Origin: Flavobacteriaceae bacterium LYZ1037 | Lineage (GTDB): Bacteria; Bacteroidota; Bacteroidia; Flavobacteriales; Flavobacteriaceae | Direction: 5' to 3' | Length of the DNA stretch: 64,000 nt | NCBI GenBank assembly: GCA_003144015.1 | Contig: QFWS01000003.1 | Location: 186,001-250,000 of the forward strand | Part shown: positions 1 to 64,000 of the stretch, in pieces | Position numbering within the stretch: position 1 is the stretch's first letter | Layout: each line of letters begins with the position of its first letter | The notes under the pieces: generated by a model | Seen by the model: only the letters and a program-made list of their open reading frames with translations | What the model was told of the DNA's origin: nothing | Databases searched by the model: none | Translations under genes and position numbers: made by a program

Positions 1-537
1 GTTTGTGTATAAATAGGTGCCTTTATTTTCGCTATAAATACATTCAATGTTTTCAATGGAAATGAGTTTTAGATGCTGCCCTACTTTTATTGAAAAGCGT
101 TTTTTATATTCTTTTTCTTCTCTCTCAATGGGGTTTATTAATAGTTTTTTTATATCGTCGAAATTTAAAGTTATGGGCTGATTAGATTTATGGTTAGAGT
201 TAAACTTATTTAGAGCTTGCTCCATTTCTTCAGCATCTATAGGTTTTAATAGATAATCGACACTATTTAATTTAAATGCTTGAAGTGCGTACTCATCATA
301 AGCTGTTGTAAAAATAATAGAAGATTTTACCTCAACCAGATCGAAAATCTCAAAAGAAAGTCCGTCGCTCAACTGAATATCTAAAAATATCAAATCTGGA
401 TGTTCATTTTCCTGGAACCACGTTACAGATTCTTCAACAGAATGCAACATGGTTTCTGCCTGAACCCCCATTTTATCTAGCATTCTCTGTAAACGTCTTG
501 CTGAAGGTTTTTCATCTTCAATAATAATGACTTTCAT
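1..537 (-). CDS. LytTR-family response regulator (3' part outside window)
   Basis: This is a two-component response regulator; its C-terminus lies beyond the left edge. The 179 visible codons give a CheY-like receiver domain (residues 1-115) with the acidic pair E7/D8, phosphoacceptor D53 in LIFLDIQLSDG, and the conserved lysine in LLKPID. The start of a LytTR DNA-binding domain follows (FSIKVGQHLKLI, then IECIYSENKGTYLYT). LytTR regulators bind promoter DNA once phosphorylated, usually by a LytS/YehU-type kinase encoded next door. Such a kinase lies just upstream at 881-2218, separated only by a small 2TM gene, so the three probably form one leftward operon. The target genes cannot be read from the sequence. 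Confidence 0.93.
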   Translation of the reverse strand, partial: MKVIIIEDEKPSARRLQRMLDKMGVQAETMLHSVEESVTWFQENEHPDLIFLDIQLSDGLSFEIFDLVEVKSSIIFTTAYDEYALQAFKLNSVDYLLKPIDAEEMEQALNKFNSNHKSNQPITLNFDDIKKLLINPIEREEKEYKKRFSIKVGQHLKLISIENIECIYSENKGTYLYTN

Positions 538-566
538 GTGTGTATATTTATAGCAATTAGAAAAGT

Positions 567-890
567 TTACTTCCAGTGTTTTTTATCTTTATTCATTAAC
601 TCTTTTATTTTACGCTCTTCCCAGTTATTTCCCAATAAAAAATCTGGTAAAAACACACTTAGCCCATGTACAGCTAAGCCAATTCCCCAGAAAAACAAAG
701 TAAAGAAATTTTTATACTGAAAATAACTTTCACCAGGATTTAGATCTTGAATGTTTATAATAACAATCATGATGTTAATTACAACATAAACCAATAAGTG
801 GGAGTAAAATCCTTTAATTTTTTTCACCCGTTTTCTAGCACGTTCTAAACGTTCTAGTTCAGAAAAATCTCGTTCCATAATTATTTCCAT
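567..890 (-). CDS. 2TM domain-containing small membrane protein
   Basis: This 107-residue protein consists of one 2TM domain. It has a basic amphipathic start (ERARKRVKKIKGFYSHLLVY), two hydrophobic segments at about 27-48 and 62-81, and the conserved tail NNWEERKIKEL. The same fold is fused to the C-terminus of the kinase encoded immediately upstream (residues 354-432 there), with GFY, HG and W-E-x-R-K-I in common. The gene overlaps the end of that kinase gene by 10 bp, and the response regulator follows after 29 bp. The family's role is unknown; the position suggests a membrane partner of the LytS/LytTR pair, which is inference. Confidence 0.85.
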   Translation of the reverse strand: MEIIMERDFSELERLERARKRVKKIKGFYSHLLVYVVINIMIVIINIQDLNPGESYFQYKNFFTLFFWGIGLAVHGLSVFLPDFLLGNNWEERKIKELMNKDKKHWK

Positions 891-2218
891 TTATTTTGAT
901 TAGACTCTTCTTCTTTCTCTAAAATCTCTTGTATTTTACGTTGTTCCCAAGATTTACCATACCCAAATACGGCAAATCCATGAAAGATCAAGCCCATTCC
1001 CCAACCTAACATAGGGAACCAAAACCATTGAAAACTCCATGATGTTTGGTAATTTAAAAATGCTAAAAAAGGAATAACTATACAATAAGAAAGTAAATTC
1101 CCGTAAAAGCCTTTCATTTCTTCTACTTGTTTTTTTGCTCTGTAATATGCGTCTTCTCTGTTGTGTTCTGATTTTGTTTCCATAATGGTAATTTGTTTAG
1201 TAAGCATTGGAATTGCAACTGCAAAACTATCTGCTTGTTGATTGATGATGACTTTTCGTTTGGTTAATAAATCGTAGCGTTGCATGATATTACTCAAACC
1301 TACGCCACTGCTCTTTTTTACTATTTGTTTAATCTGTAAATTGTTTTCTACGAGTAAAAGTCCGTCTTTTTCGTAAATTTTTATATGCAACGGGTTCTTT
1401 TCTGTAACCATATTGTGTTTAACTGCATTCTCTAATAATAACTGAAGAGATAAAGGCACCACTTTACTGTCTGGGTTAGATGCTTGTTCTGGAATATCGA
1501 AAACAATACTATCTTCAAATCGCATTTTTAATAAAGACATGTAAGTTTTAGCAAATTTAAGTTCTTCGTCTACAGACACTAAATCTTTGTTTTTTTGCTC
1601 CAAGACATATCGATAGATTTTAGATAAGGAGGTTGTAAAATCTTGTGCTTTGTCTGGGTTTTCTTCTATTAAGCTTGTCAACACATTTAAGCTATTAAAA
1701 AGGAAATGAGGATCTAACTGATTTTTTAAAGCATCGAATTTAGCTGTTTGCGTTTGGGCAACTATTTGCGATTCTTTAACCTTTTTTTCCTGATTCTTTT
1801 TAAAAAAATAAAACGCATGGAATGTAATTACAATGCTTAATGTAATCCATAAACCAAAGGTGTAATTTCTATAAGATTCGTTAGTTATAAAAACTTCAAT
1901 CGATTGGCCATTATAAAACATGGCTGTTAACATTCTTAATAAAAACAGTCCAATAAGAGTAATAACAACAGAACCTACAATACCTAAAATAATTCTTTTA
2001 ATACTATCATTTTCTTTCCATGGATATTTTTCTAGATAACCAAAAAAATACATATTAGAATATCCTAGAACAAATGCATATAGTTGATAGAATGAAAAAT
2101 GGATCAATAACTCATTAACACTTTCAAATTCAAAACCGTTAAAAATGGCATTACCTATTACAAAGACAATACAGCCTATACCAAAGGTTATTAAAATATT
2201 TTTAGTGTTACTATTCAT
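881..2218 (-). CDS. LytS-type sensor histidine kinase with C-terminal 2TM domain
   Basis: This membrane histidine kinase has 445 residues. The N-terminal part has four hydrophobic segments (about 8-27, 41-59, 76-97, 120-140). The His_kinase domain follows: phosphoacceptor H171 in LDPHFLFNSLN, N-box ENAVKHN (263-269) and G-box SSGVGLSNI (303-311). Ordinary LytS-like proteins would end near residue 340. Here the frame continues into a 2TM domain (354-432: EMKGFYGNLLSYC, then GMGLIFHGFAVFG and SWEQRKIQEIL). An internal Met at 346 (ATG at 1181-1183) could be the start of a formerly separate 2TM gene. The likely partner is the LytTR regulator at 1-537. The signal sensed is unknown. Confidence 0.92.
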   Translation of the reverse strand: MNSNTKNILITFGIGCIVFVIGNAIFNGFEFESVNELLIHFSFYQLYAFVLGYSNMYFFGYLEKYPWKENDSIKRIILGIVGSVVITLIGLFLLRMLTAMFYNGQSIEVFITNESYRNYTFGLWITLSIVITFHAFYFFKKNQEKKVKESQIVAQTQTAKFDALKNQLDPHFLFNSLNVLTSLIEENPDKAQDFTTSLSKIYRYVLEQKNKDLVSVDEELKFAKTYMSLLKMRFEDSIVFDIPEQASNPDSKVVPLSLQLLLENAVKHNMVTEKNPLHIKIYEKDGLLLVENNLQIKQIVKKSSGVGLSNIMQRYDLLTKRKVIINQQADSFAVAIPMLTKQITIMETKSEHNREDAYYRAKKQVEEMKGFYGNLLSYCIVIPFLAFLNYQTSWSFQWFWFPMLGWGMGLIFHGFAVFGYGKSWEQRKIQEILEKEEESNQNKWK

Positions 2219-2226
2219 GAGTATTA

Positions 2227-2856
2227 TTATTTACAATCTTTTAAAATTTCTTCGGCTCTTTCTTTTCCCCAAGATGGTGCAAATTTAGATTCTGGTTTAA
2301 AGGTAGCAAAAAGTTCTAAGGCTCTTTCTACATCTTTACAAAATGGCTGAGTATCCTGACCAAAATAGCGGGCTCCACCAATTTCCCAATCAGCTTTATT
2401 TAAAACAACTCTGGGATTGTTAGGCGCAATGGCCTCGGCTTTAGTATATAATGCCATAACTTTTCCAGATAACGTCATCCCATATTTAGCCCCATCGCTT
2501 GCCACATAAACCGTATATAACAAAGCTTGCATAACCATTATTTCAGGATTTTCTTTTGAAATAGCTGTAGCATCATTTAAAAAATTTTGTGCTTTATTTA
2601 GCTGAGCTTCTAAAGCACTTTTGTCGTTTAGTTTTGTAAAACCATTCAAAATCAAAGTTTCGGCAGCATAATATGGAGGCAACCAATTATCAGGTTCAGC
2701 GTTTGCTATACGTTCAAACAGCTGTGAAGCTTCAATTGGGTTTGTTTCCCATAAATCGAATGCTTTCTGCATACCTTGTTCATATTGTGTTTGAGATTGC
2801 ATGTTTGCAGTAAACAAAATGGCTGCAATTAAAATAAAATGTTTTAAGATTGTCAT
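2227..2856 (-). CDS. Exported TPR-like protein of unknown function
   Basis: This 209-residue protein has an N-terminal signal peptide (hydrophobic stretch ILIAAILFTANMQSQ). The rest is helical with spaced aromatic and alanine residues (for example LFERIANAEPDNWLPPYYAAETLIL and, later, KAEAIAPNNPRVVLNKADWEIGG), which resembles degenerate tetratricopeptide repeats. It ends with a lysine-rich tail containing EEILKDCK. The stop codon lies 8 bp before the start of the kinase gene at 2218, so it is probably first in that leftward operon. Homologues of this kind occur next to LytS/2TM genes in Flavobacteriia as I recall, but no biochemical role is known. A periplasmic protein-protein scaffold is the safest description. 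Confidence 0.75.
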   Translation of the reverse strand: MTILKHFILIAAILFTANMQSQTQYEQGMQKAFDLWETNPIEASQLFERIANAEPDNWLPPYYAAETLILNGFTKLNDKSALEAQLNKAQNFLNDATAISKENPEIMVMQALLYTVYVASDGAKYGMTLSGKVMALYTKAEAIAPNNPRVVLNKADWEIGGARYFGQDTQPFCKDVERALELFATFKPESKFAPSWGKERAEEILKDCK

Positions 2857-3016
2857 TGTATTCGTTTTTAATGTTGAGACAAATATCTGATTAATGATAC
2901 AACAAATAAAAAGTGATTAACCGAACTGTAATATTTTAATTCTGAATTGTTATTAAACAATAAACACTTTCATAAATTTACAAAAGTGTTTATCTAATGA
3001 ATTACATAGATGCCAA

Positions 3017-3742
3017 TTAATTTTCAATCTTAAAATTAATAGGAATACTATAAGGTACTGTTACTGGATTTCCTCTTTGCAGACCAGGTTTCATTTTTGG
3101 AAGCAAGCCAATAATACGTTCTGCTTCTTTTTCAAGCATCTTATCTGGTCCACGAGATCTAATATTGGTTACGTTTCCATCTTTATCCACTTGAAAAAGG
3201 ACAATAACTCTTCCATAAACTCCTAGCTCTAAAGCTGTTTGTGGGTAAGTGAAATTTTTAATAATATGATTATTAATTTTTTTATTAAAACACTCTTTTA
3301 ATGCTTCATTGGAAGTGTCTAAACATCCAGGAAAAATAGGCACTTTCTCTACTACTGAAAAAGGAATGCTTACGTCTTCCTCGACTTCTTCAACTTGTAC
3401 TTCTTCAACTTGCACTACTCGCTCTTCAATTTTTTCCTCTTGATCTGTTTCTGTGCTTTCCAGAACAGTTTCTTCTATTTCCTTAGTGTTCTCAACAACA
3501 GTAATAATTTCTGGAGTTGAAAGTACTGTTGGTGGTGGTGGTGTTACACTTAAATCTGTAATAGGAATGTCTTCTTCATACAATTCTTCCATTTGAACAT
3601 TATCTATTGAGACTTTTGTCCTTTGGTAAGTTTTATGCTCTAAAGTAAGATACGTAAAAAGTAACATGACATTTAAGCCAATGGCAAAATATAGACCACT
3701 ATTTCTGCCAACTTCAACCTTTGGGTTTTTTTTAGTTTTCAT
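3017..3742 (-). CDS. tonB: TonB family energy transducer
   Basis: TonB links the proton motive force to outer-membrane TonB-dependent receptors. The 241-residue protein has one N-terminal membrane anchor (about 18-36), a proline stretch (TPPPPTVLSTPE) and a long acidic Glu/Val linker with the repeat VQVEEVQVEEV. The C-terminal TonB domain (about 145-241) contains YPQTALELGVYGRVIVLFQV, the typical K-D-G-N-V turn and a final PINFKI strand. A TonB-dependent receptor gene follows it in map order but is transcribed into it from upstream. The 92 bp between them hold a separate promoter with an FNR-like box, so tonB may be controlled by oxygen or NO, which would be unusual. Confidence 0.9.
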   Translation of the reverse strand: MKTKKNPKVEVGRNSGLYFAIGLNVMLLFTYLTLEHKTYQRTKVSIDNVQMEELYEEDIPITDLSVTPPPPTVLSTPEIITVVENTKEIEETVLESTETDQEEKIEERVVQVEEVQVEEVEEDVSIPFSVVEKVPIFPGCLDTSNEALKECFNKKINNHIIKNFTYPQTALELGVYGRVIVLFQVDKDGNVTNIRSRGPDKMLEKEAERIIGLLPKMKPGLQRGNPVTVPYSIPINFKIEN

Positions 3743-3762
3743 AACAATCTCATTTAGTCTCT

Positions 3763-3806
3763 TAAAGTTAAGACACTAACCATCAGATTACTATGATATT
3801 TATCAT
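3763..3806 (-). promoter_or_regulatory. Candidate tonB promoter with FNR-like box
   Basis: On the minus strand a -7-like element TAACTTTA (3763-3770, one mismatch to TAnnTTTG) lies 20 bp upstream of the tonB start. The palindrome ATGATATTTATCAT (3793-3806) is centred 29.5 bp upstream of that box. It fits ATGAT-N4-ATCAT, close to the E. coli FNR site TTGAT-N4-ATCAA. The same box with the same spacing occurs upstream of nirK. No -33 TTTG is present, as expected for an activator-dependent promoter. Function is inferred. Confidence 0.5.
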
Positions 3807-3834
3807 GTTTGCAACAAGGTAGGCACTGAAAAAA

Positions 3835-5988
3835 TTATAAATTTTTAAGTTGATTGTCTGTGCCTTTTTCACTTATAGTCCAAAAGAAACCAACAAAAAA
3901 GAATTGATCGGCTGCTGGTCTTAAAGTTCTACTTGCGTAATTCCCATTACTATCTGGTGTATCTGCATATTGATATCCATTGACATTCTTGATTCCTAAA
4001 ACGTTGTTCACCGATAGGTATAATATTTTTTGTGGTGAAATTAAATAAGCCCAATTCACACTTAAACTGTTATACGATTTTGTTTTCTGATTTAAAAACC
4101 CTGCCATATTTGGGTTGGTATAGGTTCTTCCAGATGCAAAAGAATAACTCATTCCAAATTGACTTCGCCAGTTCTCAATCCAATATTTAGTAACCAGTGA
4201 CAGGTTATGAGTATTTACGAAATTTGGTGTGGCCTCTATAGGATAATTATTATAATCTCTTTCGCTATCTAAAAAACTGTAACTCACCCAATAATCTAAG
4301 TTTTTAATACTTTTACTGTCTCTCCAAAACAAATCGATTCCCGTTGCATATGCAGAACCAGAATTGTTGTAATTACTATTAAAATCGGCATATTCTGTAT
4401 CGTATTTTATCAAGTGTTTATAATCTTTATAAAATGCTTCAGCTCTAAAAATCTGTCCATCATTATTTAACTGATAGTTTAAGATATAATGTGCTGTTTT
4501 TTGAGCATTTAAATCTTGTTCAAATTTCAATATGTTGTTGTTAGGATTTTGGAAAAAATTACCATAAGCCAAAGAAACTTGGCTCTTAGCAGATGTTTTA
4601 TAAGCCAAAGATAGTCTTGGAGATAATGTTAATTGCTCAAACAACTCACTATACTCCATTCTTAAACCTGCTTTTAAAGCCAGGTTTTTTGAAAAAAACA
4701 CATCGCTTTCAGCAAAAGCTGCTGAAAGGTTATTTTTAAATCCGTAAGAAATGTCATTTATAAATGGATTATCATAAGCTTCATTAAAATTAGTTACAAA
4801 ATATTCTGCTCCAAAATTTATTTTAAATCTATTGCTAAAACGATGATGTAATTTGAATTTGGCATGATACGAATTCTCTTTATCGGCTATATTATCGTCC
4901 ATCACTTCAAATTCACTTTTATTGTATGTATAGCTTAGGCCTCCAAAAACAGACCAATTACCACCTAAGCTTCCCTTATAAGAGCCATTAAAATAAAGGT
5001 TTTGGTTGTTCATTTTATTATGAATTCCTTCCGAGAAATTAATATCCTCTTGAATTAAATCAAAACTTCCAAACTCGAAGGCTGAATACAATTTCAATAA
5101 ACCTGTATTTGTTTTCTGTCTAAAAACAGCTTCTCCCGATCCTCCTTGAAAAGGTTTAATCCAATCGTTTCTATCTGGAAACAAAGCAACATAAGGTGCT
5201 AGATTAATATAAGAGCCATTAACACTTAGGGAGCTGGATTCCCATTTTTCTGTATGACCTAAACTAGCTCCCACGCTCATAATACCAATATCTGTTTTTT
5301 CTTGATCTGGTTCTTCAATTGTATTTAATAGAAGTACGGAAGATAAGGCCTGACCAAATTCAGCCGAATAACCACCTGTTGAAAACGTAATACCATCAAA
5401 TAAAAAAGGAGAATAACGACCTCTAGTTGGTGTGTTATTAGTTGTAGGTACATAAGGTGTAAACACCCGAATACCATCTATAAAAATTTGAGTTTCTTCT
5501 GCTTCACCACCACGTACAAATAACCTGCCATCTTCGGCAACTGTTGTGGTTCCTGGAAGAGTTTGTAAAGCGCCAACAAAATCCCCTAAAGCACTTGCTG
5601 TGGTAACAACGTCTAATGGCTTCAAGACTGAAATTTTACTATTGTCTCCAGCTGAGAACGTACCTGCAGAAATAACAACTGTATCTAAAGCATTCACGTC
5701 TTCTCGTAATTTAAGCTGTAAATTGTTTAATTCGGAAATATCCTTTGTTAACAACAAAGTTTCAAAGGCTAAGAAGGAGACTTTCAAAGTTTTGAATCCT
5801 GTTTCACTGGTTTTGAATGAAAAGTTTCCATTTTCATCTGTAGTGGTACCATCGTATGTGCCATCTAAATAAACATTAGCACCTTCTATGGGTTGGTTTT
5901 TAGTGTCTGTTACATTTCCATTAATAATCGTTTGTGAGGTTGCAGATAAGGTTAAAAGGTAGAAAAAGATTAAAAAGGTTTGTTTCAT
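3835..5988 (-). CDS. TonB-dependent outer-membrane receptor (CarboxypepD_reg-like plug)
   Basis: The preferred start (ATG at 5988) begins MKQTFLIFFYLLTLSATSQ, a clean signal peptide. An upstream in-frame ATG at 6030 would put charged residues before it. The mature protein starts with a carboxypeptidase-regulatory-like Ig domain (about 20-95: INGNVTDTKNQPIEGANVYL). A plug domain follows (about 115-235: LQTLPGTTTVAEDGRLFVRGG, then FIDGIRV), and then a long beta-barrel of repeated aromatic strands. These receptors import siderophores, cobalamin, metals or glycans with TonB energy. No SusD partner is adjacent, so a glycan role is not favoured. The substrate cannot be assigned. Confidence 0.92.
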   Translation of the reverse strand: MKQTFLIFFYLLTLSATSQTIINGNVTDTKNQPIEGANVYLDGTYDGTTTDENGNFSFKTSETGFKTLKVSFLAFETLLLTKDISELNNLQLKLREDVNALDTVVISAGTFSAGDNSKISVLKPLDVVTTASALGDFVGALQTLPGTTTVAEDGRLFVRGGEAEETQIFIDGIRVFTPYVPTTNNTPTRGRYSPFLFDGITFSTGGYSAEFGQALSSVLLLNTIEEPDQEKTDIGIMSVGASLGHTEKWESSSLSVNGSYINLAPYVALFPDRNDWIKPFQGGSGEAVFRQKTNTGLLKLYSAFEFGSFDLIQEDINFSEGIHNKMNNQNLYFNGSYKGSLGGNWSVFGGLSYTYNKSEFEVMDDNIADKENSYHAKFKLHHRFSNRFKINFGAEYFVTNFNEAYDNPFINDISYGFKNNLSAAFAESDVFFSKNLALKAGLRMEYSELFEQLTLSPRLSLAYKTSAKSQVSLAYGNFFQNPNNNILKFEQDLNAQKTAHYILNYQLNNDGQIFRAEAFYKDYKHLIKYDTEYADFNSNYNNSGSAYATGIDLFWRDSKSIKNLDYWVSYSFLDSERDYNNYPIEATPNFVNTHNLSLVTKYWIENWRSQFGMSYSFASGRTYTNPNMAGFLNQKTKSYNSLSVNWAYLISPQKILYLSVNNVLGIKNVNGYQYADTPDSNGNYASRTLRPAADQFFFVGFFWTISEKGTDNQLKNL

Positions 5989-6099
5989 GATTGATTGTTT
6001 TACTGTTCGATTTTTTGATTGATGAAACAAATCTCTTTAGAAAATGATTGAACAAAAACAAAAAAAGACCGAATTGTAAAAATTATATGATGAATTGAA

Positions 6100-6107
6100 T
6101 ATATTTG
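6100..6107 (+). promoter_or_regulatory. Promoter -7 box for the YhhN-like gene
   Basis: TATATTTG matches the Bacteroidetes -7 consensus TAnnTTTG exactly. An ATTG at 6073-6076 could serve as a weak -33 element (23 bp spacing). The box overlaps codons that would follow a possible TTG start at 6095, which argues for translation from the ATG at 6125. Confidence 0.55.
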
Positions 6108-6124
6108 ATTTCAACCTAGAATCT

Positions 6125-6793
6125 ATGCTAACCAAAACTGAGAAATCCTTTGCTATTCTATTTATTTTTCTTCTCATATTAGAAATTGCAACATCAAGTT
6201 ACGAAAGTATTTCTAATCTAAACTATATAGCAAAACCAGCTATTCTGATTTCATTAATCATATTTTTTTGGACACAAAGTTCAAACCTAGAAATCAAGTT
6301 AAAAACCATGATATTATTAGCCTTAGTTTTTTCTTTGCTTGGGGATATTCTACTCATGTTTGTAAGTCAATCGGCAAACTATTTTATTGGAGGGTTAGTC
6401 GCTTTTTTAACAGCACATATTTTCTATGTTTTAGTGTTTTTAAAACATAGAAACACTTCAAAAAACAGCATCGTTTTTATTGGATTTTTACTAGCTTATG
6501 GCGTTCTAATATTTTATATTTTAAGAGATTCTTTAGGCAATATGTTAATCCCAGTTATACTATATATGTTAGTTATTTTTGCAATGGCAACTGCAGCATT
6601 TTTAAGAAAAGGTCAGGTTGTTAAAACTAGTTTTACTTTAGTGTTTATTGGTGCTATTTTATTTATGATTTCGGATAGTATTTTAGCTTTAAACAAATTT
6701 TATCAGCCCTTGCCATTTACAAATTTTAGTATTATGTTTACTTACTCATTTGCACAATTATTTATTGTTTTCGGACTTTTAAAACAACGATAG
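6125..6793 (+). CDS. YhhN/TMEM86 family membrane protein (lysoplasmalogenase-like)
   Basis: This 222-residue protein is almost entirely hydrophobic with about eight membrane segments. Family landmarks are SLLGDILLMF, the FLTAHIFYVLVF stretch and GAILFMISDSILALNKF near the C-terminus; the GD and SDS aspartates are the conserved polar residues of the YhhN family. Mammalian TMEM86B hydrolyses the vinyl-ether bond of lysoplasmalogen; the bacterial role is less certain. The ATG at 6125 is preferred to the TTG at 6095 because a promoter -7 box covers the latter. It is transcribed alone, convergent with the NDH-2 gene. Confidence 0.82.
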   Translation: MLTKTEKSFAILFIFLLILEIATSSYESISNLNYIAKPAILISLIIFFWTQSSNLEIKLKTMILLALVFSLLGDILLMFVSQSANYFIGGLVAFLTAHIFYVLVFLKHRNTSKNSIVFIGFLLAYGVLIFYILRDSLGNMLIPVILYMLVIFAMATAAFLRKGQVVKTSFTLVFIGAILFMISDSILALNKFYQPLPFTNFSIMFTYSFAQLFIVFGLLKQR

Positions 6794-6857
6794 ATTAAAT
6801 CTATAACATATATTTAACATATTGTAATCCATAGTTTTACAACAATTATATAAACTA

Positions 6858-8132
6858 TTAATTTAGCTTTTTAAAAGGTCTAATAATTAATCTAGCTGCT
6901 TTATCAAAATTGATATAATTATAAGTCCAATTAAATAAAACAACAATTTTATTTCTAAAACCCACCAAAGACATTAAGTGTACAAACATCCAGACAAACC
7001 AAGCAAAAAAACCAGAAAACTTATACGCTTTTAAATCGACTACTGCTTTATTTCTTCCTATGGTTGCCATAGAACCTTTGTCTTTATATTCAAATTTTTT
7101 CATCGGTTTTCCTGCAATCAAACTCATCAGATTTTTTCCTAATAATTTTCCTTGTTGAATAGCTGGTTGCGCAACTTGAGGATGTCCATTTGGATAGGCT
7201 TCGGTTTTCATTAAAGCAATATCTCCAAGAGCAAAAATAGCATCATATCCTTCTACTTGATTATAGTTGTTTACACGATATCTGTTAGCTTTTTCTATAA
7301 GCACATTCTCCAAGCCTTGAATTGGGTTTCCAGTAACACCAGCTGCCCAAATTAGGGTTTCTGTTTCAAGTATTAAATTGGTGTTTGTAGATACTTTTAA
7401 TCCGTCGTAATCTTTTACAAACGTATTACAATGCACAACAACTCCTAATGTATTTAAAAATTTTAGGGATTTTTTAGAGGCATGTTCACTCATTGGAGGT
7501 AACAATTTAGGTCCTCCTTCTAAAAGGTGAATTTGCATATCGCTAGAATTCAGATCATGATAATCTTTAGGCAGAATATGGTTTTTAAGCTCAGCAATTG
7601 CACCAGCAAGCTCCACTCCTGTTGGTCCACCACCAACAATTACAAAATTGAGATAAGCTTCTCGCTCTTCTTTAGAATTAGCAATTGCCGCTTTTTCAAA
7701 GTTCTGAAGGATTAAACTTCTAATGTTTAGAGCTTGTGGCACTGTTTTCATTGGCATACTATTAATCTCAATAGCTTTATTACCAAAATAATTGGTTTTT
7801 GTTCCTGTTGCAATTACCAAATAGTCGAAAGACAATTCTCCAATGTCTGTAACAATCTTTTTAGAAATTCCATCAATTGAACGAACCTCTGCTAATCTAA
7901 AAAATGTATTAGGTTGGCTTTTTATAATTTTTCTTAATGGATAGGCAATCGAATCAGGCTCCAATCCAGATGAAGACACTTGATATAATAATGGCTGAAA
8001 CGTATGGTAATTGCGCTTATCTAACAGAACAACTTGTACACTTTTATTTGCAAGCATTTTAACCAAACTAACACCTGCAAAACCTCCTCCTATAATAACA
8101 ATTCGTGGATTCTTAGATTTAGGAATATTCAT
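6858..8132 (-). CDS. ndh: Type II NADH dehydrogenase (NDH-2)
   Basis: This enzyme oxidises NADH and passes electrons to the quinone pool without pumping protons, at the inner face of the cytoplasmic membrane. The 424 residues hold an FAD-binding GGGFAGVSLVKML (15-27) followed by DKRNYHTFQPLLYQV, a second dinucleotide motif GGGPTGVELAGAIAEL (166-181), the flavin motif ALGDIA, and the quinone-site region VAQPAIQQGKLLGKNL. The C-terminus is amphipathic and rich in aromatics (FSGFFAWFVWMFVHLMSLVG), suited to membrane attachment. It is divergent from the sigma-factor gene and has its own -7 box at 8157-8164. Length and motifs are normal. Confidence 0.93.
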   Translation of the reverse strand: MNIPKSKNPRIVIIGGGFAGVSLVKMLANKSVQVVLLDKRNYHTFQPLLYQVSSSGLEPDSIAYPLRKIIKSQPNTFFRLAEVRSIDGISKKIVTDIGELSFDYLVIATGTKTNYFGNKAIEINSMPMKTVPQALNIRSLILQNFEKAAIANSKEEREAYLNFVIVGGGPTGVELAGAIAELKNHILPKDYHDLNSSDMQIHLLEGGPKLLPPMSEHASKKSLKFLNTLGVVVHCNTFVKDYDGLKVSTNTNLILETETLIWAAGVTGNPIQGLENVLIEKANRYRVNNYNQVEGYDAIFALGDIALMKTEAYPNGHPQVAQPAIQQGKLLGKNLMSLIAGKPMKKFEYKDKGSMATIGRNKAVVDLKAYKFSGFFAWFVWMFVHLMSLVGFRNKIVVLFNWTYNYINFDKAARLIIRPFKKLN

Positions 8133-8156
8133 AATATGTAGAAAAAAAATCTATTT

Positions 8157-8164
8157 CAAAGATA
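8157..8164 (-). promoter_or_regulatory. Promoter -7 box for ndh
   Basis: The minus strand reads TATCTTTG, an exact TAnnTTTG match, with its downstream edge 24 bp from the ndh ATG. I see no convincing -33 TTTG at the expected distance. Confidence 0.5.
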
Positions 8165-8260
8165 CAACTTATGCTTGTTTAACACTATTTTTAAATAATG
8201 TTTCGAGTAACTGTAACAAATTTTAAAAAAGACTACTTATAGTATAACTAAACCATCCTT

Positions 8261-8755
8261 TTGAATAAAGAATTAGAACATAATTTTATTGAAGAGTTAG
8301 AAAAGAATCAAAACATTGTGCATAAAGTGTGTAGAATTTACACAAACAATCAAGAGGCACATAACGATTTATTTCAGGAAATAACCATACAACTTTGGAA
8401 AGCTTATCCGAAATTTCGAGGCGATTCAAAATTTAGTACATGGATGTATCGTGTTGGTTTAAATACTGCCATAACACTTTATAGAAAACGTAAACGGTCT
8501 ATTAAAACTGAAGAATTCGACGCGTTTCAATATAAAATTTCATCTGAACCTTATGATGATACTGAAGAGGAACAATTAAAATTGTTATACAAAGCAGTAC
8601 ATCAATTAAACGATATTGAAAAAGCACTTGTCTTCCTTTATTTGGAGGACAAAAACTATAAAGAAATTAGTGAAACAATAGGAATTAGTGAAGTTAATGC
8701 ACGTGTGAAGATGAATCGAGTAAAAAACAAATTAAGAACTATTTTAAATCCGTAA
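8261..8755 (+). CDS. RNA polymerase sigma-70 family factor (ECF-like)
   Basis: This 164-residue alternative sigma factor has region 2 at about 15-85 (HKVCRIYTNNQEAHNDLFQE, then the FRGDSKFSTWMYRVGLNTAI core-binding and -10 helix). Region 4 is at about 110-160 (LNDIEKALVFLYLEDKNYKE, then IGISEVNARVKMNRVKNKL, a helix-turn-helix). The start must be the TTG at 8261: an in-frame TAA sits at 8249-8251 and no ATG occurs before the essential region 2 residues. A four-helix membrane protein follows after 4 bp and may act as its membrane-bound regulator. The regulon cannot be read here. Confidence 0.9.
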   Translation: MNKELEHNFIEELEKNQNIVHKVCRIYTNNQEAHNDLFQEITIQLWKAYPKFRGDSKFSTWMYRVGLNTAITLYRKRKRSIKTEEFDAFQYKISSEPYDDTEEEQLKLLYKAVHQLNDIEKALVFLYLEDKNYKEISETIGISEVNARVKMNRVKNKLRTILNP

Positions 8756-8759
8756 ACAT

Positions 8760-9404
8760 ATGGATGAATTAGAATTATTAAAAAAAGACTGGAAAAAAGA
8801 TGAAGATACAAAGTATCCGAAGCTATCCTATAATGAAATCTATAAAATGATTTTGAAGAAATCGTCTTCTATTGTCAAATGGATCTTTATTATTAGCATA
8901 TTAGAATTTGCTCTTTGGACTTTAATTTCATTTGCTTTTAAAAACACCGATTATAACAAGCGTTTTGAAAGTTATCATGCTGAAAATATCATGATTCCAT
9001 TCTTAATATTAGGCTATATCATTTTAGCTTATTTTTTCTATAAATTTTACATGAATTATAGAACTATTTCGGCTACAGATAGCGCCAAAATTTTAATGGA
9101 AAACATCTTGAAAACAAGACGAACCGTTAAACACTATGTTGGTTTCAACCTTATTTATATGGCTGTTTCGGCGTTTGTTGCCTTGGGTATTCAGTTTGAT
9201 AGAGATGAAGACATGATTTCCTTGGTGGAAAAAGCTTCGGCAAATGGTGAAGCCTTTAAATTTTATGCAATTACCATTGTTTTAACCCTTGTATTTTTAG
9301 CAGTGTTTATTGCCGTTATTCTAGGTTTTTATTATTTAATTTATGGCATCTTATTAAAACGACTTAATAAAAATTATAAAGAACTTAAAAAACTAGAAGT
9401 GTAA
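8760..9404 (+). CDS. Membrane protein cotranscribed with sigma factor
   Basis: The 214-residue protein has a charged cytoplasmic N-terminus (MDELELLKKDWKKDEDTKYP) and four membrane segments at about 38-60, 72-96, 122-144 and 166-200. A conserved feature is the short D-W-K motif near the start followed by YNEIYKM, typical of Bacteroidetes proteins encoded right after ECF sigma factors and often mislabelled beta-carotene monooxygenase. It begins 4 bp after the sigma gene, so translational coupling is likely. A role as an anti-sigma-like membrane sensor is inferred from position only; there is no zinc-binding anti-sigma motif. Confidence 0.72.
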   Translation: MDELELLKKDWKKDEDTKYPKLSYNEIYKMILKKSSSIVKWIFIISILEFALWTLISFAFKNTDYNKRFESYHAENIMIPFLILGYIILAYFFYKFYMNYRTISATDSAKILMENILKTRRTVKHYVGFNLIYMAVSAFVALGIQFDRDEDMISLVEKASANGEAFKFYAITIVLTLVFLAVFIAVILGFYYLIYGILLKRLNKNYKELKKLEV

Positions 9405-9437
9405 ATATAACACCTCTAATAAGGTCCAGAAATCAGA

Positions 9438-10253
9438 TTAATAATCATCTTCAAGACGCCATTTTCGTTTTTTATTTAATTCTTCTTTTTCCTCTAATTC
9501 TTCACGAGGTATCACTTTTAAGAACGAAGGGTGCTGTTCGATGGCATATTCTATTTTTTCAACGATATCTGCAATACTTTCATTATCATAATCGATAACA
9601 AGTGGTTCTTTAACTTCAAAAGTTTGTAAGATATTTTTCTTTTTTACACGCAAACCTTTCTTATCAAAAGATCGTCTAAAACCATCAATGACAATAGGTA
9701 CAACCATAGGTTTATAATGTTTAATAATATGGGCTGTTCCTTTCCTTATAGGTTTAAATGGTGTGGTGGTTCCTTGAGGGAACGTAATAACCCAACCATC
9801 GTCTAAAGCTTTCTTTATATTAGAAATATCGCTCATTTTAACCTGACGCTTAACATCTTCACCTTTAGATCGCCATGTACGTTCAATACTAATCGAACCA
9901 GCATAAGCCAATATTTTTGGCAATAATCCAGACTTCATCGTCTCTTTTGCTGCAACGTAGTAGATATTTAATTTTGGGTTCCACAAATAACCAATGTTCT
10001 TAATATTGTCTCCTCTATTACTTAAACTTGCATTAAAAACATGAAACATGGCAACGACATCAGCAAAATATGTTTGGTGATTTGAAATAAACAAGACGTT
10101 TGTTTCTGGTAAGTTTTTAATTATTTCTGAGCCTTCAATTTGAAGCTCATTAAACCCTCTAAACCTTCTGTGGGAGAGAGAACCAATGATTCTAATAACC
10201 CATTTTTTTATAAAAAGTAAGTGTCCGAAAGGATTTCTTTTAAACAAACCCAT
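9438..10253 (-). CDS. 1-acyl-sn-glycerol-3-phosphate acyltransferase-like protein
   Basis: PlsC-type acyltransferases add the second acyl chain to lysophosphatidate at the inner membrane. In this 271-residue protein the catalytic motif I is FISNHQTYFADVV (H59 to D65, one residue longer than the usual H-x4-D). Motif II is SIERTWRSKG, motif III is TFPQGTTTPFKPIRKGTAHI (Gln replaces the usual Glu in FPEGT), and motif IV is VVPIVIDGFRRSF. The C-terminal tail is rich in Lys and Glu. It may be cotranscribed with the NudL-like gene upstream (51 bp gap). Substrate specificity is uncertain because of the altered motifs I and III. Confidence 0.86.
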   Translation of the reverse strand: MGLFKRNPFGHLLFIKKWVIRIIGSLSHRRFRGFNELQIEGSEIIKNLPETNVLFISNHQTYFADVVAMFHVFNASLSNRGDNIKNIGYLWNPKLNIYYVAAKETMKSGLLPKILAYAGSISIERTWRSKGEDVKRQVKMSDISNIKKALDDGWVITFPQGTTTPFKPIRKGTAHIIKHYKPMVVPIVIDGFRRSFDKKGLRVKKKNILQTFEVKEPLVIDYDNESIADIVEKIEYAIEQHPSFLKVIPREELEEKEELNKKRKWRLEDDY

Positions 10254-10304
10254 AAAAGATTTTTTTCTTAGTTAGATAGCACAAAGATACTAAAAACAGA
10301 ACCT

Positions 10305-10946
10305 TTACATAGCCTGTTTTAACAAGTCTTTAATTTCGCTTAACATCATAGCTGTTGCTCCCCAGACTATATGTCCGTTTAAATTAAATGCTGGAACCAC
10401 TACATCTCTATTATACGAAGTAGCAACCGTTTTTTGCACCACATTTATATCGTTAATAAAATCTTGCAATGTCACTTCTAAAATATCTTCCACCTCTTCG
10501 TCCTGCTTAATAAAACTAGGAGTGATTCTAGAAATTCCAATAAAAGGCTGCACAAAAAAGTTGCTAGGTGGAATATAAACTTGTGTTAGTTTTCTTAAAA
10601 CCTCAATGCAATTTTCTGGCACACCAACCTCTTCAAAAGTTTCTCTAACAGCAGCAGCTTCAATGGAAGCATCTGATTTTTCTAACTTCCCACCAGGGAA
10701 TCCTATTTGTGCAGAATGCACACCTTTATAGGTCTTTCTTAATATTAAAACCAGATTTGTCTCTAAGTTCAAATTCGGATAAAATAGCGCCATCACACCT
10801 GCGTGCTTAGCATCTTTAATTACATACTTTTGTTTTTCTTTCAAAGCTTCTCTAAAAGGTGGCGACATTTTTAACTGAGAAGGTTCGGCTGGAAGTGGTA
10901 TATTTTCTATTTTTGAAATGAGCTTACAAAATTTATCAAATTCCAT
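10305..10946 (-). CDS. Nudix hydrolase, CoA pyrophosphatase type
   Basis: NudL/YeaB-type enzymes cleave coenzyme A and its thioesters to 4'-phosphopantetheine derivatives and ADP. The 213-residue protein shows the UPF0035 signature LRKTYKGVHSAQIGFPGGK (about 70-87) followed by the Nudix box ending in AAAVRETFEEVGV (98-109). The glutamates of RETFEE bind the metal. The expected longer spacing between GG and RE (K-L-E-K-S-D-A-S) is typical of the CoA subgroup. Length fits the family. It is the first gene of a leftward pair with the acyltransferase. Confidence 0.88.
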   Translation of the reverse strand: MEFDKFCKLISKIENIPLPAEPSQLKMSPPFREALKEKQKYVIKDAKHAGVMALFYPNLNLETNLVLILRKTYKGVHSAQIGFPGGKLEKSDASIEAAAVRETFEEVGVPENCIEVLRKLTQVYIPPSNFFVQPFIGISRITPSFIKQDEEVEDILEVTLQDFINDINVVQKTVATSYNRDVVVPAFNLNGHIVWGATAMMLSEIKDLLKQAM

Positions 10947-11021
10947 AGTTTTCTAAATGCTATCAAAAAACATAAGCAACCATTAATAAATCTGAATATA
11001 AAAAAGGATCAAAATTCATTT

Positions 11022-11738
11022 ATGAAGTATATTTTTCTAGTTGTAGTTAGTTTGTTCTTATTGAATTGTGAAGATAAACAATCTGATAAAAAAACAAATA
11101 CATCGGTTACAGAAACAAGCAAAAAAAATAAAAAAGACACTTTTTCTGAGAAAGATGTCGAAATTAAAACGATAGAGAAAGAGCCTGAACGTTTAACAGA
11201 CGAAAATGCTATGGAGTTTTTTCTTCAATACGAAAAAGAAAATCCTGAAAATAAAGTACGCATCACCACTCGTTTTGGAGACATTGACATTTTATTATTT
11301 AATGAAACAAAATTTCATCGTGCTAATTTTATTTTTTTAACGAAACAAAACTATTTTGAAGGCACACAATTTTATCGTGTTATCAATAATTTTATTATTC
11401 AAGCTGGAAACTCTGACGATTCTAAAGTGTCTAAAAAACGCAACAACATTGGCAGGTATCTTTTACCTACCGATACTAAGCGTGGTTTTAAACACGATAG
11501 AGGTGTTATAAGTATGCCTAGTGGTGAGATAGACAATCCATACAAATTAGCATCTCCATTTGAATTTTTTATTGTTCAACAAGAAGGTGGTGCACACCAT
11601 TTGGATGGCGATTATACTATTTTTGGAAAAGTAATAAAAGGTTTAGATGTTGTTGATATGATAGCCAAACAAAAAACAGATGTTGGAGATTGGCCTTTAC
11701 AAAACATTTACATTGAAAAAGTTGAAATTTTAGAATAG
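11022..11738 (+). CDS. Cyclophilin-type peptidyl-prolyl isomerase, lipoprotein
   Basis: This isomerase catalyses cis-trans rotation of prolyl bonds and probably helps envelope proteins fold. A lipoprotein signal with lipobox LLNC puts the lipidated Cys at 16. A charged Lys/Glu spacer (17-70) follows, then the cyclophilin domain (about 82-238): RFGDIDILLF, FYRVINNFIIQAGN, GFKHDRGVISMPSG, FEFFIVQQEGGAHHLDGDYT and FGKVIKGLDVVDMI. FYRVI and the FIIQAG core match; the usual Q-F-F-I is FEFFIV. Single gene; an AT-rich hairpin at 11746-11770 follows its stop. Confidence 0.9.
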   Translation: MKYIFLVVVSLFLLNCEDKQSDKKTNTSVTETSKKNKKDTFSEKDVEIKTIEKEPERLTDENAMEFFLQYEKENPENKVRITTRFGDIDILLFNETKFHRANFIFLTKQNYFEGTQFYRVINNFIIQAGNSDDSKVSKKRNNIGRYLLPTDTKRGFKHDRGVISMPSGEIDNPYKLASPFEFFIVQQEGGAHHLDGDYTIFGKVIKGLDVVDMIAKQKTDVGDWPLQNIYIEKVEILE

Positions 11739-11745
11739 TTAAAAA

Positions 11746-11770
11746 ATTGAAATCAAAATTAAATTTCAAT
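11746..11770. terminator. AT-rich hairpin between convergent genes
   Basis: ATTGAAAT (11746-11753) and ATTTCAAT (11763-11770) form a perfect 8-bp stem between the stops of the cyclophilin and the TRIC-like genes. No G+C-rich core, so only a weak terminator candidate. Confidence 0.35.
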
Positions 11771-11780
11771 TATGATTTTA

Positions 11781-12383
11781 TTAGTCTTTATACAAACTTG
11801 GTAGACTAATTTTAAATCGAATAGCTAATAATCTTACCAAGATCACAATAAATCCTGCAATAACAAAAGCTATGTCGATATCTATTGGGAGCTTTTTTAT
11901 TAAAAAATAAGAAAACCCACCAACAATACAAGCAGTAGCATATATCTCTTTCCTAAAAATAACTGGAATTTCGTTGCATAATATATCGCGAATAACACCA
12001 CCAAAACAAGCAGAAATAGTCCCTAAGGAAACACAAATAATAGGGTTTAATCCTGCAGATATGCCTTTTTCTACACCAACAACTGTATAAAGTCCTATTC
12101 CAATAGTGTCGAATAACAGCAATGATTTTCTTAAATAATCTATTTTAGATTTAAAAATTACGGTAAATATGGTAGAAGCTAGAATAACATAAGCATACGT
12201 CATGTTTTTCATCCAACTAACTGGCGTGTCTCCAATTAAAATATCGCGTAAGGTTCCACCACCAACAGCTGTTACAAACGCAATTATTAAAACTCCAAAA
12301 GGATCCATTCTTTTGTTTAAAGCAACTAAAACACCAGATATGGCAAAAGCGATAGTTCCTAATATATCAATGGCGTAAAACAT
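11781..12383 (-). CDS. TRIC/UPF0126 family cation channel-like membrane protein
   Basis: The 200-residue protein consists of two homologous halves of three membrane helices plus one, as in bacterial TRIC channels. Each half carries the kinked glycine-rich motif: AFVTAVGGGTLRDILIGDTP (about 35-54) and GTISACFGGVIRDILCNEIP (about 121-140). Bacterial TRIC homologues conduct monovalent cations. Both motifs are intact and the length is normal. The gene is single and convergent with the cyclophilin gene. Confidence 0.88.
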   Translation of the reverse strand: MFYAIDILGTIAFAISGVLVALNKRMDPFGVLIIAFVTAVGGGTLRDILIGDTPVSWMKNMTYAYVILASTIFTVIFKSKIDYLRKSLLLFDTIGIGLYTVVGVEKGISAGLNPIICVSLGTISACFGGVIRDILCNEIPVIFRKEIYATACIVGGFSYFLIKKLPIDIDIAFVIAGFIVILVRLLAIRFKISLPSLYKD

Positions 12384-12600
12384 ATTTTATAAATTCTTGT
12401 TCTAAAACATTCTTCTTAAATAGATGTACAAAATAAAGGTAAAAGCACTCAATAATAAAGCTAATATTGATTAAATTCTGATTAAAACAGAATAGATCTA
12501 TACAATTCAAGCAATTAAATTTACAATTGGGTAAGTATTCTTATCTTCACAGGCATAATAATTAGACATTTGAAAAGTATTAATCAATAAATCAACAAAA

Positions 12601-13023
12601 ATGAAAACACTAACTTTAATTTTATCACTTATTTTAACTTCAACATTAAGTTTTGCTCAAGAAAGTACAGAAACCTACAGTATTACTGTAAAAGTAGATA
12701 ATGCTTTAAGTGATGAAGGTCACATGTTAATTGGTCTGCATACAGAAGACACTTTTATGAAAGCAAAAGGGGTTCAGATCTCTAAAAGCGAGATAGTAGA
12801 TGGCACTGTTGCAGTTACTTTCGACAATGTAACACCTGGAACTTATGCTATTATGGTGTTCCATGATGCAAATGATAATGAAAAAATGGATTTCGATACT
12901 ACAGGAAGACCTAGTGAATCTTATGGTATGTCTAATAACCCTGTACTTTTTGGCCCACCAAATTTTACAGACGCAAAATTTGAATTAGTAGATGAAGATA
13001 TAGAAGTTGTAATTCGATTCTAA
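12601..13023 (+). CDS. DUF2141 domain secreted protein
   Basis: This 140-residue protein has a signal peptide cleaved near SFAQ (residue 20). The rest matches the DUF2141 layout: ITVKVDNALSDEGHMLIGLH, VTFDNVTPGTYAIMVFHDAN, then D-N-E-K-M-D-F-D and GRPSESYGMSNNP. The acidic D-x-N-x-x-x-D loop may bind calcium, which is inference. Function is unknown; the family is common in Bacteroidetes and Proteobacteria. A strong terminator follows at 13044-13075. The 217 bp upstream of the gene hold a weak -7-like TATCTTCA at 12542-12549 and nothing else that I recognise. Confidence 0.85.
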   Translation: MKTLTLILSLILTSTLSFAQESTETYSITVKVDNALSDEGHMLIGLHTEDTFMKAKGVQISKSEIVDGTVAVTFDNVTPGTYAIMVFHDANDNEKMDFDTTGRPSESYGMSNNPVLFGPPNFTDAKFELVDEDIEVVIRF

Positions 13024-13043
13024 TTCATTATACATCTATAAAT

Positions 13044-13075
13044 AAAAGCGACCAAATAAATATTTGGTCGCTTTT
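13044..13075. terminator. Strong intrinsic terminator
   Basis: A perfect 15-bp stem, AAAAGCGACCAAATA (13044-13058) with TATTTGGTCGCTTTT (13061-13075), is followed by TTATT. It ends the DUF2141 transcript and could work in both directions. Its GCGACC core recurs in the terminator at 14106-14129. Confidence 0.85.
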
Positions 13076-13165
13076 TTATTTACAACACATTTAATCTATT
13101 ATTAACACTCATTGTTATAAATTTTATTGATAGTTTTTATATTTTTATAGTCTAAATTAATTGGC

Positions 13166-14104
13166 ATGACCATTACACAACTATATTATGTTTTAGCTGT
13201 CGCTGAAAATCAAAATTTTACAAAAGCTGCTGAAAAATGTTTTGTTACGCAACCAACATTAAGCATGCAAATACAAAAATTAGAAGACGAATTAGATGTT
13301 TTGATTTTTGATAGAAGTAAGAAACCCATTGAACTTACTGAAGTTGGTAGAAAGATTGTTAATCAAGCAAAAAACATTGTCAATGAATCCTATAGAATAC
13401 AGGACATAGTCGATCAACAAAAAGGTTTTATAGGAGGCGAATTTAAACTTGGTATAATTCCAACTATTATGCCGACACTTCTACCCATGTTTCTAAAAGC
13501 TTTTATTAAAAAGTATCCGAAAATTAAACTTAAAATAGAAGAATTAACAACTGAAGATATTATAACTAGGTTAAACGAAGGGCATTTAGATGCAGCTATT
13601 GCTGCAACTCCATTGGAAACCGATAGCATTAAAGAACGAGTCTTATATTTCGAACCATTTGTTGGTTATATTCCCGAACATCATAGATTACACAGTAAAC
13701 AAAAAATTAACACTTCAGATTTAGATATTGAAGATATGCTACTTCTAGAAGATGGGCATTGTTTTAGAGATGGTGTTATTAATCTTTGTAAAGCATTTAA
13801 AAGTCAGGTAGATTCGCATTTCCAAATAGAAAGTGGTAGCATAGAAACCTTAATTAAACTTTCTAATGAAGGTATGGGAATGACACTTCTACCCTATTTA
13901 CACACTTTAGATTTAAATGAAAAAGCGAAACTTAATTTACATCATTTTAACGAACCAAGTCCTGCCAGGGAAGTCAGTATTATTTATCATAAAAGTGAGC
14001 TTAAAATGCAAATAATAGAAGCCTTACAGAATGTAATTTCTGGCATAATTAGGGGTGCTATTAAATTCCAAAATGTCGAAATAATTAGTCCATTACCTAA
14101 ATAA
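13166..14104 (+). CDS. oxyR: Hydrogen peroxide sensor/regulator OxyR (LysR family)
   Basis: OxyR activates peroxide defence genes when H2O2 forms a disulfide between two cysteines. The 312-residue protein has the LysR helix-turn-helix at 1-60 (FTKAAEKCFVTQPTLSMQIQ) and a substrate-binding-like domain from about 92. Both redox cysteines are present in LEDGHCFRDGVINLC: C199 and C208, the same numbers and 9-residue spacing as E. coli OxyR. Another Cys (C25) lies in the DNA-binding part. The gene is single, flanked by two strong terminators with the same core. No catalase or peroxidase gene is adjacent; thioredoxin reductase, which could re-reduce OxyR, lies 7 kb away. Confidence 0.93.
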   Translation: MTITQLYYVLAVAENQNFTKAAEKCFVTQPTLSMQIQKLEDELDVLIFDRSKKPIELTEVGRKIVNQAKNIVNESYRIQDIVDQQKGFIGGEFKLGIIPTIMPTLLPMFLKAFIKKYPKIKLKIEELTTEDIITRLNEGHLDAAIAATPLETDSIKERVLYFEPFVGYIPEHHRLHSKQKINTSDLDIEDMLLLEDGHCFRDGVINLCKAFKSQVDSHFQIESGSIETLIKLSNEGMGMTLLPYLHTLDLNEKAKLNLHHFNEPSPAREVSIIYHKSELKMQIIEALQNVISGIIRGAIKFQNVEIISPLPK

Positions 14105-14105
14105 T

Positions 14106-14129
14106 AAAAGCGACCTGTTGGTCGCTTTT
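14106..14129. terminator. Bidirectional intrinsic terminator
   Basis: A perfect 10-bp stem AAAAGCGACC (14106-14115) / GGTCGCTTTT (14120-14129) with loop TGTT lies between the convergent oxyR and the small leftward gene at 14137. A- and T-runs on the two sides suit both directions. Confidence 0.85.
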
Positions 14130-14136
14130 AATTTTA

Positions 14137-14334
14137 TTATTCTTTTAGATAGATTAGACATTGATTTAAATCTGGATTTTGCAGTACAAGAGATTGGATA
14201 TAAATCTTTAACTCTTCAATTTCATAGGGTAATAATCTTTGAAGGGCTTTTTGTACTTCTTTGCAAAACAACGTAGCATCAAAACTAACTTTATTAAGTA
14301 CCGTTTTGGTGTACTCGAACATTGCTCTCGCCAT
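14137..14334 (-). CDS. Conserved small protein of unknown function (65 aa)
   Basis: The 65-residue protein begins MARAMFEYTKTVLNKVSF and contains LPYEIEELKIYIQ and a C-terminal NQCLIYL. I recognise this pattern as a small protein widespread in Bacteroidetes with no known function; it is predicted helical and soluble, with two cysteines (C24, C59). It reads leftward from its own start, with oxyR converging on it. The 130 bp upstream contain no other gene. Confidence 0.75.
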   Translation of the reverse strand: MARAMFEYTKTVLNKVSFDATLFCKEVQKALQRLLPYEIEELKIYIQSLVLQNPDLNQCLIYLKE

Positions 14335-14464
14335 AATTATTTTAGGTTTTGGTTTAAAAAAGTAGATTTGTTAAATAGGCATTTATGTTTAGTTCTATGT
14401 CTAAATTTACTAAAAAAAAGCATTGGTTTTATATTTAAACAAAACTTTAACAGTACACATAAAT

Positions 14465-15265
14465 TTAAAACCTGTTATCTCCATCAAGCAAATCTCCTAA
14501 CCCTCCTAAGACACTCCCTTCTCCTTTGTCTTTCCCTCCTCCTTTTGGAGCTGAAGCTAAAACTCGTCCAGCCAGCCTACTAAAAGGGAGGGATTGAATA
14601 AATACAGTTCCTGGACCTTGAAGTTTTGCAAAAAACAAACCTTCACCTCCAAAAATGGTGTTTTTTATACCTCCAATAAATTCGATATCGTAATCAATAT
14701 GTTGTGTAAAGCCTATAATACAGCCTGTATCTACTCTTAATATTTCACCTTGTTTTAATTCTTTTTGCACCATGGTTCCACCAGCATGAACAAATGCTTT
14801 ACCGTCTCCTTCAAGCTTTTGCATAATAAAACCTTCACCCCCAAAAAGGCCTCTGCCTAATTTTTTACTAAATTCTATTCCAATACTAACACCTTTAGCT
14901 GCGCATAAAAAAGCATCTTTTTGACAAATAAACTTCCCGTTAAAAGCCGTTAAATCTATCGGAATTATTTTTCCAGGATATGGTGAGGCAAAACTTACTT
15001 TACGTTTTCCTGTTAAGTTATTATAGAAAGCAGTCATAAATAAACTTTCACCAGTAAGTATTCGTTTTCCAGCTCCAAGTATGGAATCTAAAAACCCTTT
15101 GCTTTTAGCAGAACCATCGCCAAAAATAGTTTCCATTTTAATCCCGTCGTCCATCATCATAAAACTTCCTGCTTCTGCAACTACGCCTTCTTGTGGATCT
15201 AATTCAATTTCCACAAATTGCATTTCTTCACCGTATATTTTATAATCTATTTCGTGTGCTGTCAT
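14465..15265 (-). CDS. AIM24/TIGR00266 family protein
   Basis: The 266-residue protein matches the TIGR00266 family throughout: [20 protein letters not shown] (about 18-37), the repeated [15 protein letters not shown] and [17 protein letters not shown] motifs, [16 protein letters not shown], and a glycine-rich tail ending in DLLDGDNRF. The fold is a trimeric double-stranded beta-helix similar to tryptophan RNA-binding attenuator proteins; the mitochondrial homologue AIM24 affects inner-membrane organisation. The bacterial role is unknown. The next leftward gene upstream, DUF4442, ends 57 bp before its start, so the two may be cotranscribed. Confidence 0.88.
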
Positions 15266-15322
15266 AATAATTTATGTTTAATTTATACTTTATATGTTGC
15301 AGAAAATAACATTTTGTTACAA

Positions 15323-15778
15323 TTAAGCTCTTACTTTTACAGACCAAGTGAAAGTAAATCTTGACACTTCTATGTTATTAGAGTTTTTGCCAACAACATT
15401 TAAAGTAATTTGCTCTCCTAACTCGGTTTGTATGGCTTTATTAATAACCTCATCTACCAAAAGCCCTTCGGAACACTCAAAAGTAATTCTTCCAGTGGCT
15501 TTTTTAGAATAGCTTGCATCATTTTTAACTAATAGCATCGCAATATTTTTACCACTTGCTTCTATTTTATTTATTATTAATGCCCCTGTAGTTAATTCGG
15601 CAGCCATACCTTGTACTGCCCAAAATAAAGATTTAAACGGGTTTTGATTAATCCATCGATGTTTTACGCTAACAATACATCTTTCTGCATCTAAATGTTT
15701 TGTACGAACTCCAGTAAAATAGGCCGACGGTAATTTAAAAAGTAAAAAGCTATTAAGTTTTTTGGGAGTTATTTTCAT
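15323..15778 (-). CDS. DUF4442 hotdog-fold protein (thioesterase-like)
   Basis: The 151-residue protein fits DUF4442: KLPSAYFTGVRTKHLDAERC near the start, WINQNPFKSLFWAVQGMAAELTTGAL in the centre, and a final beta-strand. The N-P-F-K-S motif with the following helix matches the position of the hotdog thioesterase active site, though a catalytic acid cannot be identified with confidence. Relatives are predicted acyl-CoA thioesterases. Likely cotranscribed with the AIM24-like gene. Confidence 0.83.
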   Translation of the reverse strand: MKITPKKLNSFLLFKLPSAYFTGVRTKHLDAERCIVSVKHRWINQNPFKSLFWAVQGMAAELTTGALIINKIEASGKNIAMLLVKNDASYSKKATGRITFECSEGLLVDEVINKAIQTELGEQITLNVVGKNSNNIEVSRFTFTWSVKVRA

Positions 15779-15854
15779 GTTTTGATTTTGAAATTAAAAA
15801 TAGGATTTAATCATTCAAAGATAAGATTTCAATAATTTAAAAAATAATGGACGC

Positions 15855-17042
15855 TTATTTCTTTTCAACAACAAATGCTGGAGGATATGTTGTTGTAAAC
15901 AACCCATTCCAACTACTGGCAAAAATCATTTTTGTTCCATCTCTATTTACAACAGCTTGAGCTTGCTCTTCATAACTATCATGGTAGGTTGCATGATGTT
16001 CTCCAAACCTTTCTATGGTATTGCTTGAATCTAATTTTATAGCAAATAGTTCCTTTTTTCCTATCGTCTCACAACATCCTTCACTCACGTAGGCCCAACC
16101 TGGTCTTTTTGTATTTCTACAACTTATATGTCCTCCCCAAACACCAGTAGCTTCTGTGTATTTAAAGAGTGGTGTAACTAACCCATCGGAAAGCCGAACC
16201 ATTTTCATATAAAAATGATTAGGTCTGGTTGTTTTATCTCCAAAAGCGACGTACACTTCATTTCCTTCAGTATCAATTCCTAAATCTGAATGTGTAGTGT
16301 AATTATTTAGATGCCTTTTATTCGTCAAATCTATATCGTATGCTTTTAATCCCTGATTTTCTTCTTCCCCATCTTCAGAAAAAGCAGTAATAGCAAAATT
16401 ACCTAAAGGACTTACCGAAAACCAGGCTAAATTAACAGCACCAAGATAATCTGTGCCAACAATTTGATTGTTTTGAATATCGAACACTAGTAACGTTAAT
16501 TCGTTTTCATTAACTCCTACAATGCCAATATATTTATCATTATAAGACATATTCCCTTTATTAAGTCCATAACTAATTTTTTCAAAATCACTGAATTCAT
16601 AAATTTCTCGAATGTTATTACTCTTTAAACTATAAGAAACCAACCTGTTTTTTAAAGTCCCATACATCACATCTGGATTGGTATTAGACCAGGTAGCAGA
16701 GTTTGGAATATCTGCCCATTTAATAAATTTATAAGTGCTTCCATCAAGAATGGCTGCTGGGTAACCAGATAGTTTAATAAAGGTCTCATTACTGTTCCAT
16801 GGAGAATCTAAACTATAGTGATGTCTTAGTCTTTGACTATCTCCTTCAAAGACAGAAACATCGCTTATTCTTGTTATTTGATAACCAAACTTATTTGTAA
16901 AAGGCTTTAAATAATCTGGTGTATTCGTTGGAGACTGATACGTTTTCCAAGCAACATCCATAATATTTTCTTCAACAGGATGAGTTTGAGAAATACAACT
17001 TGAACACAGTATAGTCAAGACATAAGCGAATTTTTTAATCAT
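15855..17042 (-). CDS. Putative lipoprotein with beta-propeller-like repeats, unknown function
   Basis: The 395-residue protein begins with a short export signal ending in CSSC (C16), a probable though not ideal lipobox. The body shows propeller-like strand patterns with aromatic and Asp turns: WSNTNPDVMYGTLKNRLVSY, YNDKYIGIVGVNENELTLLV, SPLGNFAITAFSEDG, and near the end NRDGTKMIFASSWNG, the type of repeat found in TolB and oligogalacturonate-lyase propellers. A GCC pair (SEGCCETIGKK) and H-rich HHATYHDSYEE near the C-terminus could bind a metal. No adjacent partner. I cannot assign an activity. Confidence 0.6.
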   Translation of the reverse strand: MIKKFAYVLTILCSSCISQTHPVEENIMDVAWKTYQSPTNTPDYLKPFTNKFGYQITRISDVSVFEGDSQRLRHHYSLDSPWNSNETFIKLSGYPAAILDGSTYKFIKWADIPNSATWSNTNPDVMYGTLKNRLVSYSLKSNNIREIYEFSDFEKISYGLNKGNMSYNDKYIGIVGVNENELTLLVFDIQNNQIVGTDYLGAVNLAWFSVSPLGNFAITAFSEDGEEENQGLKAYDIDLTNKRHLNNYTTHSDLGIDTEGNEVYVAFGDKTTRPNHFYMKMVRLSDGLVTPLFKYTEATGVWGGHISCRNTKRPGWAYVSEGCCETIGKKELFAIKLDSSNTIERFGEHHATYHDSYEEQAQAVVNRDGTKMIFASSWNGLFTTTYPPAFVVEKK

Positions 17043-17165
17043 AACTTAGTTATAAATTAGACGATATTAATCGTACCCCAATTTATTAAAAATAACCGAA
17101 CTACAATTTGTTAATGTTTTGTTAAATTTTAGTACTTTGTATTGCATAATACCTTCTTTTAGATA

Positions 17166-17173
17166 TATATTTG
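17166..17173 (+). promoter_or_regulatory. Promoter -7 box for DUF4870 gene
   Basis: TATATTTG is an exact match to TAnnTTTG. It overlaps a possible TTG start at 17171, so the transcript would begin downstream of that codon, supporting the ATG at 17201. Confidence 0.55.
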
Positions 17174-17200
17174 CATAAGAAACTATTATATGCTTTTAAA

Positions 17201-17647
17201 ATGTTAGACAATCACCAAAAAAATATTGCCACATTTATTCATCTTTCAACCTTCTCTAGATTTATTATACCTCTTGGGAATTTTATAGGACCTTTAATAT
17301 TATGGATTGCAAATAAAGACAAATCAGAATTTGTAGATGCTCATGGAAAACAAGCAATTAATTTTCAGATAAGCATTTTATTATATGCTATTATTTTAGG
17401 AATGTTAACAATTCCGTTCTTTGTTTTTAATCTATTTAGTGGTTTAGATTTTATAAATATTGACACGTTTGACAGCATTCATTTAAGCTTAACAAAACCT
17501 TCGCCACTTTTATATATAACAGGTGGATTAGGTTTTATAGCTTTTACGGGATTCATACTAGAGCTCGTTTTTATTGTAAAGGCTGGTTTGGCAGCAAAAG
17601 ATGGCGATTATTACAAATACCCATTAACCATTAACTTTTTAAAATAA
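17201..17647 (+). CDS. DUF4870 domain membrane protein
   Basis: The 148-residue protein is a typical DUF4870 (TIC20-like) membrane protein. HLSTFSRFIIPLGNFIGPLI is followed by IANKDKSEFVDAHGKQAINF (the H-G-K-Q-A-x-N-F signature), then two longer hydrophobic segments (about 65-90 and 105-135). Family function is unknown. The ATG at 17201 is chosen because a promoter -7 box overlaps the upstream TTG. The PadR/PspC genes that follow 87 bp downstream are envelope-stress genes, and DUF4870 genes often sit beside them in Flavobacteriia as I recall. Confidence 0.85.
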   Translation: MLDNHQKNIATFIHLSTFSRFIIPLGNFIGPLILWIANKDKSEFVDAHGKQAINFQISILLYAIILGMLTIPFFVFNLFSGLDFINIDTFDSIHLSLTKPSPLLYITGGLGFIAFTGFILELVFIVKAGLAAKDGDYYKYPLTINFLK

Positions 17648-17734
17648 AATCATCAATTCTTCTTTGTTAAAACATAGAAGTATAAATCAAAATCAAAAAA
17701 TGAACAGTTTAAAAAAATTAAAACGATTGACACT

Positions 17735-18073
17735 ATGAAGATAGAGAACACAAAGGCACAAATGCGAAAAGGTGTTTTAGAATACTGCATTTTATCTGTC
17801 CTTAAAGATGAGGATGCATATGTAGCAGAAATTTTAGGCACTCTTAAAGACGCAAAACTGTTAGTGGTTGAAGGCACCATTTATCCTTTACTAACACGTC
17901 TTAAAAACGCAGGACTTCTCAATTACAGATGGGAGGAATCAACATCAGGACCACCAAGAAAATATTATGGTCTAACAGAAACAGGTAAATTGTTTCTAAA
18001 CGAATTAAACACTACTTGGAGTGAATTACAAAATGCAGTTAATATAGTAACCAGTCAAAAAAACACAAAATAA
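17735..18073 (+). CDS. PadR family transcriptional regulator
   Basis: The 112-residue protein is a small PadR repressor with a winged helix: KGVLEYCILSVLKDEDAYVAEIL, VEGTIYPLLTRLKNAGLL (recognition helix) and the wing SGPPRKYYGLTETGK, followed by one C-terminal helix (s-PadR type). Its stop overlaps the next ATG by one base (TAATG), so it is translationally coupled to the PspC gene. In Firmicutes and Bacteroidetes such pairs respond to membrane stress. It probably represses its own operon; no clear operator was found. Confidence 0.9.
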   Translation: MKIENTKAQMRKGVLEYCILSVLKDEDAYVAEILGTLKDAKLLVVEGTIYPLLTRLKNAGLLNYRWEESTSGPPRKYYGLTETGKLFLNELNTTWSELQNAVNIVTSQKNTK

Positions 18074-19905
18074 TGAATAAAACAGTCAACATAAATTTAG
18101 CAGGTATCTTTTTTCATATAGATGAAGACGCATACTTAAAACTACAACGCTATCTTGAGGCTATAAAACGTTCATTTACAGACTCTCAAGGAAGATCTGA
18201 AATCATAGCTGATATTGAAGCAAGAATTGCAGAACTTTTTGGCGAACGTGTCAAACACGAGAAACAAGTTATTGGAAATAAAGAGGTTGATGAAGTCATT
18301 ACCATAATGGGGCAACCAGAAGATTATCTTGTGGACGACGAAATCTTTGAAGATGAACCAAAGACACATCAAAGCAGACCTTCAGGTCGTGCAAAAAAAC
18401 TATTTAGAGATACAGATAACTCTTATGTAGGAGGTGTCTCTTCTGGGCTTGGGCATTACTTAGGTATTGATGCACTTTGGATTCGTTTAATCTGGATATT
18501 ATTAATCTTTGGCGCAGGAACAGGTGTCTTACTTTACATTTTATTATGGATTTTAGTTCCAGAAGCTGTAACCACTGCCGACAAGCTAACCATGACTGGC
18601 GAGCCTGTTAATATTAGCAACATTGAAAAAAAAATCAAGGACGGCTTTGATGGTGTTTCAAATGCCGCAAGAAATGTATCAGATACGCTTTCTGAAAAAG
18701 CAAAAGATGTCTCAAATACTGTTTCCGACGCTGCTAAAAACGTCAATTTTCAAAAGCAAGGAAATAGTCTAAAATCGACATCTAAGTCATTTTTCGATAC
18801 CATTGGAGATATCTTCATGTTTTTCCTTAAAGTATTTGCGAAATTTATAGGAATCATGCTTATCATTATTGGTTCTGCAACGTTAATAGGACTCATAATA
18901 GGATTCTTTACAGTTGGCGCAACCGATTTAATTCATGTTCCTGGTTTCGATTTTATAGACGCAGCAAATGCAGCTAATACACCTATCTGGCTTGTGTCTC
19001 TATTAATTCTTTTTGCTATTGGCATTCCATTTTTCTTTGTTTTCTATTTAGGATTAAAAATTTTAGTAAACAATTTAAAATCTATTGGAAACATTGCAAA
19101 ATTCTCATTACTAGGTCTTTGGTTTATTGCTGTAATTAGCCTAGCGGTTATAGGTGTAAAGCAAGCTAGTGAACATGCTTTTGATGCAAATGTAAACACC
19201 AAGGAAACTCTTAATATTACAGCAAACGATACACTTAAAGTTAAGATGACTACAAATGATGCTTATAAAAATAGTGTGTATAGAAATAGTAATTCTGTAA
19301 GATTGGTTTATAATGAAAATGATGAAAAAATCATCTATTCATCAGACATTCGTCTTATTGTAAGATCTACTAAAGATAGTTTGGCTTCTTTAAGAATTGA
19401 GAAAAGTGCAGAAGGAAGCAGTTATCAACAAGCAAAAGAAAGAGCAAACAACATTAATTACAACTATGTATTAAAAGACAATGAGCTTCTATTAGATGCT
19501 TATTTAACAACTGCATACGAAAATAAATTTAGCGATCAAGAAGTAGAACTTATTCTGTATTTACCTGAAGGTTCAACCCTTTATGCAGATGATAACACTT
19601 ATATTTTTCATAGAAATTCAAGCTATTACGACGATATTTTAGAGAATGGCATGGAAGAAAAGTATTTAAAAATCATGAATAATGAAATTTTATGTTCAGA
19701 CTGTCCAGATGAGGATTTTAAAATAGACATCAACGACAACGATTCTCATATTAAAATAAATGACAAAGGCATAGAGATAAAATCGAAAGGTTCTAATCTA
19801 GAAATTAATGATGCTGGCGTCAATGCAAATAGCGAAACAATGAAAGTAAACATCGACGAAAACGGTATTAATATTACTTCTGATGATAATCATACAGTTG
19901 AGTAA
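18073..19905 (+). CDS. PspC domain membrane protein
   Basis: This 610-residue protein has an N-terminal cytoplasmic region (1-110) with a helical motif MGQPEDYLVDDE. A PspC domain follows at about 114-168 (GGVSSGLGHYLGIDALWIRL, then a membrane helix ending WILVPEA). Next come a helical linker with repeats (SNAARNVSDTLSEKAKDVSN) and three further membrane segments (about 250-290, 308-334, 345-368). The long C-terminal extracytoplasmic part has repeated beta-strands (residues 375-610: IKINDKGIEIKSKGSNLEIN). PspC proteins sense membrane damage. It is the second gene of padR-pspC, with a GIN-domain gene 109 bp downstream. Confidence 0.88.
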   Translation: MNKTVNINLAGIFFHIDEDAYLKLQRYLEAIKRSFTDSQGRSEIIADIEARIAELFGERVKHEKQVIGNKEVDEVITIMGQPEDYLVDDEIFEDEPKTHQSRPSGRAKKLFRDTDNSYVGGVSSGLGHYLGIDALWIRLIWILLIFGAGTGVLLYILLWILVPEAVTTADKLTMTGEPVNISNIEKKIKDGFDGVSNAARNVSDTLSEKAKDVSNTVSDAAKNVNFQKQGNSLKSTSKSFFDTIGDIFMFFLKVFAKFIGIMLIIIGSATLIGLIIGFFTVGATDLIHVPGFDFIDAANAANTPIWLVSLLILFAIGIPFFFVFYLGLKILVNNLKSIGNIAKFSLLGLWFIAVISLAVIGVKQASEHAFDANVNTKETLNITANDTLKVKMTTNDAYKNSVYRNSNSVRLVYNENDEKIIYSSDIRLIVRSTKDSLASLRIEKSAEGSSYQQAKERANNINYNYVLKDNELLLDAYLTTAYENKFSDQEVELILYLPEGSTLYADDNTYIFHRNSSYYDDILENGMEEKYLKIMNNEILCSDCPDEDFKIDINDNDSHIKINDKGIEIKSKGSNLEINDAGVNANSETMKVNIDENGINITSDDNHTVE

Positions 19906-19964
19906 TATTATCTAACAGTTCAGAAAAGAAAACTTTTTAAAAACTTAATAAAAAGCAATCTTTG

Positions 19965-20000
19965 AATCATCAATAAAATCATCAATAAAATCATCAATCA
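19965..20000 (+). repeat. Three 12-bp tandem repeats before the GIN-domain gene
   Basis: The unit AATCATCAATAA occurs at 19965-19976 and 19977-19988 exactly, and at 19989-20000 with one change near its end (TCA). The array ends 14 bp before the ATG at 20015, so it lies in the untranslated leader. Confidence 0.9.
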
Positions 20001-20014
20001 AAAAACGAACAATT

Positions 20015-20743
20015 ATGAGTACACTAACAAAAATCATGGCATCAATTATACTAGCCATCTTAATGATGTCATGTAATTTCGACGGAAATTTTGGAACAGG
20101 AATAAATGGAAACGGACAAGTAGTAATTAAAGAACGACCTTTAAATGGCACTTTTAATTCCATTAAAGTGAGTAGAGGTATTGATGTCTATTTAACACAA
20201 AGTGATACAGAACGATTAAGTGTAGAAGCAGACGAAAATCTTCACGATATTATTACTACAAACATTGAAAACGATGTGCTTATTATAACTGCAAGTGAAA
20301 ACATTGGAAGATCGACTTCTAAAAAAGTGATGTTGCATTTCAATCATATTTCATCTATCAAAACCACAAGTGGTAGCGATGTCGTTTCAACAAATACCAT
20401 TCGTGTTTCAGATTTAGAATTAAATTCTACTAGTGGAAGCGATATAGAATTATCTATTGATGCCGAATCTGTTTCCTGTCACTCAACCAGTGGTAGCGAT
20501 ATCGAATTAACAGGTAAGACAGATAATTTTATTGCAGAAGCAACAAGTGGTAGTTCTATTGAAGCCGAAAATCTAATGACATTAAATGCGCAAGTAAAAG
20601 CTACTAGTGGTGCTGACATTAGAGTAAACACTTCTAAAAAACTTACTGCAAAAGCCTCTAGTGGTGGCGATATTAGATATTCAGGAAATCCAGAAGTTGT
20701 AAAAACTAGCGATGGTGTCTCTGGTTCAATAAAAAGAAATTAA
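20015..20743 (+). CDS. GIN-domain (DUF2807) lipoprotein
   Basis: The 242-residue protein has a lipoprotein signal with LMMSC (C19). The mature part is a DUF2807 head-GIN beta-solenoid: FNSIKVSRGIDVYLTQSDTE, then repeating rungs such as TTSGSDVVS, STSGSDIELS, STSGSDIELTG, ATSGSSIEA and KATSGADIRV, each about 18-20 residues. Such domains are predicted adhesin-like or periplasmic stress proteins, often encoded after PspC genes. The C-terminal half of the PspC protein carries related short strands. A terminator at 20769-20803 follows. Confidence 0.88.
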   Translation: MSTLTKIMASIILAILMMSCNFDGNFGTGINGNGQVVIKERPLNGTFNSIKVSRGIDVYLTQSDTERLSVEADENLHDIITTNIENDVLIITASENIGRSTSKKVMLHFNHISSIKTTSGSDVVSTNTIRVSDLELNSTSGSDIELSIDAESVSCHSTSGSDIELTGKTDNFIAEATSGSSIEAENLMTLNAQVKATSGADIRVNTSKKLTAKASSGGDIRYSGNPEVVKTSDGVSGSIKRN

Positions 20744-20768
20744 ACCCCTTACTAACAACCAAAAACTA

Positions 20769-20803
20769 AAACCATGTCAATCTTTAAGGGATTGAGATGG
20801 TTT
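20769..20803 (+). terminator. Terminator after GIN-domain gene
   Basis: A stem AACCATGTCAATC / GATTGAGATGGTT (one internal G-G mismatch) with loop TTTAAGG is followed by TTTATT. Confidence 0.65.
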
Positions 20804-20824
20804 TTATTAATCTTCATAAAACAA

Positions 20825-20858
20825 AAAAAATCCAAAAACTTTCGTTTTCGGATTTTTT
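20825..20858 (-). terminator. Terminator downstream of trxB
   Basis: AAAAATCCAAAAAC and GTTTTCGGATTTTT pair with one mismatch around loop TTTC. Leftward reading gives a T-run after the stem, 20 bp past the trxB stop. Confidence 0.65.
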
Positions 20859-20878
20859 AATAATTTATAATATGCTAT

Positions 20879-21859
20879 TTAGTTATAGTTAGACGTAGAC
20901 ACTTCAAACGAAGCATCTTTAGAAGCCAACCATCTTTCGGCATCTAAAGCTGCCATACATCCAGTTCCTGCTGCTGTAACAGCTTGTCTGTACACATGAT
21001 CTGCTGCATCTCCAGAAACAAAAACACCTTCTATATTGGTTTTAGAAGTTCCAGGTACATTGATAATATATCCTGTTTCATCTAAATCTAAAAAGTCTTT
21101 AAAGATATCTGTATTTGGTTTGTGTCCAATAGCCACAAAAAAGCCAGTTGCTGGAATCTCGTGCTTTTCTTGAGTTTGATTATTAAATACTCTTACTCCA
21201 GTCACAACCTGTCCATCTCCTAGAACCTCATCGGTTTCTGTGTTATAAAGAATTTCAATGTTCTCTGTATTTTTAACACGAGCAGCCATAATTTTTGAGG
21301 CTCTAAACTCATCACGTCTTACCAACATCGTTACCTTTTTACAAAGCTTTGAGAGGTAATGTGCTTCTTCGCAAGCAGAATCTCCTGCTCCAACAATCAC
21401 TACTTCTTGATTTCTGTAAAAGAATCCGTCGCAAACAGCACACGCAGAGACACCTCCACCAAGCTTTAAATATTTCTGTTCAGAATCTAACCCTAAATAC
21501 ATGGCCGAAGCTCCAGTAGATATAATTACTGTATCGCAATGAATTTCTTTTGTATCATTTACCCAAACTTTATGTACACCTCCAGAAAAATCAACTTTTG
21601 TTACCCAACCGTCGCGTACATCTGTTTCAAAACGTTCAGCTTGTTTTTGTAGCTCAATCATCATTTCTGGTCCTGTAATCCCATCTGGATAACCTGGAAA
21701 ATTTTCAACTTCGTTAGTTGTTGTTAATTGACCTCCTGGTTGAGTTCCTTGGTATAAAACAGGTTTCATATTTGCTCTGGCAGCATAAATAGCTGCAGTA
21801 TATCCTGCAGGTCCAGACCCTATTATTAAGCACTTTACTTTTTCTATTGTATCAGACAT
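20879..21859 (-). CDS. trxB: Thioredoxin-disulfide reductase
   Basis: This flavoenzyme reduces thioredoxin with NADPH in the cytoplasm. The 326 residues contain the FAD motif IIGSGPAGYTAAIYAARA (12-29), PGGQLTTTNEVENFPG (41-56), the redox site CAVC at 140-143 (SACAVCDGFFYR), the NADPH motif VVIVGAGDSACEEAHYLSKL (153-172), and VFVSGDAADHVYRQAVTAAG near the C-terminus. All catalytic features are present and the length is normal. It is transcribed alone; thioredoxin itself is not in the window. Confidence 0.96.
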   Translation of the reverse strand: MSDTIEKVKCLIIGSGPAGYTAAIYAARANMKPVLYQGTQPGGQLTTTNEVENFPGYPDGITGPEMMIELQKQAERFETDVRDGWVTKVDFSGGVHKVWVNDTKEIHCDTVIISTGASAMYLGLDSEQKYLKLGGGVSACAVCDGFFYRNQEVVIVGAGDSACEEAHYLSKLCKKVTMLVRRDEFRASKIMAARVKNTENIEILYNTETDEVLGDGQVVTGVRVFNNQTQEKHEIPATGFFVAIGHKPNTDIFKDFLDLDETGYIINVPGTSKTNIEGVFVSGDAADHVYRQAVTAAGTGCMAALDAERWLASKDASFEVSTSNYN

Positions 21860-21981
21860 AATGAAATGTAATTTATATACAACAAAAGTAGAATTTTTAT
21901 AAGAAACCTTACATGAAACTTATTAAAAGTTATTATTATCATATTAGTTTCTTTGATGCTATTTTTTTATCTCAAATAAAA

Positions 21982-22551
21982 TTAAGAATCATTTTCATTT
22001 TCTAAATCCTTTTGATTCTCTTTTGCCTCCTCTTGATCGTTATAAAGCAACGGGTGATCTTGTTTTAAACCTACAATCAAAATAATATTTCGAACTGTAT
22101 TATAAAGCATGAGTATTACTAAAACCATTAATCCACTTAACATTGATGACATGATTAATGTGAACCAATAAATAGCTTTAAACCATAAGTTTGGCACATT
22201 ATCTGATTCGGTTATAGGAATATTAAAGACCTGAAATAAAACAAGTGTCACTACAAATAAAAAAGTATCTATTTTGGCAATGCTTAAAACCTCTAAATAA
22301 TGACTGTCTTTTAGTTTAGATTTGGTTCCAGAGCTAATTCCTAATAAAGTTAAAAGCAATGCTAAAATGGTTGCTGAAGCTAGAATTATGGTATTACACA
22401 GCATGTTAATCCCCATTAAAGAGGAACTTAACAACTGTCTGGCTTCGTATCCAGAAATATTACCTAATAAAAAAACACTCATACTAATTAGCACAAACGT
22501 AATCAATGCTCCATAAATGGCTCTTTTGTTTTGTTTTAAAAATTCTGTCAT
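21982..22551 (-). CDS. Conserved four-helix membrane protein, unknown function
   Basis: The 189-residue protein has four membrane segments (about 12-32, 45-70, 92-112, 125-152) and a charged C-terminal tail (DQEEAKENQKDLENENDS). The N-terminal MTEFLKQNKRAIYGALIT and the segment LLTLLGISSGTKSKLKDSHYLEV look like a family found in Bacteroidetes without known function. It is divergent from the ArsC-like gene at 22648. No functional motif was found. Confidence 0.65.
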   Translation of the reverse strand: MTEFLKQNKRAIYGALITFVLISMSVFLLGNISGYEARQLLSSSLMGINMLCNTIILASATILALLLTLLGISSGTKSKLKDSHYLEVLSIAKIDTFLFVVTLVLFQVFNIPITESDNVPNLWFKAIYWFTLIMSSMLSGLMVLVILMLYNTVRNIILIVGLKQDHPLLYNDQEEAKENQKDLENENDS

Positions 22552-22647
22552 TGTTAAACAAGTAATTTTATATGAATTAATAATATAATTTTTACAGTTA
22601 GTAGGACACTTTTTAAAAAGGTAGATTTATTTATTAAAAAACAAATT

Positions 22648-23058
22648 ATGGGAACAATTGCAATAGATAAAAGAAAAATCATTCTTTATTACCACTCAGA
22701 AAACCAATTAGGCAAACAAGCTTATAGTTATTTACAAGCGACAAATAAAAAGATTTTGGCTGTAGATATTTCTAAAACTAAAGTAACTGGAACACAATGG
22801 TTAGAAATTTCAGAAAATTTACACACCATACTTTCTAAGTTAATCAATCAAGAACATCCAAATTTTAGAGATTATTACGATTCTGGTATCACCTTAGATA
22901 AAGAAGACTGGATAAAAGTACTACAAAAACATCCTGAAACTTTACGTTGCCCAATATTAATTAATGGTGAAAATTACCATCTTATTGAAACGCCATCTGA
23001 AGTTTCTAAATACTTAGAAAACGAAGACATTTCTAAGGATGCTCGCTCTAAAAGCTAA
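22648..23058 (+). CDS. ArsC/Spx-like thioredoxin-fold protein lacking catalytic Cys
   Basis: The 136-residue protein follows the ArsC/Spx layout: an initial strand KIILYYHSENQLGKQAYSYL, a central helix pair, then KVLQKHPETLRCPILINGEN (the conserved cis-Pro strand of the family). The CxxxxxR/CxxC active cysteine near residue 15 is absent; the only Cys is C109, before the cis-Pro. An arsenate reductase activity is therefore unlikely. Flavobacterial homologues are small stress-linked proteins. The upstream sequence AAAAAGGTAGATTTA resembles AAAAAGGTACATTTA before the aldehyde dehydrogenase at 26306, perhaps a shared promoter. Confidence 0.75.
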   Translation: MGTIAIDKRKIILYYHSENQLGKQAYSYLQATNKKILAVDISKTKVTGTQWLEISENLHTILSKLINQEHPNFRDYYDSGITLDKEDWIKVLQKHPETLRCPILINGENYHLIETPSEVSKYLENEDISKDARSKS

Positions 23059-23063
23059 ATACA

Positions 23064-23387
23064 TTAAATATTTTCATTAGATCGATCGTTTTCTTTTGGA
23101 ATGTTTTTAAAAAAATCATCCAATTCTGTATCGCTATTTACACCATAATTAGCAGTTACCATCCCTTTTACACCATCGTGTGTTTTAATAACATATAAAA
23201 TTGACATGTCCGATGGGTTACTCATCCCTTCAAACCTGTGTTCCCTTTCAATAATAATTTGTTTAGGTGAATACATGTTTTTGGTGTCAAGTTCTATTAA
23301 AGAACCTTCTTCACATTTAAAATTACTTGTATAACCTTTGTTTTGGTATTTTGTAATAAGATCTAATTCGTTTCTATCGTGTTTCAT
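23064..23387 (-). CDS. Conserved hypothetical protein (107 aa)
   Basis: The 107-residue protein begins MKHDRNELDLITKYQNKGYT and contains EGSLIELDTKNMYSPKQIII and SDMSILYVIKTHDGVKGM, ending in an acidic tail. It is cytoplasmic by composition. Database entries of this pattern are, as I recall, mislabelled phosphoribosylpyrophosphate synthetase; there is no PRPP-binding motif here. It is convergent with the ArsC-like gene (5-bp gap) and lies at the edge of a cluster of small stress proteins. Function unknown. Confidence 0.68.
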   Translation of the reverse strand: MKHDRNELDLITKYQNKGYTSNFKCEEGSLIELDTKNMYSPKQIIIEREHRFEGMSNPSDMSILYVIKTHDGVKGMVTANYGVNSDTELDDFFKNIPKENDRSNENI

Positions 23388-23408
23388 AATATATTGTATT
23401 AATTTAAA

Positions 23409-23446
23409 AAAGGCAGACGAGCTTTTAAGAATGCTTACCTGCCTTT
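23409..23446 (-). terminator. Terminator for the small lipoprotein/DUF1328 genes
   Basis: AAAGGCAG (23409-23416) and CTGCCTTT (23439-23446) form an 8-bp stem; leftward reading gives a T-run (TTTTTT) after it. It lies between the lipoprotein stop (23502) and the start of the next leftward gene (23387). Confidence 0.6.
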
Positions 23447-23501
23447 AACTACCAACCAACTAACTAATCTTTACTAACTAATAAGTACTTGATTCTAATT
23501 A

Positions 23502-23660
23502 TTAGTCAAATACATCTTCTACTTCATCTGCAGCGTCATCAACAGCATCTCCTACATCGTCTGCAACATCTTCAATATCGTTGTTTTTTTGCTCTCTACA
23601 ACTTGGTAAGACCAAGGACATTGTGAATGAAAATAGAAATATATAAAATAGTTTTTTCAT
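23502..23660 (-). CDS. Small acidic lipoprotein (52 aa)
   Basis: This short gene encodes 52 residues: a lipoprotein signal (MKKLFYIFLFSFTMSLVLPSC, lipidated Cys at 21), then REQKNNDIEDVADD followed by an acidic amphipathic tail of Asp/Glu/Val/Ala heptads ending in VFD. After lipidation the mature part is about 31 residues, about half of them acidic. It probably sits in the inner leaflet of the outer membrane or the outer face of the inner membrane. It lies between the DUF1328 gene and a terminator, in the stress cluster. The acidic tail could bind divalent cations, which is inference. Confidence 0.75.
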   Translation of the reverse strand: MKKLFYIFLFSFTMSLVLPSCREQKNNDIEDVADDVGDAVDDAADEVEDVFD

Positions 23661-23699
23661 GATATGACGTTTTTAAGTGTTAGTGTTTAAACTCGGTTT

Positions 23700-23861
23700 T
23701 TAAATTTTTTTCTTTCCCATAAATAATGAGATGATGAATAATACTATAAATACAAAGAATAGTATTTTAGCAATTCCTGCTGCTGCTCCAGCAATTCCAC
23801 CAAAACCTAAAATTCCGGCGATTAAAGCAATTATAATAAAGGTGATTGTCCAACGTAACAT
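23700..23861 (-). CDS. DUF1328 (YtjA-like) small membrane protein
   Basis: The 53-residue protein is [53 protein letters not shown]. This is the DUF1328 family: two membrane helices with the conserved W near the start, G-F-G-G-I-A-G between them and a basic tail. E. coli YtjA is a stress-inducible member of unknown role. It is followed leftward by the small acidic lipoprotein after 39 bp; both may be on one mRNA. Confidence 0.9.
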
Positions 23862-24015
23862 AATGTTTGTTTTTTAAGGTTAATTATAAGCTAACTGACT
23901 ATCAGTTCTCTATAATATAAAGATCGTTATATATTTTTGTTAGAGTTTGCTCTATCGAATCATCCTTTAACTCAAATAAGTTTGTTGAAGTTGATTGGTA
24001 GTAAAACAATAAAAA

Positions 24016-24034
24016 GGGTCTTTAAAAAAGACCC
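24016..24034 (-). terminator. Terminator for the DUF2383 gene
   Basis: GGGTCTTT (24016-24023) and AAAGACCC (24027-24034) form a perfect 8-bp stem with loop AAA; leftward reading is followed by TTTTTATTG. It lies 29 bp past the stop at 24063. Confidence 0.75.
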
Positions 24035-24062
24035 CTTGATTTAACTATGTAAGCTGATGATA

Positions 24063-24512
24063 TTATTGTATATCCTCCAAACGCTTAATTGTGTTTAGCT
24101 CTTGAGATATGGTGTTTTTTTGATTTAACACAAGATCTCTTGTTGATGTTGGTAAACTTGCTTCTTTAAGAACTTCATTATATTCTTCAACAGAAGCTTT
24201 TTCACCTCTTATAGCTTCTTCCAACATGGATTCTTCATTATCTGTTGAAAAAAGTGCTTTTACATCCATCCAGGTTCTATGAGCTGTTCCTGTTGCACTG
24301 CCACTTTCTTTTGGGTTTTCGCCAAAATTTCTAATTTCAGACTTTAATTGATGTCCAAAGTCGTATCGTTCTGCAGCTTTACGATTAAAATAATTTTTTA
24401 AAGCGGAGTTCTTTGTGTTTTCTGCTGCTTTTTTATAGCCTTTTTCAGCATCATAATTTTTCTCTAACAAGGCGTTTAACTTGTTTCCAACTTCTTCTGT
24501 GTATGAGTTCAT
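24063..24512 (-). CDS. PA2169/DUF2383 four-helix-bundle protein (ferritin-like)
   Basis: The 149-residue protein matches the PA2169 family: LNALLEKNYDAEKGYKKAAE, FNRKAAERYDFGHQLKSEIR, a G-S-A-T-G-T-A-H-R-T-W-M-D linker, and MLEEAIRGEKASVEEYNEVL. The E-x6-Y and E-R-x-x-F-x-x-x-L residues recall the metal-binding helices of ferritin-like proteins, but metal binding is unproven. These proteins are usually general-stress proteins. It is single, upstream of the small lipoprotein/DUF1328 pair and downstream of the hemerythrin gene. Confidence 0.85.
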   Translation of the reverse strand: MNSYTEEVGNKLNALLEKNYDAEKGYKKAAENTKNSALKNYFNRKAAERYDFGHQLKSEIRNFGENPKESGSATGTAHRTWMDVKALFSTDNEESMLEEAIRGEKASVEEYNEVLKEASLPTSTRDLVLNQKNTISQELNTIKRLEDIQ

Positions 24513-24684
24513 AATAATATGTATTTATGTTTTGAGCAATTTTTTTAATAGATGCTTGCTGTTTGACATCCTATCAATTATTTTTTTTGATATAATAAAA
24601 TTACGAAGAGACTAAGAGGTAGATTAATCTGAAAAAAATAAAAATTAACCCAAAGAATTTGATGGGTCTATTTTAGACAAGAAA

Positions 24685-25119
24685 CTATAAGTTTGATTTC
24701 ATATGTTTTTTATAATCTGTAGCCAATGACTTTTTTTGAGTTTCATTAAATACTTTTCCTGCCATTTGAAAAAACGCATGTTCTTCGTCTTCCAAATGAT
24801 GCTCTACTTTATGTTTTAAGTCTTTGGCAATTTTTAACCAGGCAGAAGAATCGTAATCGGTTTCTTCCAATTGTTCTATAAGCTCGTCTATTTCATGATG
24901 TTCTGCTATACCATGTTTAGCATGTTCTTGCATCATGTCGCTACTAATTAAAGGTTTATAAAAATGACGCTCTTCGGCATCTGCATGCACATGAAGCTGT
25001 GTTTTTATAGCTTTAAAAAGCGCATCCCTTTTATTTGTGTCTCCAGAGGTTTCAATAAGTTTTTTTAATAAATCACGTTGTATATCATGATCTTCTCTTA
25101 TAGCTTCAAAAATATTCAT
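24685..25119 (-). CDS. Hemerythrin HHE domain protein
   Basis: The 144-residue cytoplasmic protein is one hemerythrin-like four-helix bundle with a di-iron site. Metal-binding residues are visible in EDHDIQRDLLKKL, LHVHADAEERHFYKPLI, AEHHEIDELIEQLEE and HHLEDEEHAFFQMAG. Such proteins bind oxygen, NO or peroxide. It lies between the DUF2383 gene and the YtxH-holin cassette in the stress island. This sequence has no DUF542 domain, unlike ric at 52123, so it is not a full Fe-S repair protein. Confidence 0.92.
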   Translation of the reverse strand: MNIFEAIREDHDIQRDLLKKLIETSGDTNKRDALFKAIKTQLHVHADAEERHFYKPLISSDMMQEHAKHGIAEHHEIDELIEQLEETDYDSSAWLKIAKDLKHKVEHHLEDEEHAFFQMAGKVFNETQKKSLATDYKKHMKSNL

Positions 25120-25183
25120 TGTATTGTTTTTTTTTGGATAGTTTAATAAATGTATGTGTGTTTATCATGTCTTAATAGCAGTA

Positions 25184-25393
25184 TCAACGCTTTGTAAAAA
25201 ATTTTCTTAGCAACATAAACACACCATATTTACTTGCTCCTTTAATAATTGGCTCTACCCAATTAAAAGGTTTGAAACTTTCTTTGAAATCCGTTTTTAA
25301 TAATTTCATTTCTTCCCAAGCAACTTTACGCTCTAAATCAAATTGTTTTAAATCTGTTTCAATTTGTTCAAAATTGGTATACGTTGGTTTCAT
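25184..25393 (-). CDS. Small protein of YtxH/holin cassette, copy 1
   Basis: The 69-residue protein (MKPTYTNFEQIETDLKQFDL, then ERKVAWEEMKLLKTDFKESF) has a charged helical first half and a hydrophobic second half (KYGVFMLLRKFFTKR). The paralogue at 40176-40376 shares F-E-x-I-E-T-D-L-K, E-E-M-K-L-L-K and P-x-N-W, and supports the start at 25393 over the ATG at 25399. It is the last gene of the leftward cassette YtxH, holin-like, small protein. Probably membrane-associated; function unknown. Confidence 0.78.
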   Translation of the reverse strand: MKPTYTNFEQIETDLKQFDLERKVAWEEMKLLKTDFKESFKPFNWVEPIIKGASKYGVFMLLRKFFTKR

Positions 25394-25427
25394 AAACACT
25401 ATCTTTTAATTTATATGAATTATTGTT

Positions 25428-25775
25428 TTAGGAGAAGAATTTGAGACCTATTTTTTGTATTACTATCTTATTAATAATTGCTCTTCCTATATAAATAAAT
25501 AATCCTATAAGAATAAAAATTGCACCTACAATTAAACACCCTAAGAGCATGTTATTTAAAACTTCTCCTATAGCTATGGCAGCTGCAACAGCACAAAAAA
25601 TAAGTCCAGTAAAAACAAATACAGTTATTGCAAACAATTTCATTATCATACTAACTGACAAGGTTAATTGCTGAAATACTTTTAACTTAAGATATTGGTG
25701 AGATGCCTTAATATATGTCTCACCAATATCTGTTGCTTTATCTGTTGTCTCTCCTAAAGATTCAAAAACACTCAT
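25428..25775 (-). CDS. Holin-superfamily-like membrane protein, cassette copy 1
   Basis: The 115-residue protein has an amphipathic start (MSVFESLGETTDKATDIGET, then YIKASHQYLKLKVFQQLTLS) and two membrane helices (about 45-70 and 77-98), ending in a basic tail. The paralogue at 40391-40741 shares N-x-F-E-S-L, KLKVFQQ, AIGE and the C-terminal K-F-F. The layout is that of phage-holin-III-like/DUF1469 proteins, which in non-phage genomes are membrane stress proteins. There is no phage context. It starts 3 bp after the YtxH gene. Confidence 0.8.
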   Translation of the reverse strand: MSVFESLGETTDKATDIGETYIKASHQYLKLKVFQQLTLSVSMIMKLFAITVFVFTGLIFCAVAAAIAIGEVLNNMLLGCLIVGAIFILIGLFIYIGRAIINKIVIQKIGLKFFS

Positions 25776-25778
25776 AAT

Positions 25779-26111
25779 TTATGATGCTTTTTGAAATTTT
25801 TTATTTTTAGCTTTCAAATCTTTTAGCTTGGCTTCCAGAGTTGTAATTACATCTTCAGCTTTATAACTTGCATCTGAGGCAATAGATTCTACTTTGGCTT
25901 CTAAAGTGTTTTTCTCAGCACTTACGGTGTCGGCAATCTTATCTCTTAAATCGGCAGCAGAAGATGTTAATCTATCTCTTTGCAATTCGGCCTGATCTGC
26001 AATACGTTGTCTTGTTACACTTCCTTTGTCTGGAGCGAATAAAATTCCTAAAACAGCACCAGCTGCTGCTCCTACTAAAACTCCTAATCCTGTACTTCCA
26101 TTATTTGTCAT
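25779..26111 (-). CDS. YtxH domain protein, cassette copy 1
   Basis: The 110-residue protein has the YtxH signature: GLGVLVGAAAGAVLGILFAP, a single membrane helix ending in the conserved FAPDKGS, then TRQRIADQAELQRDRL and a long amphipathic, coiled-coil-like helix with DVITTLEAKLKDLKAKNKK at the end. Bacillus YtxH is a general-stress protein under sigma-B. It is the first gene of the leftward cassette. The paralogue at 40747-41076 is similar over its full length. Confidence 0.9.
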   Translation of the reverse strand: MTNNGSTGLGVLVGAAAGAVLGILFAPDKGSVTRQRIADQAELQRDRLTSSAADLRDKIADTVSAEKNTLEAKVESIASDASYKAEDVITTLEAKLKDLKAKNKKFQKAS

Positions 26112-26305
26112 GATCTAATATATTTTTAATTAAACTTTTTTGTTATATATCAAATTTCAGAAAAAACACCTACATCCCTTAACGCTAAAAATTAAAATAT
26201 TGCCTTAAACCAAAATACTTAAAAGAGTTAATTGTTTTATGGAATAGGTTAAGTGTTAAAGACTTAAAAAGGTACATTTAATAAATTCAAAAAAAAGAAA
26301 ACAAC

Positions 26306-27670
26306 ATGTCTTCTAAAATTATTTCACAGAATCCATATAATGGAAAAGAAATTAATAGCTACAAACTATTTTCTAAAACTACAATAGAAACATGTGTAGC
26401 TCTTTCAGAAAAAACATTTAATACATGGAAACATGTAGAAATCTCAGAACGCGAAAAGCTATTAAAAAACCTTTCTAAAAACTTAATTAAAAACAAACAG
26501 ACATATGGTGAATTAATAACTCAAGAAATGGGCAAGCCTATTTCTCAAAGTTTAGCCGAAATTGAAAAATGTGTGTTTCTGTCGGATTTTTATGCTAAAA
26601 ATGCCGATCAATTTCTAGCAGACGAACTTATTGAAACAGATGCTGAAGAAAGCTTTATAAGTTACGATCCTTTAGGTTGTATTTTAGGAGTTATGCCTTG
26701 GAATTATCCATTTTGGCAAGTTCTTCGATTTGCTATTCCAACCATTACAGCTGGCAACACCGTGTTATTAAAACACGCCAGTAATGTTACGGGTTGTGCA
26801 TTGGCACTTCAGGATTTATTTGAGGATAGTGGGTTTCCAAAAGGTTGTTTTCAAATACTCATTGCAAACCACAATCAAATAGACCAAATTATAGAAGACC
26901 CAAGAATTAAAGCAGTATCTCTTACTGGAAGTGAAAAAGCAGGAAGACATATTGCCGAAATTGCTGGAAAACATCTCAAAAAAACAGTCTTAGAACTTGG
27001 TGGAAATAATGCGTGTCTTGTTTTAGCTGATGCCGATTTGGATACACATTTAGAAACTATGGTAAATGCCAGGATGCAAAATACAGGACAAAGCTGTATT
27101 GCTGCCAAACGGTTTATAGTTGTAGAAACTATTTACGAGGAGTTTGTAGAAAAATTTAAAAATAATGTAGAGGCTTTAAAAATTGGAGATCCAATGCAAA
27201 ACTCTACTGAAATTAGTGTTTTAGCTAGAAAAGACTTAGCAGATACTTTAAAAAAACAAATAGATAATGCCATTAAAAAAGGTGCTAAGGTTTTAATAGG
27301 AAATAAAAAAAACAAAGCATTTTTTGAACCAACTATTTTAACAAATGTTACTCCAGGAATGCCTGTATTTGATGAAGAAACATTTGGTCCTGTTGCTGCT
27401 ATTGTAAAAGTAAAAAATACCGAAGAAGCTTATAAAACTGCCTGTAATTCTAAGTTTGGTTTAGGCACCATGGTTTTTACCAAAAACATTCAAGAAGCTA
27501 GAGAACAAATATTGAGAATTGAAGATGGTGCTTTTTTTGTTAATGAATTAGTAAAATCTGATCCTAGATTGCCTTTTGGAGGCACCAAAGCTTCTGGTTT
27601 TGGAAGAGAACTTTCAAAAGAAGGCATGCTTGAATTTGTAAATAAAAAAACAATATATATTAACCTTTAA
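26306..27670 (+). CDS. NAD(P)-dependent aldehyde dehydrogenase (succinate-semialdehyde type)
   Basis: The 454-residue enzyme oxidises an aldehyde to the acid. Visible motifs are the oxyanion asparagine in VMPWNYPFWQVLRF, LLKHASNVTGCALAL, SLTGSEKAGRHIAEIAGK, the general base in LELGGNNACLVLADADL, and the nucleophilic Cys in QNTGQSCIAAKRFIV. The C-terminus has DPRLPFGGTKASGFGRELS. It is shorter than GabD but matches succinate-semialdehyde dehydrogenases in Bacteroidetes; the substrate is not certain. Its upstream AAAAAGGTACATTTA resembles the sequence before the ArsC-like gene at 22648. Confidence 0.92.
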   Translation: MSSKIISQNPYNGKEINSYKLFSKTTIETCVALSEKTFNTWKHVEISEREKLLKNLSKNLIKNKQTYGELITQEMGKPISQSLAEIEKCVFLSDFYAKNADQFLADELIETDAEESFISYDPLGCILGVMPWNYPFWQVLRFAIPTITAGNTVLLKHASNVTGCALALQDLFEDSGFPKGCFQILIANHNQIDQIIEDPRIKAVSLTGSEKAGRHIAEIAGKHLKKTVLELGGNNACLVLADADLDTHLETMVNARMQNTGQSCIAAKRFIVVETIYEEFVEKFKNNVEALKIGDPMQNSTEISVLARKDLADTLKKQIDNAIKKGAKVLIGNKKNKAFFEPTILTNVTPGMPVFDEETFGPVAAIVKVKNTEEAYKTACNSKFGLGTMVFTKNIQEAREQILRIEDGAFFVNELVKSDPRLPFGGTKASGFGRELSKEGMLEFVNKKTIYINL

Positions 27671-27680
27671 AATTAAAATT

Positions 27681-27833
27681 ATGCCAATTATTAAAGACAA
27701 AGATTCAAATAGAGAAGATTACTTACTCCAAAACGATAAAAAGACGAGATTTGGTGCAAAATTTATTATTATAACTTTAATTATATTAGTTATAGCAGTA
27801 ATAGCTTCAGGTCTGCATTTTAAATGGTTTTAA
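27681..27833 (+). CDS. Small membrane protein downstream of ALDH (50 aa)
   Basis: This short gene starts 10 bp after the aldehyde dehydrogenase stop. It encodes MPIIKDKDSNREDYLLQNDK, KTRFGAKFIIITLIILVIAV, IASGLHFKWF: a charged cytoplasmic half and one membrane helix. The tight spacing suggests cotranscription with the dehydrogenase. A strong terminator lies at 27951-27980. No known family. Confidence 0.68.
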   Translation: MPIIKDKDSNREDYLLQNDKKTRFGAKFIIITLIILVIAVIASGLHFKWF

Positions 27834-27857
27834 TGGTTAGTTATGTAAAACTATTAT

Positions 27858-27918
27858 AAACATTCATGTTCCACAGTTACCAAATTTAAAAAGTTAACTT
27901 ACTGGAACATGAATGTTT
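27858..27918. repeat. 16-bp perfect inverted repeat
   Basis: AAACATTCATGTTCCA (27858-27873) pairs exactly with TGGAACATGAATGTTT (27903-27918) around a 29-bp loop. The loop itself contains AGTTA/TAACT, which can extend the structure. It follows the 50-aa gene and precedes the terminator at 27951; it has no poly-T and may be a regulatory RNA hairpin or a protein-binding site. Confidence 0.85.
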
Positions 27919-27950
27919 AGTTTAAATTTCCTGCTTTAAAATCTTTAAAT

Positions 27951-27980
27951 AAAAAGACCCAACAAATGTTGGGTCTTTTT
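27951..27980. terminator. Strong bidirectional terminator
   Basis: AAAAAGACCCAACA (27951-27964) and TGTTGGGTCTTTTT (27967-27980) form a perfect 14-bp stem with a 2-base loop. It separates the ALDH operon from the convergent AraC gene. Confidence 0.85.
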
Positions 27981-28031
27981 TAATGTATTTGTATTCTATA
28001 ACTTTTAATCAGGTGATGATTCTATTTAAAA

Positions 28032-29060
28032 TTATGCTGAAATGGCTATAGTACGTTGTGCAAATTTGTAATCTTTCGGACTACAGTTATACTTTTCTTT
28101 AAATATTTTAGAAAAATAACTTCTACTAGTCAAACCAATGGTATAAACTACTTCCGAAATATTCATGTCTGTATTTTTAATAAGCGATTCTGCTTTTTTT
28201 ATACGAACTTCTCTAATATATTCAGTTACTGTATGTCCATGCATTAATTTAAATCCTTCTTGTAGTTTTGAAGGTGAAAGACCAAACTGACTATAAAGTT
28301 GAGAAATGGTTATTTGAGATTCAGAATTCTCATTAATGAATTGACTTACTTCTTTAATAGTATTCATGTCTCTTAGAGTTAAAGAGCCTTTTTGAATATG
28401 ACTATTATTTAAATCGTCTTTATGTTGTTGTATTTCTAATGCTAAAATAACATGAACCAATCCTTGAATTAAAAGACTTCTTACAATCCCTTTTTGAGAA
28501 ATGGCGTTAAGTTGTTTAATTTTTTCAGCAATTTTTAAATTATGAGATCCTATATAAATATAATTTTCGTCAGCCTTTTCATTAAAAAAAGTTTCTTGTA
28601 GCTTATCTTTTAAACTATCTGTTCCAGGATTATTATCCTTTTTAGTAGTCTGAACGGTAATTAAGGTTGATTTTAATTGTTCATTTTTATTAAAATACAA
28701 CACATTCTCTTCGTTTTTATGACTCGTTAAAATTCCGGTCTGATAGCTTTCCAGTTTACGTTTTTCTCCTTCCGAACCAAAACTATGTGTTAATGTTCCC
28801 TTAGAACAATATGTGAAAAAGATAGGTTTTCCGTTTGGTGTATTGATTGCCAAAACTAGATCGTGATAGAAAACCATATCAAATTCTAAATAAGTAATCC
28901 CTCCTTTAAGAGACATTCCTTTTATAATTCCTTTGCCTATGTCGTTATTGATTTTTAATGTATACTCTTTCAGCTCTTTAGTTAATGTTCCACCAAAATT
29001 TGTCTGTAACTGTTCTAACATGGCTTTAATAACATTTGATTCAATATATGTAGTTTTCAT
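28032..29060 (-). CDS. AraC family transcriptional regulator (PchR-like layout)
   Basis: The 342-residue protein has an unusual beta-rich N-terminal domain (GKGIIKGMSLKGGITYLEFD, then FFTYCSKGTLTHSFGSEGEK, as in PchR-type regulators) and a C-terminal double helix-turn-helix (about 240-340: ITISQLYSQFGLSPSKLQEG, GHTVTEYIREVRIKKAESLI, then VVYTIGLTSRSYFSKIFKEK, ending with NCSPKDYK). It lies upstream of the histidine kinase group and is transcribed the same way after a 233-bp gap. The effector and targets are unknown; the operon order suggests a role in stress control. Confidence 0.88.
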   Translation of the reverse strand: MKTTYIESNVIKAMLEQLQTNFGGTLTKELKEYTLKINNDIGKGIIKGMSLKGGITYLEFDMVFYHDLVLAINTPNGKPIFFTYCSKGTLTHSFGSEGEKRKLESYQTGILTSHKNEENVLYFNKNEQLKSTLITVQTTKKDNNPGTDSLKDKLQETFFNEKADENYIYIGSHNLKIAEKIKQLNAISQKGIVRSLLIQGLVHVILALEIQQHKDDLNNSHIQKGSLTLRDMNTIKEVSQFINENSESQITISQLYSQFGLSPSKLQEGFKLMHGHTVTEYIREVRIKKAESLIKNTDMNISEVVYTIGLTSRSYFSKIFKEKYNCSPKDYKFAQRTIAISA

Positions 29061-29215
29061 AGAATTTTGATTTAGTTAAACGATCTTTTTTGTAGTCATT
29101 ACAAATGTCGTTACAGAATCATGTTTTTCTATTACACAATTTTCGCATTGTGTTATACAACTATAGGTTTTTGGTTAAAAAGGTGTTAAAAAAGCTTAAA
29201 AACGAAGTAAAAATG

Positions 29216-29245
29216 AGCTTTTTGAAGCAAAAAGCTTCAAAAGCA
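29216..29245 (-). terminator. Terminator-like hairpin after the PAS kinase
   Basis: GCTTTTTGAAGC and GCTTCAAAAGC pair with one bulge around an AAAAA loop; leftward reading passes into TCATTTTT. It lies 49 bp past the kinase stop (29294) and upstream of the AraC gene. The 233 bp around it hold no gene that I believe in. Confidence 0.5.
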
Positions 29246-29293
29246 GTTATTATTAATTTATGTAAGAAAAACAAAAAGAGTCTAATAATACCA

Positions 29294-31888
29294 TTAAACA
29301 GGTAAGTAAATTATGAACTGAGCTCCTTCTCCTAGTTTTCCTTTAGCATGCATATATCCACTATGGTTTTCAACAATTTTTTTACAAATTGCTAAACCAA
29401 TTCCAGTTCCAGAATATTCGCTTTTTTGATGCAAACGTTGAAAGACTTCAAATATTTTTTCTGCATAAACCTCATCGAAACCAATACCATTATCTATAAT
29501 AGAGATTTTATGATACTCTTTTCCAATAGTAACAAACAACTTTGGAATATTAGTTGCTAATACTTTTTCATATTTAATTTGGATAACAGGAATCTCAACA
29601 GTGTTTTTATATTTTAATGCATTTGAAATAAGATTGGAAAATAATTGTTCCATTTGAAAAAAGATTCCTTTTATTTCAGGAAGCTTATCAGTATTAATTT
29701 GAGCATTAGTATCCTTAATATTTGTATTTAAATCTTCCGTAATTTTTTCTAATACATGATTTAAATCTATATTTTCAAAATCTGTTTTAGAGCTATCTAT
29801 TCTAGAGTAAGCTAATAGGTTTTGAATTAAAGACTGCATACGTCTTCCTCCTGTCTTAACTTTTTCAAAATAGGTTTTTCCTTTATTAGAGAACCTATCA
29901 GATTCCATGTCTTCTATCCTAGAAATAAATAACTGTATTTTACGAAGTGGTTCCTGAAGATCATGACTAGCAACACGATTAAAAGACTCTAATTCAGCAT
30001 TACTCTGCAACAGTTCTAAATTGCTTTTACGTAAATTTTCTTCGGCAACAATACTATGTGTGACATCTTGCACAACTCCAATCATCACTGTTTTATTCTC
30101 TTTATTTATAAATTGTCCGTTGGTTTTAAAATATTTTACATCTCCCTGTTTTGTAATAACGCGATAAGTGTATTCGTTAGGCTTTAAGCTTTTAAGTGCT
30201 TGTGCATATTTTTTTTCAACCATATTTAAGTCTTCAGGATGAATAAACTTTTTAAAGGTTTTAAACGAAGATTTGAATTCGTTGGTTTGATAGCCCAATA
30301 AATGAAATAAATTCTCTGAAAAATCTGAAACATCTGAATCTACATACCATAGGAAACTTCCAATTTTTGCAATACTTTCGGCATCGCTTAAAATAGAATT
30401 TCTAATAATAAGTTGTTCATTTACTTTTAATAGTTGGTTTGCTCTTTCTTTTTCTTCGGTGATATCTCTAGTTGTAACAGTTACGCCATCTCCAAATTTT
30501 ATAGCTGTAGCATGAAACCAAAAAATTTGCCCATTCTTTTCATGAGACACCTCATACTCTTCAGGTTTATTTAGTTCAACTGCATTTACAAGATGATTGA
30601 AAACACCATTTTCAAAAATATTAGTAAAAACTTGAGATAGTTTTTTGTTTTTTAACTCTTCTGGTATGTCTCCAGTAATAGGGTTGATTCTATCGTTTAC
30701 AAATAAAATTTTAAAATCTATAATTTTTCCTTCAGCATCTCGAATACATTTAAAATTCATAACAACATGCGATATACTTTTAAAAATATTGCTTAAAAAA
30801 GCACGATTATCCAACAGTTTAAGGTTCTGATTTTCTAATCTCTTTTTAAATGCTAGTTGAACCTGTTTGGTTTCTTCTTCAGCTGTAGAGTTTCGAGCTG
30901 TAATTAAGATTCCGTCTGATAATGGCGTAACAAAACTTTGAAACCACATATGAGAATCATTCATATTCACTTCAATATCAAAGCTTACTTTTTCTTGACT
31001 GTTATAACTTATTTTAAACTTGCTAAAAGCTTCACTTCCTTTTAAGAATGGAAAAATCTCAAGCACTGTCTTCCCCATCATCTCATCAGGTTCTAATCCA
31101 AAATAATCTCGATTACAGTCGTTTGCATAAATAATTTTAAAATCTATTATCTTATTATCTGCATCGAAAATTGGCTCGTAGTAATTAACCACATTATCAG
31201 TTGTCGCTAGAATATTTTTCAAGAAAGCTTCAGACTCACGAAAACGGAGTTTATTTTTATAAATACGAATAAATGAAAGAATAAAGACTAGTAACGCTAC
31301 AAAAGTCAATGCTAATAATGTTAAAGGGGCTAAAGACTTATAAGAATCGTATTTGCTTTTTCTTTCATGCATTAATTGTTGGGCAGTAACAAGCATATCA
31401 CTCTTAATGCTACGAATATGATACAAAGTACCACTTACTTTCATTTTCTGTGATTGTGTGTAAGATTGAGCTTCTTGAGTGTTTTTAAAATTTACTGCTT
31501 CTAACAATTGAAGCTGTTTATATAATCTTTCCAATAAAACACTTAAAGAATTTAAACGGTCTATTTGCAAAGGGTTGTCTTGAGTAAGCACTTTTAAACT
31601 ATCAATTATAGCTAGTCCTTCTTGTCTGTAGGCTATAAAATCTTGACTAGCTCCTCCAGTTTTTAATAATTTATTTCTAAACTCCTCGGATTCTGCTTGA
31701 GAATAATGAGTTGTTAAATTACTAATACCATTATAAACTTGAAGCGTATGTTTAATTGATTCTGAAGATTTTTGCATATTTATTATCTGCAAATAAGTCA
31801 TGCTTGCTGTTGTTACAAGCAAAACCAAAGCAACAATCAATAAAACAATATACGCTTTAGAAGAAGTATATACACGTTTAAAATCCAT
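29294..31888 (-). CDS. PAS-domain sensor histidine kinase
   Basis: The 864-residue membrane kinase has an N-terminal helix (about 12-33), a periplasmic CHASE3-like region (about 35-190: QDFIAYRQEGLAIIDSL) and a second helix (about 193-212). Three PAS-like domains follow (about 225-340, 355-480, 505-620, with FFGLEPDEMMGKTVLEIFP, GDIPEELKNKKLSQVF and a PAC region TYRVITKQGDVKYF). The H-box ASHDLQEPLRK has phosphoacceptor H642, and a HATPase domain runs at about 745-864 (NLISNALKY, DNGIGFDE, GTGIGLAICKK). This resembles phytochrome-like soluble-output kinases. It is followed upstream by a single-domain response regulator. Confidence 0.92.
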   Translation of the reverse strand: MDFKRVYTSSKAYIVLLIVALVLLVTTASMTYLQIINMQKSSESIKHTLQVYNGISNLTTHYSQAESEEFRNKLLKTGGASQDFIAYRQEGLAIIDSLKVLTQDNPLQIDRLNSLSVLLERLYKQLQLLEAVNFKNTQEAQSYTQSQKMKVSGTLYHIRSIKSDMLVTAQQLMHERKSKYDSYKSLAPLTLLALTFVALLVFILSFIRIYKNKLRFRESEAFLKNILATTDNVVNYYEPIFDADNKIIDFKIIYANDCNRDYFGLEPDEMMGKTVLEIFPFLKGSEAFSKFKISYNSQEKVSFDIEVNMNDSHMWFQSFVTPLSDGILITARNSTAEEETKQVQLAFKKRLENQNLKLLDNRAFLSNIFKSISHVVMNFKCIRDAEGKIIDFKILFVNDRINPITGDIPEELKNKKLSQVFTNIFENGVFNHLVNAVELNKPEEYEVSHEKNGQIFWFHATAIKFGDGVTVTTRDITEEKERANQLLKVNEQLIIRNSILSDAESIAKIGSFLWYVDSDVSDFSENLFHLLGYQTNEFKSSFKTFKKFIHPEDLNMVEKKYAQALKSLKPNEYTYRVITKQGDVKYFKTNGQFINKENKTVMIGVVQDVTHSIVAEENLRKSNLELLQSNAELESFNRVASHDLQEPLRKIQLFISRIEDMESDRFSNKGKTYFEKVKTGGRRMQSLIQNLLAYSRIDSSKTDFENIDLNHVLEKITEDLNTNIKDTNAQINTDKLPEIKGIFFQMEQLFSNLISNALKYKNTVEIPVIQIKYEKVLATNIPKLFVTIGKEYHKISIIDNGIGFDEVYAEKIFEVFQRLHQKSEYSGTGIGLAICKKIVENHSGYMHAKGKLGEGAQFIIYLPV

Positions 31889-31902
31889 AATATTATATCA
31901 TC

Positions 31903-32349
31903 TTAAATACGGAAGAGGAAGGTTTCTTTATTTAAATTGGACGTATGGTATTGCCAATTGAGTTGTAGAACTTTCTCCACCACTTCTCGCAATTTACTAA
32001 AGTTATTGGGCTTATTTACATATATGTTTGCCCCATTTAAAAAAGTTTCTTCTATATCGTTTTCTGAAGAAGACGTAGAATAAATGGCTATACATAAATC
32101 TTTCAGTTTTGGATTATTTCGAATTTCCACCAAACATTGTTGCCCATTTTTTATAGGCATATTAAGGTCTAAAAAAATCAAGCTTGGAAGTACAATATTT
32201 GGTAACGTTAAATAATCCATTAATTCTTGACCGTGATTAAAAAGCGACAATTTTGTACGAATGTCTAATTCTTCAATAGCTTCGCTAAATAGCATTCTAT
32301 CATCTTCATCATCGTCTGCTAATGCTATATTTAATATGATATCGCTCAT
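31903..32349 (-). CDS. Single-domain response regulator (CheY-like)
   Basis: The 148-residue protein is only a receiver domain: acidic DDDEDD at 12-17, phosphoacceptor D61 in LIFLDLNMPIKNG, S/T switch in YSTSSSENDI and lysine in VNKPNNF. Such Rcp1-like regulators pair with PAS kinases and have no output domain. It starts 14 bp upstream of the kinase start, so the two are cotranscribed. The downstream output is unknown; the AraC-type protein encoded next to it (32374) is a candidate. Confidence 0.93.
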   Translation of the reverse strand: MSDIILNIALADDDEDDRMLFSEAIEELDIRTKLSLFNHGQELMDYLTLPNIVLPSLIFLDLNMPIKNGQQCLVEIRNNPKLKDLCIAIYSTSSSENDIEETFLNGANIYVNKPNNFSKLREVVEKVLQLNWQYHTSNLNKETFLFRI

Positions 32350-32373
32350 GAAGGCAGGTGTTTTTAGTTAGTT

Positions 32374-32916
32374 TTAGAGTTTTTTCTTATTCATAATTCT
32401 CTGGAATGCACTTGGTGTAAGTCCAGTGGTTTTTTTAAACTGTCCAGATAAATGTGCCACACTACTATAATCTAAACGGAAAGCTATTTCGGTAAGTGTT
32501 AAATTGGTATTACAAATTAAATCTTTTGCCAAATCAACTTTTTTTAGAATCATGTAATTCTCTATAGAGGTGTACGTGTTTTCTGAAAAAATAGTAGACA
32601 AATGTGCATAAGAATAATGTAGTGTATCTGAAAGATATGTTGATAATTTTATAGAACGGAACTCTTTGTTTTTTAAATAATCATCAACAGCATTTTTTAT
32701 TCTATCTATTAAAGTAACTTTTTGTTTTGATAAAATTTCAATGCCATATTTTTTCAAAGATGTTGTTAAAGTCTCTTGTTTTTCTTGAGACAAAACTCCC
32801 TTTATAATTAATTCTCCTAAACTGTTTAAAGTATAAGATATGTCTAAGGCATCAAGCTGCTCTTTTAAAAGTGTCTTACATACCAAATCGAAATCGTATT
32901 TTACAAATAGTGTCAT
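32374..32916 (-). CDS. AraC-type helix-turn-helix protein (180 aa)
   Basis: The 180-residue protein has an N-terminal region of about 80 residues with a transthyretin-like alpha/beta pattern (FDLVCKTLLKEQLDALDISY) and a C-terminal AraC domain (about 85-178: HYSYAHLSTIFSENTYTSIE, KVDLAKDLICNTNLTLTEIA, FRLDYSSVAHLSGQFKKTTG, ending LTPSAFQRIM). It starts the leftward set HTH, receiver, PAS kinase (24-bp gap to the receiver). It may be the transcriptional output, inferred from position. Confidence 0.85.
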   Translation of the reverse strand: MTLFVKYDFDLVCKTLLKEQLDALDISYTLNSLGELIIKGVLSQEKQETLTTSLKKYGIEILSKQKVTLIDRIKNAVDDYLKNKEFRSIKLSTYLSDTLHYSYAHLSTIFSENTYTSIENYMILKKVDLAKDLICNTNLTLTEIAFRLDYSSVAHLSGQFKKTTGLTPSAFQRIMNKKKL

Positions 32917-33053
32917 TGATAATAGATCCTTCTACATTAGAATTTTAAAGATATATCAATTATTTCATATAAATAAAATTGTTTGAAAATAATTAACAGC
33001 CTTATCACATTCAAAGGCTTTGTCAGGTTATATGAAACAAAAACATTCAATCT

Positions 33054-33953
33054 TTATTGATTTTGCTCGCCACTATTGTTTTCAATTTGCATGTTGTTTT
33101 TACTAAAATCCAGAGTACGAATTGGAAAAGGAATATTAATACCATTCTCATCAAAACTACTTTTAATTAACTTTATAGCTTTATGTGTTTCGGCATATTT
33201 TTCTTTGCTTTTTACCATATCAATCCAAAAACGGGTTATAAAATTAATAGAACTATCGCCAAATTCTGTGAAAAAAAACTCTACTTCTTCACCATTATTT
33301 TGTTTGAAATTTTCGGAAATTACACGTGTAACTAAATCTTCAACCTCTTGTAAATTACTTTCATAACCTACACCACATGATACTGAAATCCTACTTCTTG
33401 AACTTAAAGAGTAGTTAGTGAAGGCATTATCAACAAATTTAGAATTAGGAATTATAACGTAATTATTGTCTGGCCTTCTTAGTACTATGCTACGCAAACT
33501 AATTTCAGACACAAACCCTTTAACACTATCTGTTTCTATATAATCGTTAATCTTAATCTTTGGCATAAACGATAATATCAAGCCACCAAACGTATTACTT
33601 AATGTACCTTGTAGTGCTAAACCAATGGCTAGACCTACAACACCTGCTCCTGCAAGAATACTTGTTAAGACCTTGTTTAGTTCTAATACACCAAGGGCAA
33701 TAAAAAAACCAATTAATATAACAATTAAGAATATTATTTTTGAAATAATATCTTGAATGGATTGTTGACTAATACTTTTTAGAAGATATTGTCTAAAGAT
33801 TTTTTTTACTCCTCTTGCTATAAAATAAAACAGGATCATGATTAAAACAGCCATCACTAAGTTTGGCAACTTCAAGATGATGGCTTCTAACCAGCCATCC
33901 AATTTGTCCCATAATTTACTTATCGCATCTTCTATTGAAAAATTATTATTCAT
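33054..33953 (-). CDS. MscS family mechanosensitive channel
   Basis: The 299-residue channel opens when membrane tension rises and releases solutes. It has membrane helices at about 23-45, 65-86 and 92-120; the pore helix has the Gly/Ala pattern LAGAGVVGLAIGLALQGTLSN (about 97-117). A beta domain (about 125-200: GGLILSFMPKIKINDYIETD) and a mixed C-terminal domain with INIPFPIRTL follow. Length fits MscS. It is followed downstream by intergenic sequence, and the SLC13 gene ends 9 bp upstream of its start, so the two are likely one operon. Confidence 0.93.
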   Translation of the reverse strand: MNNNFSIEDAISKLWDKLDGWLEAIILKLPNLVMAVLIMILFYFIARGVKKIFRQYLLKSISQQSIQDIISKIIFLIVILIGFFIALGVLELNKVLTSILAGAGVVGLAIGLALQGTLSNTFGGLILSFMPKIKINDYIETDSVKGFVSEISLRSIVLRRPDNNYVIIPNSKFVDNAFTNYSLSSRSRISVSCGVGYESNLQEVEDLVTRVISENFKQNNGEEVEFFFTEFGDSSINFITRFWIDMVKSKEKYAETHKAIKLIKSSFDENGINIPFPIRTLDFSKNNMQIENNSGEQNQ

Positions 33954-33962
33954 ATTAATAGT

Positions 33963-35795
33963 TTATAACATTTTGGTTAATAAAAAAGTAGCAACTATCC
34001 ACAGGATTAAACTAAGACCTCCACCAATAAACAAGAAATGTCTAAAACGATAATTACCTATACCGTAAACTAATGCGTTTGTTTGATAACCTACTGGAGT
34101 AAAAAAACTAAAATTAGCAGCAAACATTACTGCTAGTATAAAAGGTTTAAAATCTAAACCCATGCCTTGTGCCACGGATATGGCTATTGGAGTCATAATA
34201 ATAGCTGTCGCATTATTACTTACAACACCACTCAATACCATAGTAACAATAAATAAAGTTCCTATGATAATATAATTAGGTTGGTGATGTAGAAAGCCAA
34301 GTAATTTTTCCGAAATCCACATATCTGTTCCCGTATTGTGCATCGCAACTCCTAAAGGAATCATACCAGCTAACAAAAAGAAAATTTGCCAGTTTACTTT
34401 TTTATAAATAGTATTTAAATTTAAATTGTTAGTGACTAATAACAAACAAATTCCTGTCAATGCACTAACCATTATGGATAACAACCCTGATGCTGCCATG
34501 GCTATCACTAGTAGTAATACAAAAAAAGTAAAATACCTTTTATTCTTGGAGATTGAATGGGTCTTGTCTAACTGTTGCAAGACAACCACATTCTCCATAG
34601 TATCTAAAGCAAATAGTTTTTCTTTAGAAATCTCCACTAAGAGTCTATCTCCAGCTTTCAGTTCAAGCTTATCTGTACTACTATGGATCATTCTTTCGTT
34701 TAAATTTACAAGTGTTTTTCTTTTTTTGATAGCAATAGGAATCGCATCTTGTATCATAAACCTTCTTAAGTTCCCTAAAGTTTTACCTAATAAAGAAGCT
34801 CCAGGTAACATGAGTAATTCAATAAATACATGCTCGTCTTTTTCAACCTCTTTAGCTTCGGTCTCAGCTTTAACGTTCTTTGATGTATTTTCTTCAATGA
34901 CATTTTTATTTTCCTGAACAATATTCATGTTCTCGGACTTGCTTATACGTTCTAAATTTTCAAGATCGCACATTAAGAGTAATTCATCACCAACTTTTAA
35001 ACTAATGTATTTTCCTGGAGAATTATGGGCATGATTATTTCTTGTAAGCCTTAAAAGAGTGACATCAGGATTATTATGTAAAAAACTTTTATTAATTCTT
35101 CTTCCAACCAATTTTGAATTTGGGGTCACACAAACACTTGTAATATAATTGTCTATTTTATAGTCTTTGTTAAGATTTTGTTTATCTCCCCAAGGCAACC
35201 AACGTAGCGTAAACGTTAAATAAACTATAGAAATACTTAGAAAAATAAGACCCAATATTGAAAATTCGAAAAAACTTAATTTTTCAGCTCCAAGGTTTGT
35301 GGAAACAGAATTGACAATTAAGTTTGTTGATGTGCCCATTAATGTACAAGAGCCTCCTAGAATACCTGCGAAAGAAATTGGTAAAAGCAGTTTTGATTGA
35401 GAAATATTATATTTTTCGGAAAGCTGGTTAACCATTTTTATAAAAACTATTACTACAGCAGTAGTACTAATAAATGCTGAGATACCAGCAGCAACAAACA
35501 TAAAAATTGGTGCCATTACAAATACTGGCATTGATTTCACCTTACTCATCCCTGAAGTTAACCAATTTATAACACCATTTTCTTCCATGGCAATAGCCAA
35601 TATCATAAGTGCAAGAACTGCAATAGTAGCTGTGTTTGAAAACCCACTTATACCCTCTTCTGGTGTTACCAACCCTAATAAAATTAGTAACACAATGATG
35701 AAAAAAGCGATTTTATCCATTGGGAAAATCTCAAATACAAAAAGCACTACTGTAGTAAGTAGTACTAAAAACATTAAAATGATTTCCAAACTCAT
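33963..35795 (-). CDS. SLC13/CitT-type permease with two TrkA-C (RCK-C) domains
   Basis: This 610-residue transporter moves anions such as sulfate or dicarboxylates, probably with sodium. Membrane helices at 3-180 and 410-610 enclose two regulatory TrkA-C domains (about 205-285: VCVTPNSKLVGRRINKSFLH, then about 320-405: LLMLPGASLLGKTLGNLRRF), a typical SLC13-TrkA-C fusion. The SNNATAIIMTPIA motif lies near 525-540 and GTSTNLIVNSV near 155-165. The TrkA-C parts would bind nucleotides or ions and gate transport. The substrate is not determined. It is in an operon with mscS. Confidence 0.9.
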   Translation of the reverse strand: MSLEIILMFLVLLTTVVLFVFEIFPMDKIAFFIIVLLILLGLVTPEEGISGFSNTATIAVLALMILAIAMEENGVINWLTSGMSKVKSMPVFVMAPIFMFVAAGISAFISTTAVVIVFIKMVNQLSEKYNISQSKLLLPISFAGILGGSCTLMGTSTNLIVNSVSTNLGAEKLSFFEFSILGLIFLSISIVYLTFTLRWLPWGDKQNLNKDYKIDNYITSVCVTPNSKLVGRRINKSFLHNNPDVTLLRLTRNNHAHNSPGKYISLKVGDELLLMCDLENLERISKSENMNIVQENKNVIEENTSKNVKAETEAKEVEKDEHVFIELLMLPGASLLGKTLGNLRRFMIQDAIPIAIKKRKTLVNLNERMIHSSTDKLELKAGDRLLVEISKEKLFALDTMENVVVLQQLDKTHSISKNKRYFTFFVLLLVIAMAASGLLSIMVSALTGICLLLVTNNLNLNTIYKKVNWQIFFLLAGMIPLGVAMHNTGTDMWISEKLLGFLHHQPNYIIIGTLFIVTMVLSGVVSNNATAIIMTPIAISVAQGMGLDFKPFILAVMFAANFSFFTPVGYQTNALVYGIGNYRFRHFLFIGGGLSLILWIVATFLLTKML

Positions 35796-35897
35796 CTATT
35801 AATTTATTAGTGTGTGTTTTTTAAAGCATGTCTTCTTTTATTAAAATTAATAAATTAACATGAAGTTTATGAATGTTTTTATTGAGTACCTTAAAAA

Positions 35898-36548
35898 TCA
35901 ACCTCTTAAAAAACCTCTAGTTCTATTTACCAACTTTTTAAGTTTTCCTATTTCCATGGATCTACCATAAATTTCCTGATTTGGATCCATAATACTAGAA
36001 TCACTTAAGCTGCCAATATAAAAGGCATCAAATCCAATGTCTTCAATAAGCTTTTTACCAATAGCTTTGCCTTCTTCATCTTGAGCTGCATAAGGAATGG
36101 ATAGTTTCTCGTAATCTCTAAAAGCCTTATCACGCAAATCCTCGGCTATAATAGTATTAAACGCTTTTATGGTGTTAGCAGTACTAAATTTCATTGCTGT
36201 ATATTCTGTTGCATTATAATTAGCATCTCTAACTTTTTGTGCCATGTCTCCATCGCGTTTAGGATAAGGATTTGTAGCGTCGATAATTATTTTATTATCA
36301 TATTCTCCAGCGTATAATTCTGAAATTTGATCGATTGCTTCAAATGGGATAGCCAAAAGATAAGCATCAGCATGAGCATTAAAAGCATCTGTAACACTAA
36401 CGGCTTTTGCGTTTTCTCCAGCATCATGAGCTAAACTAATAAGCTCTTTTGGGTGTCTAGAACTAAATAACACTTCATGACCTGCTTTAGCCCAATGCTT
36501 GCCTAAATTTCCTCCAATATGTCCACTTCCTATAATTCCTATTTTCAT
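35898..36548 (-). CDS. NADP-dependent F420-reductase-like oxidoreductase
   Basis: From the ATG at 36548 the 216-residue protein begins MKIGIIGSGHIGGNLGKHW, a Rossmann NAD(P) motif, then FSSRHPKELISLAHDAGENA. This is the PF03807 family (coenzyme F420-dependent NADP oxidoreductase); NAYLAIPFEAIDQI and IDATNPYPKRDGDM are typical. The upstream extension to 36713 overlaps the nitroreductase gene and is not supported. Since Bacteroidetes lack F420, NADP or another acceptor is used. The gene is the neighbour of the nitroreductase, with 28 bp between. Confidence 0.88.
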   Translation of the reverse strand: MKIGIIGSGHIGGNLGKHWAKAGHEVLFSSRHPKELISLAHDAGENAKAVSVTDAFNAHADAYLLAIPFEAIDQISELYAGEYDNKIIIDATNPYPKRDGDMAQKVRDANYNATEYTAMKFSTANTIKAFNTIIAEDLRDKAFRDYEKLSIPYAAQDEEGKAIGKKLIEDIGFDAFYIGSLSDSSIMDPNQEIYGRSMEIGKLKKLVNRTRGFLRG

Positions 36549-36576
36549 TATTTTATTTTTAAAATAATTCTTAATT

Positions 36577-37182
36577 TCAATTCCATTCGTTTTTATATAC
36601 AAATTCTTCTTGCGAAATTCTTTTTCGCTTTGCTGTTTCTTGTTTTTGTAAATCTTCTGGCAAATCATCCAAATCACCTCCATAATAACCAATTGCAATG
36701 GCTGTAGAGACATGAAACCCTTCTGGGATGTTAAATTCCTTTTCAGCTTTCTTCCAGTTTACTCCTGCCATATGATGCAAAGCAATTCCTAAATATTGTG
36801 CTTGAACTGTCATAGAACCTAAACATAAACCTAGATCGTGTAAAGCATGAAAATTTTCCTTTCCTTCATCTGTCTTTTCTTTATAAGCCGTAAGCAATAA
36901 AACGGGTGCGTTTTCTGTCCATGATTTATTAAAATCACTTAAACAATTATATATTTTATTGAAAGCTTGAGAGCCCTTCTCAGCATATATAAAACGCCAA
37001 GGTTGTAGATTGTTTGAGCTTGCAGACCAACGTACAGCTTCAAAAAGCTGTTTTAAATGCCTCTCTTTAAGTGGTTCTTTTTTAAAAGTTCTTGGACTAT
37101 ATCTTTGTTTTAATAATGCAAATATTTCATATTCTGCCTCTGCTATATTTTCTAATCTTATTTGCTCTGCTGCATTCATCAT
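36577..37182 (-). CDS. Nitroreductase family FMN protein
   Basis: This 201-residue enzyme is an FMN-dependent NAD(P)H oxidoreductase. Motifs are the FMN-binding KQRYSPRTFKKEPLKERHLK (about 24-45), RWSASSNNLQPWRFIY, the central LHDLGLCLGSMTVQAQYLGI and IAIGYYGGDLDDLPEDL. The family reduces nitroaromatics, quinones or enones. Start at the first of two adjacent ATGs. The F420-reductase-like gene follows in the same direction; both are redox enzymes of stress type. Confidence 0.9.
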   Translation of the reverse strand: MMNAAEQIRLENIAEAEYEIFALLKQRYSPRTFKKEPLKERHLKQLFEAVRWSASSNNLQPWRFIYAEKGSQAFNKIYNCLSDFNKSWTENAPVLLLTAYKEKTDEGKENFHALHDLGLCLGSMTVQAQYLGIALHHMAGVNWKKAEKEFNIPEGFHVSTAIAIGYYGGDLDDLPEDLQKQETAKRKRISQEEFVYKNEWN

Positions 37183-37316
37183 ATTCTTTTCTTTAGATTC
37201 TATAGCAAATTATTTATTTATTGAGTAAATATTTAACGGTAAGCAAAAAAATATTGATGCTAATCAACTATTAAATAAACTTTAATAATATTGAAAAACA
37301 GGAAAGACCTAAGTGT

Positions 37317-38333
37317 TTAATGTGTGTCTAATTTACTAGGCGCATATTCGTTTTTGTAAATCCTAACAATTATTAAAGACAAACTTACCAATAATGGACC
37401 GAAAATTAATCCAATAAATCCGAATAACGGAATTCCCACAATAACTCCAATTAGCGTGATTAATGGATGGACATTATCCAATTTTCGAAGGACAAATAAA
37501 CGTATAATGTTATCTGTAGAGCCAACCACTATAATTCCATATAATAATATACCCCAAGCTTGAAAATCATTTCCATTAGAGATCGTTAAAATAAAAACCG
37601 GAATGGTTCCCAAAAGATTTCCAACAAATGGAATCATAGATCCAATAGTTACAATTATAGCCCAAAAAAAAGGACTTTCTATTCCAAAAATTAAAAAACC
37701 AACTAGGGCAACAATTCCCTGAGCAACTGCAACCAAAGGTATCCCTATGGCATTAGCTCGAACCATTTGTCTTGTTTCTTTTCCTAATATTTTTAAATTA
37801 TCTCTACTAATAGGAATATACTCCATTAAAGATTCTTTAAGCTGTTTTCTATTCGTTAACATATAAAACAATAAAAAATACATGATAGCTATGCCAATGG
37901 CAGTATTAAATGTGCCACCTGCAACATCTTGTAAATGTTTAGACAACCAACTTGAAATAGCTGATGCATCTATTTGAGACGTTAGATCAAAACCAAAACG
38001 ACTTTCTAATTCTCCTAATTGTGTTTTAACAACTTGTATTACTTTTTCTGAATTGTTAGCTGCTTTCCCTATTTTATTGCCCAACATTAATATAGCTCCA
38101 GCTATTGGAATTAAAATAGAAACAAAAGATAGGAACATTAAAAACACTGCTGCTAAGCTTGCATTCCAACCCCTTTTAACCATTTTAGACATGAAGTTTT
38201 TAAGCAAGACATAAAAAGTAATGGCGCCTAAAACTCCAGAAAAATAAGGGATCATTTCCCAAAAAATTAAAACTCCTATTAAAAGTATTAATAGAAGTAA
38301 AAAGATTTGACGTATTATACTAGATTTAATCAT
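37317..38333 (-). CDS. AI-2E family transporter
   Basis: The 338-residue protein has about eight membrane segments with the AI-2E (PF01594) architecture: two N-terminal helices (about 9-45), a long extracellular loop (80-150), then LRMVRANAIGIPLVAVAQGI, FFWAIIVTIGSMIPFVGNLL and VHPLITLIGVIVGIPLFGF. The last is the conserved GP-type C-terminal motif LIFGPLLVSL. Members export small molecules or exchange sodium and protons; AI-2 export itself is not shown for most. Transcribed alone. Confidence 0.9.
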   Translation of the reverse strand: MIKSSIIRQIFLLLLILLIGVLIFWEMIPYFSGVLGAITFYVLLKNFMSKMVKRGWNASLAAVFLMFLSFVSILIPIAGAILMLGNKIGKAANNSEKVIQVVKTQLGELESRFGFDLTSQIDASAISSWLSKHLQDVAGGTFNTAIGIAIMYFLLFYMLTNRKQLKESLMEYIPISRDNLKILGKETRQMVRANAIGIPLVAVAQGIVALVGFLIFGIESPFFWAIIVTIGSMIPFVGNLLGTIPVFILTISNGNDFQAWGILLYGIIVVGSTDNIIRLFVLRKLDNVHPLITLIGVIVGIPLFGFIGLIFGPLLVSLSLIIVRIYKNEYAPSKLDTH

Positions 38334-38371
38334 AGATATTGAATAGGAACTGTGAATTTAAACTAAAATTA

Positions 38372-38611
38372 TTAATTGTTTCTCAATGCAAAAATTAGTT
38401 CTGTTTTGTCCATTTTAGAACGACCATTGATATCGGCCTTTTTTGCTTGTTGATACAAATCGCTTCTCGTCCATTCTTCATAAGGTTTAGCTACTCCACC
38501 TTTTTTACTAGCATTTGGAGTGTTGGCTATTCTTGCAGCTTTTTCTTTGCTATATTCTTTATCTCTTAGAGCTTTATATTGTGCTTCGTTTTCTATACTT
38601 GGAATGTCCAT
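38372..38611 (-). CDS. Small Rho-N/SAP-like protein (79 aa)
   Basis: The 79-residue protein combines an N-terminal stretch ALRDKEYSKEKAARIANTPN (similar to the stress-protein DUF7218 motif) with a C-terminal Rho-N/SAP-like helix-extended loop-helix: YEEWTRSDLYQQAKKADING, then RSKMDKTELIFALRNN. These domains bind nucleic acid. Short, basic, cytoplasmic. The neighbouring divergent gene csbD is a stress gene, and the 206 bp between them hold the inverted repeat at 38704-38748. Confidence 0.8.
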   Translation of the reverse strand: MDIPSIENEAQYKALRDKEYSKEKAARIANTPNASKKGGVAKPYEEWTRSDLYQQAKKADINGRSKMDKTELIFALRNN

Positions 38612-38703
38612 TTTGTTCTTTTTATTAGGTCTAATTATATATTATTAGACAAATATCACTTGAAAATCTTAGTGTATTTAACACTATCAAAAAAAATATT
38701 ACT

Positions 38704-38748
38704 CTCAATAAAAAGAAATTTTTAAGTTCAATAAATTATTTTATTGAG
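38704..38748. repeat. 10-bp inverted repeat upstream of csbD
   Basis: CTCAATAAAA (38704-38713) and TTTTATTGAG (38739-38748) are perfect complements. They lie 70 bp upstream of csbD, in the divergent promoter region; possible operator or leader hairpin. Confidence 0.6.
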
Positions 38749-38817
38749 TTAAAGAGAAAGTTGAAAACACCATAAATTGTAATCGTTAAAATATTATGAA
38801 TTTAAAAAAATATAATC

Positions 38818-39003
38818 ATGAACAAAGATCAATTAGAAGGCAAATGGAAACAAGTTAAAGGTGATTTTAAACAAAAATATGGCAAACTTACCGATAACGA
38901 TTTAACTTATGCTGAAGGGAAGTTTGACGAAATGCTAGGTAAACTTCAAGAAAAAACAGGAAAGAAAAAAGAAGACCTGAAAAATGAAATTGAAAATTGG
39001 TAA
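38818..39003 (+). CDS. CsbD family stress protein
   Basis: The 61-residue protein is MNKDQLEGKWKQVKGDFKQK, YGKLTDNDLTYAEGKFDEML, GKLQEKTGKKKEDLKNEIEN, W: the CsbD fold (W-K-Q-x-K-G, then L-T-D-D/N, G-K-x-x-x-x-x-G-K-x-Q). Bacillus CsbD is a sigma-B general stress protein; exact role unknown. It is followed by a clear terminator at 39036-39067. Confidence 0.95.
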   Translation: MNKDQLEGKWKQVKGDFKQKYGKLTDNDLTYAEGKFDEMLGKLQEKTGKKKEDLKNEIENW

Positions 39004-39035
39004 ATGCTAATTTCTATAGCAATCACCAATAATTT

Positions 39036-39067
39036 AAAACACTTCTATTAATAAATAGAGGTGTTTT
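39036..39067. terminator. Convergent terminator after csbD
   Basis: AAAACACTTCTATT (39036-39049) and AATAGAGGTGTTTT (39054-39067) pair over 14 bp with one G-U, followed by T. It touches the stop of the BrkB gene and can serve both genes. Confidence 0.75.
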
Positions 39068-39969
39068 TATGTATTATTTTTATTTAATGATTTTGGTTGA
39101 ATTCCTAACCCATAGCGTTTGGCATATACCCATGTAAACTCTGCTCCAAAAAACAAAATTAAACAAGAATATGATACCCATATTAAAATTAACACAATGG
39201 TTCCAGCAGCGCCATAAGTGGATCCTGGATTAGCCTCCCCAAAATAAAGACCCATTAAAAATTTCCCTAAAACAAACAATATTGAAGTAATTAAAGCACC
39301 AATCCAAACGGTTTTCCATCTAATTTTTGCATCTGGAAGAAATTTAAAAATCATGGCAAACAAAACTGTAATTATTCCAGTAGAGACCAAGAAGTCCATT
39401 ACAAAAGCAATATAAACTATTAAATCTGGAAGGAGGCTTCTAATATAATCATTAAGAACTGAAATAGCTGTAGTCATTAAAAAGCTTATTAATAACAAAA
39501 ACCCCATAGCTAGAATAAAAGCAAAGCTTCTAGCTCGACTCCAGAGCATTCTTATAAAAGTCATACTACTTTCTGAACTCACCTGCCAGATTTGATTAAG
39601 CGAAAGTTGTAAATGATAAAAGACACCAGTTGCACCGAATATTAAAGTAGCAATACCAAGAACGGTTGCTAAAGTACTTTTGTCTTCATTTTGGGTCTCT
39701 ATCATCATAGCCTGTATAGCATCTGCAGCATCTCTACCCAAAGCACTTGAAATTTCGCTTGTTAGTCTTCCTTGAACAATATCCACTCCCCAAACAGAAC
39801 CAACTAGATTGATAATAATAACCAATAAGCCTGGCATTGAAAGAACAGCATAATAAGCTACAACTGCACTTAATCTAAACGGGTTATTAGCGTCCCAAGC
39901 TTTATAAGTTTCAACTATAAGTGAAGGCAAATCCTTCATTTTAAATTTATTTGAATTCACTTGATTCAT
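39067..39969 (-). CDS. YihY/BrkB family membrane protein
   Basis: The 300-residue protein has six to seven membrane segments and the YihY signature: SAVVAYYAVLSMPGLLVIII (about 35-54), FGATGVFYHLQLSLNQIWQV (about 114-133), FKFLPDAKIRWKTVWIGALI and YGAAGTIVLILIWVSYSCLI. It was formerly annotated as RNase BN by error. The role may be solute transport or envelope integrity. Transcribed alone, convergent with csbD. Confidence 0.92.
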   Translation of the reverse strand: MNQVNSNKFKMKDLPSLIVETYKAWDANNPFRLSAVVAYYAVLSMPGLLVIIINLVGSVWGVDIVQGRLTSEISSALGRDAADAIQAMMIETQNEDKSTLATVLGIATLIFGATGVFYHLQLSLNQIWQVSSESSMTFIRMLWSRARSFAFILAMGFLLLISFLMTTAISVLNDYIRSLLPDLIVYIAFVMDFLVSTGIITVLFAMIFKFLPDAKIRWKTVWIGALITSILFVLGKFLMGLYFGEANPGSTYGAAGTIVLILIWVSYSCLILFFGAEFTWVYAKRYGLGIQPKSLNKNNT

Positions 39970-40175
39970 TTTATAAAACTATACCTTTATAAAACTTCAG
40001 ATTAACTTAAATCGAGTTTTACTTAACTCAATACAAATAAAAGTGTTTAAAAAAAGCCATTCCCTCTCGGAAAATTTTTAGGATTTTATAGAAATGAAGT
40101 GTGAATTAACTAAATATTTAAAATAATAAGTTAAATACAATTTTCTAGATTTTATTACTTCTTGATGCTTGCGTT

Positions 40176-40376
40176 TCATTTAAAAAAGCGCTTGGCTAAT
40201 AAAAACAAACCATATTTCCCAGCAGTTTTAATTGCAGATTGTATCCAATTTGCAGGTTTTAAATCGTCTTGAAATTCGCTTTTTAAAAGTTTCATTTCTT
40301 CTAGAGCAATGTTTCGCTCCAAACTTAAACGTTTTAAATCTGTTTCTATATCTTCAAAAGATTGATATTGTTTCAT
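40176..40376 (-). CDS. Small protein of YtxH/holin cassette, copy 2
   Basis: The 66-residue protein MKQYQSFEDIETDLKRLSLE, then RNIALEEMKLLKSEFQDDLK, ends with GKYGLFLLAKRFFK. Same architecture as 25184-25393 with shared F-E-x-I-E-T-D-L-K, ALEEMKLLK and P-x-N-W. Last gene of the second leftward cassette. The 206 bp from the next gene's stop to here hold no recognisable gene. Confidence 0.78.
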   Translation of the reverse strand: MKQYQSFEDIETDLKRLSLERNIALEEMKLLKSEFQDDLKPANWIQSAIKTAGKYGLFLLAKRFFK

Positions 40377-40390
40377 GTGTGTTTTAAAGT

Positions 40391-40741
40391 CTAGGAATCA
40401 AAAAATTTAGTAGAAAGTGTTCGAATAATTTTTTTGTTTATAACCTGTCTATTATAATAAAGAATAACAGTTACTAATAAGAAAAAAGCAGCAACTATTA
40501 AATAACCTAATGCTAGATTATCTAGCCACTCTCCTATTGCCAATGCCAATGAAAATGTTAGAAAGAATAATGCTAAAAATAACACACTGCCTATTATTAA
40601 TCCTCTAGTAACAAAGCTAATAGAAACACTAATTTGTTGAAACACCTTTAATTTATAGTATTCCTCAGTTTTTTTAACATACACCTCTCCTGCATCTACC
40701 ATTTTGCTAGTTGTGTCGTTTAACGATTCAAAAATATTCAT
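40391..40741 (-). CDS. Holin-superfamily-like membrane protein, cassette copy 2
   Basis: The 116-residue protein has the same layout as 25428-25775: N-terminal MNIFESLNDTTSKMVDAGEV, then KLKVFQQISVSISFVTRGLI, and two membrane helices (about 48-68 and 78-98) with ALAIGEWLDNLALGYL, ending in KFF. It starts 5 bp after the YtxH copy and is followed by the small protein after 14 bp. Function in the envelope is inferred. Confidence 0.8.
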   Translation of the reverse strand: MNIFESLNDTTSKMVDAGEVYVKKTEEYYKLKVFQQISVSISFVTRGLIIGSVLFLALFFLTFSLALAIGEWLDNLALGYLIVAAFFLLVTVILYYNRQVINKKIIRTLSTKFFDS

Positions 40742-40746
40742 TTAGT

Positions 40747-41076
40747 TTAAGATTTTTGATATTTTTTATTTTTAGCTTTTAGGTCGCTTAATTTTTTTTC
40801 TAAGGTTGTAATAACATCTTCTGTTTTATGACTTGCATCACTCATAATATGCTCTATTTTTTCATCAAGACTTTCTTTTTTTGAAGACACAGTGTCAGCA
40901 ACTTTATCTCTTAAATGATGTGCTTCTTCAGACATTTTATCTCTTGCTGCTGCAGCTTCATCTGCAATTCGTTGTCTGGTATTAGACCCTTTATCTGGAG
41001 CAAATAAGATTCCTAATGTTGCTCCAATAGCTGTTCCTGCTAATATTCCTAATAAGGTACTACTTTCTTTTCCCAT
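40747..41076 (-). CDS. YtxH domain protein, cassette copy 2
   Basis: The 109-residue protein shows STLLGILAGTAIGATLGILF, then APDKGSNTRQRIADEAAAAR, and a C-terminal amphipathic helix DVITTLEKKLSDLKAKNKKY. It is similar over its length to the YtxH copy at 25779-26111. The conserved Gly-rich membrane helix and F-A-P-D-K-G-S are shared. A palindrome GGTACTTTAAAGT lies upstream of the start. First gene of the second cassette. Confidence 0.9.
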   Translation of the reverse strand: MGKESSTLLGILAGTAIGATLGILFAPDKGSNTRQRIADEAAAARDKMSEEAHHLRDKVADTVSSKKESLDEKIEHIMSDASHKTEDVITTLEKKLSDLKAKNKKYQKS

Positions 41077-41169
41077 GGTATTTATATTTTTTAAAGTTAA
41101 TAAATTGACTTACTTTAAAGTACCACATAAATCTGACTTATTTATATAGATTATAAATATTTTAACAAA

Positions 41170-41197
41170 AAAAGCCTGAGAATTCACTCAGGCTTTT
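41170..41197 (-). terminator. Terminator of the FKBP gene
   Basis: AAAAGCCTGAG (41170-41180) and CTCAGGCTTTT (41187-41197) form a perfect 11-bp stem with loop AATTCA; leftward reading continues into TTTTGTT. Confidence 0.8.
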
Positions 41198-41215
41198 GTT
41201 ACTTATCTTAAAATA

Positions 41216-41644
41216 TTATTTTATTTCGATTAATTCAAGATCAAAAGTAAGGTCTTGACCAGCTAAAGGGTGATTTCCATCAACTACAATATGATCGTCG
41301 TTTACAGCAACAACTCTAAATTGATTTTCTGAACCATCAGGGTTTTTAGATGCTAAGCCCATTCCAACTTCAGGAGCCATATCTTGTGGTAACTGCTCTT
41401 TTTTAACTTCATGAAATAATTCTTTTTGAATATCTCCATAAGCTTCTTCTTTAGCAATGACAACTGTTTTTTTATCATTTACTTTCATGTCTATAACAGC
41501 ATTCTCAAAACCAGGAATTAACATGCCTTGACCAAGAGTCACTTCTAACGGCTCTCTTTCTAAAGAACTATCAAAAATTTGACCATTGCTTAATTTTCCT
41601 GTGTAATGAACTTTTACAGTATCATTTTCTTTTACTTGACTCAT
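41216..41644 (-). CDS. FKBP-type peptidyl-prolyl isomerase (SlyD-like)
   Basis: The 142-residue protein has the FKBP core: NDTVKVHYTGKLSNGQIFDS, FDSSLEREPLEVTLGQGMLI, IPGFENAVIDMKVNDKKTVV, an insert-in-flap chaperone segment (about 70-115) and a final FDLELIEI. This SlyD-type layout combines prolyl isomerase with chaperone activity, without the His-rich metal tail of E. coli SlyD. The usual isomerase residues Y, F, D are present. Transcribed alone. Confidence 0.9.
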   Translation of the reverse strand: MSQVKENDTVKVHYTGKLSNGQIFDSSLEREPLEVTLGQGMLIPGFENAVIDMKVNDKKTVVIAKEEAYGDIQKELFHEVKKEQLPQDMAPEVGMGLASKNPDGSENQFRVVAVNDDHIVVDGNHPLAGQDLTFDLELIEIK

Positions 41645-41770
41645 ATTATATTTTTTCTTGTTTAATAAAACTGTGCAAAACTATTAATTTATTAAATGAA
41701 CATCAACCTTTTAGGGGTTAAATCCTGAAGAATTAAGATAATCTTAACGATATAATGTTCTTCTAAATAA

Positions 41771-41799
41771 AAAAAGCCCAACATGTTGTTGAGCTTTTT
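41771..41799 (-). terminator. Terminator after tRNA-Pro
   Basis: AAAAAGCCCAACA (41771-41783) and TGTTGAGCTTTTT (41787-41799) pair with one mismatch. It lies 8 bp beyond the 3' end of the tRNA on the minus strand, with a T-run on that side. Confidence 0.75.
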
Positions 41800-41806
41800 A
41801 TTGAAG

Positions 41807-41881
41807 TCGGGGTGGCAGGATTCGAACCTGCGACCTCCGCGTCCCAAACGCGGCGCGATAACCGGGCTACGCTACACCCCG
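41807..41881 (-). tRNA. tRNA-Pro (anticodon TGG)
   Basis: The minus strand gives a 75-nt cloverleaf. The acceptor stem is CGGGGTG/CACCCCG with discriminator A, followed by a D-arm, the anticodon stem CCGCG/CGCGG with loop TTTGGGA (anticodon TGG), variable AGGTC, and T-arm GCAGG-TTCGAAT-CCTGC. No CCA is encoded. TGG reads CCA and, with wobble, other proline codons. It is not part of a cluster. Confidence 0.95.
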
Positions 41882-41906
41882 AAATAGTTATCTAAATTTC
41901 AAGATG

Positions 41907-41914
41907 CAAATATA
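41907..41914 (-). promoter_or_regulatory. tRNA-Pro promoter -7 box
   Basis: The minus strand has TATATTTG (exact TAnnTTTG) 25 bp upstream of the tRNA 5' end; a CTTG 21 bp further upstream could be a weak -33 element. Confidence 0.55.
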
Positions 41915-41976
41915 TGGCTTTTCTTTAACAAGAAACAAGTTTTTATTTTTTAAATTTAAACCTTAAACAAATTTCT

Positions 41977-43083
41977 ATGAAATTAAATTATATATCATAT
42001 TTTATGTTGCTTTTGTTAAGTCTTTTAACCTGTGCACAATCAAAAAAAGATAGTCCTCTTGAAAATGCTTATCAAATAATAGTTCCAGACTTAAATATAC
42101 CTTGGGGCTTTACTTTTTTACCGGATAATGCCATGTTAATTACCGAAAAAAAAGGAGAACTTATTCACTTTAAAGAAGGTAAAAAAACATTAATTCAAGG
42201 GCTTCCTAATATAGAAGTTCGAGGGCAAGGTGGACTAATGGATATTGCATTACATCCAAATTATAAAAACAATGGATGGATTTACTTTTCATATGCTTCC
42301 CCAGATGGAGATGGTAAAGGGAGTAATACAGCCATAATGAGAGCCAAATTATCAAATAACCAACTTACTAATAAAGAATTAATCTACAAGGCTACACCTA
42401 ATAGTACTGCAGGACAACATTTTGGTTCCAGGATTGTTTTTGACAACAAAGGCTATTTATTTTTTACTATTGGAGAAAGAGGTGATAGAGATACCAATCC
42501 TCAAGATATTACAAGAGATTGTGGTAAAGTTTATAGATTATTCGATGATGGTCAAATTCCAGAAGACAACCCTTTTTACAACACACCAAATGCAAAAAAA
42601 GCTATTTTTGCTTATGGGAATAGAAACCCTCAAGGCATGAAAATACATCCTAAGACTGGTGATATTTGGTCCCACGAACATGGTCCAAAAGGTGGTGATG
42701 AAATAAATATTATAAAATCAGGAAAAAATTATGGTTGGCCAAAAGTAACTTATGGAGTCAATTATATTGGCACAAAAATCACAGAAAACACTGAACTTCC
42801 AGGTATGGAACCGCCAATTCATCATTGGACGCCATCTATTGCTCCTAGCGGTATGGCATTTATTACTAGCGATATATATCCTGATTGGAAAGACAATTTA
42901 TTAGTTGGCTCTTTAAAATTTCAATATGTTAGTAGATGTATCTTAAAAGGTAACAAGGTTGTGAGTGAAGAAAAATTACTGGAAGACCTTGGTCGAGTAC
43001 GCTCCATAGAACAGGGTCTTGACGGCTATATTTATATTGGTATTGAAAATTTAGGTATTGTAAAACTCTTACCAAATAAATAA
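41977..43083 (+). CDS. PQQ-dependent aldose sugar dehydrogenase-like lipoprotein
   Basis: The 368-residue protein has a lipoprotein signal (MKLNYISYFMLLLLSLLTC, lipobox LLTC, C19) and a six-bladed propeller of the YliI/GDH-B family: LNIPWGFTFLPDNAMLITEK, GQGGLMDIALHPNYKNNGWI, a conserved GQHFGSRIVFDNKGYLF histidine, RNPQGMKIHPKTGDIWSHEH, GPKGGDEINIIKSGKNYGWP and SGMAFITSDIYP. Such enzymes oxidise aldoses to lactones with PQQ. No PQQ synthesis genes are in the window. Convergent/divergent neighbours are unrelated. Confidence 0.9.
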   Translation: MKLNYISYFMLLLLSLLTCAQSKKDSPLENAYQIIVPDLNIPWGFTFLPDNAMLITEKKGELIHFKEGKKTLIQGLPNIEVRGQGGLMDIALHPNYKNNGWIYFSYASPDGDGKGSNTAIMRAKLSNNQLTNKELIYKATPNSTAGQHFGSRIVFDNKGYLFFTIGERGDRDTNPQDITRDCGKVYRLFDDGQIPEDNPFYNTPNAKKAIFAYGNRNPQGMKIHPKTGDIWSHEHGPKGGDEINIIKSGKNYGWPKVTYGVNYIGTKITENTELPGMEPPIHHWTPSIAPSGMAFITSDIYPDWKDNLLVGSLKFQYVSRCILKGNKVVSEEKLLEDLGRVRSIEQGLDGYIYIGIENLGIVKLLPNK

Positions 43084-43140
43084 AAACATCCAAGTTTATC
43101 AACTTTCAAAAATACATCCTATAATTAAAATGTAAATAAC

Positions 43141-43148
43141 TAAATTTG
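43141..43148 (+). promoter_or_regulatory. Promoter -7 box for udk operon
   Basis: TAAATTTG matches TAnnTTTG and lies 25 bp upstream of the udk ATG. No clear -33 TTTG was seen. Confidence 0.5.
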
Positions 43149-43173
43149 TGCTTAATTTAAAAAACAATAATAC

Positions 43174-43782
43174 ATGCTAATAATCGGTATTGCTGGTGGA
43201 ACTGGCTGTGGAAAAACGACCGTAGTAAATCAAATTTTAAATCAACTACCTGAAGGAGAAGTTGGAGTTATTTCACAAGATTCTTACTATAAAGATACCT
43301 CACATTTAAATTATGACGAACGTGTAAAAATAAATTTCGACCATCCTCGTTCTATCGATTTTGAATTATTAGAATCGCATTTAAAAGAACTAAGATTAGG
43401 AAACGACATACACCAACCAGTATATTCATTTATTAAACACAATAGAACTGGCGATACCATCTTAACCCATCCAAGAAAAGTGATGATTGTTGAAGGTATT
43501 TTAATACTAACAAATCCAGAATTAAGAGAGATGTTTGATATTAAAATATTTGTACATGCTGATAGTGACGAACGATTAATTCGTCGTTTAAAACGAGATA
43601 TTACAGAAAGAGGTAGAGATATAGATGAGGTGCTCTCTAGGTATCAAAACACATTAAAACCTATGCACCAACAGTTTATTGAACCTATGAAAGAGTATGC
43701 AGATATTATTATTCCTAATAACAAATACAATACAGTTGCTGTAGATATTGTTAAAACCATTATCAATCAAAGACTCGTTTAA
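43174..43782 (+). CDS. udk: Uridine kinase
   Basis: This enzyme phosphorylates uridine and cytidine in nucleotide salvage. The 202 residues begin with MLIIGIAGGTGCGKTTVVNQ (P-loop GGTGCGKT at 8-15). They also contain ISQDSYYKDTSHLNYDERVK, NFDHPRSIDFELLESHLKEL, the catalytic/metal region VYSFIKHNRTGDT, MIVEGILIL, and RLIRRLKRDITERGRDIDEV. Length and motifs are normal. It heads an operon with the FtsB-like gene (TAATG overlap) and the methylmalonyl-CoA mutase genes. Confidence 0.95.
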   Translation: MLIIGIAGGTGCGKTTVVNQILNQLPEGEVGVISQDSYYKDTSHLNYDERVKINFDHPRSIDFELLESHLKELRLGNDIHQPVYSFIKHNRTGDTILTHPRKVMIVEGILILTNPELREMFDIKIFVHADSDERLIRRLKRDITERGRDIDEVLSRYQNTLKPMHQQFIEPMKEYADIIIPNNKYNTVAVDIVKTIINQRLV

Positions 43783-44108
43783 TGACAAAAAGCAGAAACA
43801 AATACTTAAAACCTTTTAAGAACATCTTTGTTCTAATAATTGCAGTATTTGCTGTTTGGATGATTTTTTTCGATGCGAATTCATGGCTAATTCATAACGA
43901 GCTAAATTCAGATATAAACGAATTAGAAGATGAAAAAGATTTTTATAAAAATGAAATTGTAAAAGACAAAAAAGCCATAAAAGAATTAAGTACAGAAGAA
44001 GGAATTGAAAAATTAGCAAGAGAAAAATATTATATGAAGAAAGAAAATGAAGACATATACATAATTGAATACCAAGACAGTATAGCTAAAGCAAAGAAAA
44101 ATGAGTAA
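43782..44108 (+). CDS. FtsB/DivIC-like septum formation initiator
   Basis: The 108-residue protein has one membrane helix (about 15-33: IFVLIIAVFAVWMIFFD) and a coiled-coil (about 42-80: LNSDINELEDEKDFYKNEIV). It then has the conserved septum-initiator tail LSTEEGIEKLAREKYYMKKE. FtsB/DivIC-type proteins link FtsQ and FtsL in the divisome. Its start overlaps the udk stop by one base and its end overlaps the mutA start by 8 bp, so it lies in the operon. The link to the mutase genes is only one of position. Confidence 0.9.
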   Translation: MTKSRNKYLKPFKNIFVLIIAVFAVWMIFFDANSWLIHNELNSDINELEDEKDFYKNEIVKDKKAIKELSTEEGIEKLAREKYYMKKENEDIYIIEYQDSIAKAKKNE

Positions 44109-45453
44109 GAAATTATTTGAAGAATTTAGCGACGTTTCATCTAAAGAATGGAAACAAAAAATTCAGGCCGACCTTAAAGGAGCAGATTACAACGAAACCC
44201 TTATCTGGAAAACTAACGAAGGGATCGATGTGAAACCTTTTTATCATGCAGAAGAGTTTTCTTCCTTGCCAAATGTGTCATCCTCTCAAGCTACAAAATG
44301 GCTAATCTGCGATACTATTTTTGTTTCAGATGTAAAAAAATCGAATCATTTTGCTAAAGAATTTTTAAGCAGAGGAGCACAAAGTATCAAGTTTATTATT
44401 CCGTCTAAAGATGTTTCAATTAACGAACTTCTAATTGGTATTGATGCCTATGCAACAAGCTTGTATTTTGAGCTTCAGTTTTTAGATTCAGAATTTGTTA
44501 AAAAACTAATAGCATTTTCTTCAAAAACAAAAATTTATATTCTTACAGATATTGTTGGAAATCTCGCAAAAACTGGCAATTGGTTTACCACGCTTCAAGA
44601 AGACCATAATCATTTCGAAACCATTATAAATAACACTTCTACATGTAGTGTCGATCTGTCTTTATATCAAAATGCTGGAGCCACTATGGTTCAACAATTA
44701 GCTTATTCTCTTGCCCATACCAACGAATACTTAAATCATTTAGAAAACAAAAAAGACCTTAAAATCATTTTCACCGTTTCAGTTGGAACCAATTATTTCT
44801 TTGAAATCGCTAAACTTAGAGCTTTACGCATATTATGGAAATCTTTAGCTTCAGAGTATAATATCACTTCAGACTGCCACATTTTTGCAACACCTACAAA
44901 ACGAAATAAAACACTTTACGATTATAATACAAACCTATTACGCACAACTACGGAATGTATGAGCGCTATTTTAGGTGGATCAAATACTGTAAACAACCTG
45001 GCTTACGATGCTATCTATCATAAAAACAACGAGTTTGGAAATCGAATTTCTAGAAATCAACTTCTGGTTTTAAAACATGAAAGTTATTTTGATAAAGTGA
45101 ATAACCCAGCAGATGGAACTTACTATATTGAAAGTATTACCCAGCAATTAGCTGAAAAAGCTCTTGAATTATTTAAAGACATCGAAGCCAACGCTGGTTT
45201 TCTAAAACAATTAAAAGAAGGTATTATACAAAGAAAAATTAAAGAAAGTGCTCAAAACGAACAAACCCAGTTTAATACTGGTGAAGACGTATTGTTAGGC
45301 ACCAACAAACATCCAAACCCTAACGATAAAATGAAACAGGATTTAGAGCTTTACCCATTTGTAAAAACAAACCCTAGAAAGACGCTTATTGAACCAATAA
45401 TTGAAAAAAGACTGGCAGAAACTTCAGAACAAAACAGATTAAAAACCGAATAA
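44101..45453 (+). CDS. mutA: Methylmalonyl-CoA mutase, small subunit
   Basis: This subunit is the catalytically inactive partner of the mutase that interconverts succinyl-CoA and methylmalonyl-CoA. The 450 residues fit the mutase TIM-barrel family: KIQADLKGADYNETLIWKTN (about 20-39), TCSVDLSLYQNAGATMVQQL, ILRALRILWKS-like pattern in LRALRILWKSLASEYN, and NPADGTYYIESITQQLAEKA. There is no B12-binding domain with DxHxxG, as expected for small subunits of this length. It is encoded upstream of the large subunit with a lipoprotein gene between. Confidence 0.93.
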   Translation: MSKKLFEEFSDVSSKEWKQKIQADLKGADYNETLIWKTNEGIDVKPFYHAEEFSSLPNVSSSQATKWLICDTIFVSDVKKSNHFAKEFLSRGAQSIKFIIPSKDVSINELLIGIDAYATSLYFELQFLDSEFVKKLIAFSSKTKIYILTDIVGNLAKTGNWFTTLQEDHNHFETIINNTSTCSVDLSLYQNAGATMVQQLAYSLAHTNEYLNHLENKKDLKIIFTVSVGTNYFFEIAKLRALRILWKSLASEYNITSDCHIFATPTKRNKTLYDYNTNLLRTTTECMSAILGGSNTVNNLAYDAIYHKNNEFGNRISRNQLLVLKHESYFDKVNNPADGTYYIESITQQLAEKALELFKDIEANAGFLKQLKEGIIQRKIKESAQNEQTQFNTGEDVLLGTNKHPNPNDKMKQDLELYPFVKTNPRKTLIEPIIEKRLAETSEQNRLKTE

Positions 45454-45463
45454 ATATTAAATC

Positions 45464-46105
45464 ATGAGTAAAACACTAGTAAAACTTACATTTATAGCAT
45501 TATGCTTAACTTTATTTAATTGTAAAAATGACTCTGCAACATTTGATGATTATAAGTACGCCAATCCGGGAGATATCTTAATTTGCGACAACTTAGACAC
45601 TAAATTATATGTAGAAGCATTACTTTCTTTTGAAAATGATATTGCTTCGGTTTACGGAAAAGAACAGAAAAACCTTCAATTTGCACATTTTTTTTATTTC
45701 AGTGAGGCACTAGCTAATAAAGCAGATTATGAGACGTTTGTGTCACCTCATACCATGAAAGTGTTTGAAGCATTAAAGAAAGACAAAAACCTTTGGAATG
45801 AGGATAATAGTATAAATTACCATGCGGAAATTTTCACCTGCATTTTAAATAATATTAGTGTAGATGGATTACAAACAACATTTAATGCCCTTGTCTCTAC
45901 CAACAGTATGAAACCAGAATTGTTTGGTGAACCCTTAAAAAACCATATTAAAGATGCTCATAGAGACAGATATATGGCAATGTATGTTGCTTTAGATCTA
46001 TTCTATGCTAAGCTTTTTGATGTAGACCCTACAAAGATTACCGAAAGAACAGAATCTAACAATATAAATGAAGAATTAGAAAATAATCTAAACGCTGTTA
46101 AATAA
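45464..46105 (+). CDS. Unknown lipoprotein in the methylmalonyl-CoA mutase operon
   Basis: The 213-residue protein has an export signal ([20 protein letters not shown], lipobox LFNC, C20) and a helical mature part with no recognised domain. Features are the repeated Asn/Asp stretches, [20 protein letters not shown], and [20 protein letters not shown]. Its start is 10 bp after the mutA stop and its end 35 bp before the large subunit, so it is embedded in the operon. The envelope location is odd for a cytoplasmic B12 pathway. I cannot assign a function. Confidence 0.72.
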
Positions 46106-46140
46106 CTGATAATTTAAGGATAGGAATAAATAGAACTCAA

Positions 46141-48327
46141 ATGTCTAGAAAAAACATTCAACATATCGCTTTAAAGTCTGAAATTGAAAATCAAACATCA
46201 GAATCATTTCCATTGAGAGAAATAGCCGATGAACAACGTGAGCTTTTCAATACAGCCGAAAATATTGATATTAAAGCTACCTATTCCAAAAATGATATAA
46301 ACGAGTTAGAACACTTAAATTTTGTAGCTGGAATTTCGCCATATCTTCGTGGACCTTACAGCACTATGTATGTTCGTAGACCATGGACCATTCGTCAATA
46401 TGCAGGATTTTCTACAGCCGAAGAAAGTAATGCGTTTTACAGAAGAAATTTAGCTGCTGGTCAAAAAGGGCTCTCGGTAGCTTTCGATTTAGCGACACAT
46501 AGAGGTTACGATTCTGACCACAATCGTGTGGTAGGAGATGTTGGTAAAGCTGGTGTGGCTATAGATTCTGTAGAAGACATGAAAGTGCTTTTCGACCAGA
46601 TTCCACTAGATAAAATGTCCGTTTCTATGACCATGAATGGAGCCGTTTTACCCATCATGGCTTTTTATATAGTGGCTGCTGAAGAACAAGGTGTTTCTCC
46701 AGAACATTTAGCAGGAACCATTCAAAATGATATTTTAAAGGAGTTTATGGTTCGTAACACTTACATCTACCCTCCTACACCATCCATGAAAATCATTTCA
46801 GATATTTTTGAATATACAAGCAAGAACATGCCAAAATTCAATAGTATCAGTATTTCAGGTTACCATATGCAAGAAGCTGGAGCAACATGCGATATTGAAT
46901 TAGCATACACATTAGCAGATGGTCTGGAATATATAAGAAAAGGCTTAGAAGCTGGTATGGACATTGATACCTTTGCACCTAGACTCTCTTTCTTTTGGGC
47001 TATTGGGATGAATCATTTTATGGAAATTGCCAAAATGAGAGCTGCCAGAATGTTATGGGCAAAAATAGTCTCACAATTTCATCCAAAAAACAAAAAGTCC
47101 TTAGCCTTAAGGACGCATTGTCAAACAAGTGGCTGGAGTCTTACAGAACAAGACCCTTTTAATAATGTGGCTCGAACAACTATTGAGGCTGCTGCAGCTG
47201 TTTTTGGTGGTACACAATCTTTACACACCAATGCCTTAGACGAAGCCATTGCGTTACCAACAGATTTTTCAGCTAGAATAGCAAGAAACACCCAAATATT
47301 TCTTCAGGAAGAAACTAAAATAACAAAAACCGTCGATCCTTGGGCTGGAAGTTTATATGTTGAAAAACTCACCCATGATATTGCACAAAAAGCTTGGGAA
47401 CTTATTGAAGAAGTTGAAGAGCTTGGAGGCATGACCAAAGCCATTGAAGCCGGCATTCCAAAATTACGAATTGAAGAAGCTGCCGCTAGAAAACAAGCCA
47501 GAATAGATTCTGGTGAGGATATTATTGTTGGTGTTAATAAATACAGACTAGAACAAGAAGATCCAATAGCAACATTGGAAGTCGATAATCAAACCGTAAG
47601 AACCCAACAAATAGAACGATTAAACAAAATTAAAGCTGAACGAGATTCTGAAAAAGTAAAACAAGCTTTAACTAATTTAACTAATGCAGCCAAAATGTGG
47701 TCTAAAAATTCTAAAGATTCCCTTTTGCAAGGCCATAATAATTTATTAGCTTTAGCTGTTGTAGCTGCTCGAGAAAGAGCGACTCTAGGCGAAATAAGTG
47801 ATGCTTTAGAAACCGTTTATGGACGTTATAAGGCACAAATTAAATCCTTTTCTGGTGTGTATAGTAAAGAAATAAAAAACGACGTATCTTTTAAGAAAGC
47901 CAAACAATTAGCAGACACCTTTGCTGAGCAAGATGGTAGAAGACCACGTATTATGATTGCTAAAATGGGGCAGGATGGTCATGATAGAGGTGCCAAAGTA
48001 GTCGCTACTGGCTATGCAGACGTAGGTTTTGATGTGGATATAGGTCCACTTTTCCAAACACCACAAGAAGCAGCGAAACAAGCTGTTGAAAACGATGTAC
48101 ACATTCTTGGTGTTTCTTCTTTAGCAGCTGGACACAAAACACTTGTGCCACAAGTAATCGAAGCTCTTAAAAATTATGGTAGAGACGACATTATGGTTGT
48201 TGTTGGTGGCGTAATCCCGAAACAAGATTACCAATATCTTTTCGATGCTGGAGCCATGGCTGTATTTGGTCCTGGAACTAAAATTAGTGATGCTGCTATA
48301 AAGATATTGGAGATTTTGATTGATTAA
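46141..48327 (+). CDS. scpA: Methylmalonyl-CoA mutase, large subunit
   Basis: This 728-residue adenosylcobalamin enzyme carries the catalytic barrel (about 50-560: [120 protein letters not shown]) and a C-terminal B12 domain. The base-off motif is D612-G-H614-D-R-G617, with [15 protein letters not shown] and [13 protein letters not shown]614 should bind cobalt. It links odd-chain and branched-chain catabolism or propionate use to the TCA cycle. MeaB and epimerase genes are not in the window. Confidence 0.97.
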
Positions 48328-48384
48328 AAAATCGGATTTTAGAGCATTAAATAATAAAACAAAATACAACACTCAACCAGAAAA

Positions 48385-48930
48385 TTGACATTTAAACCAT
48401 TTCCAGAATTACAATCACAACGACTTCTACTAAGAAAGATTGTAGAAGCAGACTGCAGGTCGATCTTATTCTTACGTTCAGATAAAAAGGTCACCAAGTT
48501 CATTGAAAGACCAGAAGACAGAAAAACTAAAACCCAAGCAGATGCTATCAAATTTATTAAAGAATTAGACGAATATATTGAAACAGGCAAGTCCATTTCT
48601 TGGGGTATAACTTTAAAAAATAATCCTGAAATAATTGGAACCATTTGTTTATGGAATTTTTCAAACAATAATAAAACAGCTGAAGTTGGTTATGATTTAG
48701 ATCCGAAATTTCAAAGTCTTGGAATTATGAATGAATCTCTAAAAATGGTTATTAATTATGGTGTTGATAATTTAAAACTTAACAAAATTGAGGCCTTTAC
48801 ACATACTAACAATAAGCCTTCTATAAAGCTTTTAGAAAGGAATGGCTTTCGATTAAATAGACACAGAAAAGATTTAGAAAACAAGTCAAATGTAATATTT
48901 GAACTTAAAAATACACGAAACAAGATCTAA
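48385..48930 (+). CDS. GNAT family N-acetyltransferase
   Basis: The 181-residue protein shows RimJ/RimL-like GNAT features: LQSQRLLLRKIVEADCRSIL near the start, ISWGITLKNNPEIIGTICLW (beta4/5), the acetyl-CoA site YDLDPKFQSLGIMNESLKMV, and LNKIEAFTHTNNKPSIKLLE with GFR. It acetylates an unknown amine, perhaps a protein N-terminus or antibiotic. The likely start is TTG at 48385 because no earlier ATG was found in frame. The next gene begins 78 bp downstream. Confidence 0.85.
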   Translation: MTFKPFPELQSQRLLLRKIVEADCRSILFLRSDKKVTKFIERPEDRKTKTQADAIKFIKELDEYIETGKSISWGITLKNNPEIIGTICLWNFSNNNKTAEVGYDLDPKFQSLGIMNESLKMVINYGVDNLKLNKIEAFTHTNNKPSIKLLERNGFRLNRHRKDLENKSNVIFELKNTRNKI

Positions 48931-49008
48931 GCAATTTAAAATCAAACGAGTATATTAGCTAAAGATTTTACAAGTTTAACATCTTACTTTTTCATAAAAA
49001 GCAATGAC

Positions 49009-49845
49009 ATGAAACCAATCTTTTTTTTTAGTTTAATTGTTATTTGTTTATTAGCTTATTGCGATAATAAACAAAGAGCTACACAAGAAATAAATAAAGA
49101 AATTCCTAAAGACACTATTAGAGAGAGAATAATCGATTTATCTTATGTGTATTCAGATGAAACCGTTTATTGGGTTACTGCACAAGAATTCAAACTAGAT
49201 ACAGTTTTTAAAGGTCAAACAGATAAAGGGTTTTATTATTCTGCTAACAATTTTAGTTCGGCAGAACATGGTGGTACTCATATTGATGCGCCAATTCATT
49301 TTGCAGAAAACGGTATGTCAGTTGATGAAATACCTCTTGAAAAACTCATGGGAAAAGCCATTAAAATAAATGTCTCGGCTAAAGCTTTAAATAATTCGGA
49401 CTATCAAATAAGTATTGATGATTTAAAAGCATGGGAAACTAAAGAAAAAACTACAATTCCAGATGGAAGTATTGTTTTATTACAAACAGGATTTGCTAAA
49501 TACTATCCAAATAAAGTTAAATATTTGGGAACTGATGAACGTGGAGAACTTGCCGTTCAAAAATTACATTTTCCAGGACTTTCAGAAGCAGCAGCAAAAT
49601 GGTTAGTTGAAAACAGAAATATTCATGCCATTGGAATTGATACTCCTAGTATTGATTATGGGCAATCTGAATATTTTAAAAGTCATGTTGTATTACTCTC
49701 ACAAAACATTCCTGCCTTCGAGAATTTAACCAATTTAGATAAATTACCAAATAGTGGCTTTGAAATAATTGCTTTACCTATGAAGATTCAAGGTGGAAGT
49801 GGTGCTCCTTTAAGAATTGTGGCCATTCTTAATAATTCTCATTAA
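49009..49845 (+). CDS. Cyclase family (kynurenine formamidase-like) lipoprotein
   Basis: The 278-residue protein has an export signal with LAYC (C18) and a cyclase-family (PF04199) domain: IDLSYVYSDETVYWVTAQEF, the metal motif HGGTHIDAPIHF (about 87-98), VDEIPLEKLMGKAIKINVSA and the C-terminal GAPLRIVAIL. The H-x-G-T-H-x-D-x-x-x-H core is that of metal-dependent formamidases. The secreted location differs from the cytoplasmic kynurenine enzyme, so the natural substrate is unknown. It is followed after 58 bp by an alpha/beta-hydrolase gene. Confidence 0.9.
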   Translation: MKPIFFFSLIVICLLAYCDNKQRATQEINKEIPKDTIRERIIDLSYVYSDETVYWVTAQEFKLDTVFKGQTDKGFYYSANNFSSAEHGGTHIDAPIHFAENGMSVDEIPLEKLMGKAIKINVSAKALNNSDYQISIDDLKAWETKEKTTIPDGSIVLLQTGFAKYYPNKVKYLGTDERGELAVQKLHFPGLSEAAAKWLVENRNIHAIGIDTPSIDYGQSEYFKSHVVLLSQNIPAFENLTNLDKLPNSGFEIIALPMKIQGGSGAPLRIVAILNNSH

Positions 49846-49903
49846 TAGCTATTTTATTTAAAAAACGAAAAACACATCAAACAACTCAAACAATCTAAAA
49901 TTA

Positions 49904-50833
49904 ATGAAAAAACCTTTAACAATATTATTTCTAATGTTATGTGGAAATATCCTATTAGCCCAAAATTTAGAGGTACAAACTTTTGGACATGCAAACGATA
50001 AACCCATCATCTTTTTGCATGGTGGACCAGGATACAATAGTGTGTCCTTTGAAAAAACAACAGCAGAAGCTCTAGCTAAAAACGGCTTTTTTGTAATCTC
50101 TTATGATAGACGTGGAGAAGGACGAAATGAACCATTAACAGCAGCTTACACGTTTAACGAAACTTTTGATGACATCAATCAAATCTTTAAATCCTTCAAT
50201 TTAAAAAAGGTATCTTTAATTGGTCACAGTTTTGGAGGTGTTATTGCAACGCTTTTTGCCGACAATTATCCAGACAAAATAAACTCATTAATATTAGTTG
50301 GAACTCCCGTATCCATGCAGGAAACATTAAAGAATATTGTTTCCAAATCCAAAGCTATTTATTTAGAAAAAGATGATAAAGTAAGTCTTAATTATATTAA
50401 CATGCTTGAGAAAATGGATAGCACAAGTTTAGAATATAGCAGTTACAGTTTTATGCATGCCATGTCTAATGGGTTCTACGCTACAAAAAGCCCAAATCAA
50501 GATGCGATTGCCTTATATAAAACGTTTCAATCAGACACTCTGCTTAAAAAATATGCTTCCAAAATGGGCTACGTAGCACCACAAAAATTTTGGAAAAACG
50601 AACAGTATACAACCATATCATTAAGAGAAAATTTGGAAAACTTAAAAGCAAAAAAAGTTAAGGTGTTCGCTATCTATGGGAAAGAAGATGGGTTATACTC
50701 TGAAGAACAAATTGAAAATCTTAAAAGTATTTTAGGAGACTCTAAAGTAATATATTTAGACAATTGCTCTCATAGTGTTTTTATAGACCAGCAAAAAGAG
50801 TTTATTGAATCCATAAAAAAGTGGACAAAGTAA
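49904..50833 (+). CDS. Secreted alpha/beta hydrolase
   Basis: The 309-residue protein has a signal peptide (LFLMLCGNILLAQ) and a hydrolase fold: oxyanion loop FLHGGPGYNS (38-47), YDRRGEGRNE, the nucleophile elbow LIGHSFGG (S109), an acid in YGKEDGLYSEEQ, and C-terminal histidine DNCSHSVFIDQQ. The layout resembles proline iminopeptidase-like serine hydrolases. The substrate is unknown; pairing with the cyclase gene suggests breakdown of an amide or ester. A terminator is at 50919-50948. Confidence 0.88.
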   Translation: MKKPLTILFLMLCGNILLAQNLEVQTFGHANDKPIIFLHGGPGYNSVSFEKTTAEALAKNGFFVISYDRRGEGRNEPLTAAYTFNETFDDINQIFKSFNLKKVSLIGHSFGGVIATLFADNYPDKINSLILVGTPVSMQETLKNIVSKSKAIYLEKDDKVSLNYINMLEKMDSTSLEYSSYSFMHAMSNGFYATKSPNQDAIALYKTFQSDTLLKKYASKMGYVAPQKFWKNEQYTTISLRENLENLKAKKVKVFAIYGKEDGLYSEEQIENLKSILGDSKVIYLDNCSHSVFIDQQKEFIESIKKWTK

Positions 50834-50918
50834 CGAACATAACCTAAGGAATATATTTAATATTGGTTATATAATCTCTAATCAAAAAAAGTAGCAGACA
50901 GAAAAAACTAAAAAAAAC

Positions 50919-50948
50919 AACCCCTTGAAAATGGCTCCTCAAGGGGTT
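50919..50948 (+). terminator. Terminator after the hydrolase gene
   Basis: AACCCCTTGA (50919-50928) and TCAAGGGGTT (50939-50948) form a perfect 10-bp stem. A short T-run follows (TTAACTT), so it is plausible though weak on the + strand. It may also end the leftward 35-aa gene at 51011. Confidence 0.65.
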
Positions 50949-51010
50949 TAACTTAACTAATATTCCGACTTTAACATATATAACCAACTCTAGTCGGTAA
51001 AGAGCACTAA

Positions 51011-51118
51011 CTATCTTCGTTTTCTAGTTTGTTTAGCTTCTAGTTTCATTCTAATTTTTTCTTGTCTTTTCTCCTTTAAATCAACAGTAGGAGCTTTTAA
51101 ATTTCTACCTTTTGCCAT
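51011..51118 (-). CDS. Small very basic protein (35 aa)
   Basis: The reading frame encodes MAKGRNLKAPTVDLKEKRQE, then KIRMKLEAKQTRKRR. It is strongly basic with no hydrophobic segment, so nucleic-acid or ribosome binding is possible. It is too short for most automated calls. No close family is certain. It stands alone in an 800-bp region otherwise empty of long genes, with a terminator-like hairpin at 50919-50948 downstream. Confidence 0.55.
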   Translation of the reverse strand: MAKGRNLKAPTVDLKEKRQEKIRMKLEAKQTRKRR

Positions 51119-51254
51119 GATATATTATTTTAATTTTAATAATTAATTGAAAATATAACGACAATCCTAATTGTTAAACCTTTTCCTTACGAGTTTAAAC
51201 CAAGTGCAAACAGCACACAGTATTATTAATTGATAGTATAAGGTTTTAGAATTG

Positions 51255-51282
51255 TTTTAAGCACACTCGCGAGTGCTTAAAA
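51255..51282. repeat. Perfect inverted repeat with palindromic centre
   Basis: TTTTAAGCAC (51255-51264) and GTGCTTAAAA (51273-51282) form a 10-bp stem; the centre (CACTCGCGAGTG at 51263-51274) is itself a palindrome. It may be a terminator for a leftward transcript or a binding site. Confidence 0.65.
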
Positions 51283-51417
51283 ATTCGGAAAGATAATTTT
51301 AGTTTTTCTAATTGGAACTAGTGGTTGAAGTGCGTAATTTAAATCACCAAACACAACATGTCTTACTTTATATGAAGTAAGTCGAAACTGAATTTGTCTT
51401 TTAAAAATGTCCACCAT
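51277..51417 (-). CDS. Possible 46-aa reading frame (low confidence)
   Basis: The minus strand has MVDIFKRQIQFRLTSYKVRH, then VVFGDLNYALQPLVPIRKTK, ending IIFPNF. There is no close family match that I know. It sits alone in the 500-bp gap upstream of rrf2, and its stop overlaps the inverted repeat at 51255-51282. It may be a degraded gene or chance. Confidence 0.25.
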   Translation of the reverse strand: MVDIFKRQIQFRLTSYKVRHVVFGDLNYALQPLVPIRKTKIIFPNF

Positions 51418-51573
51418 AATAAACATATTTTGTCAGATTATTGACCTTTTTTGTTACAAAGCGAACATATACAATATTATTGACATTTCAAAAGTTACCC
51501 CTCAAATTAACCCTATTTTAAGAACTTTTAACAATTAAATCAAAGGTTGCAAAAATTTAACTGCATATTAATT

Positions 51574-51613
51574 CGGATAAATTTGTCCGTATTGATTTTT
51601 TGTTTTAAATTTG
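51574..51613 (+). promoter_or_regulatory. rrf2 promoter with Rrf2-type operator
   Basis: The near-palindrome CGGATAAATTTGTCCG (51574-51589; half-sites CGGATAAA and CGGACAAA on opposite strands, 7 of 8 match) contains a -33 TTTG at 51582-51585. A consensus -7 box TAAATTTG lies at 51606-51613, 20 bp after the TTTG. The operator would block RNA polymerase. Related sequences occur before ric and nirK. Autorepression of rrf2 is inferred. Confidence 0.6.
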
Positions 51614-51634
51614 TGCTATAATTAAATTGAATAT

Positions 51635-52069
51635 ATGTTTTCTAAAGCATGCGAATACGGAATTAAAGCGTCCATTTTTATTGCGCTAAACTCTTACGAA
51701 AGTAACCGAGTTAGCTTAAAAGCTATTGCTAAAGAAATAGATTCGCCTGAAGCCTTTACAGCAAAAATTTTACAGGATTTGGCTAGACATGGTATTATTA
51801 ATTCTGTAAAAGGTGCTTATGGTGGTTTTGAGATAGACAAACATGCTATTGCATCAATTAAATTATCTCAAATTGTAAATGCTATCGATGGAGACAGTAT
51901 CTATAAAGGTTGTGGTTTAGGATTACATACCTGCGATGAGCTTCACCCTTGTCCTGTTCACGATAAATTTAAAACGGTTAGAGACGAATTAAAGTTTATG
52001 TTGGAAAACACCAATTTAGAAGAACTTGCATTAGATATTAAATCTGGGGTATCATTTTTAAAAACTTAA
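51635..52069 (+). CDS. Rrf2 family transcriptional regulator (NsrR-like)
   Basis: The 144-residue protein has a winged helix at 1-70 (MFSKACEYGIKASIFIALNS, DSPEAFTAKILQDLARHGII, NSVKGAYGGFEIDKHAIAS) and an iron-sulfur cluster loop with three cysteines: C93 (KGCGL), C100 (HTCDEL) and C106 (HPCPVH). NsrR homologues use three such cysteines to hold a cluster that NO destroys, which relieves repression. Its own promoter carries a palindrome repeated before ric and nirK. It is followed directly by ric (53 bp gap), a strong contextual link to NO defence. Confidence 0.88.
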   Translation: MFSKACEYGIKASIFIALNSYESNRVSLKAIAKEIDSPEAFTAKILQDLARHGIINSVKGAYGGFEIDKHAIASIKLSQIVNAIDGDSIYKGCGLGLHTCDELHPCPVHDKFKTVRDELKFMLENTNLEELALDIKSGVSFLKT

Positions 52070-52093
52070 ATTAAAAAAAATTTGAATATAAAT

Positions 52094-52109
52094 AGGATAA
52101 AACTATCCG
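52094..52109 (+). promoter_or_regulatory. Candidate Rrf2 operator before ric
   Basis: AGGATAAAACTATCCG aligns with the rrf2 site CGGATAAATTTGTCCG at 12 of 16 positions, including GGATAAA and TCCG. It is 14 bp upstream of the ric ATG. No consensus -7 box is nearby, so it could act as a road block on read-through from rrf2. Confidence 0.5.
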
Positions 52110-52122
52110 AATACAATTAATT

Positions 52123-52854
52123 ATGGAGACATTAAGCAAAGACACGCAAAAACAAATAGGTCAGTTTGTGGCAGAAGATTACAGAACAGCATCTGTGTTT
52201 TCTAAATACGGAATAGATTTTTGTTGTAAAGGACATAGAACTATAGAAGAGGTATGTACCAAAAACAATATTGATAGCAATAATTTATTAAACGACTTAG
52301 ATAAGATTGTAACAACAAATACAGATCAATCGATAGATTATAGATCTTGGCCATTAGATTTGTTAGTTGAGTATATAGAGAAAAAACACCACAGATATGT
52401 AGAAGAGAAAACACCTGTATTGCGTCAGTTTTTAGACAAGCTTTGTAAAGTTCATGGAGAAAGACATCCAGAATTATTTAAAATTAATGAGCTGTTTACT
52501 GCATCTACAGGAGAATTAGCATCACACATGAAAAAAGAGGAGCTTATTTTATTTCCCTTCATCAAAAAGATGGTAAAAGCGCAAATTGATAAAGGAGCCA
52601 TTTTATCTCCACAATTTGGAACTGTTGCTAATCCTATTGCTACCATGATGGAAGAGCATGAAAATGAAGGCGAGCGTTTTAGACAAATTGCCGAATTAAC
52701 AGACAATTACACACCACCAGCAGATGCTTGTAACACGTATAAAGTAACATTTGCAATGTTGGATGAATTTGAAAAAGATTTACACCTACATATTCATTTA
52801 GAAAATAACATATTATTCCCTGAAGCAGCGAAATTAGAAAAAGCGTTTCTTTAA
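52123..52854 (+). CDS. ric: Iron-sulfur cluster repair di-iron protein
   Basis: This protein (also YtfE/ScdA) repairs Fe-S clusters after NO or peroxide damage. The 243 residues have an N-terminal DUF542 domain with FSKYGIDFCCKGHRTIEEVC (C34-C35) and a C-terminal hemerythrin-like di-iron domain. Metal ligands are visible in KKHHRYVEEKTP, KVHGERHPELF, SHMKKEELILFPFI, EEHENEGERF and LHLHIHLENNILFPEA. It follows rrf2 and probably belongs to its regulon. A hairpin at 52889-52924 follows the stop. Confidence 0.95.
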   Translation: METLSKDTQKQIGQFVAEDYRTASVFSKYGIDFCCKGHRTIEEVCTKNNIDSNNLLNDLDKIVTTNTDQSIDYRSWPLDLLVEYIEKKHHRYVEEKTPVLRQFLDKLCKVHGERHPELFKINELFTASTGELASHMKKEELILFPFIKKMVKAQIDKGAILSPQFGTVANPIATMMEEHENEGERFRQIAELTDNYTPPADACNTYKVTFAMLDEFEKDLHLHIHLENNILFPEAAKLEKAFL

Positions 52855-52888
52855 GAATGATTAATAGCAATTAGTATTTTCTAAAGTT

Positions 52889-52924
52889 AAAGCTGGAAGT
52901 TGTCCCCAACAGCTTCCAGACTTT
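52889..52924 (+). terminator. Hairpin after ric
   Basis: AAAG-CTGGAAG (52889-52899) and CTTCCAG-A-CTTT (52913-52924) pair with one bulged A around TTGTCCCCAACAG. A T-run is missing, so it is a weak terminator or a processing site. Confidence 0.5.
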
Positions 52925-52965
52925 AAAATATAAACAGTTGAAGGTTAGTAATAGTAGTTTTTTTT

Positions 52966-53057
52966 AAAACACTTCTTTTGTAAATAATTATAATATTTAA
53001 ATTTGTTGAGGAGGAAATTTATGTTATTAAAAATTATAACTTCAAAAGGAGTGTTTT
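52966..53057 (+). promoter_or_regulatory. Long-range hairpin with exposed GAGGAGG, attenuator-like
   Basis: AAAACACTTCTTTTG (52966-52980) and CAAAAGGAGTGTTTT (53043-53057) pair over 15 bp with one G-U; a T-run follows. The 62-base loop has further AT-rich pairing and an exposed GAGGAGG followed after 6 bases by an ATG (53021). This looks like an intrinsic terminator or attenuator in front of the membrane-protein gene at 53092. Function is inferred. Confidence 0.5.
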
Positions 53058-53122
53058 TTTATTCTATACTTTTACTTAAAAACTTATTTTTATGTCTAAA
53101 AAGCTTGTTCTTACTTGCTTAA
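53021..53122 (+). CDS. Possible leader peptide overlapping the next gene
   Basis: A 33-residue frame (MLLKIITSKGVFFYSILLLK, NLFLCLKSLFLLA) starts 6 bases after GAGGAGG and ends 30 bases inside the gene at 53092 in another frame. A strong Shine-Dalgarno is rare in this genome, where other starts lack one. Its translation would open the hairpin at 52966-53057. It may be a regulatory leader rather than a functional protein, or chance. Confidence 0.35.
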   Translation: MLLKIITSKGVFFYSILLLKNLFLCLKSLFLLA

Positions 53123-54279
53123 TTAATTTTTTTATTGCTGCCTTATTAGGATTGGCCTTACGTTATACCTATCTATCTCCTATTTCCTTTAATTATCGAT
53201 ATTTAACACATGCACATTCACATATTGCTATGTTGGGTTGGGTGTATTTAATGCTTTACACACTTTTTGTTCGTTATTTTATTCCAGAAAAGAAACCTGT
53301 TTATACAACACTTTTTTGGGTAACACAAATAGCAGTGGTCGGTATGTTGCTAAGTTTTCCTTTTCAAGGCTATGCTGCAATTTCAATAACCTTCTCAACA
53401 CTCCATATTCTTTGTAGTTATTATTTTTTTCGTCTCATTTGGAAAAATCATGAAACCCAATCCATTGTTACCAAACTATTATTAAAAGCATCGCTGTTAT
53501 TTATGCTTATTTCAACCTTAGGAGTTTGGTGTTTAGGTCCTGCAGTTGGAATTCTTGGTCAGGCCTCAGCTTTTTACCAAATTGCCATACAGTTCTTTTT
53601 GCATTTTCAGTTTAATGGTTGGTTTTTAATAGCTGTTTTAGCTGTTTTATTTCATAAACTACAAATCAAAGATTCAAAAGAATTTCAATTGTTTTTCAAA
53701 TTACTTATAAGTTCAAGCATTCTAACGTTTGCATTACCTGTAAATTGGTTTGCACCACATGTTGAATTATTATGGATTAATGGCTTAGGTGTGTTGCTTC
53801 TAATGGCATCTTTGCATGTCTTTTTAAAACTCATCAAACCTCGTTTAAAAACTATAATGAATGCAAGCTCAAACAATCTAAAATTCATACTATGGTTTGC
53901 CTTGTTTTGTTTTATTTTAAAAATAGTCCTGCAATCCCTGTCTTTAATTCCTGAAATTTCAAATATGGCATTTCAGCATAGAAATCTTGTTATTGGCTTT
54001 ATACATTTAACCATGTTAGGTGTTATTTCAGGGTTTTTATTCGTTTTTATTTTGCAAAGTCAATTAGTAACCCAAAACAAAAACTTAACTCTAAGCATGT
54101 TTGTCTTTGTGTTGGGTTTTTTGCTAACAGAACTCATATTAATCATTCAAGGTTGTTTATTTTATTTTGGAATCGGATTATTACCAAACTATTATGTCTT
54201 ACTGTTTTTTAGTAGTATCTTACTTCCTTTAGGAATTGTAGGTCTTATTTTTAATATTTATAAAACTAAATCAGCATGA
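53092..54279 (+). CDS. 12-TM histidine-rich membrane protein, HCO/NnrS-like topology
   Basis: The 395-residue protein has about 12 membrane helices with conserved histidines at heme- or copper-binding positions: YLTHAHSHIAMLGWVYL (H40, H42, H44), FFLHFQFNGWF (H171), APHVELLWING (H223), and FQHRNLVIGFIHLTMLGVIS (H296, H305). The pattern recalls subunit I of heme-copper oxidases and NnrS, but the protein is too short and lacks other subunit I landmarks, so neither family is certain. It lies between ric and a hemerythrin gene and overlaps the latter by 4 bp (ATGA). An NO-related membrane heme or copper protein is likely. Confidence 0.68.
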   Translation: MSKKLVLTCLINFFIAALLGLALRYTYLSPISFNYRYLTHAHSHIAMLGWVYLMLYTLFVRYFIPEKKPVYTTLFWVTQIAVVGMLLSFPFQGYAAISITFSTLHILCSYYFFRLIWKNHETQSIVTKLLLKASLLFMLISTLGVWCLGPAVGILGQASAFYQIAIQFFLHFQFNGWFLIAVLAVLFHKLQIKDSKEFQLFFKLLISSSILTFALPVNWFAPHVELLWINGLGVLLLMASLHVFLKLIKPRLKTIMNASSNNLKFILWFALFCFILKIVLQSLSLIPEISNMAFQHRNLVIGFIHLTMLGVISGFLFVFILQSQLVTQNKNLTLSMFVFVLGFLLTELILIIQGCLFYFGIGLLPNYYVLLFFSSILLPLGIVGLIFNIYKTKSA

Positions 54280-54737
54280 AAACCAAACCTCAAAAACGCC
54301 ATAAAGCATTACAACCACTTAGTAGAGAGCATCATCATGGCTTGCTTTTAACTTGGAAAATTAGAAGTGGTTTTAACAAAAACATTGATCCAAAACGCAT
54401 TAAGACCTATGCCGATTGGTTTTTTGAAACCCATTTGATTCCACATTTCGATATGGAAGAAAATCATATTTTTTCTATTTTAGAAAGCGATAACGAACTA
54501 ATAAAACGTGCGTTAGCAGAACATAGACGTTTAAAACGTTTGTTTTCTGAAACTGATGTTGAACCTAAAACTCTTAGCAAGATTGAGGAAGAATTAGAAC
54601 AACATATTCGTTTTGAAGAACGTGTGCTTTTTCCTGAAATTCAGAAGATAGCAACCGAAGAACAATTACAACACATTGAAAAAATTCATCACGAAGCGCC
54701 TTTTAAGGACAATCTTGATGATGAATTTTGGAAATAA
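54276..54737 (+). CDS. Hemerythrin HHE domain protein (NO module)
   Basis: The 153-residue protein has a hemerythrin-like bundle: LQPLSREHHHGLLLTWKIRS, THLIPHFDMEENHIFSILES, RALAEHRRLKRLFSETD and QHIRFEERVLFPEIQKIA. These give the typical His/Glu di-iron ligands. It overlaps the membrane-protein gene by 4 bp (ATGA) and so is translationally coupled. Its stop lies only 2 bp from the stop of the convergent porin gene. A role in sensing or scavenging NO or O2 fits the neighbourhood. Confidence 0.9.
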   Translation: MKTKPQKRHKALQPLSREHHHGLLLTWKIRSGFNKNIDPKRIKTYADWFFETHLIPHFDMEENHIFSILESDNELIKRALAEHRRLKRLFSETDVEPKTLSKIEEELEQHIRFEERVLFPEIQKIATEEQLQHIEKIHHEAPFKDNLDDEFWK

Positions 54738-54739
54738 TT

Positions 54740-56026
54740 TTATTTATGTTGCTCTATTGTTTCTACTTTCTTAAAAGTTGTTTTAAATAAAGATGGTTTT
54801 ACTGTAATCATGGCCCAAGCCCAGTTATTTGTGGCATCCTTATCCCCTCCTTTTAAGATTTCCATACTTTCAGTTGCAAACATTTGAGAATATCCAACTT
54901 GAAAATTAATGTCTTTAGAGAAGTTATACCCAAAAACCAAATCGATTTCTGTTCCCAAACCAGGACTCATGTCGTCTCCCACATTATTCACAATAGTTGC
55001 TGCCGAAGAAAAGATATGAGGCATTATTTTAGCTGAAAATTTATTTTTATGATAGGCAATAGTTGCATTAATATCTATTAAACCTACTGAGGCTAAATGA
55101 TTTCCAACATAGAAATAATCCATCCATCCATTGAATTTATGATTGGTTCCATACCATGGATTAAAGGATTTTAGTTTGCTACTTGTTGCATTCATGTCTG
55201 TACCCGATAAATATTCTCCTCCTAACCCAACATTAAAGCTTTTTGCAATGTTATAATGTGCATTTAAAGCAAAATTATATGCACTTACATCTGTATCTGC
55301 TATTTTTCCTGTTTGAAAATAAAAAGACGCGTCTGCTTTCAGTTTCTTTTTTCCTAAGGTAGCATGTGTTCCAAAAGTCTGATTGTAATCTACTTGTTGC
55401 TCGTCGTTTTCATCGTTGTAGGCTAAGCCATTATTTAGAATTAAAAAGCTCAATCCAACGTTTTTTAAATTGGTATGATACCATAGATATTGAAACGATT
55501 TGTAATTATTTACATTATAATCTACTTCAAACAAAGTTTCATCTTCTGCACTTAACGCCAAGCCTAAATCTATTCTATTGTTGTCGTTAGGCTTATAAGT
55601 TACAATAAGTGCATCATGACTTCTTGCTTGTTGTGCCCAACCGACATTACCAAACATTCGTTGATCGTCGTAAATTATTTCCTGACGTCCAAATTTTAAA
55701 GAAAACTGATTGTTTAAGAGTACTTCTGCCCATGCCTCATGTAAGGTTGTTCCATGTTTATCTGAAGTTGCCAAAGTAGACACGTCTCCCCAAACTCTTA
55801 CGTTTTGGACACTTATGTATGCCTTTAATTTTTCGCTTTTGTAACCGAAGTTTAAACGTGTACGTTGAGATACAAAAGTAGCTGCATTTATAGAATCTAC
55901 AGCTAGTGTTTTGTAACCATGTCTGTACTCAAAACGAGGTCTTAACTCGGCTGAGACCTGAAATTCTTGAGCATAACTTGCCATGCCAAGTCCTATACAT
56001 AGGATTGCTAGTATTTTTTTCATCAA
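54740..56026 (-). CDS. Alginate-export family outer-membrane porin
   Basis: The 428-residue protein has a signal peptide (MMKKILAILCIGLGMASYAQ) and a long beta-barrel pattern of the Alginate_exp type: FQVSAELRPRFEYRHGYKTL, TRLNFGYKSEKLKAYISVQN, NQFSLKFGRQEIIYDDQRMF, and many aromatic strands ending in WAWAMITVKPSLF. Such channels pass anions. Last gene of the nirK operon (52 bp after sco). It could admit nitrite or nitrate to the periplasm, which is inference. Confidence 0.85.
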   Translation of the reverse strand: MMKKILAILCIGLGMASYAQEFQVSAELRPRFEYRHGYKTLAVDSINAATFVSQRTRLNFGYKSEKLKAYISVQNVRVWGDVSTLATSDKHGTTLHEAWAEVLLNNQFSLKFGRQEIIYDDQRMFGNVGWAQQARSHDALIVTYKPNDNNRIDLGLALSAEDETLFEVDYNVNNYKSFQYLWYHTNLKNVGLSFLILNNGLAYNDENDEQQVDYNQTFGTHATLGKKKLKADASFYFQTGKIADTDVSAYNFALNAHYNIAKSFNVGLGGEYLSGTDMNATSSKLKSFNPWYGTNHKFNGWMDYFYVGNHLASVGLIDINATIAYHKNKFSAKIMPHIFSSAATIVNNVGDDMSPGLGTEIDLVFGYNFSKDINFQVGYSQMFATESMEILKGGDKDATNNWAWAMITVKPSLFKTTFKKVETIEQHK

Positions 56027-56078
56027 TATTATTTTAAGAAAGTTTCTGCGTTATAAATACGCTTTCAAATAAATTATA

Positions 56079-56801
56079 TTATTCTTGAGTTAATTGTAAA
56101 ATAGCTTCTACAGTTTCTTTATTATCTACTCCTAGACCTTCTTGTTGGTGTATAAGTTCACCTTTAGGATTAAACACACTTATAATGTTGGAGTGTGAAA
56201 AATCTATTGGAGAAATTTTCTTGTATTTTACAGCTAAGACATTTGCAAATTCTTGAACACTACTTTCTGTACCTTGTAAAAAAGTCCATTGTTTCCCATC
56301 CATTGTATTTTCAATGGCAAAAGCTTTTAACCGTTCTGGTGTATCTGTTTTAGGATCGATACTTACTAAAACAAATTGAAGATTTTCTATATTAGATTTT
56401 GGAAGTTGAGATTCAATATGTCTCATATCTGCAACCAATCTAGGACATGCAGCTTTGCACGACGTATAGATCATGACCATTACTAAAGTCTTCCCTTTTA
56501 AATCTTCAAGCTGAATTTCTTCACCTTCTTCAGTGTGCCATTTAGAAGTTAGATTGAAAATAGATTCTTCTGAAATCCCTTCATCTTCAACCTCTTTAGA
56601 ATTCTGATTCTCCACAGCCTGTAAATCCATTTTACAAACTGGACAACTTCCGGGTTCAAAATATACTTTTTCTCCTTCGCATTGCATTGGACATTGGTAT
56701 ATGGCTAATTCATCTGAGACTTTATCAGATTTATTTGAATTACAAGATGCCAAAGTCAGGACCATGACACAGATTGTTATTATTGTTTTTAAGTGTTTCA
56801 T
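56079..56801 (-). CDS. SCO family copper-delivery lipoprotein with metal-binding N-domain
   Basis: The 240-residue lipoprotein has lipobox LASC (C20). A heavy-metal-binding domain has four cysteines (C37, C41, C53, C56: IYQCPMQCEGEKVYFEPGSC, then PVCKMDLQAVE). The Sco thioredoxin fold has the copper motif TSCKAAC (C115, C119) and H203 in FSHSNIISVF. Sco proteins insert copper into cupredoxins and cytochrome oxidase. Here it follows the FGE-like gene by zero bases, so it probably matures the NirK copper sites. Confidence 0.92.
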   Translation of the reverse strand: MKHLKTIITICVMVLTLASCNSNKSDKVSDELAIYQCPMQCEGEKVYFEPGSCPVCKMDLQAVENQNSKEVEDEGISEESIFNLTSKWHTEEGEEIQLEDLKGKTLVMVMIYTSCKAACPRLVADMRHIESQLPKSNIENLQFVLVSIDPKTDTPERLKAFAIENTMDGKQWTFLQGTESSVQEFANVLAVKYKKISPIDFSHSNIISVFNPKGELIHQQEGLGVDNKETVEAILQLTQE

Positions 56802-57581
56802 TTATTTTTCTTCATTGATATCTTGTACACATCTAAAACCCAGATTTTTCATTGAATACTTTGCATTTAAACTACCACGAATGGCATAACGCATAAAAGC
56901 AGCATAGTTCATTAAATCTGTTGCGTTTACCGATGCGCTTCCACAAAACAGATTACTGTCTTTATCCACATCTTTTCTTGATTCTCCAGTAATTAAAACC
57001 GAATTAAAATCAAGTGTCCACTCCCAAACCAAACCATGTAAATCGTAAACTCCCCAAACATTTTTGGGTGATTCTCCAATTAAATTTTCGTTAGATCGAG
57101 GGGCTTCATACCAAGCAAGAATCTGTTCGTTATAAGATGGTTTTACTCGTGCATCCTTTGTTATTTCATCAGACATGGCAACATATTCCCACTCATCTAC
57201 AGTTGGCAATCGTTTTCCTTGGCATTCGCAATAATCTTTTGCAGCAAACCAAGAAACATAGGTTACAGGACTGTTAGGGTTTTCGGTGTCTTTTAATTCT
57301 AAATCATTTTTCCAATTACTTAGATAACTCCCGTCTGAAAATAATTTTATGACCTTCGATTTTTGCCATTTTGGATATTTTGCTACAAATTGCTCAAATT
57401 CTTTATTAGTCACAGGATATATATCCATGTTAAAATTGTTTACCTCAACAACTGTAGAGTCTCTACCATACAAAGGCAAATATCTACCTCCTTCAATAAA
57501 AACCATGCCTTCAGTCTGTGCAAACAAGAACATTTGAAAGACACAACAAAATACAACTAGACCGAAGGCATTGATTTTCAT
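56802..57581 (-). CDS. Formylglycine-generating-enzyme fold protein lacking catalytic Cys
   Basis: The 259-residue protein has a signal peptide and the SUMF1/FGE fold: FIEGGRYLPLYGRDSTVVEV, PVTNKEFEQFVAKYPKW, PVTYVSWFAAKDYCECQGKR with LPTVDEWEYVA, YDLHGLVWEWTLDFN and a final GFRCV. In true FGEs the active cysteines lie just after GGSW; here the segment is FCGSASVNATD with no Cys pair, so formylglycine synthesis is unlikely. A binding or scaffold role in NirK assembly is possible. Stop and next start (sco) are adjacent. Confidence 0.85.
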   Translation of the reverse strand: MKINAFGLVVFCCVFQMFLFAQTEGMVFIEGGRYLPLYGRDSTVVEVNNFNMDIYPVTNKEFEQFVAKYPKWQKSKVIKLFSDGSYLSNWKNDLELKDTENPNSPVTYVSWFAAKDYCECQGKRLPTVDEWEYVAMSDEITKDARVKPSYNEQILAWYEAPRSNENLIGESPKNVWGVYDLHGLVWEWTLDFNSVLITGESRKDVDKDSNLFCGSASVNATDLMNYAAFMRYAIRGSLNAKYSMKNLGFRCVQDINEEK

Positions 57582-57605
57582 ATGAGACGTTTTTAAAAAT
57601 TAAAA

Positions 57606-59075
57606 TTATTTATTTTTTACTTTATCAACCATGGCTTTGGTAACAACTGTACCATTGTTTCCCCATGAGTTATAGACATAAGTTAATACGTTTGCAACTT
57701 CATCAGAAGACAAAGACTGACGTGTCATAACACTGTTATACTTTTCACCATTCACAGTAATTTCTCCAGTTAAACCGTGTAATACAATATCAATGGCTCT
57801 ATTAACATCAGCATTTAAATAATCTGATTTTGCCAACGGAGGAAATGCATTAGGAATACCTTGACCTTCGCCTTGGTGACATGCAAAACAGGTTTGCATA
57901 TAAGCTTGTTTACCAAACTCCATTTGTTCTTCGAAAGATTTTGCAGGAATCTCAGATTCTACAATCTCGTCTGTAGTAGGCATGGTTTGAATTCCAGGAC
58001 CTTCAGGTAAATAAATATCGTCTCTTATTTCTCCAGAATAGATTTTCTTATCCTCTTCTCCTTCTACTTTAAGCATACCTAAAGCTCCTTTATTAAAAGC
58101 TCTGAAAATAGAATGATCTACCAAAATTAAAGTTCCTGGAACATCTACTCTAAACTCAACAATGGCAGCTCCACCTGCAGGAATTAGGGTAGTTTGGACA
58201 TTTTCATTAATTAAATCGCCTCCTTCAACGTGAACTTTATCGAAAATCTCACCAATAACATGGAATGAAGACACCAAACCAGGCCCACCATTACCTACAA
58301 AAAGTCTAACAGTTTCACCTACTTTAGCTGTAATAGCATTATCACCTGTTAACGAACCTACGTTACCATTAAACACAACATAATCAGCTTTTTCGTCTAC
58401 AGCTTTTTGCATATCGAAAGGCTGTAATCCTCTTTCACCATTAGCACCTTTAGTATAAAAATCTCCTTGCATGACATAGTATTCTTTATCAACTGGTTCT
58501 AAACCTCCTTCTGGCTCAACTAAAATAAGTCCATACATTCCGTTAGCGATGTGCATCCCAACAGGAGCTGTTGCACAATGGTAAACATACAAACCTGGAT
58601 TTAACGTTTTAAAAGAAAACACTTTTACGTGGCCAGGAGCAACAAAAGAAGACTCTGCTCCACCACCAGGTCCAGTTACAGCATGTAAATCGATGTTATG
58701 AGGTAATTTGTTATCTGGATGATTTTGTAAGTGAAATTCCACTTCGTCTCCTACTCTAGTTCTAATAAAACTCCCTGGCACAGAACCTCCAAATGTCCAG
58801 AAATTATATCTTACGCCATTTGTTAATTCGCCTTCTTTTTCAAGAATTTCCATTTTTACAATAAGCTTTTTTGCTTTTCTAGCTCCAATAGGTGTTGGCA
58901 CATGTGGCGGAGCTGTTAATTCTGCTAACATTTCTTGATTTACTGGAATTTCTGAAGCATTTGCAGTCTCTTCTTTTTTATCGTTAAAACAAGCGATAAA
59001 GAAAAAAGGTGTCAATAGTAAAATCACTATTCTTACTATTTTTAATTTTCTGTTTGGTTTTTGGTTTGTTTTCAT
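57606..59075 (-). CDS. nirK: Copper nitrite reductase with C-terminal cytochrome c
   Basis: NirK reduces nitrite to NO in the periplasm. The 489-residue lipoprotein (lipobox FIAC, C29) has two cupredoxin domains. Type 1 copper ligands are H126, C167, H175 and M180 ([18 protein letters not shown]); type 2 ligands are H131, H166 and H321; catalytic D129 and H272 are also present, all matching the NirK pattern (class II loop). A C-terminal cytochrome c has CFACH (C396, C399, H400) and a candidate Met in NSVMTRQ. The fused heme would feed electrons directly. First gene of the nirK-FGE-like-sco-porin operon; upstream sites at 59116-59190. Confidence 0.96.
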
Positions 59076-59115
59076 GAATAAAGTATTTAGTGTTTTCTAA
59101 TTTAAATTTTTAAAT

Positions 59116-59131
59116 CGGATAATTTAATCCT
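59116..59131 (-). promoter_or_regulatory. Candidate Rrf2 operator in the nirK leader
   Basis: CGGATAATTTAATCCT aligns with the rrf2 site CGGATAAATTTGTCCG at 12 of 16 positions. It lies 41 bp upstream of the nirK ATG and 15 bp downstream of the -7 box, so a bound repressor would block early elongation or initiation. Confidence 0.5.
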
Positions 59132-59145
59132 AATTATTATATATG

Positions 59146-59190
59146 CAAATATAATAGACAGACTATAACAAAAACATGATAAAAATCATG
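59146..59190 (-). promoter_or_regulatory. nirK promoter with FNR-like box
   Basis: On the minus strand, -7 box TATATTTG (59146-59153) is followed upstream by the perfect palindrome CATGATAAAAATCATG (59175-59190), matching ATGAT-N4-ATCAT. Box centre to the -7 element is 29.5 bp. The only TTTG (59169-59172) is just 15 bp from the -7 box, too close for a standard -33, so activation by an FNR/Crp-type protein is likely. The same palindrome may serve the rightward gene at 59244. Confidence 0.6.
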
Positions 59191-59210
59191 AAATTAATTT
59201 ATGGAAACTA

Positions 59211-59218
59211 TATCTTTG
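59211..59218 (+). promoter_or_regulatory. Promoter -7 box for the gene at 59244
   Basis: TATCTTTG matches TAnnTTTG. It lies 28.5 bp from the centre of the FNR-like box at 59175-59190, almost the same distance as on the nirK side. No -33 TTTG was seen. Confidence 0.55.
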
Positions 59219-59243
59219 AATCTCTAAAATATAAAAAAACGAT

Positions 59244-60401
59244 ATGAAATACCCAATAATCTATCTCTTTGTTTTTTTTACAAGCTTCGTGTTTGCACAA
59301 AAAAATAACACAGCTATTATTTACTATAACAGTGGTGAATCGAAACAGTTTTCTAAGGCACAATTAGCTATTAATTCTGAAGGTTTTATTACTGGGATAG
59401 AAACAAAAACCACTACTAATCAAAACCAAGTAATTAACTTGGTAGGAGTTTCTAAAGTTAATTATGAAGGCACAATTTTTACGGTTAAAACAGCTAAGAG
59501 TAAACCTTATTTATTTGAAACAGTAATATCTGGCTCTCTTTCTTTATACAAAAGTGGAGAACATTACTTTCTAGAAAATGAAGAATATGGATTTAATGAG
59601 ATTGAAAGAAAGAAGCTTAATGATTTAACTCTAGGAGCGTTTAACTACGGTCCAATATCTCTGTATATAAATAAATGTTTAGAAGCTCAAGAGCTTGCAT
59701 ATAATAAACATGTTTCTATTATTCTAAGCAACTTAAAATCCATTATAGAAGTTTATAACAACTGTAATTTAAGTGAAGAAACACAAATTGCATCAAATGT
59801 TATGAAAGAAGCAAATGCTTCTTCTGAAACTATTGAAGTTGGTGTTAATATTGGTTATAATTTTTTAAACACATCTTTTGAAAATTTTTCTCCAGGAGTT
59901 ACAAATAATTACGGAGCACCAACTATTGGAGCACAAATATATTTTAATACCAATATGTTAAATGAAAATATTGGCTTTATACTTTCTGTGGACTATTCTT
60001 TTCCAGAAGAATTTGAATCTAATGCCAACAATGTTTTTATAAAATCAAAATTATCCTATATAAATTCTATGATAGGTTTTCGATATACTATTAATAATGT
60101 AAGTAAAACCTTCAGACCTTACTTAGGTTTTAATGGAGGGATTATATTTAATTCAAATTCTTATGTCATTATTCAAGAGGCTTCTGTAGGTTCTACTGCT
60201 ATAAGTTTTGAAACAACAAACAAATTGGTCTATAATGTAGGGCTTGGAACTTATATTCATTTTGGAAAACAAAAAATCGATTTTAATCTATCATATCAAC
60301 CTGAAAATAAATTTGTACTTCTTTCTAATAACACTTTTTACGTTAATGAAAGCTTTTACAAACTATCTGGTTTTCAACTAAAAGCGACTTATGTATTTTA
60401 A
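59244..60401 (+). CDS. Outer-membrane beta-barrel protein, unknown function
   Basis: The 385-residue protein has a signal peptide (FVFFTSFVFAQ), a charged N-terminal region (20-180: SGESKQFSKAQLAINSEGFI) and a C-terminal eight-strand-like barrel (about 195-385: EVGVNIGYNFLNTSFENFSP, then GAPTIGAQIYFNTN, FGKQKIDFNLSYQPENKF, ending SGFQLKATYVF) of the PorT/outer-membrane beta-barrel type. The final aromatic is typical of a barrel. It is divergent from nirK and shares the FNR-like box, so it may be expressed with nitrite reduction. Function unknown. Confidence 0.78.
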   Translation: MKYPIIYLFVFFTSFVFAQKNNTAIIYYNSGESKQFSKAQLAINSEGFITGIETKTTTNQNQVINLVGVSKVNYEGTIFTVKTAKSKPYLFETVISGSLSLYKSGEHYFLENEEYGFNEIERKKLNDLTLGAFNYGPISLYINKCLEAQELAYNKHVSIILSNLKSIIEVYNNCNLSEETQIASNVMKEANASSETIEVGVNIGYNFLNTSFENFSPGVTNNYGAPTIGAQIYFNTNMLNENIGFILSVDYSFPEEFESNANNVFIKSKLSYINSMIGFRYTINNVSKTFRPYLGFNGGIIFNSNSYVIIQEASVGSTAISFETTNKLVYNVGLGTYIHFGKQKIDFNLSYQPENKFVLLSNNTFYVNESFYKLSGFQLKATYVF

Positions 60402-60429
60402 TTTCCAATAAAGACAACTATTATTTTTT

Positions 60430-60453
60430 AGAGTCGCTTATAAAAGCGACTCT
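60430..60453 (+). terminator. Terminator after the barrel gene
   Basis: AGAGTCGCTT (60430-60439) and AAGCGACTCT (60444-60453) form a perfect 10-bp stem with a 4-base loop, followed by TTTT. It carries the same GTCGCTT core as the terminators at 13044 and 14106. Confidence 0.85.
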
Positions 60454-60526
60454 TTTTGTTAACAAGTTCCGTTTTTTATCCTCATAAATAATTGTATTTT
60501 TACCGATACCAAAAACCAAATCATTA

Positions 60527-61291
60527 ATGGGTAAAATCATAGCAATTGCTAACCAAAAAGGTGGCGTTGGAAAAACAACAACTTCTGTAAACTTAGCAGC
60601 TTCTTTAGGTGTTTTAGAAAAAAAAGTGCTACTTATAGATGCCGATCCGCAAGCAAATGCAACATCAGGATTGGGAATTGATGTAGAAACTGTTGAAATT
60701 GGAACCTATCAACTACTCGAACATACCAACATTGCAAAAGAAGCTATTGTTAAAACAAGTACACCAAATTTAGATGTTATTCCTTCTCATATAGATTTAG
60801 TAGCTATAGAAATAGAATTGGTTGATAAAGACGAAAGAGAGTACATGCTAAGAAAAGCATTACAAGACATTAAAGACGATTACGATTATATATTAATTGA
60901 TTGTGCACCTTCTCTTGGCTTGCTTACATTAAATGCTTTAACAGCAGCAGACTCTGTCTTAATTCCAATTCAGTGCGAATATTTTGCATTAGAAGGATTA
61001 GGCAAACTATTAAACACCATAAAAAGTGTTCAAAAAATACACAACCAAACTTTAGACATTGAAGGATTGTTACTAACCATGTACGATTCCCGATTACGTT
61101 TATCTAATCAGGTTGTTGAAGAAGTTCAAAAACATTTTAGTGATATGGTGTTTCAAACCATCATTCAAAGAAATGTGAGACTAAGCGAAGCACCAAGCTA
61201 TGGTGAAAACATAATTAATTATGATGCTAGTAGCAAAGGTGCAAGTAATTACTTAAGTTTGGCAAAAGAACTTATTATTAAAAACTCCTAA
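60527..61291 (+). CDS. parA: Chromosome-partitioning ATPase ParA
   Basis: ParA moves ParB-bound origin DNA with ATP. The 254 residues have the deviant Walker A KGGVGKTTT (11-19), the Walker A' DADPQANATSGLG (about 39-51), and the Walker B region LIDCAPSLGLLTLNALTAAD. It is a small Soj-type protein without an N-terminal regulatory domain. parB follows after 2 bp. A weak -7-like TATTTTTA lies at 60495-60502. A nearby origin is possible, but I found no parS sequence. Confidence 0.97.
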   Translation: MGKIIAIANQKGGVGKTTTSVNLAASLGVLEKKVLLIDADPQANATSGLGIDVETVEIGTYQLLEHTNIAKEAIVKTSTPNLDVIPSHIDLVAIEIELVDKDEREYMLRKALQDIKDDYDYILIDCAPSLGLLTLNALTAADSVLIPIQCEYFALEGLGKLLNTIKSVQKIHNQTLDIEGLLLTMYDSRLRLSNQVVEEVQKHFSDMVFQTIIQRNVRLSEAPSYGENIINYDASSKGASNYLSLAKELIIKNS

Positions 61292-61293
61292 AA

Positions 61294-62196
61294 ATGGCGA
61301 AGGCAACAAAAAAACAGGCTTTAGGTAGAGGATTATCGGCTCTTTTAAAAGACCCTTCAAACGACATCTCTTCAGTTCAAGATAAAAATGCAGATAAAGT
61401 TATTGGCAGTATTGTTGAATTAGATGTCGATTCTATTGAAATAAATCCGTTTCAACCTAGAACCAATTTTAACGAAGAAACCTTATTAGAGCTAGCTTCT
61501 TCTATTAAAGAATTAGGCGTTATTCAACCAATAACTGTTCGTAAATTAGAATTCAACAAATTTCAATTGGTCTCTGGAGAACGACGTTTTAGAGCATCAA
61601 AATTAATAGGGTTACAAACCATTCCTGCATATATTCGTATAGCTAACGATCAAGAGTCGTTAGAAATGGCTTTAGTTGAAAACATTCAGCGACAAGATTT
61701 AGATCCAATCGAAATTGCTTTGTCGTATCAAAGATTAATAGATGAAATAAATTTAACTCAAGAGCAAATGAGCGAACGTGTTGGTAAAAAACGTTCCACC
61801 ATTGCCAATTATTTACGCTTATTAAAACTCGATCCAATTATTCAAACTGGAATGCGAGATGGTTTTATTTCTATGGGTCATGGTCGTGCCATTATTAATA
61901 TTGAAGACCAATCGGTTCAATTAGATATTTACGAAAAAATTATTTCAAACAAATTATCTGTTCGAGATACTGAAACATTAGTAAAATCGTACCAAACAGA
62001 CAATACAGTTAAAGTCCCAACAAAAAAACAAGAACTTCCTAAATTCATAAAAAAAGGAGCTAAAGAATTTTCAGAATACTTTGGTCATAAAATAGACGTT
62101 AAAGTTTCTAAGAATGGCAAAGGGAATATTAGTATTCCGTTTCATTCCGAAGAAGATTTTAATCGCATTATAAAACTTGTTAAACGTGCCAAATAG
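61294..62196 (+). CDS. parB: Chromosome-partitioning protein ParB
   Basis: ParB binds parS sites near the origin and spreads with CTP. The 300 residues have an N-terminal ParB domain (about 40-130: LDVDSIEINPFQPRTNFNEE, LGVIQPITVRKLEFNKFQLV, CTP site SGERRFRASKLIGLQTIPAY), then LVENIQRQDLDPIEIALSYQ. A helix-turn-helix follows (about 150-180: QEQMSERVGKKRSTIANYLR), and a short C-terminal dimerisation domain with a conserved SIPF motif. Start is the ATG 2 bp after parA. It overlaps the DUF5683 gene. Confidence 0.97.
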   Translation: MAKATKKQALGRGLSALLKDPSNDISSVQDKNADKVIGSIVELDVDSIEINPFQPRTNFNEETLLELASSIKELGVIQPITVRKLEFNKFQLVSGERRFRASKLIGLQTIPAYIRIANDQESLEMALVENIQRQDLDPIEIALSYQRLIDEINLTQEQMSERVGKKRSTIANYLRLLKLDPIIQTGMRDGFISMGHGRAIINIEDQSVQLDIYEKIISNKLSVRDTETLVKSYQTDNTVKVPTKKQELPKFIKKGAKEFSEYFGHKIDVKVSKNGKGNISIPFHSEEDFNRIIKLVKRAK

Positions 62197-62788
62197 ATTT
62201 GTAATCATATCTGTGTTTTTATTAGCATTTTGTTTTTCAGCTTTTGCTCAAGAAGGTGAAAAAGAAAAGAAAAAGAAAAAAAACTCCATCACTCCTACTG
62301 AAGAGCTTGTAGTAGAATCTGCCTCTATTATAAAAGAACCCATAGATCCATTATCTCCTGCTCGTGCAGCATTTTATTCTGCTGTTTTACCTGGTTTAGG
62401 ACATGCTTACCTTAAAGAATATTGGAAAATCCCAGTTATATATGCCGGACTTGGTGCAGGAATTTATTTCTACGTTAATAATAATAACGAATACAACCGT
62501 TATAGAGACGCCTATAAACGTCGACTAGCCGGTTTTGAAGACGATGAGTTTTATGGAACCATTTCGGATGATGGCCTACAAGATGCTCAAAAACAATTTG
62601 GTAGAAATCGAGAAATTTCACTTTTAGTAACCATTGGCATTTATGCTCTTAATATTATTTGGGCAAATGTGGATGCGCATTTATTGCAATTCAATGTCGA
62701 CGACAACCTGTCTCTAATGCCTCATTATCAATTAAATGAATTTGATAATAAAGGAGATCTAGGATTAACTTTAAACTTCAAATTTTAA
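62186..62788 (+). CDS. DUF5683 domain protein
   Basis: The 200-residue protein begins at GTG 62186 (MPNRFVIISVFLLAFCFSAF, then AQEGEKEKKKKKN), a signal peptide with an alkaline stretch after it. The DUF5683 part contains SPARAAFYSAVLPGLGHAYL, KEYWKIPVIYAGLGAGIYFY and VNNNNEYNRYRDAYKRRLAG, then LVTIGIYALNIIWANVDAHL. This is a Bacteroidetes family with a conserved N-P-G/G-H-x-Y motif and unknown role. It overlaps parB by 11 bp and ends 3 bp before dapB; an upstream TTG at 62177 is also possible. Confidence 0.82.
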   Translation: MPNRFVIISVFLLAFCFSAFAQEGEKEKKKKKNSITPTEELVVESASIIKEPIDPLSPARAAFYSAVLPGLGHAYLKEYWKIPVIYAGLGAGIYFYVNNNNEYNRYRDAYKRRLAGFEDDEFYGTISDDGLQDAQKQFGRNREISLLVTIGIYALNIIWANVDAHLLQFNVDDNLSLMPHYQLNEFDNKGDLGLTLNFKF

Positions 62789-62791
62789 CTC

Positions 62792-63493
62792 ATGAAAATA
62801 GCTTTACTTGGTTATGGAAAAATGGGTAAAACCATTGAAGACATAGCATTACAACGTGGACATGAAATAGTTATTAAAACCTCAAACGAAGATGGTTACG
62901 ATATTTGTCTCGCAGATGTTGCAATAGATTTCAGTGTGCCTAAAGCTGCTTTTTTCAATATCGCTAATTGTCTTAAACATAAAATACCCGTAATATCAGG
63001 AACTACAGGTTGGCTTGATAATTACGAAAAAGCAGTTGCGTTATGTAAAGAAGAAAATGGCGCTTTTCTTTATGCTTCCAATTTTAGCTTGGGTGTTAAT
63101 GTCTTTTTTGAACTAAATAAAAATTTAGCAAAAATGATGAGTCTCTTAAAAGAATATAAGGTATCTATCGAAGAAGTTCACCATACCCAAAAACTAGATG
63201 CACCTAGTGGCACAGCAATTACTTTAGCTGAAGGCATTGTTACGGAACATTCAGAATATTCTAATTGGATTTTAAACGAAACAAAGGAAAAAGCCATCCC
63301 TATTACAGCAAAAAGAATAGATGCTGTTCCAGGTACGCATAGCATAGATTACACAAGTATAACCGATAGCATACAAATAAAACATACAGCCCATAACAGA
63401 CAAGGGTTTGCTCTTGGAGCAGTTATAGCAGCCGAATGGATTCTTGAGAAGAAAGGCGTCTACACCATGAAAGATGTGTTAAATATTGGTTAA
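62792..63493 (+). CDS. dapB: 4-hydroxy-tetrahydrodipicolinate reductase
   Basis: This enzyme makes tetrahydrodipicolinate in lysine and diaminopimelate synthesis. The 233 residues start with the NAD(P) motif LLGYGKMGKTIEDIALQRGH. They also contain IDFSVPKAAFFNIANCL, VISGTTGWLDNYEKAV, YASNFSLGVNVFFELNKNLA and the catalytic histidine region EEVHHTQKLDAPSGTAITLA (HH and the D-A-P-S-G-T motif). Shorter than the E. coli enzyme, normal for Bacteroidetes. It starts 3 bp after the DUF5683 stop. Confidence 0.96.
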   Translation: MKIALLGYGKMGKTIEDIALQRGHEIVIKTSNEDGYDICLADVAIDFSVPKAAFFNIANCLKHKIPVISGTTGWLDNYEKAVALCKEENGAFLYASNFSLGVNVFFELNKNLAKMMSLLKEYKVSIEEVHHTQKLDAPSGTAITLAEGIVTEHSEYSNWILNETKEKAIPITAKRIDAVPGTHSIDYTSITDSIQIKHTAHNRQGFALGAVIAAEWILEKKGVYTMKDVLNIG

Positions 63494-63555
63494 TACTATT
63501 AAATAAAGTAACATTTGTAGGTGTTTAAGCACTTATAAAAACAAAAGATAAAATT

Positions 63556-64000
63556 ATGACATTTACGCAATTGTTTATTTTCTTGTTAGTCATTCAATTG
63601 ATCCATGGATTAGGAACTTGGAAATTATATATTAAAGCTGGCAGACAAGCTTGGGAGGCTTTCATTCCTATTTACAATGCCGTTATTTTAATGAAAATAA
63701 TAAACAGGCCTTGGTGGTGGACTATTTTACTTTTCCTTCCTATTGTCAACCTTATTATGTTTCCTGTTGTTTGGGTTGAAACGGCAAGAAGTTTTGGTAG
63801 AAACTCAACTACAGACACTATTCTGGCAGTAGCCTCTTTAGGGTTTTATAATTATTATCTTAACTATTTTACAGATGTAAAACACTTAGAAGATAGAAGT
63901 TTACATCCTAAAACTGCTGCTGGAGACTGGGTAAGTTCCATTCTATTTGCCATTGTAGCAGCAACTATTGTGCATACGTATTTTATTCAGCCATACACCA
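63556..64000 (+). CDS. lepB: Signal peptidase I (5' part, cut at window edge)
   Basis: The frame starts at ATG 63556 and runs off the window, giving 148 codons. The sequence has the N-terminal membrane region of flavobacterial LepB: KAGRQAWEAFIPIYNAVILM, INRPWWWTILLFLPIVNLIM, a loop VKHLEDRSLHPKTAAGDWVS, then the second membrane helix SSILFAIVAATIVHTYFIQP just before the usual Ser active site. The catalytic Ser and Lys lie beyond the edge. It follows dapB by 62 bp, the arrangement par-dapB-lepB known in this group. Confidence 0.9.
   Translation, partial: MTFTQLFIFLLVIQLIHGLGTWKLYIKAGRQAWEAFIPIYNAVILMKIINRPWWWTILLFLPIVNLIMFPVVWVETARSFGRNSTTDTILAVASLGFYNYYLNYFTDVKHLEDRSLHPKTAAGDWVSSILFAIVAATIVHTYFIQPYT

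Follow-up and report, generated by a model that had tools for sequence, protein, structure and literature searches.

A predicted two-input nirK promoter in Flavobacteriaceae, with an FNR-like box at a fixed spacing and an Rrf2-type operator on either side of it

Our comparison of upstream regions suggests that positions 59116-59218 of the window—the whole 64,000-nucleotide stretch of DNA analyzed here—are probably a two-input nirK promoter, served by an FNR-like activator and an Rrf2-family repressor. A sequence-only reading of the window had made this core claim, which holds and is now stronger than it was stated. What is new is the movable repressor site: across lineages the operator appears either in the nirK leader or upstream, around a fixed pair of activator box and −7 box. 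We give about even odds to the wider proposition of a widespread Flavobacteriaceae oxygen/NO module in which the box and the −7 box are locked together and the operator at nirK has moved six times or more between leader positions of +12.5 to +18.5 and a rigidly spaced −60.5.

RESULTS

The nirK gene (57606-59075, minus strand) encodes a copper nitrite reductase with a C-terminal cytochrome c domain (TIGR02376, 347.1 bits against a cut-off of 296.3; PF00034) and diverges from a gene for an outer-membrane beta-barrel-like protein (59244-60401, plus strand). Between them lies the FNR/Crp-type palindromic box CATGATAAAAATCATG (59175-59190, centre 59182.5), located by its letters and its conservation; like the other palindromic sites, it is assigned no strand. 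On the minus strand it faces the nirK −7 box TATATTTG (59153-59146, predicted +1 near 59141) and on the plus strand the −7 box TATCTTTG of the barrel gene (59211-59218, predicted +1 near 59223). The nirK leader carries the Rrf2-type operator CGGATAATTTAATCCT (59116-59131), centred at about +18.5. Its presumed owner, an Rrf2-family regulator (51635-52069, plus strand), is encoded about 7 kb from the nirK promoter, inside the same window, together with ric, the gene for the iron-sulfur cluster repair di-iron protein RIC (52123-52854, plus strand; TIGR03652, 245.5 bits, cut-off 204.7). Both genes have Rrf2-type operators of their own: CGGATAAATTTGTCCG (51574-51589) in front of rrf2, with a −7 box TAAATTTG (51606-51613) close by and downstream, and AGGATAAAACTATCCG (52094-52109) between rrf2 and ric. 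The protein encoded after ric (53092-54279), which is kept with the cluster in many loci, is without a Pfam or NCBIfam match; we take it to be NnrS-like.

Rechecking the letters confirmed the geometry claimed earlier, with 29.5 and 28.5 bases from the centre of the palindrome to the T of TA in the nirK and rightward −7 boxes, respectively. The palindrome is unremarkable by its letters alone (with up to 3 mismatches, 4 matches in the window against 2.75 expected), so position and conservation have to decide whether the sites are real. We compared 81 nirK upstream regions, those of the window and of 80 relatives fetched with NirK including its flanks. A lenient pair (FNR-like box of at least 9/12, −7 box of at least 5/6, offset 29) is present in 66 of the 81, and a strict pair (box of at least 10/12 and exact TAnnTTTG, at the same offset) in 59 of 80, one locus (L041) having 4 upstream bases. 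The strict pair at offset 29 never appeared in 30 dinucleotide-shuffled sets, and within the range of 10 to 59 no more than two further offsets were matched at nirK, each by a single locus. Mean relative entropy is 1.47 bits over the FNR-box positions, 1.52 over the −7 box and 0.18 over the spacer (57/60 rows after a redundancy filter); these rows were preselected for box and −7 box, which builds in part of the contrast with the spacer, and the offset count is free of that effect. The refuting condition set in the earlier reading, sites conserved only at the level of their flanks, does not refute them.

In Flavobacterium psychrophilum, a study of transcription start sites places the TAnnTTTG motif at −12 to −5 (PMC9723704). 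Taken with the offset of 29, this puts the box centre at −41.5 at nirK, the position of a class II activator, in a numbering that relies on predicted starts derived from F. psychrophilum. The proposed FNR/Crp-type activator geometry at nirK is supported by this placement; for the barrel gene the centre would lie at −40.5 if its −7 box likewise spans −12 to −5. The half-site is mostly ATGAY with the TGAY-N4-RTCA core kept, which does not match the FNR consensus TTGAT-N4-ATCAA as quoted in PMC1802743, and we therefore call the box FNR-like. Fifteen of the 81 regions are without the lenient pair: one has 4 upstream bases, six directly follow an alginate-export-like gene, in three from Aquimarina the box is present and no −7 box stands at 29, four Muricauda-like ones show an operator core and no box, and one has neither. 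At the nirK loci, conservation is also raised to 0.6 to 1.0 bits from +7 to +11 of the box centre; by eye, these positions form a T-tract and, at about −34 to −30, coincide with the place expected of a −33 element.

The operator motif, RGAY-N6-RTCY, is found before rrf2 in 41/41 relatives tested and before ric in 33/43 (tested where the match reached 60% identity and had 100 or more upstream bases), compared to 1.1% of mononucleotide-shuffled regions. Ten ric genes have no such site; rrf2 lies about 3 kb from eight of them and is missing from the locus of the other two. The claim that the site just downstream of the nirK −7 box resembles the rrf2 operator is borne out across these relatives. 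A strict operator core occurs in 70 of 80 nirK upstream regions (shuffled mean 3.7, largest 9) and in 62 of the 66 with the box/−7 pair, placing both sites on one promoter; the shuffles rule out a chance origin of the nirK pair and the operators. Genome-wide, the Rrf2 pattern shows no enrichment, with 28 places against 78 for the reversed control, and a looser pattern is rarer than its control (8 and 8 against 12 and 9); the genome-wide operator tallies are excluded from the evidence for that reason.

Among the 66 nirK regions with the pair, the operator lies in the leader in 38 (the window's own locus included), upstream in 24, on neither side in 4 and on both in 0, the last count covering operator offsets of 40 to 65 and −30 to −15. 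One locus with a core at 78 (L056) was counted as neither, and two more of these four (L048 and L063) hold, by eye, near copies whose length is off by one base. The leader operators sit at offsets of 53-59, with one at 44, that is, at centres of +12.5 to +18.5 and once +3.5. Upstream, 19 of the 24 are at exactly −19 (−60.5), and the rest are at −17, −17, −18, −20 and −28. Mapped on a quick NirK tree with SH-aLRT support only (79 rows, 19 of them without a layout label; L050 and L067 were left out as they broke off early), the layout has to change 8 times, with 6 or more of these changes forced by the starred branches, and both layouts occur among species named Winogradskyella and Lacinutrix. 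The earlier two-input design thus stands in its activator box upstream and its operator on nirK; the repressor site downstream is one of two layouts.

The same pair precedes nosC. In 70 genomes, taken from 104 with a match after additional copies, a match close to a contig end and the weaker matches had been set aside, the strict pair stands at offset 29 in 59, and five other offsets occur once each. The operator is at −18 to −20, within 1 bp of −60.5, in 46 of the 65 nosC regions with the pair (39 at exactly −19); this tally was made on regions preselected by the box/−7 pair, and the strict-offset tally (59/70) is unselected. A core at +20, alone or as an addition, occurs in two regions, and one region each has a core at +33 and at −28. 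In the window's own genome, nosC has the upstream layout and nirK the leader layout. We also tried the upstream nirK layout as a copy of the nosC module, which is unsupported: GG predominates at the upstream nirK sites, with 85% of half-sites, and AG at the nosC sites, with 61%. One nirK locus (L013) and one nosC locus (L177) have their upstream operator at −28 rather than −19, about one helical turn farther.

A divergent rrf2 adjoins nosC in 40 of the 70 genomes and nirK in three Aquimarina loci. The 65 nosC regions with the pair divide into 30 with rrf2 and operator, 8 with rrf2 only, 16 with the operator only and 11 with neither, so that the operator at −18 to −20 is missing in 19, 8 of them despite the adjoining divergent rrf2. 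Genomes G078, G094 and G035 are without an Rrf2 match and G124 has the weakest one; three of these four have the nosC pair without the operator, and G035 has no recognizable pair. The upstream operator position may have its origin in autorepression of a divergent rrf2 and may have persisted in genomes that have no such gene there, the window's own genome among them.

The protein encoded at 51635 belongs to the Rrf2 family (PF02082, 79.8 bits; NCBIfam rrf2_super, 83.7 bits against a cut-off of 73.3). It reaches 27.3 bits with NCBIfam NsrR (NF008240), under the cut-off of 182, and we therefore do not file it as NsrR. Its cysteines 93, 100 and 106 form C-x6-C-x5-C; the three cysteines of NsrR have a slightly different spacing. 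The own genome encodes two Rrf2 proteins, and the second has a similar site before its own gene, which counts against the main reading. This second gene (C31:266414-266926; L098, L118) is divergent from nadA; nadA has an FNR-like pair, and the promoter of the second rrf2 gene contains an Rrf2-type site.

With 31 spacings allowed, the own genome has 18 box/−7 pairs, 8 of them at the spacing of nirK; a reversed-pattern control gave 3 and 2 matches compared to 9 and 9 real ones. The genes that bear pairs, named by eye from their translations, include nirK, nosC-nosZ, ccoS-ccoN, hemN and nadA—a set expected of an oxygen regulator—and also thioredoxin-like and ferredoxin-reductase-like genes. Of the four Crp/Fnr proteins of this genome, L082 is encoded about 2.5 kb from the ccoS-ccoN site and can be aligned with FNR over residues 3-222 of 225; against NCBIfam Fnr (NF008365) it scores 89.5 bits, under the cut-off of 228. 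In an alignment with the solved chain of an "FNR type regulator", two cysteines at the N-terminus of L082 and an internal one have counterparts, and the third N-terminal one has none; the aligned cysteines may correspond to some of the four cysteine ligands of the FNR iron-sulfur cluster. The box recurs upstream of L082 (C30 near 148000), where a weak −7 box, judged by eye, stands at offset 29 toward the divergent gene. Among 40 of the 70 genomes of the nosC sample, 35 have an L082-type protein (at least 55% identity) and 8 an L081-type protein (at least 41%). Five (G027, G048, G053, G124 and G130) have the nosC pair without a close L082-type protein, and in two of these, G027 and G053, the L081 type is found in place of the missing L082 type. 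The identification of the L082 type as the nirK activator is tentative for this reason, and the activator may differ between genomes; L081 as the general activator is unlikely, being too rare.

The divergent barrel gene is present in 8/8 genomes of the genus and has a homologue in 3 of the 80 nirK loci, some of which are short, seemingly all from the same genus. It is single-copy in the own genome, which disposes of membership in a paralogous family. Its product is without a Pfam or NCBIfam match, and the protein model has low confidence (pLDDT 63.5) with matches of the OmpA/OmpX/OmpW type, from which we use the fold class alone. Seven genus genomes have nirK, and all seven have the box with the nirK −7 box at 29; the −7 box of the barrel gene is at 28 in six and at 26 in one, with diverged DNA in between. 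The species of L001, L002 and L058 are apparently among these genomes (the same box-flanking letters recur in L223, L225 and L221), so those three loci are not counted as further evidence. The proposal that one box serves two promoters is upheld insofar as the box faces both in 7 of the 8 genus genomes and is qualified by the looser placement of the barrel −7 box. In the eighth genome, G151 (75% complete, 280 contigs), we found no NirK match; on one contig (L227, 1181-1500), a 5′ remnant of nirK (67% over 259 columns) is joined to a mutase gene and lies next to the barrel gene. There the best FNR-box score is 8/12 and the best operator core 7/8, and the TATCTTTG box is retained. The denitrification cluster has apparently been lost, and this case, a possible misassembly, would favour the view that the box is kept for nirK. 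The suggested link of the barrel protein to nitrite reduction is weakened by the 3/80 homologues and by a genome that keeps the barrel gene without the box, and we regard it as weak.

DISCUSSION

Comparison of sequences gives the sites, their spacings, their conservation and the match of the nirK operator to those of rrf2 and ric; from these we infer activation and repression, with oxygen and NO as the signals. At low oxygen, an FNR-like activator at −41.5 would recruit RNA polymerase to nirK, and the Rrf2-family repressor encoded at 51635, whose gene adjoins the NO-damage repair gene ric, would cover the transcript start from its site at +18.5 and block transcription until a signal, most likely NO, removes it. 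Expression of nirK would then need both low oxygen and relief of repression. In the other lineages, the operator at −60.5 abuts the activator box, and the repressor would there act not by covering the start but by hindering binding of the activator or of the RNA polymerase alpha subunit. The palindrome of the activator also faces the second −7 box, and the divergent barrel gene may be under its control too.

Several other readings of the operator and of the box deserve weighing against this mechanism. The inverted repeat in the nirK leader lies inside the predicted transcript and, as a palindrome, could fold, so that it might be an RNA stem-loop instead of an operator; we consider this very improbable, because the half-sites vary independently (Fisher p of 1.0 and 0.52 at two variable positions in 38 leader sites), as for recognition by a protein, and because the same motif occurs in the rrf2 promoter and, in 24 nirK and 46 nosC regions, on the upstream side of the promoter. 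A protein bound at −60.5 might nevertheless be something other than a repressor. Since the upstream spacing is rigid—exactly −19 in 19/24 nirK and 39/46 nosC regions, compared to 53-59 and once 44 in the leader—a contact between the Rrf2 protein and the activator is suggested, and the Rrf2 protein could there act as a co-activator with the FNR-like protein. We think this unlikely: the motif is also found in the promoter of rrf2 and in the leader of nirK, and at those places repression is the more economical account; rigid spacing would equally be expected if the operator must overlap the footprint of the activator, or could be a relic of autorepression by the divergent rrf2 beside nosC in 40/70 genomes.

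The activator itself might be an NO-responsive Crp/Fnr protein of the DNR/NnrR/HcpR kind, in which case both inputs would report nitrogen oxides. The own genome has four Crp/Fnr proteins to choose from, of which L081 is encoded two genes from an apparent truncated haemoglobin and is itself preceded by a similar box, its type turns up in two of the five genomes without the L082 type, and the TGAT-N4-ATCA core also occurs in DNR boxes (PMC1274295). Set against this are the counts of 8/40 for the L081 type and 35/40 for the L082 type, the presence by eye of ccoS-ccoN and hemN among the own-genome sites, which fits oxygen control, and the two N-terminal cysteines and one internal cysteine of L082 that align with cysteines, probably ligands, of FNR chains; on balance, a second nitrogen-oxide input is a doubtful reading, and oxygen remains our preferred signal for the box. 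An independent barrel promoter, with the FNR-like box serving nirK alone, is a more serious contender, which we rate as quite possible if somewhat short of even. It would account for G151, where only a nirK remnant is left and the barrel gene and TATCTTTG persist beside an FNR-box score of 8/12, and for the barrel offset of 28 (once 26) instead of 29, the sole offset-28 site in the own genome. Yet that −7 box has stayed at exactly 28 in six of the seven nirK-bearing genus genomes despite the diverged DNA in between, and nosC boxes with a divergent rrf2 also have left-hand −7 boxes at 30 (8) or 29 (2), so that, by this comparison, the barrel gene may use the box after all.

The arrangement recalls known systems. 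In Neisseria, aniA is induced by FNR and repressed by the NO-responsive NsrR (PMC10187123, PMC1802743, PMC1274295); as described there, the aniA-norB region resembles ours in combining a nirK-type gene, a low-oxygen FNR input and an Rrf2-family NO repressor—here predicted from sites—and in having a divergent neighbor in the same intergenic region. It differs from ours, which has the Bacteroidota −7 box (TAnnTTTG) and other operator letters, a genus-restricted barrel gene in the place of norB and an operator whose position alternates between lineages. A precedent for the −60.5 layout is the nrf promoter of E. coli, which shares a class II FNR site and repression from upstream by an Rrf2-family NO repressor. 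Browning et al. (2010) reportedly located NsrR at an upstream site of that promoter. FNR binds there at −41.5 (PMC5434802). Unlike our promoter, nrf is also acted on by IHF, Fis and NarL/NarP (PMC12285233) and belongs to another enzyme and promoter type, and the passages on E. coli nrf name no shift of the operator between lineages. Clade II nos scaffolds from coastal sediment, several of them from Flavobacteriia, are enriched in Rrf2-family regulators (PMC6264515), matching the divergent rrf2 beside nosC in 40/70 of our genomes; the passages on these scaffolds name no operator, activator box or promoter geometry. In a meta-regulon study, the Crp/Fnr homologue of its Flavobacteriales genome is predicted for carbon sensing (PMC8510549), unlike the oxygen reading proposed here. 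In the literature searched, which includes few subscription journals, we found no title or abstract that describes the module, and little on the control of denitrification in Bacteroidota.

If the proposed module is true, one kind of Rrf2 repressor would block the start site in part of the species and in the rest serve as an anti-activator, or as a contact partner, and the lineages would form a natural series on operator position and promoter logic. The repeated relocation of a repressor site around a fixed promoter would offer a ready means of comparing two mechanisms of repression. In Bacteroidota scaffolds clade II nosZ is common (PMC6264515), and operator and box at nirK and nosC could yield testable rules for when bacteria make and consume NO and N2O.

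Two observations concern NirK itself. At L058, NirK is 80% and an FGE-like protein 67% similar to those of the window, compared to 96% for ParA, and this NirK groups with other genera; nirK was likely replaced there in place. The NirK proteins of G150 and G154 stand at 81-82% to that of the window.
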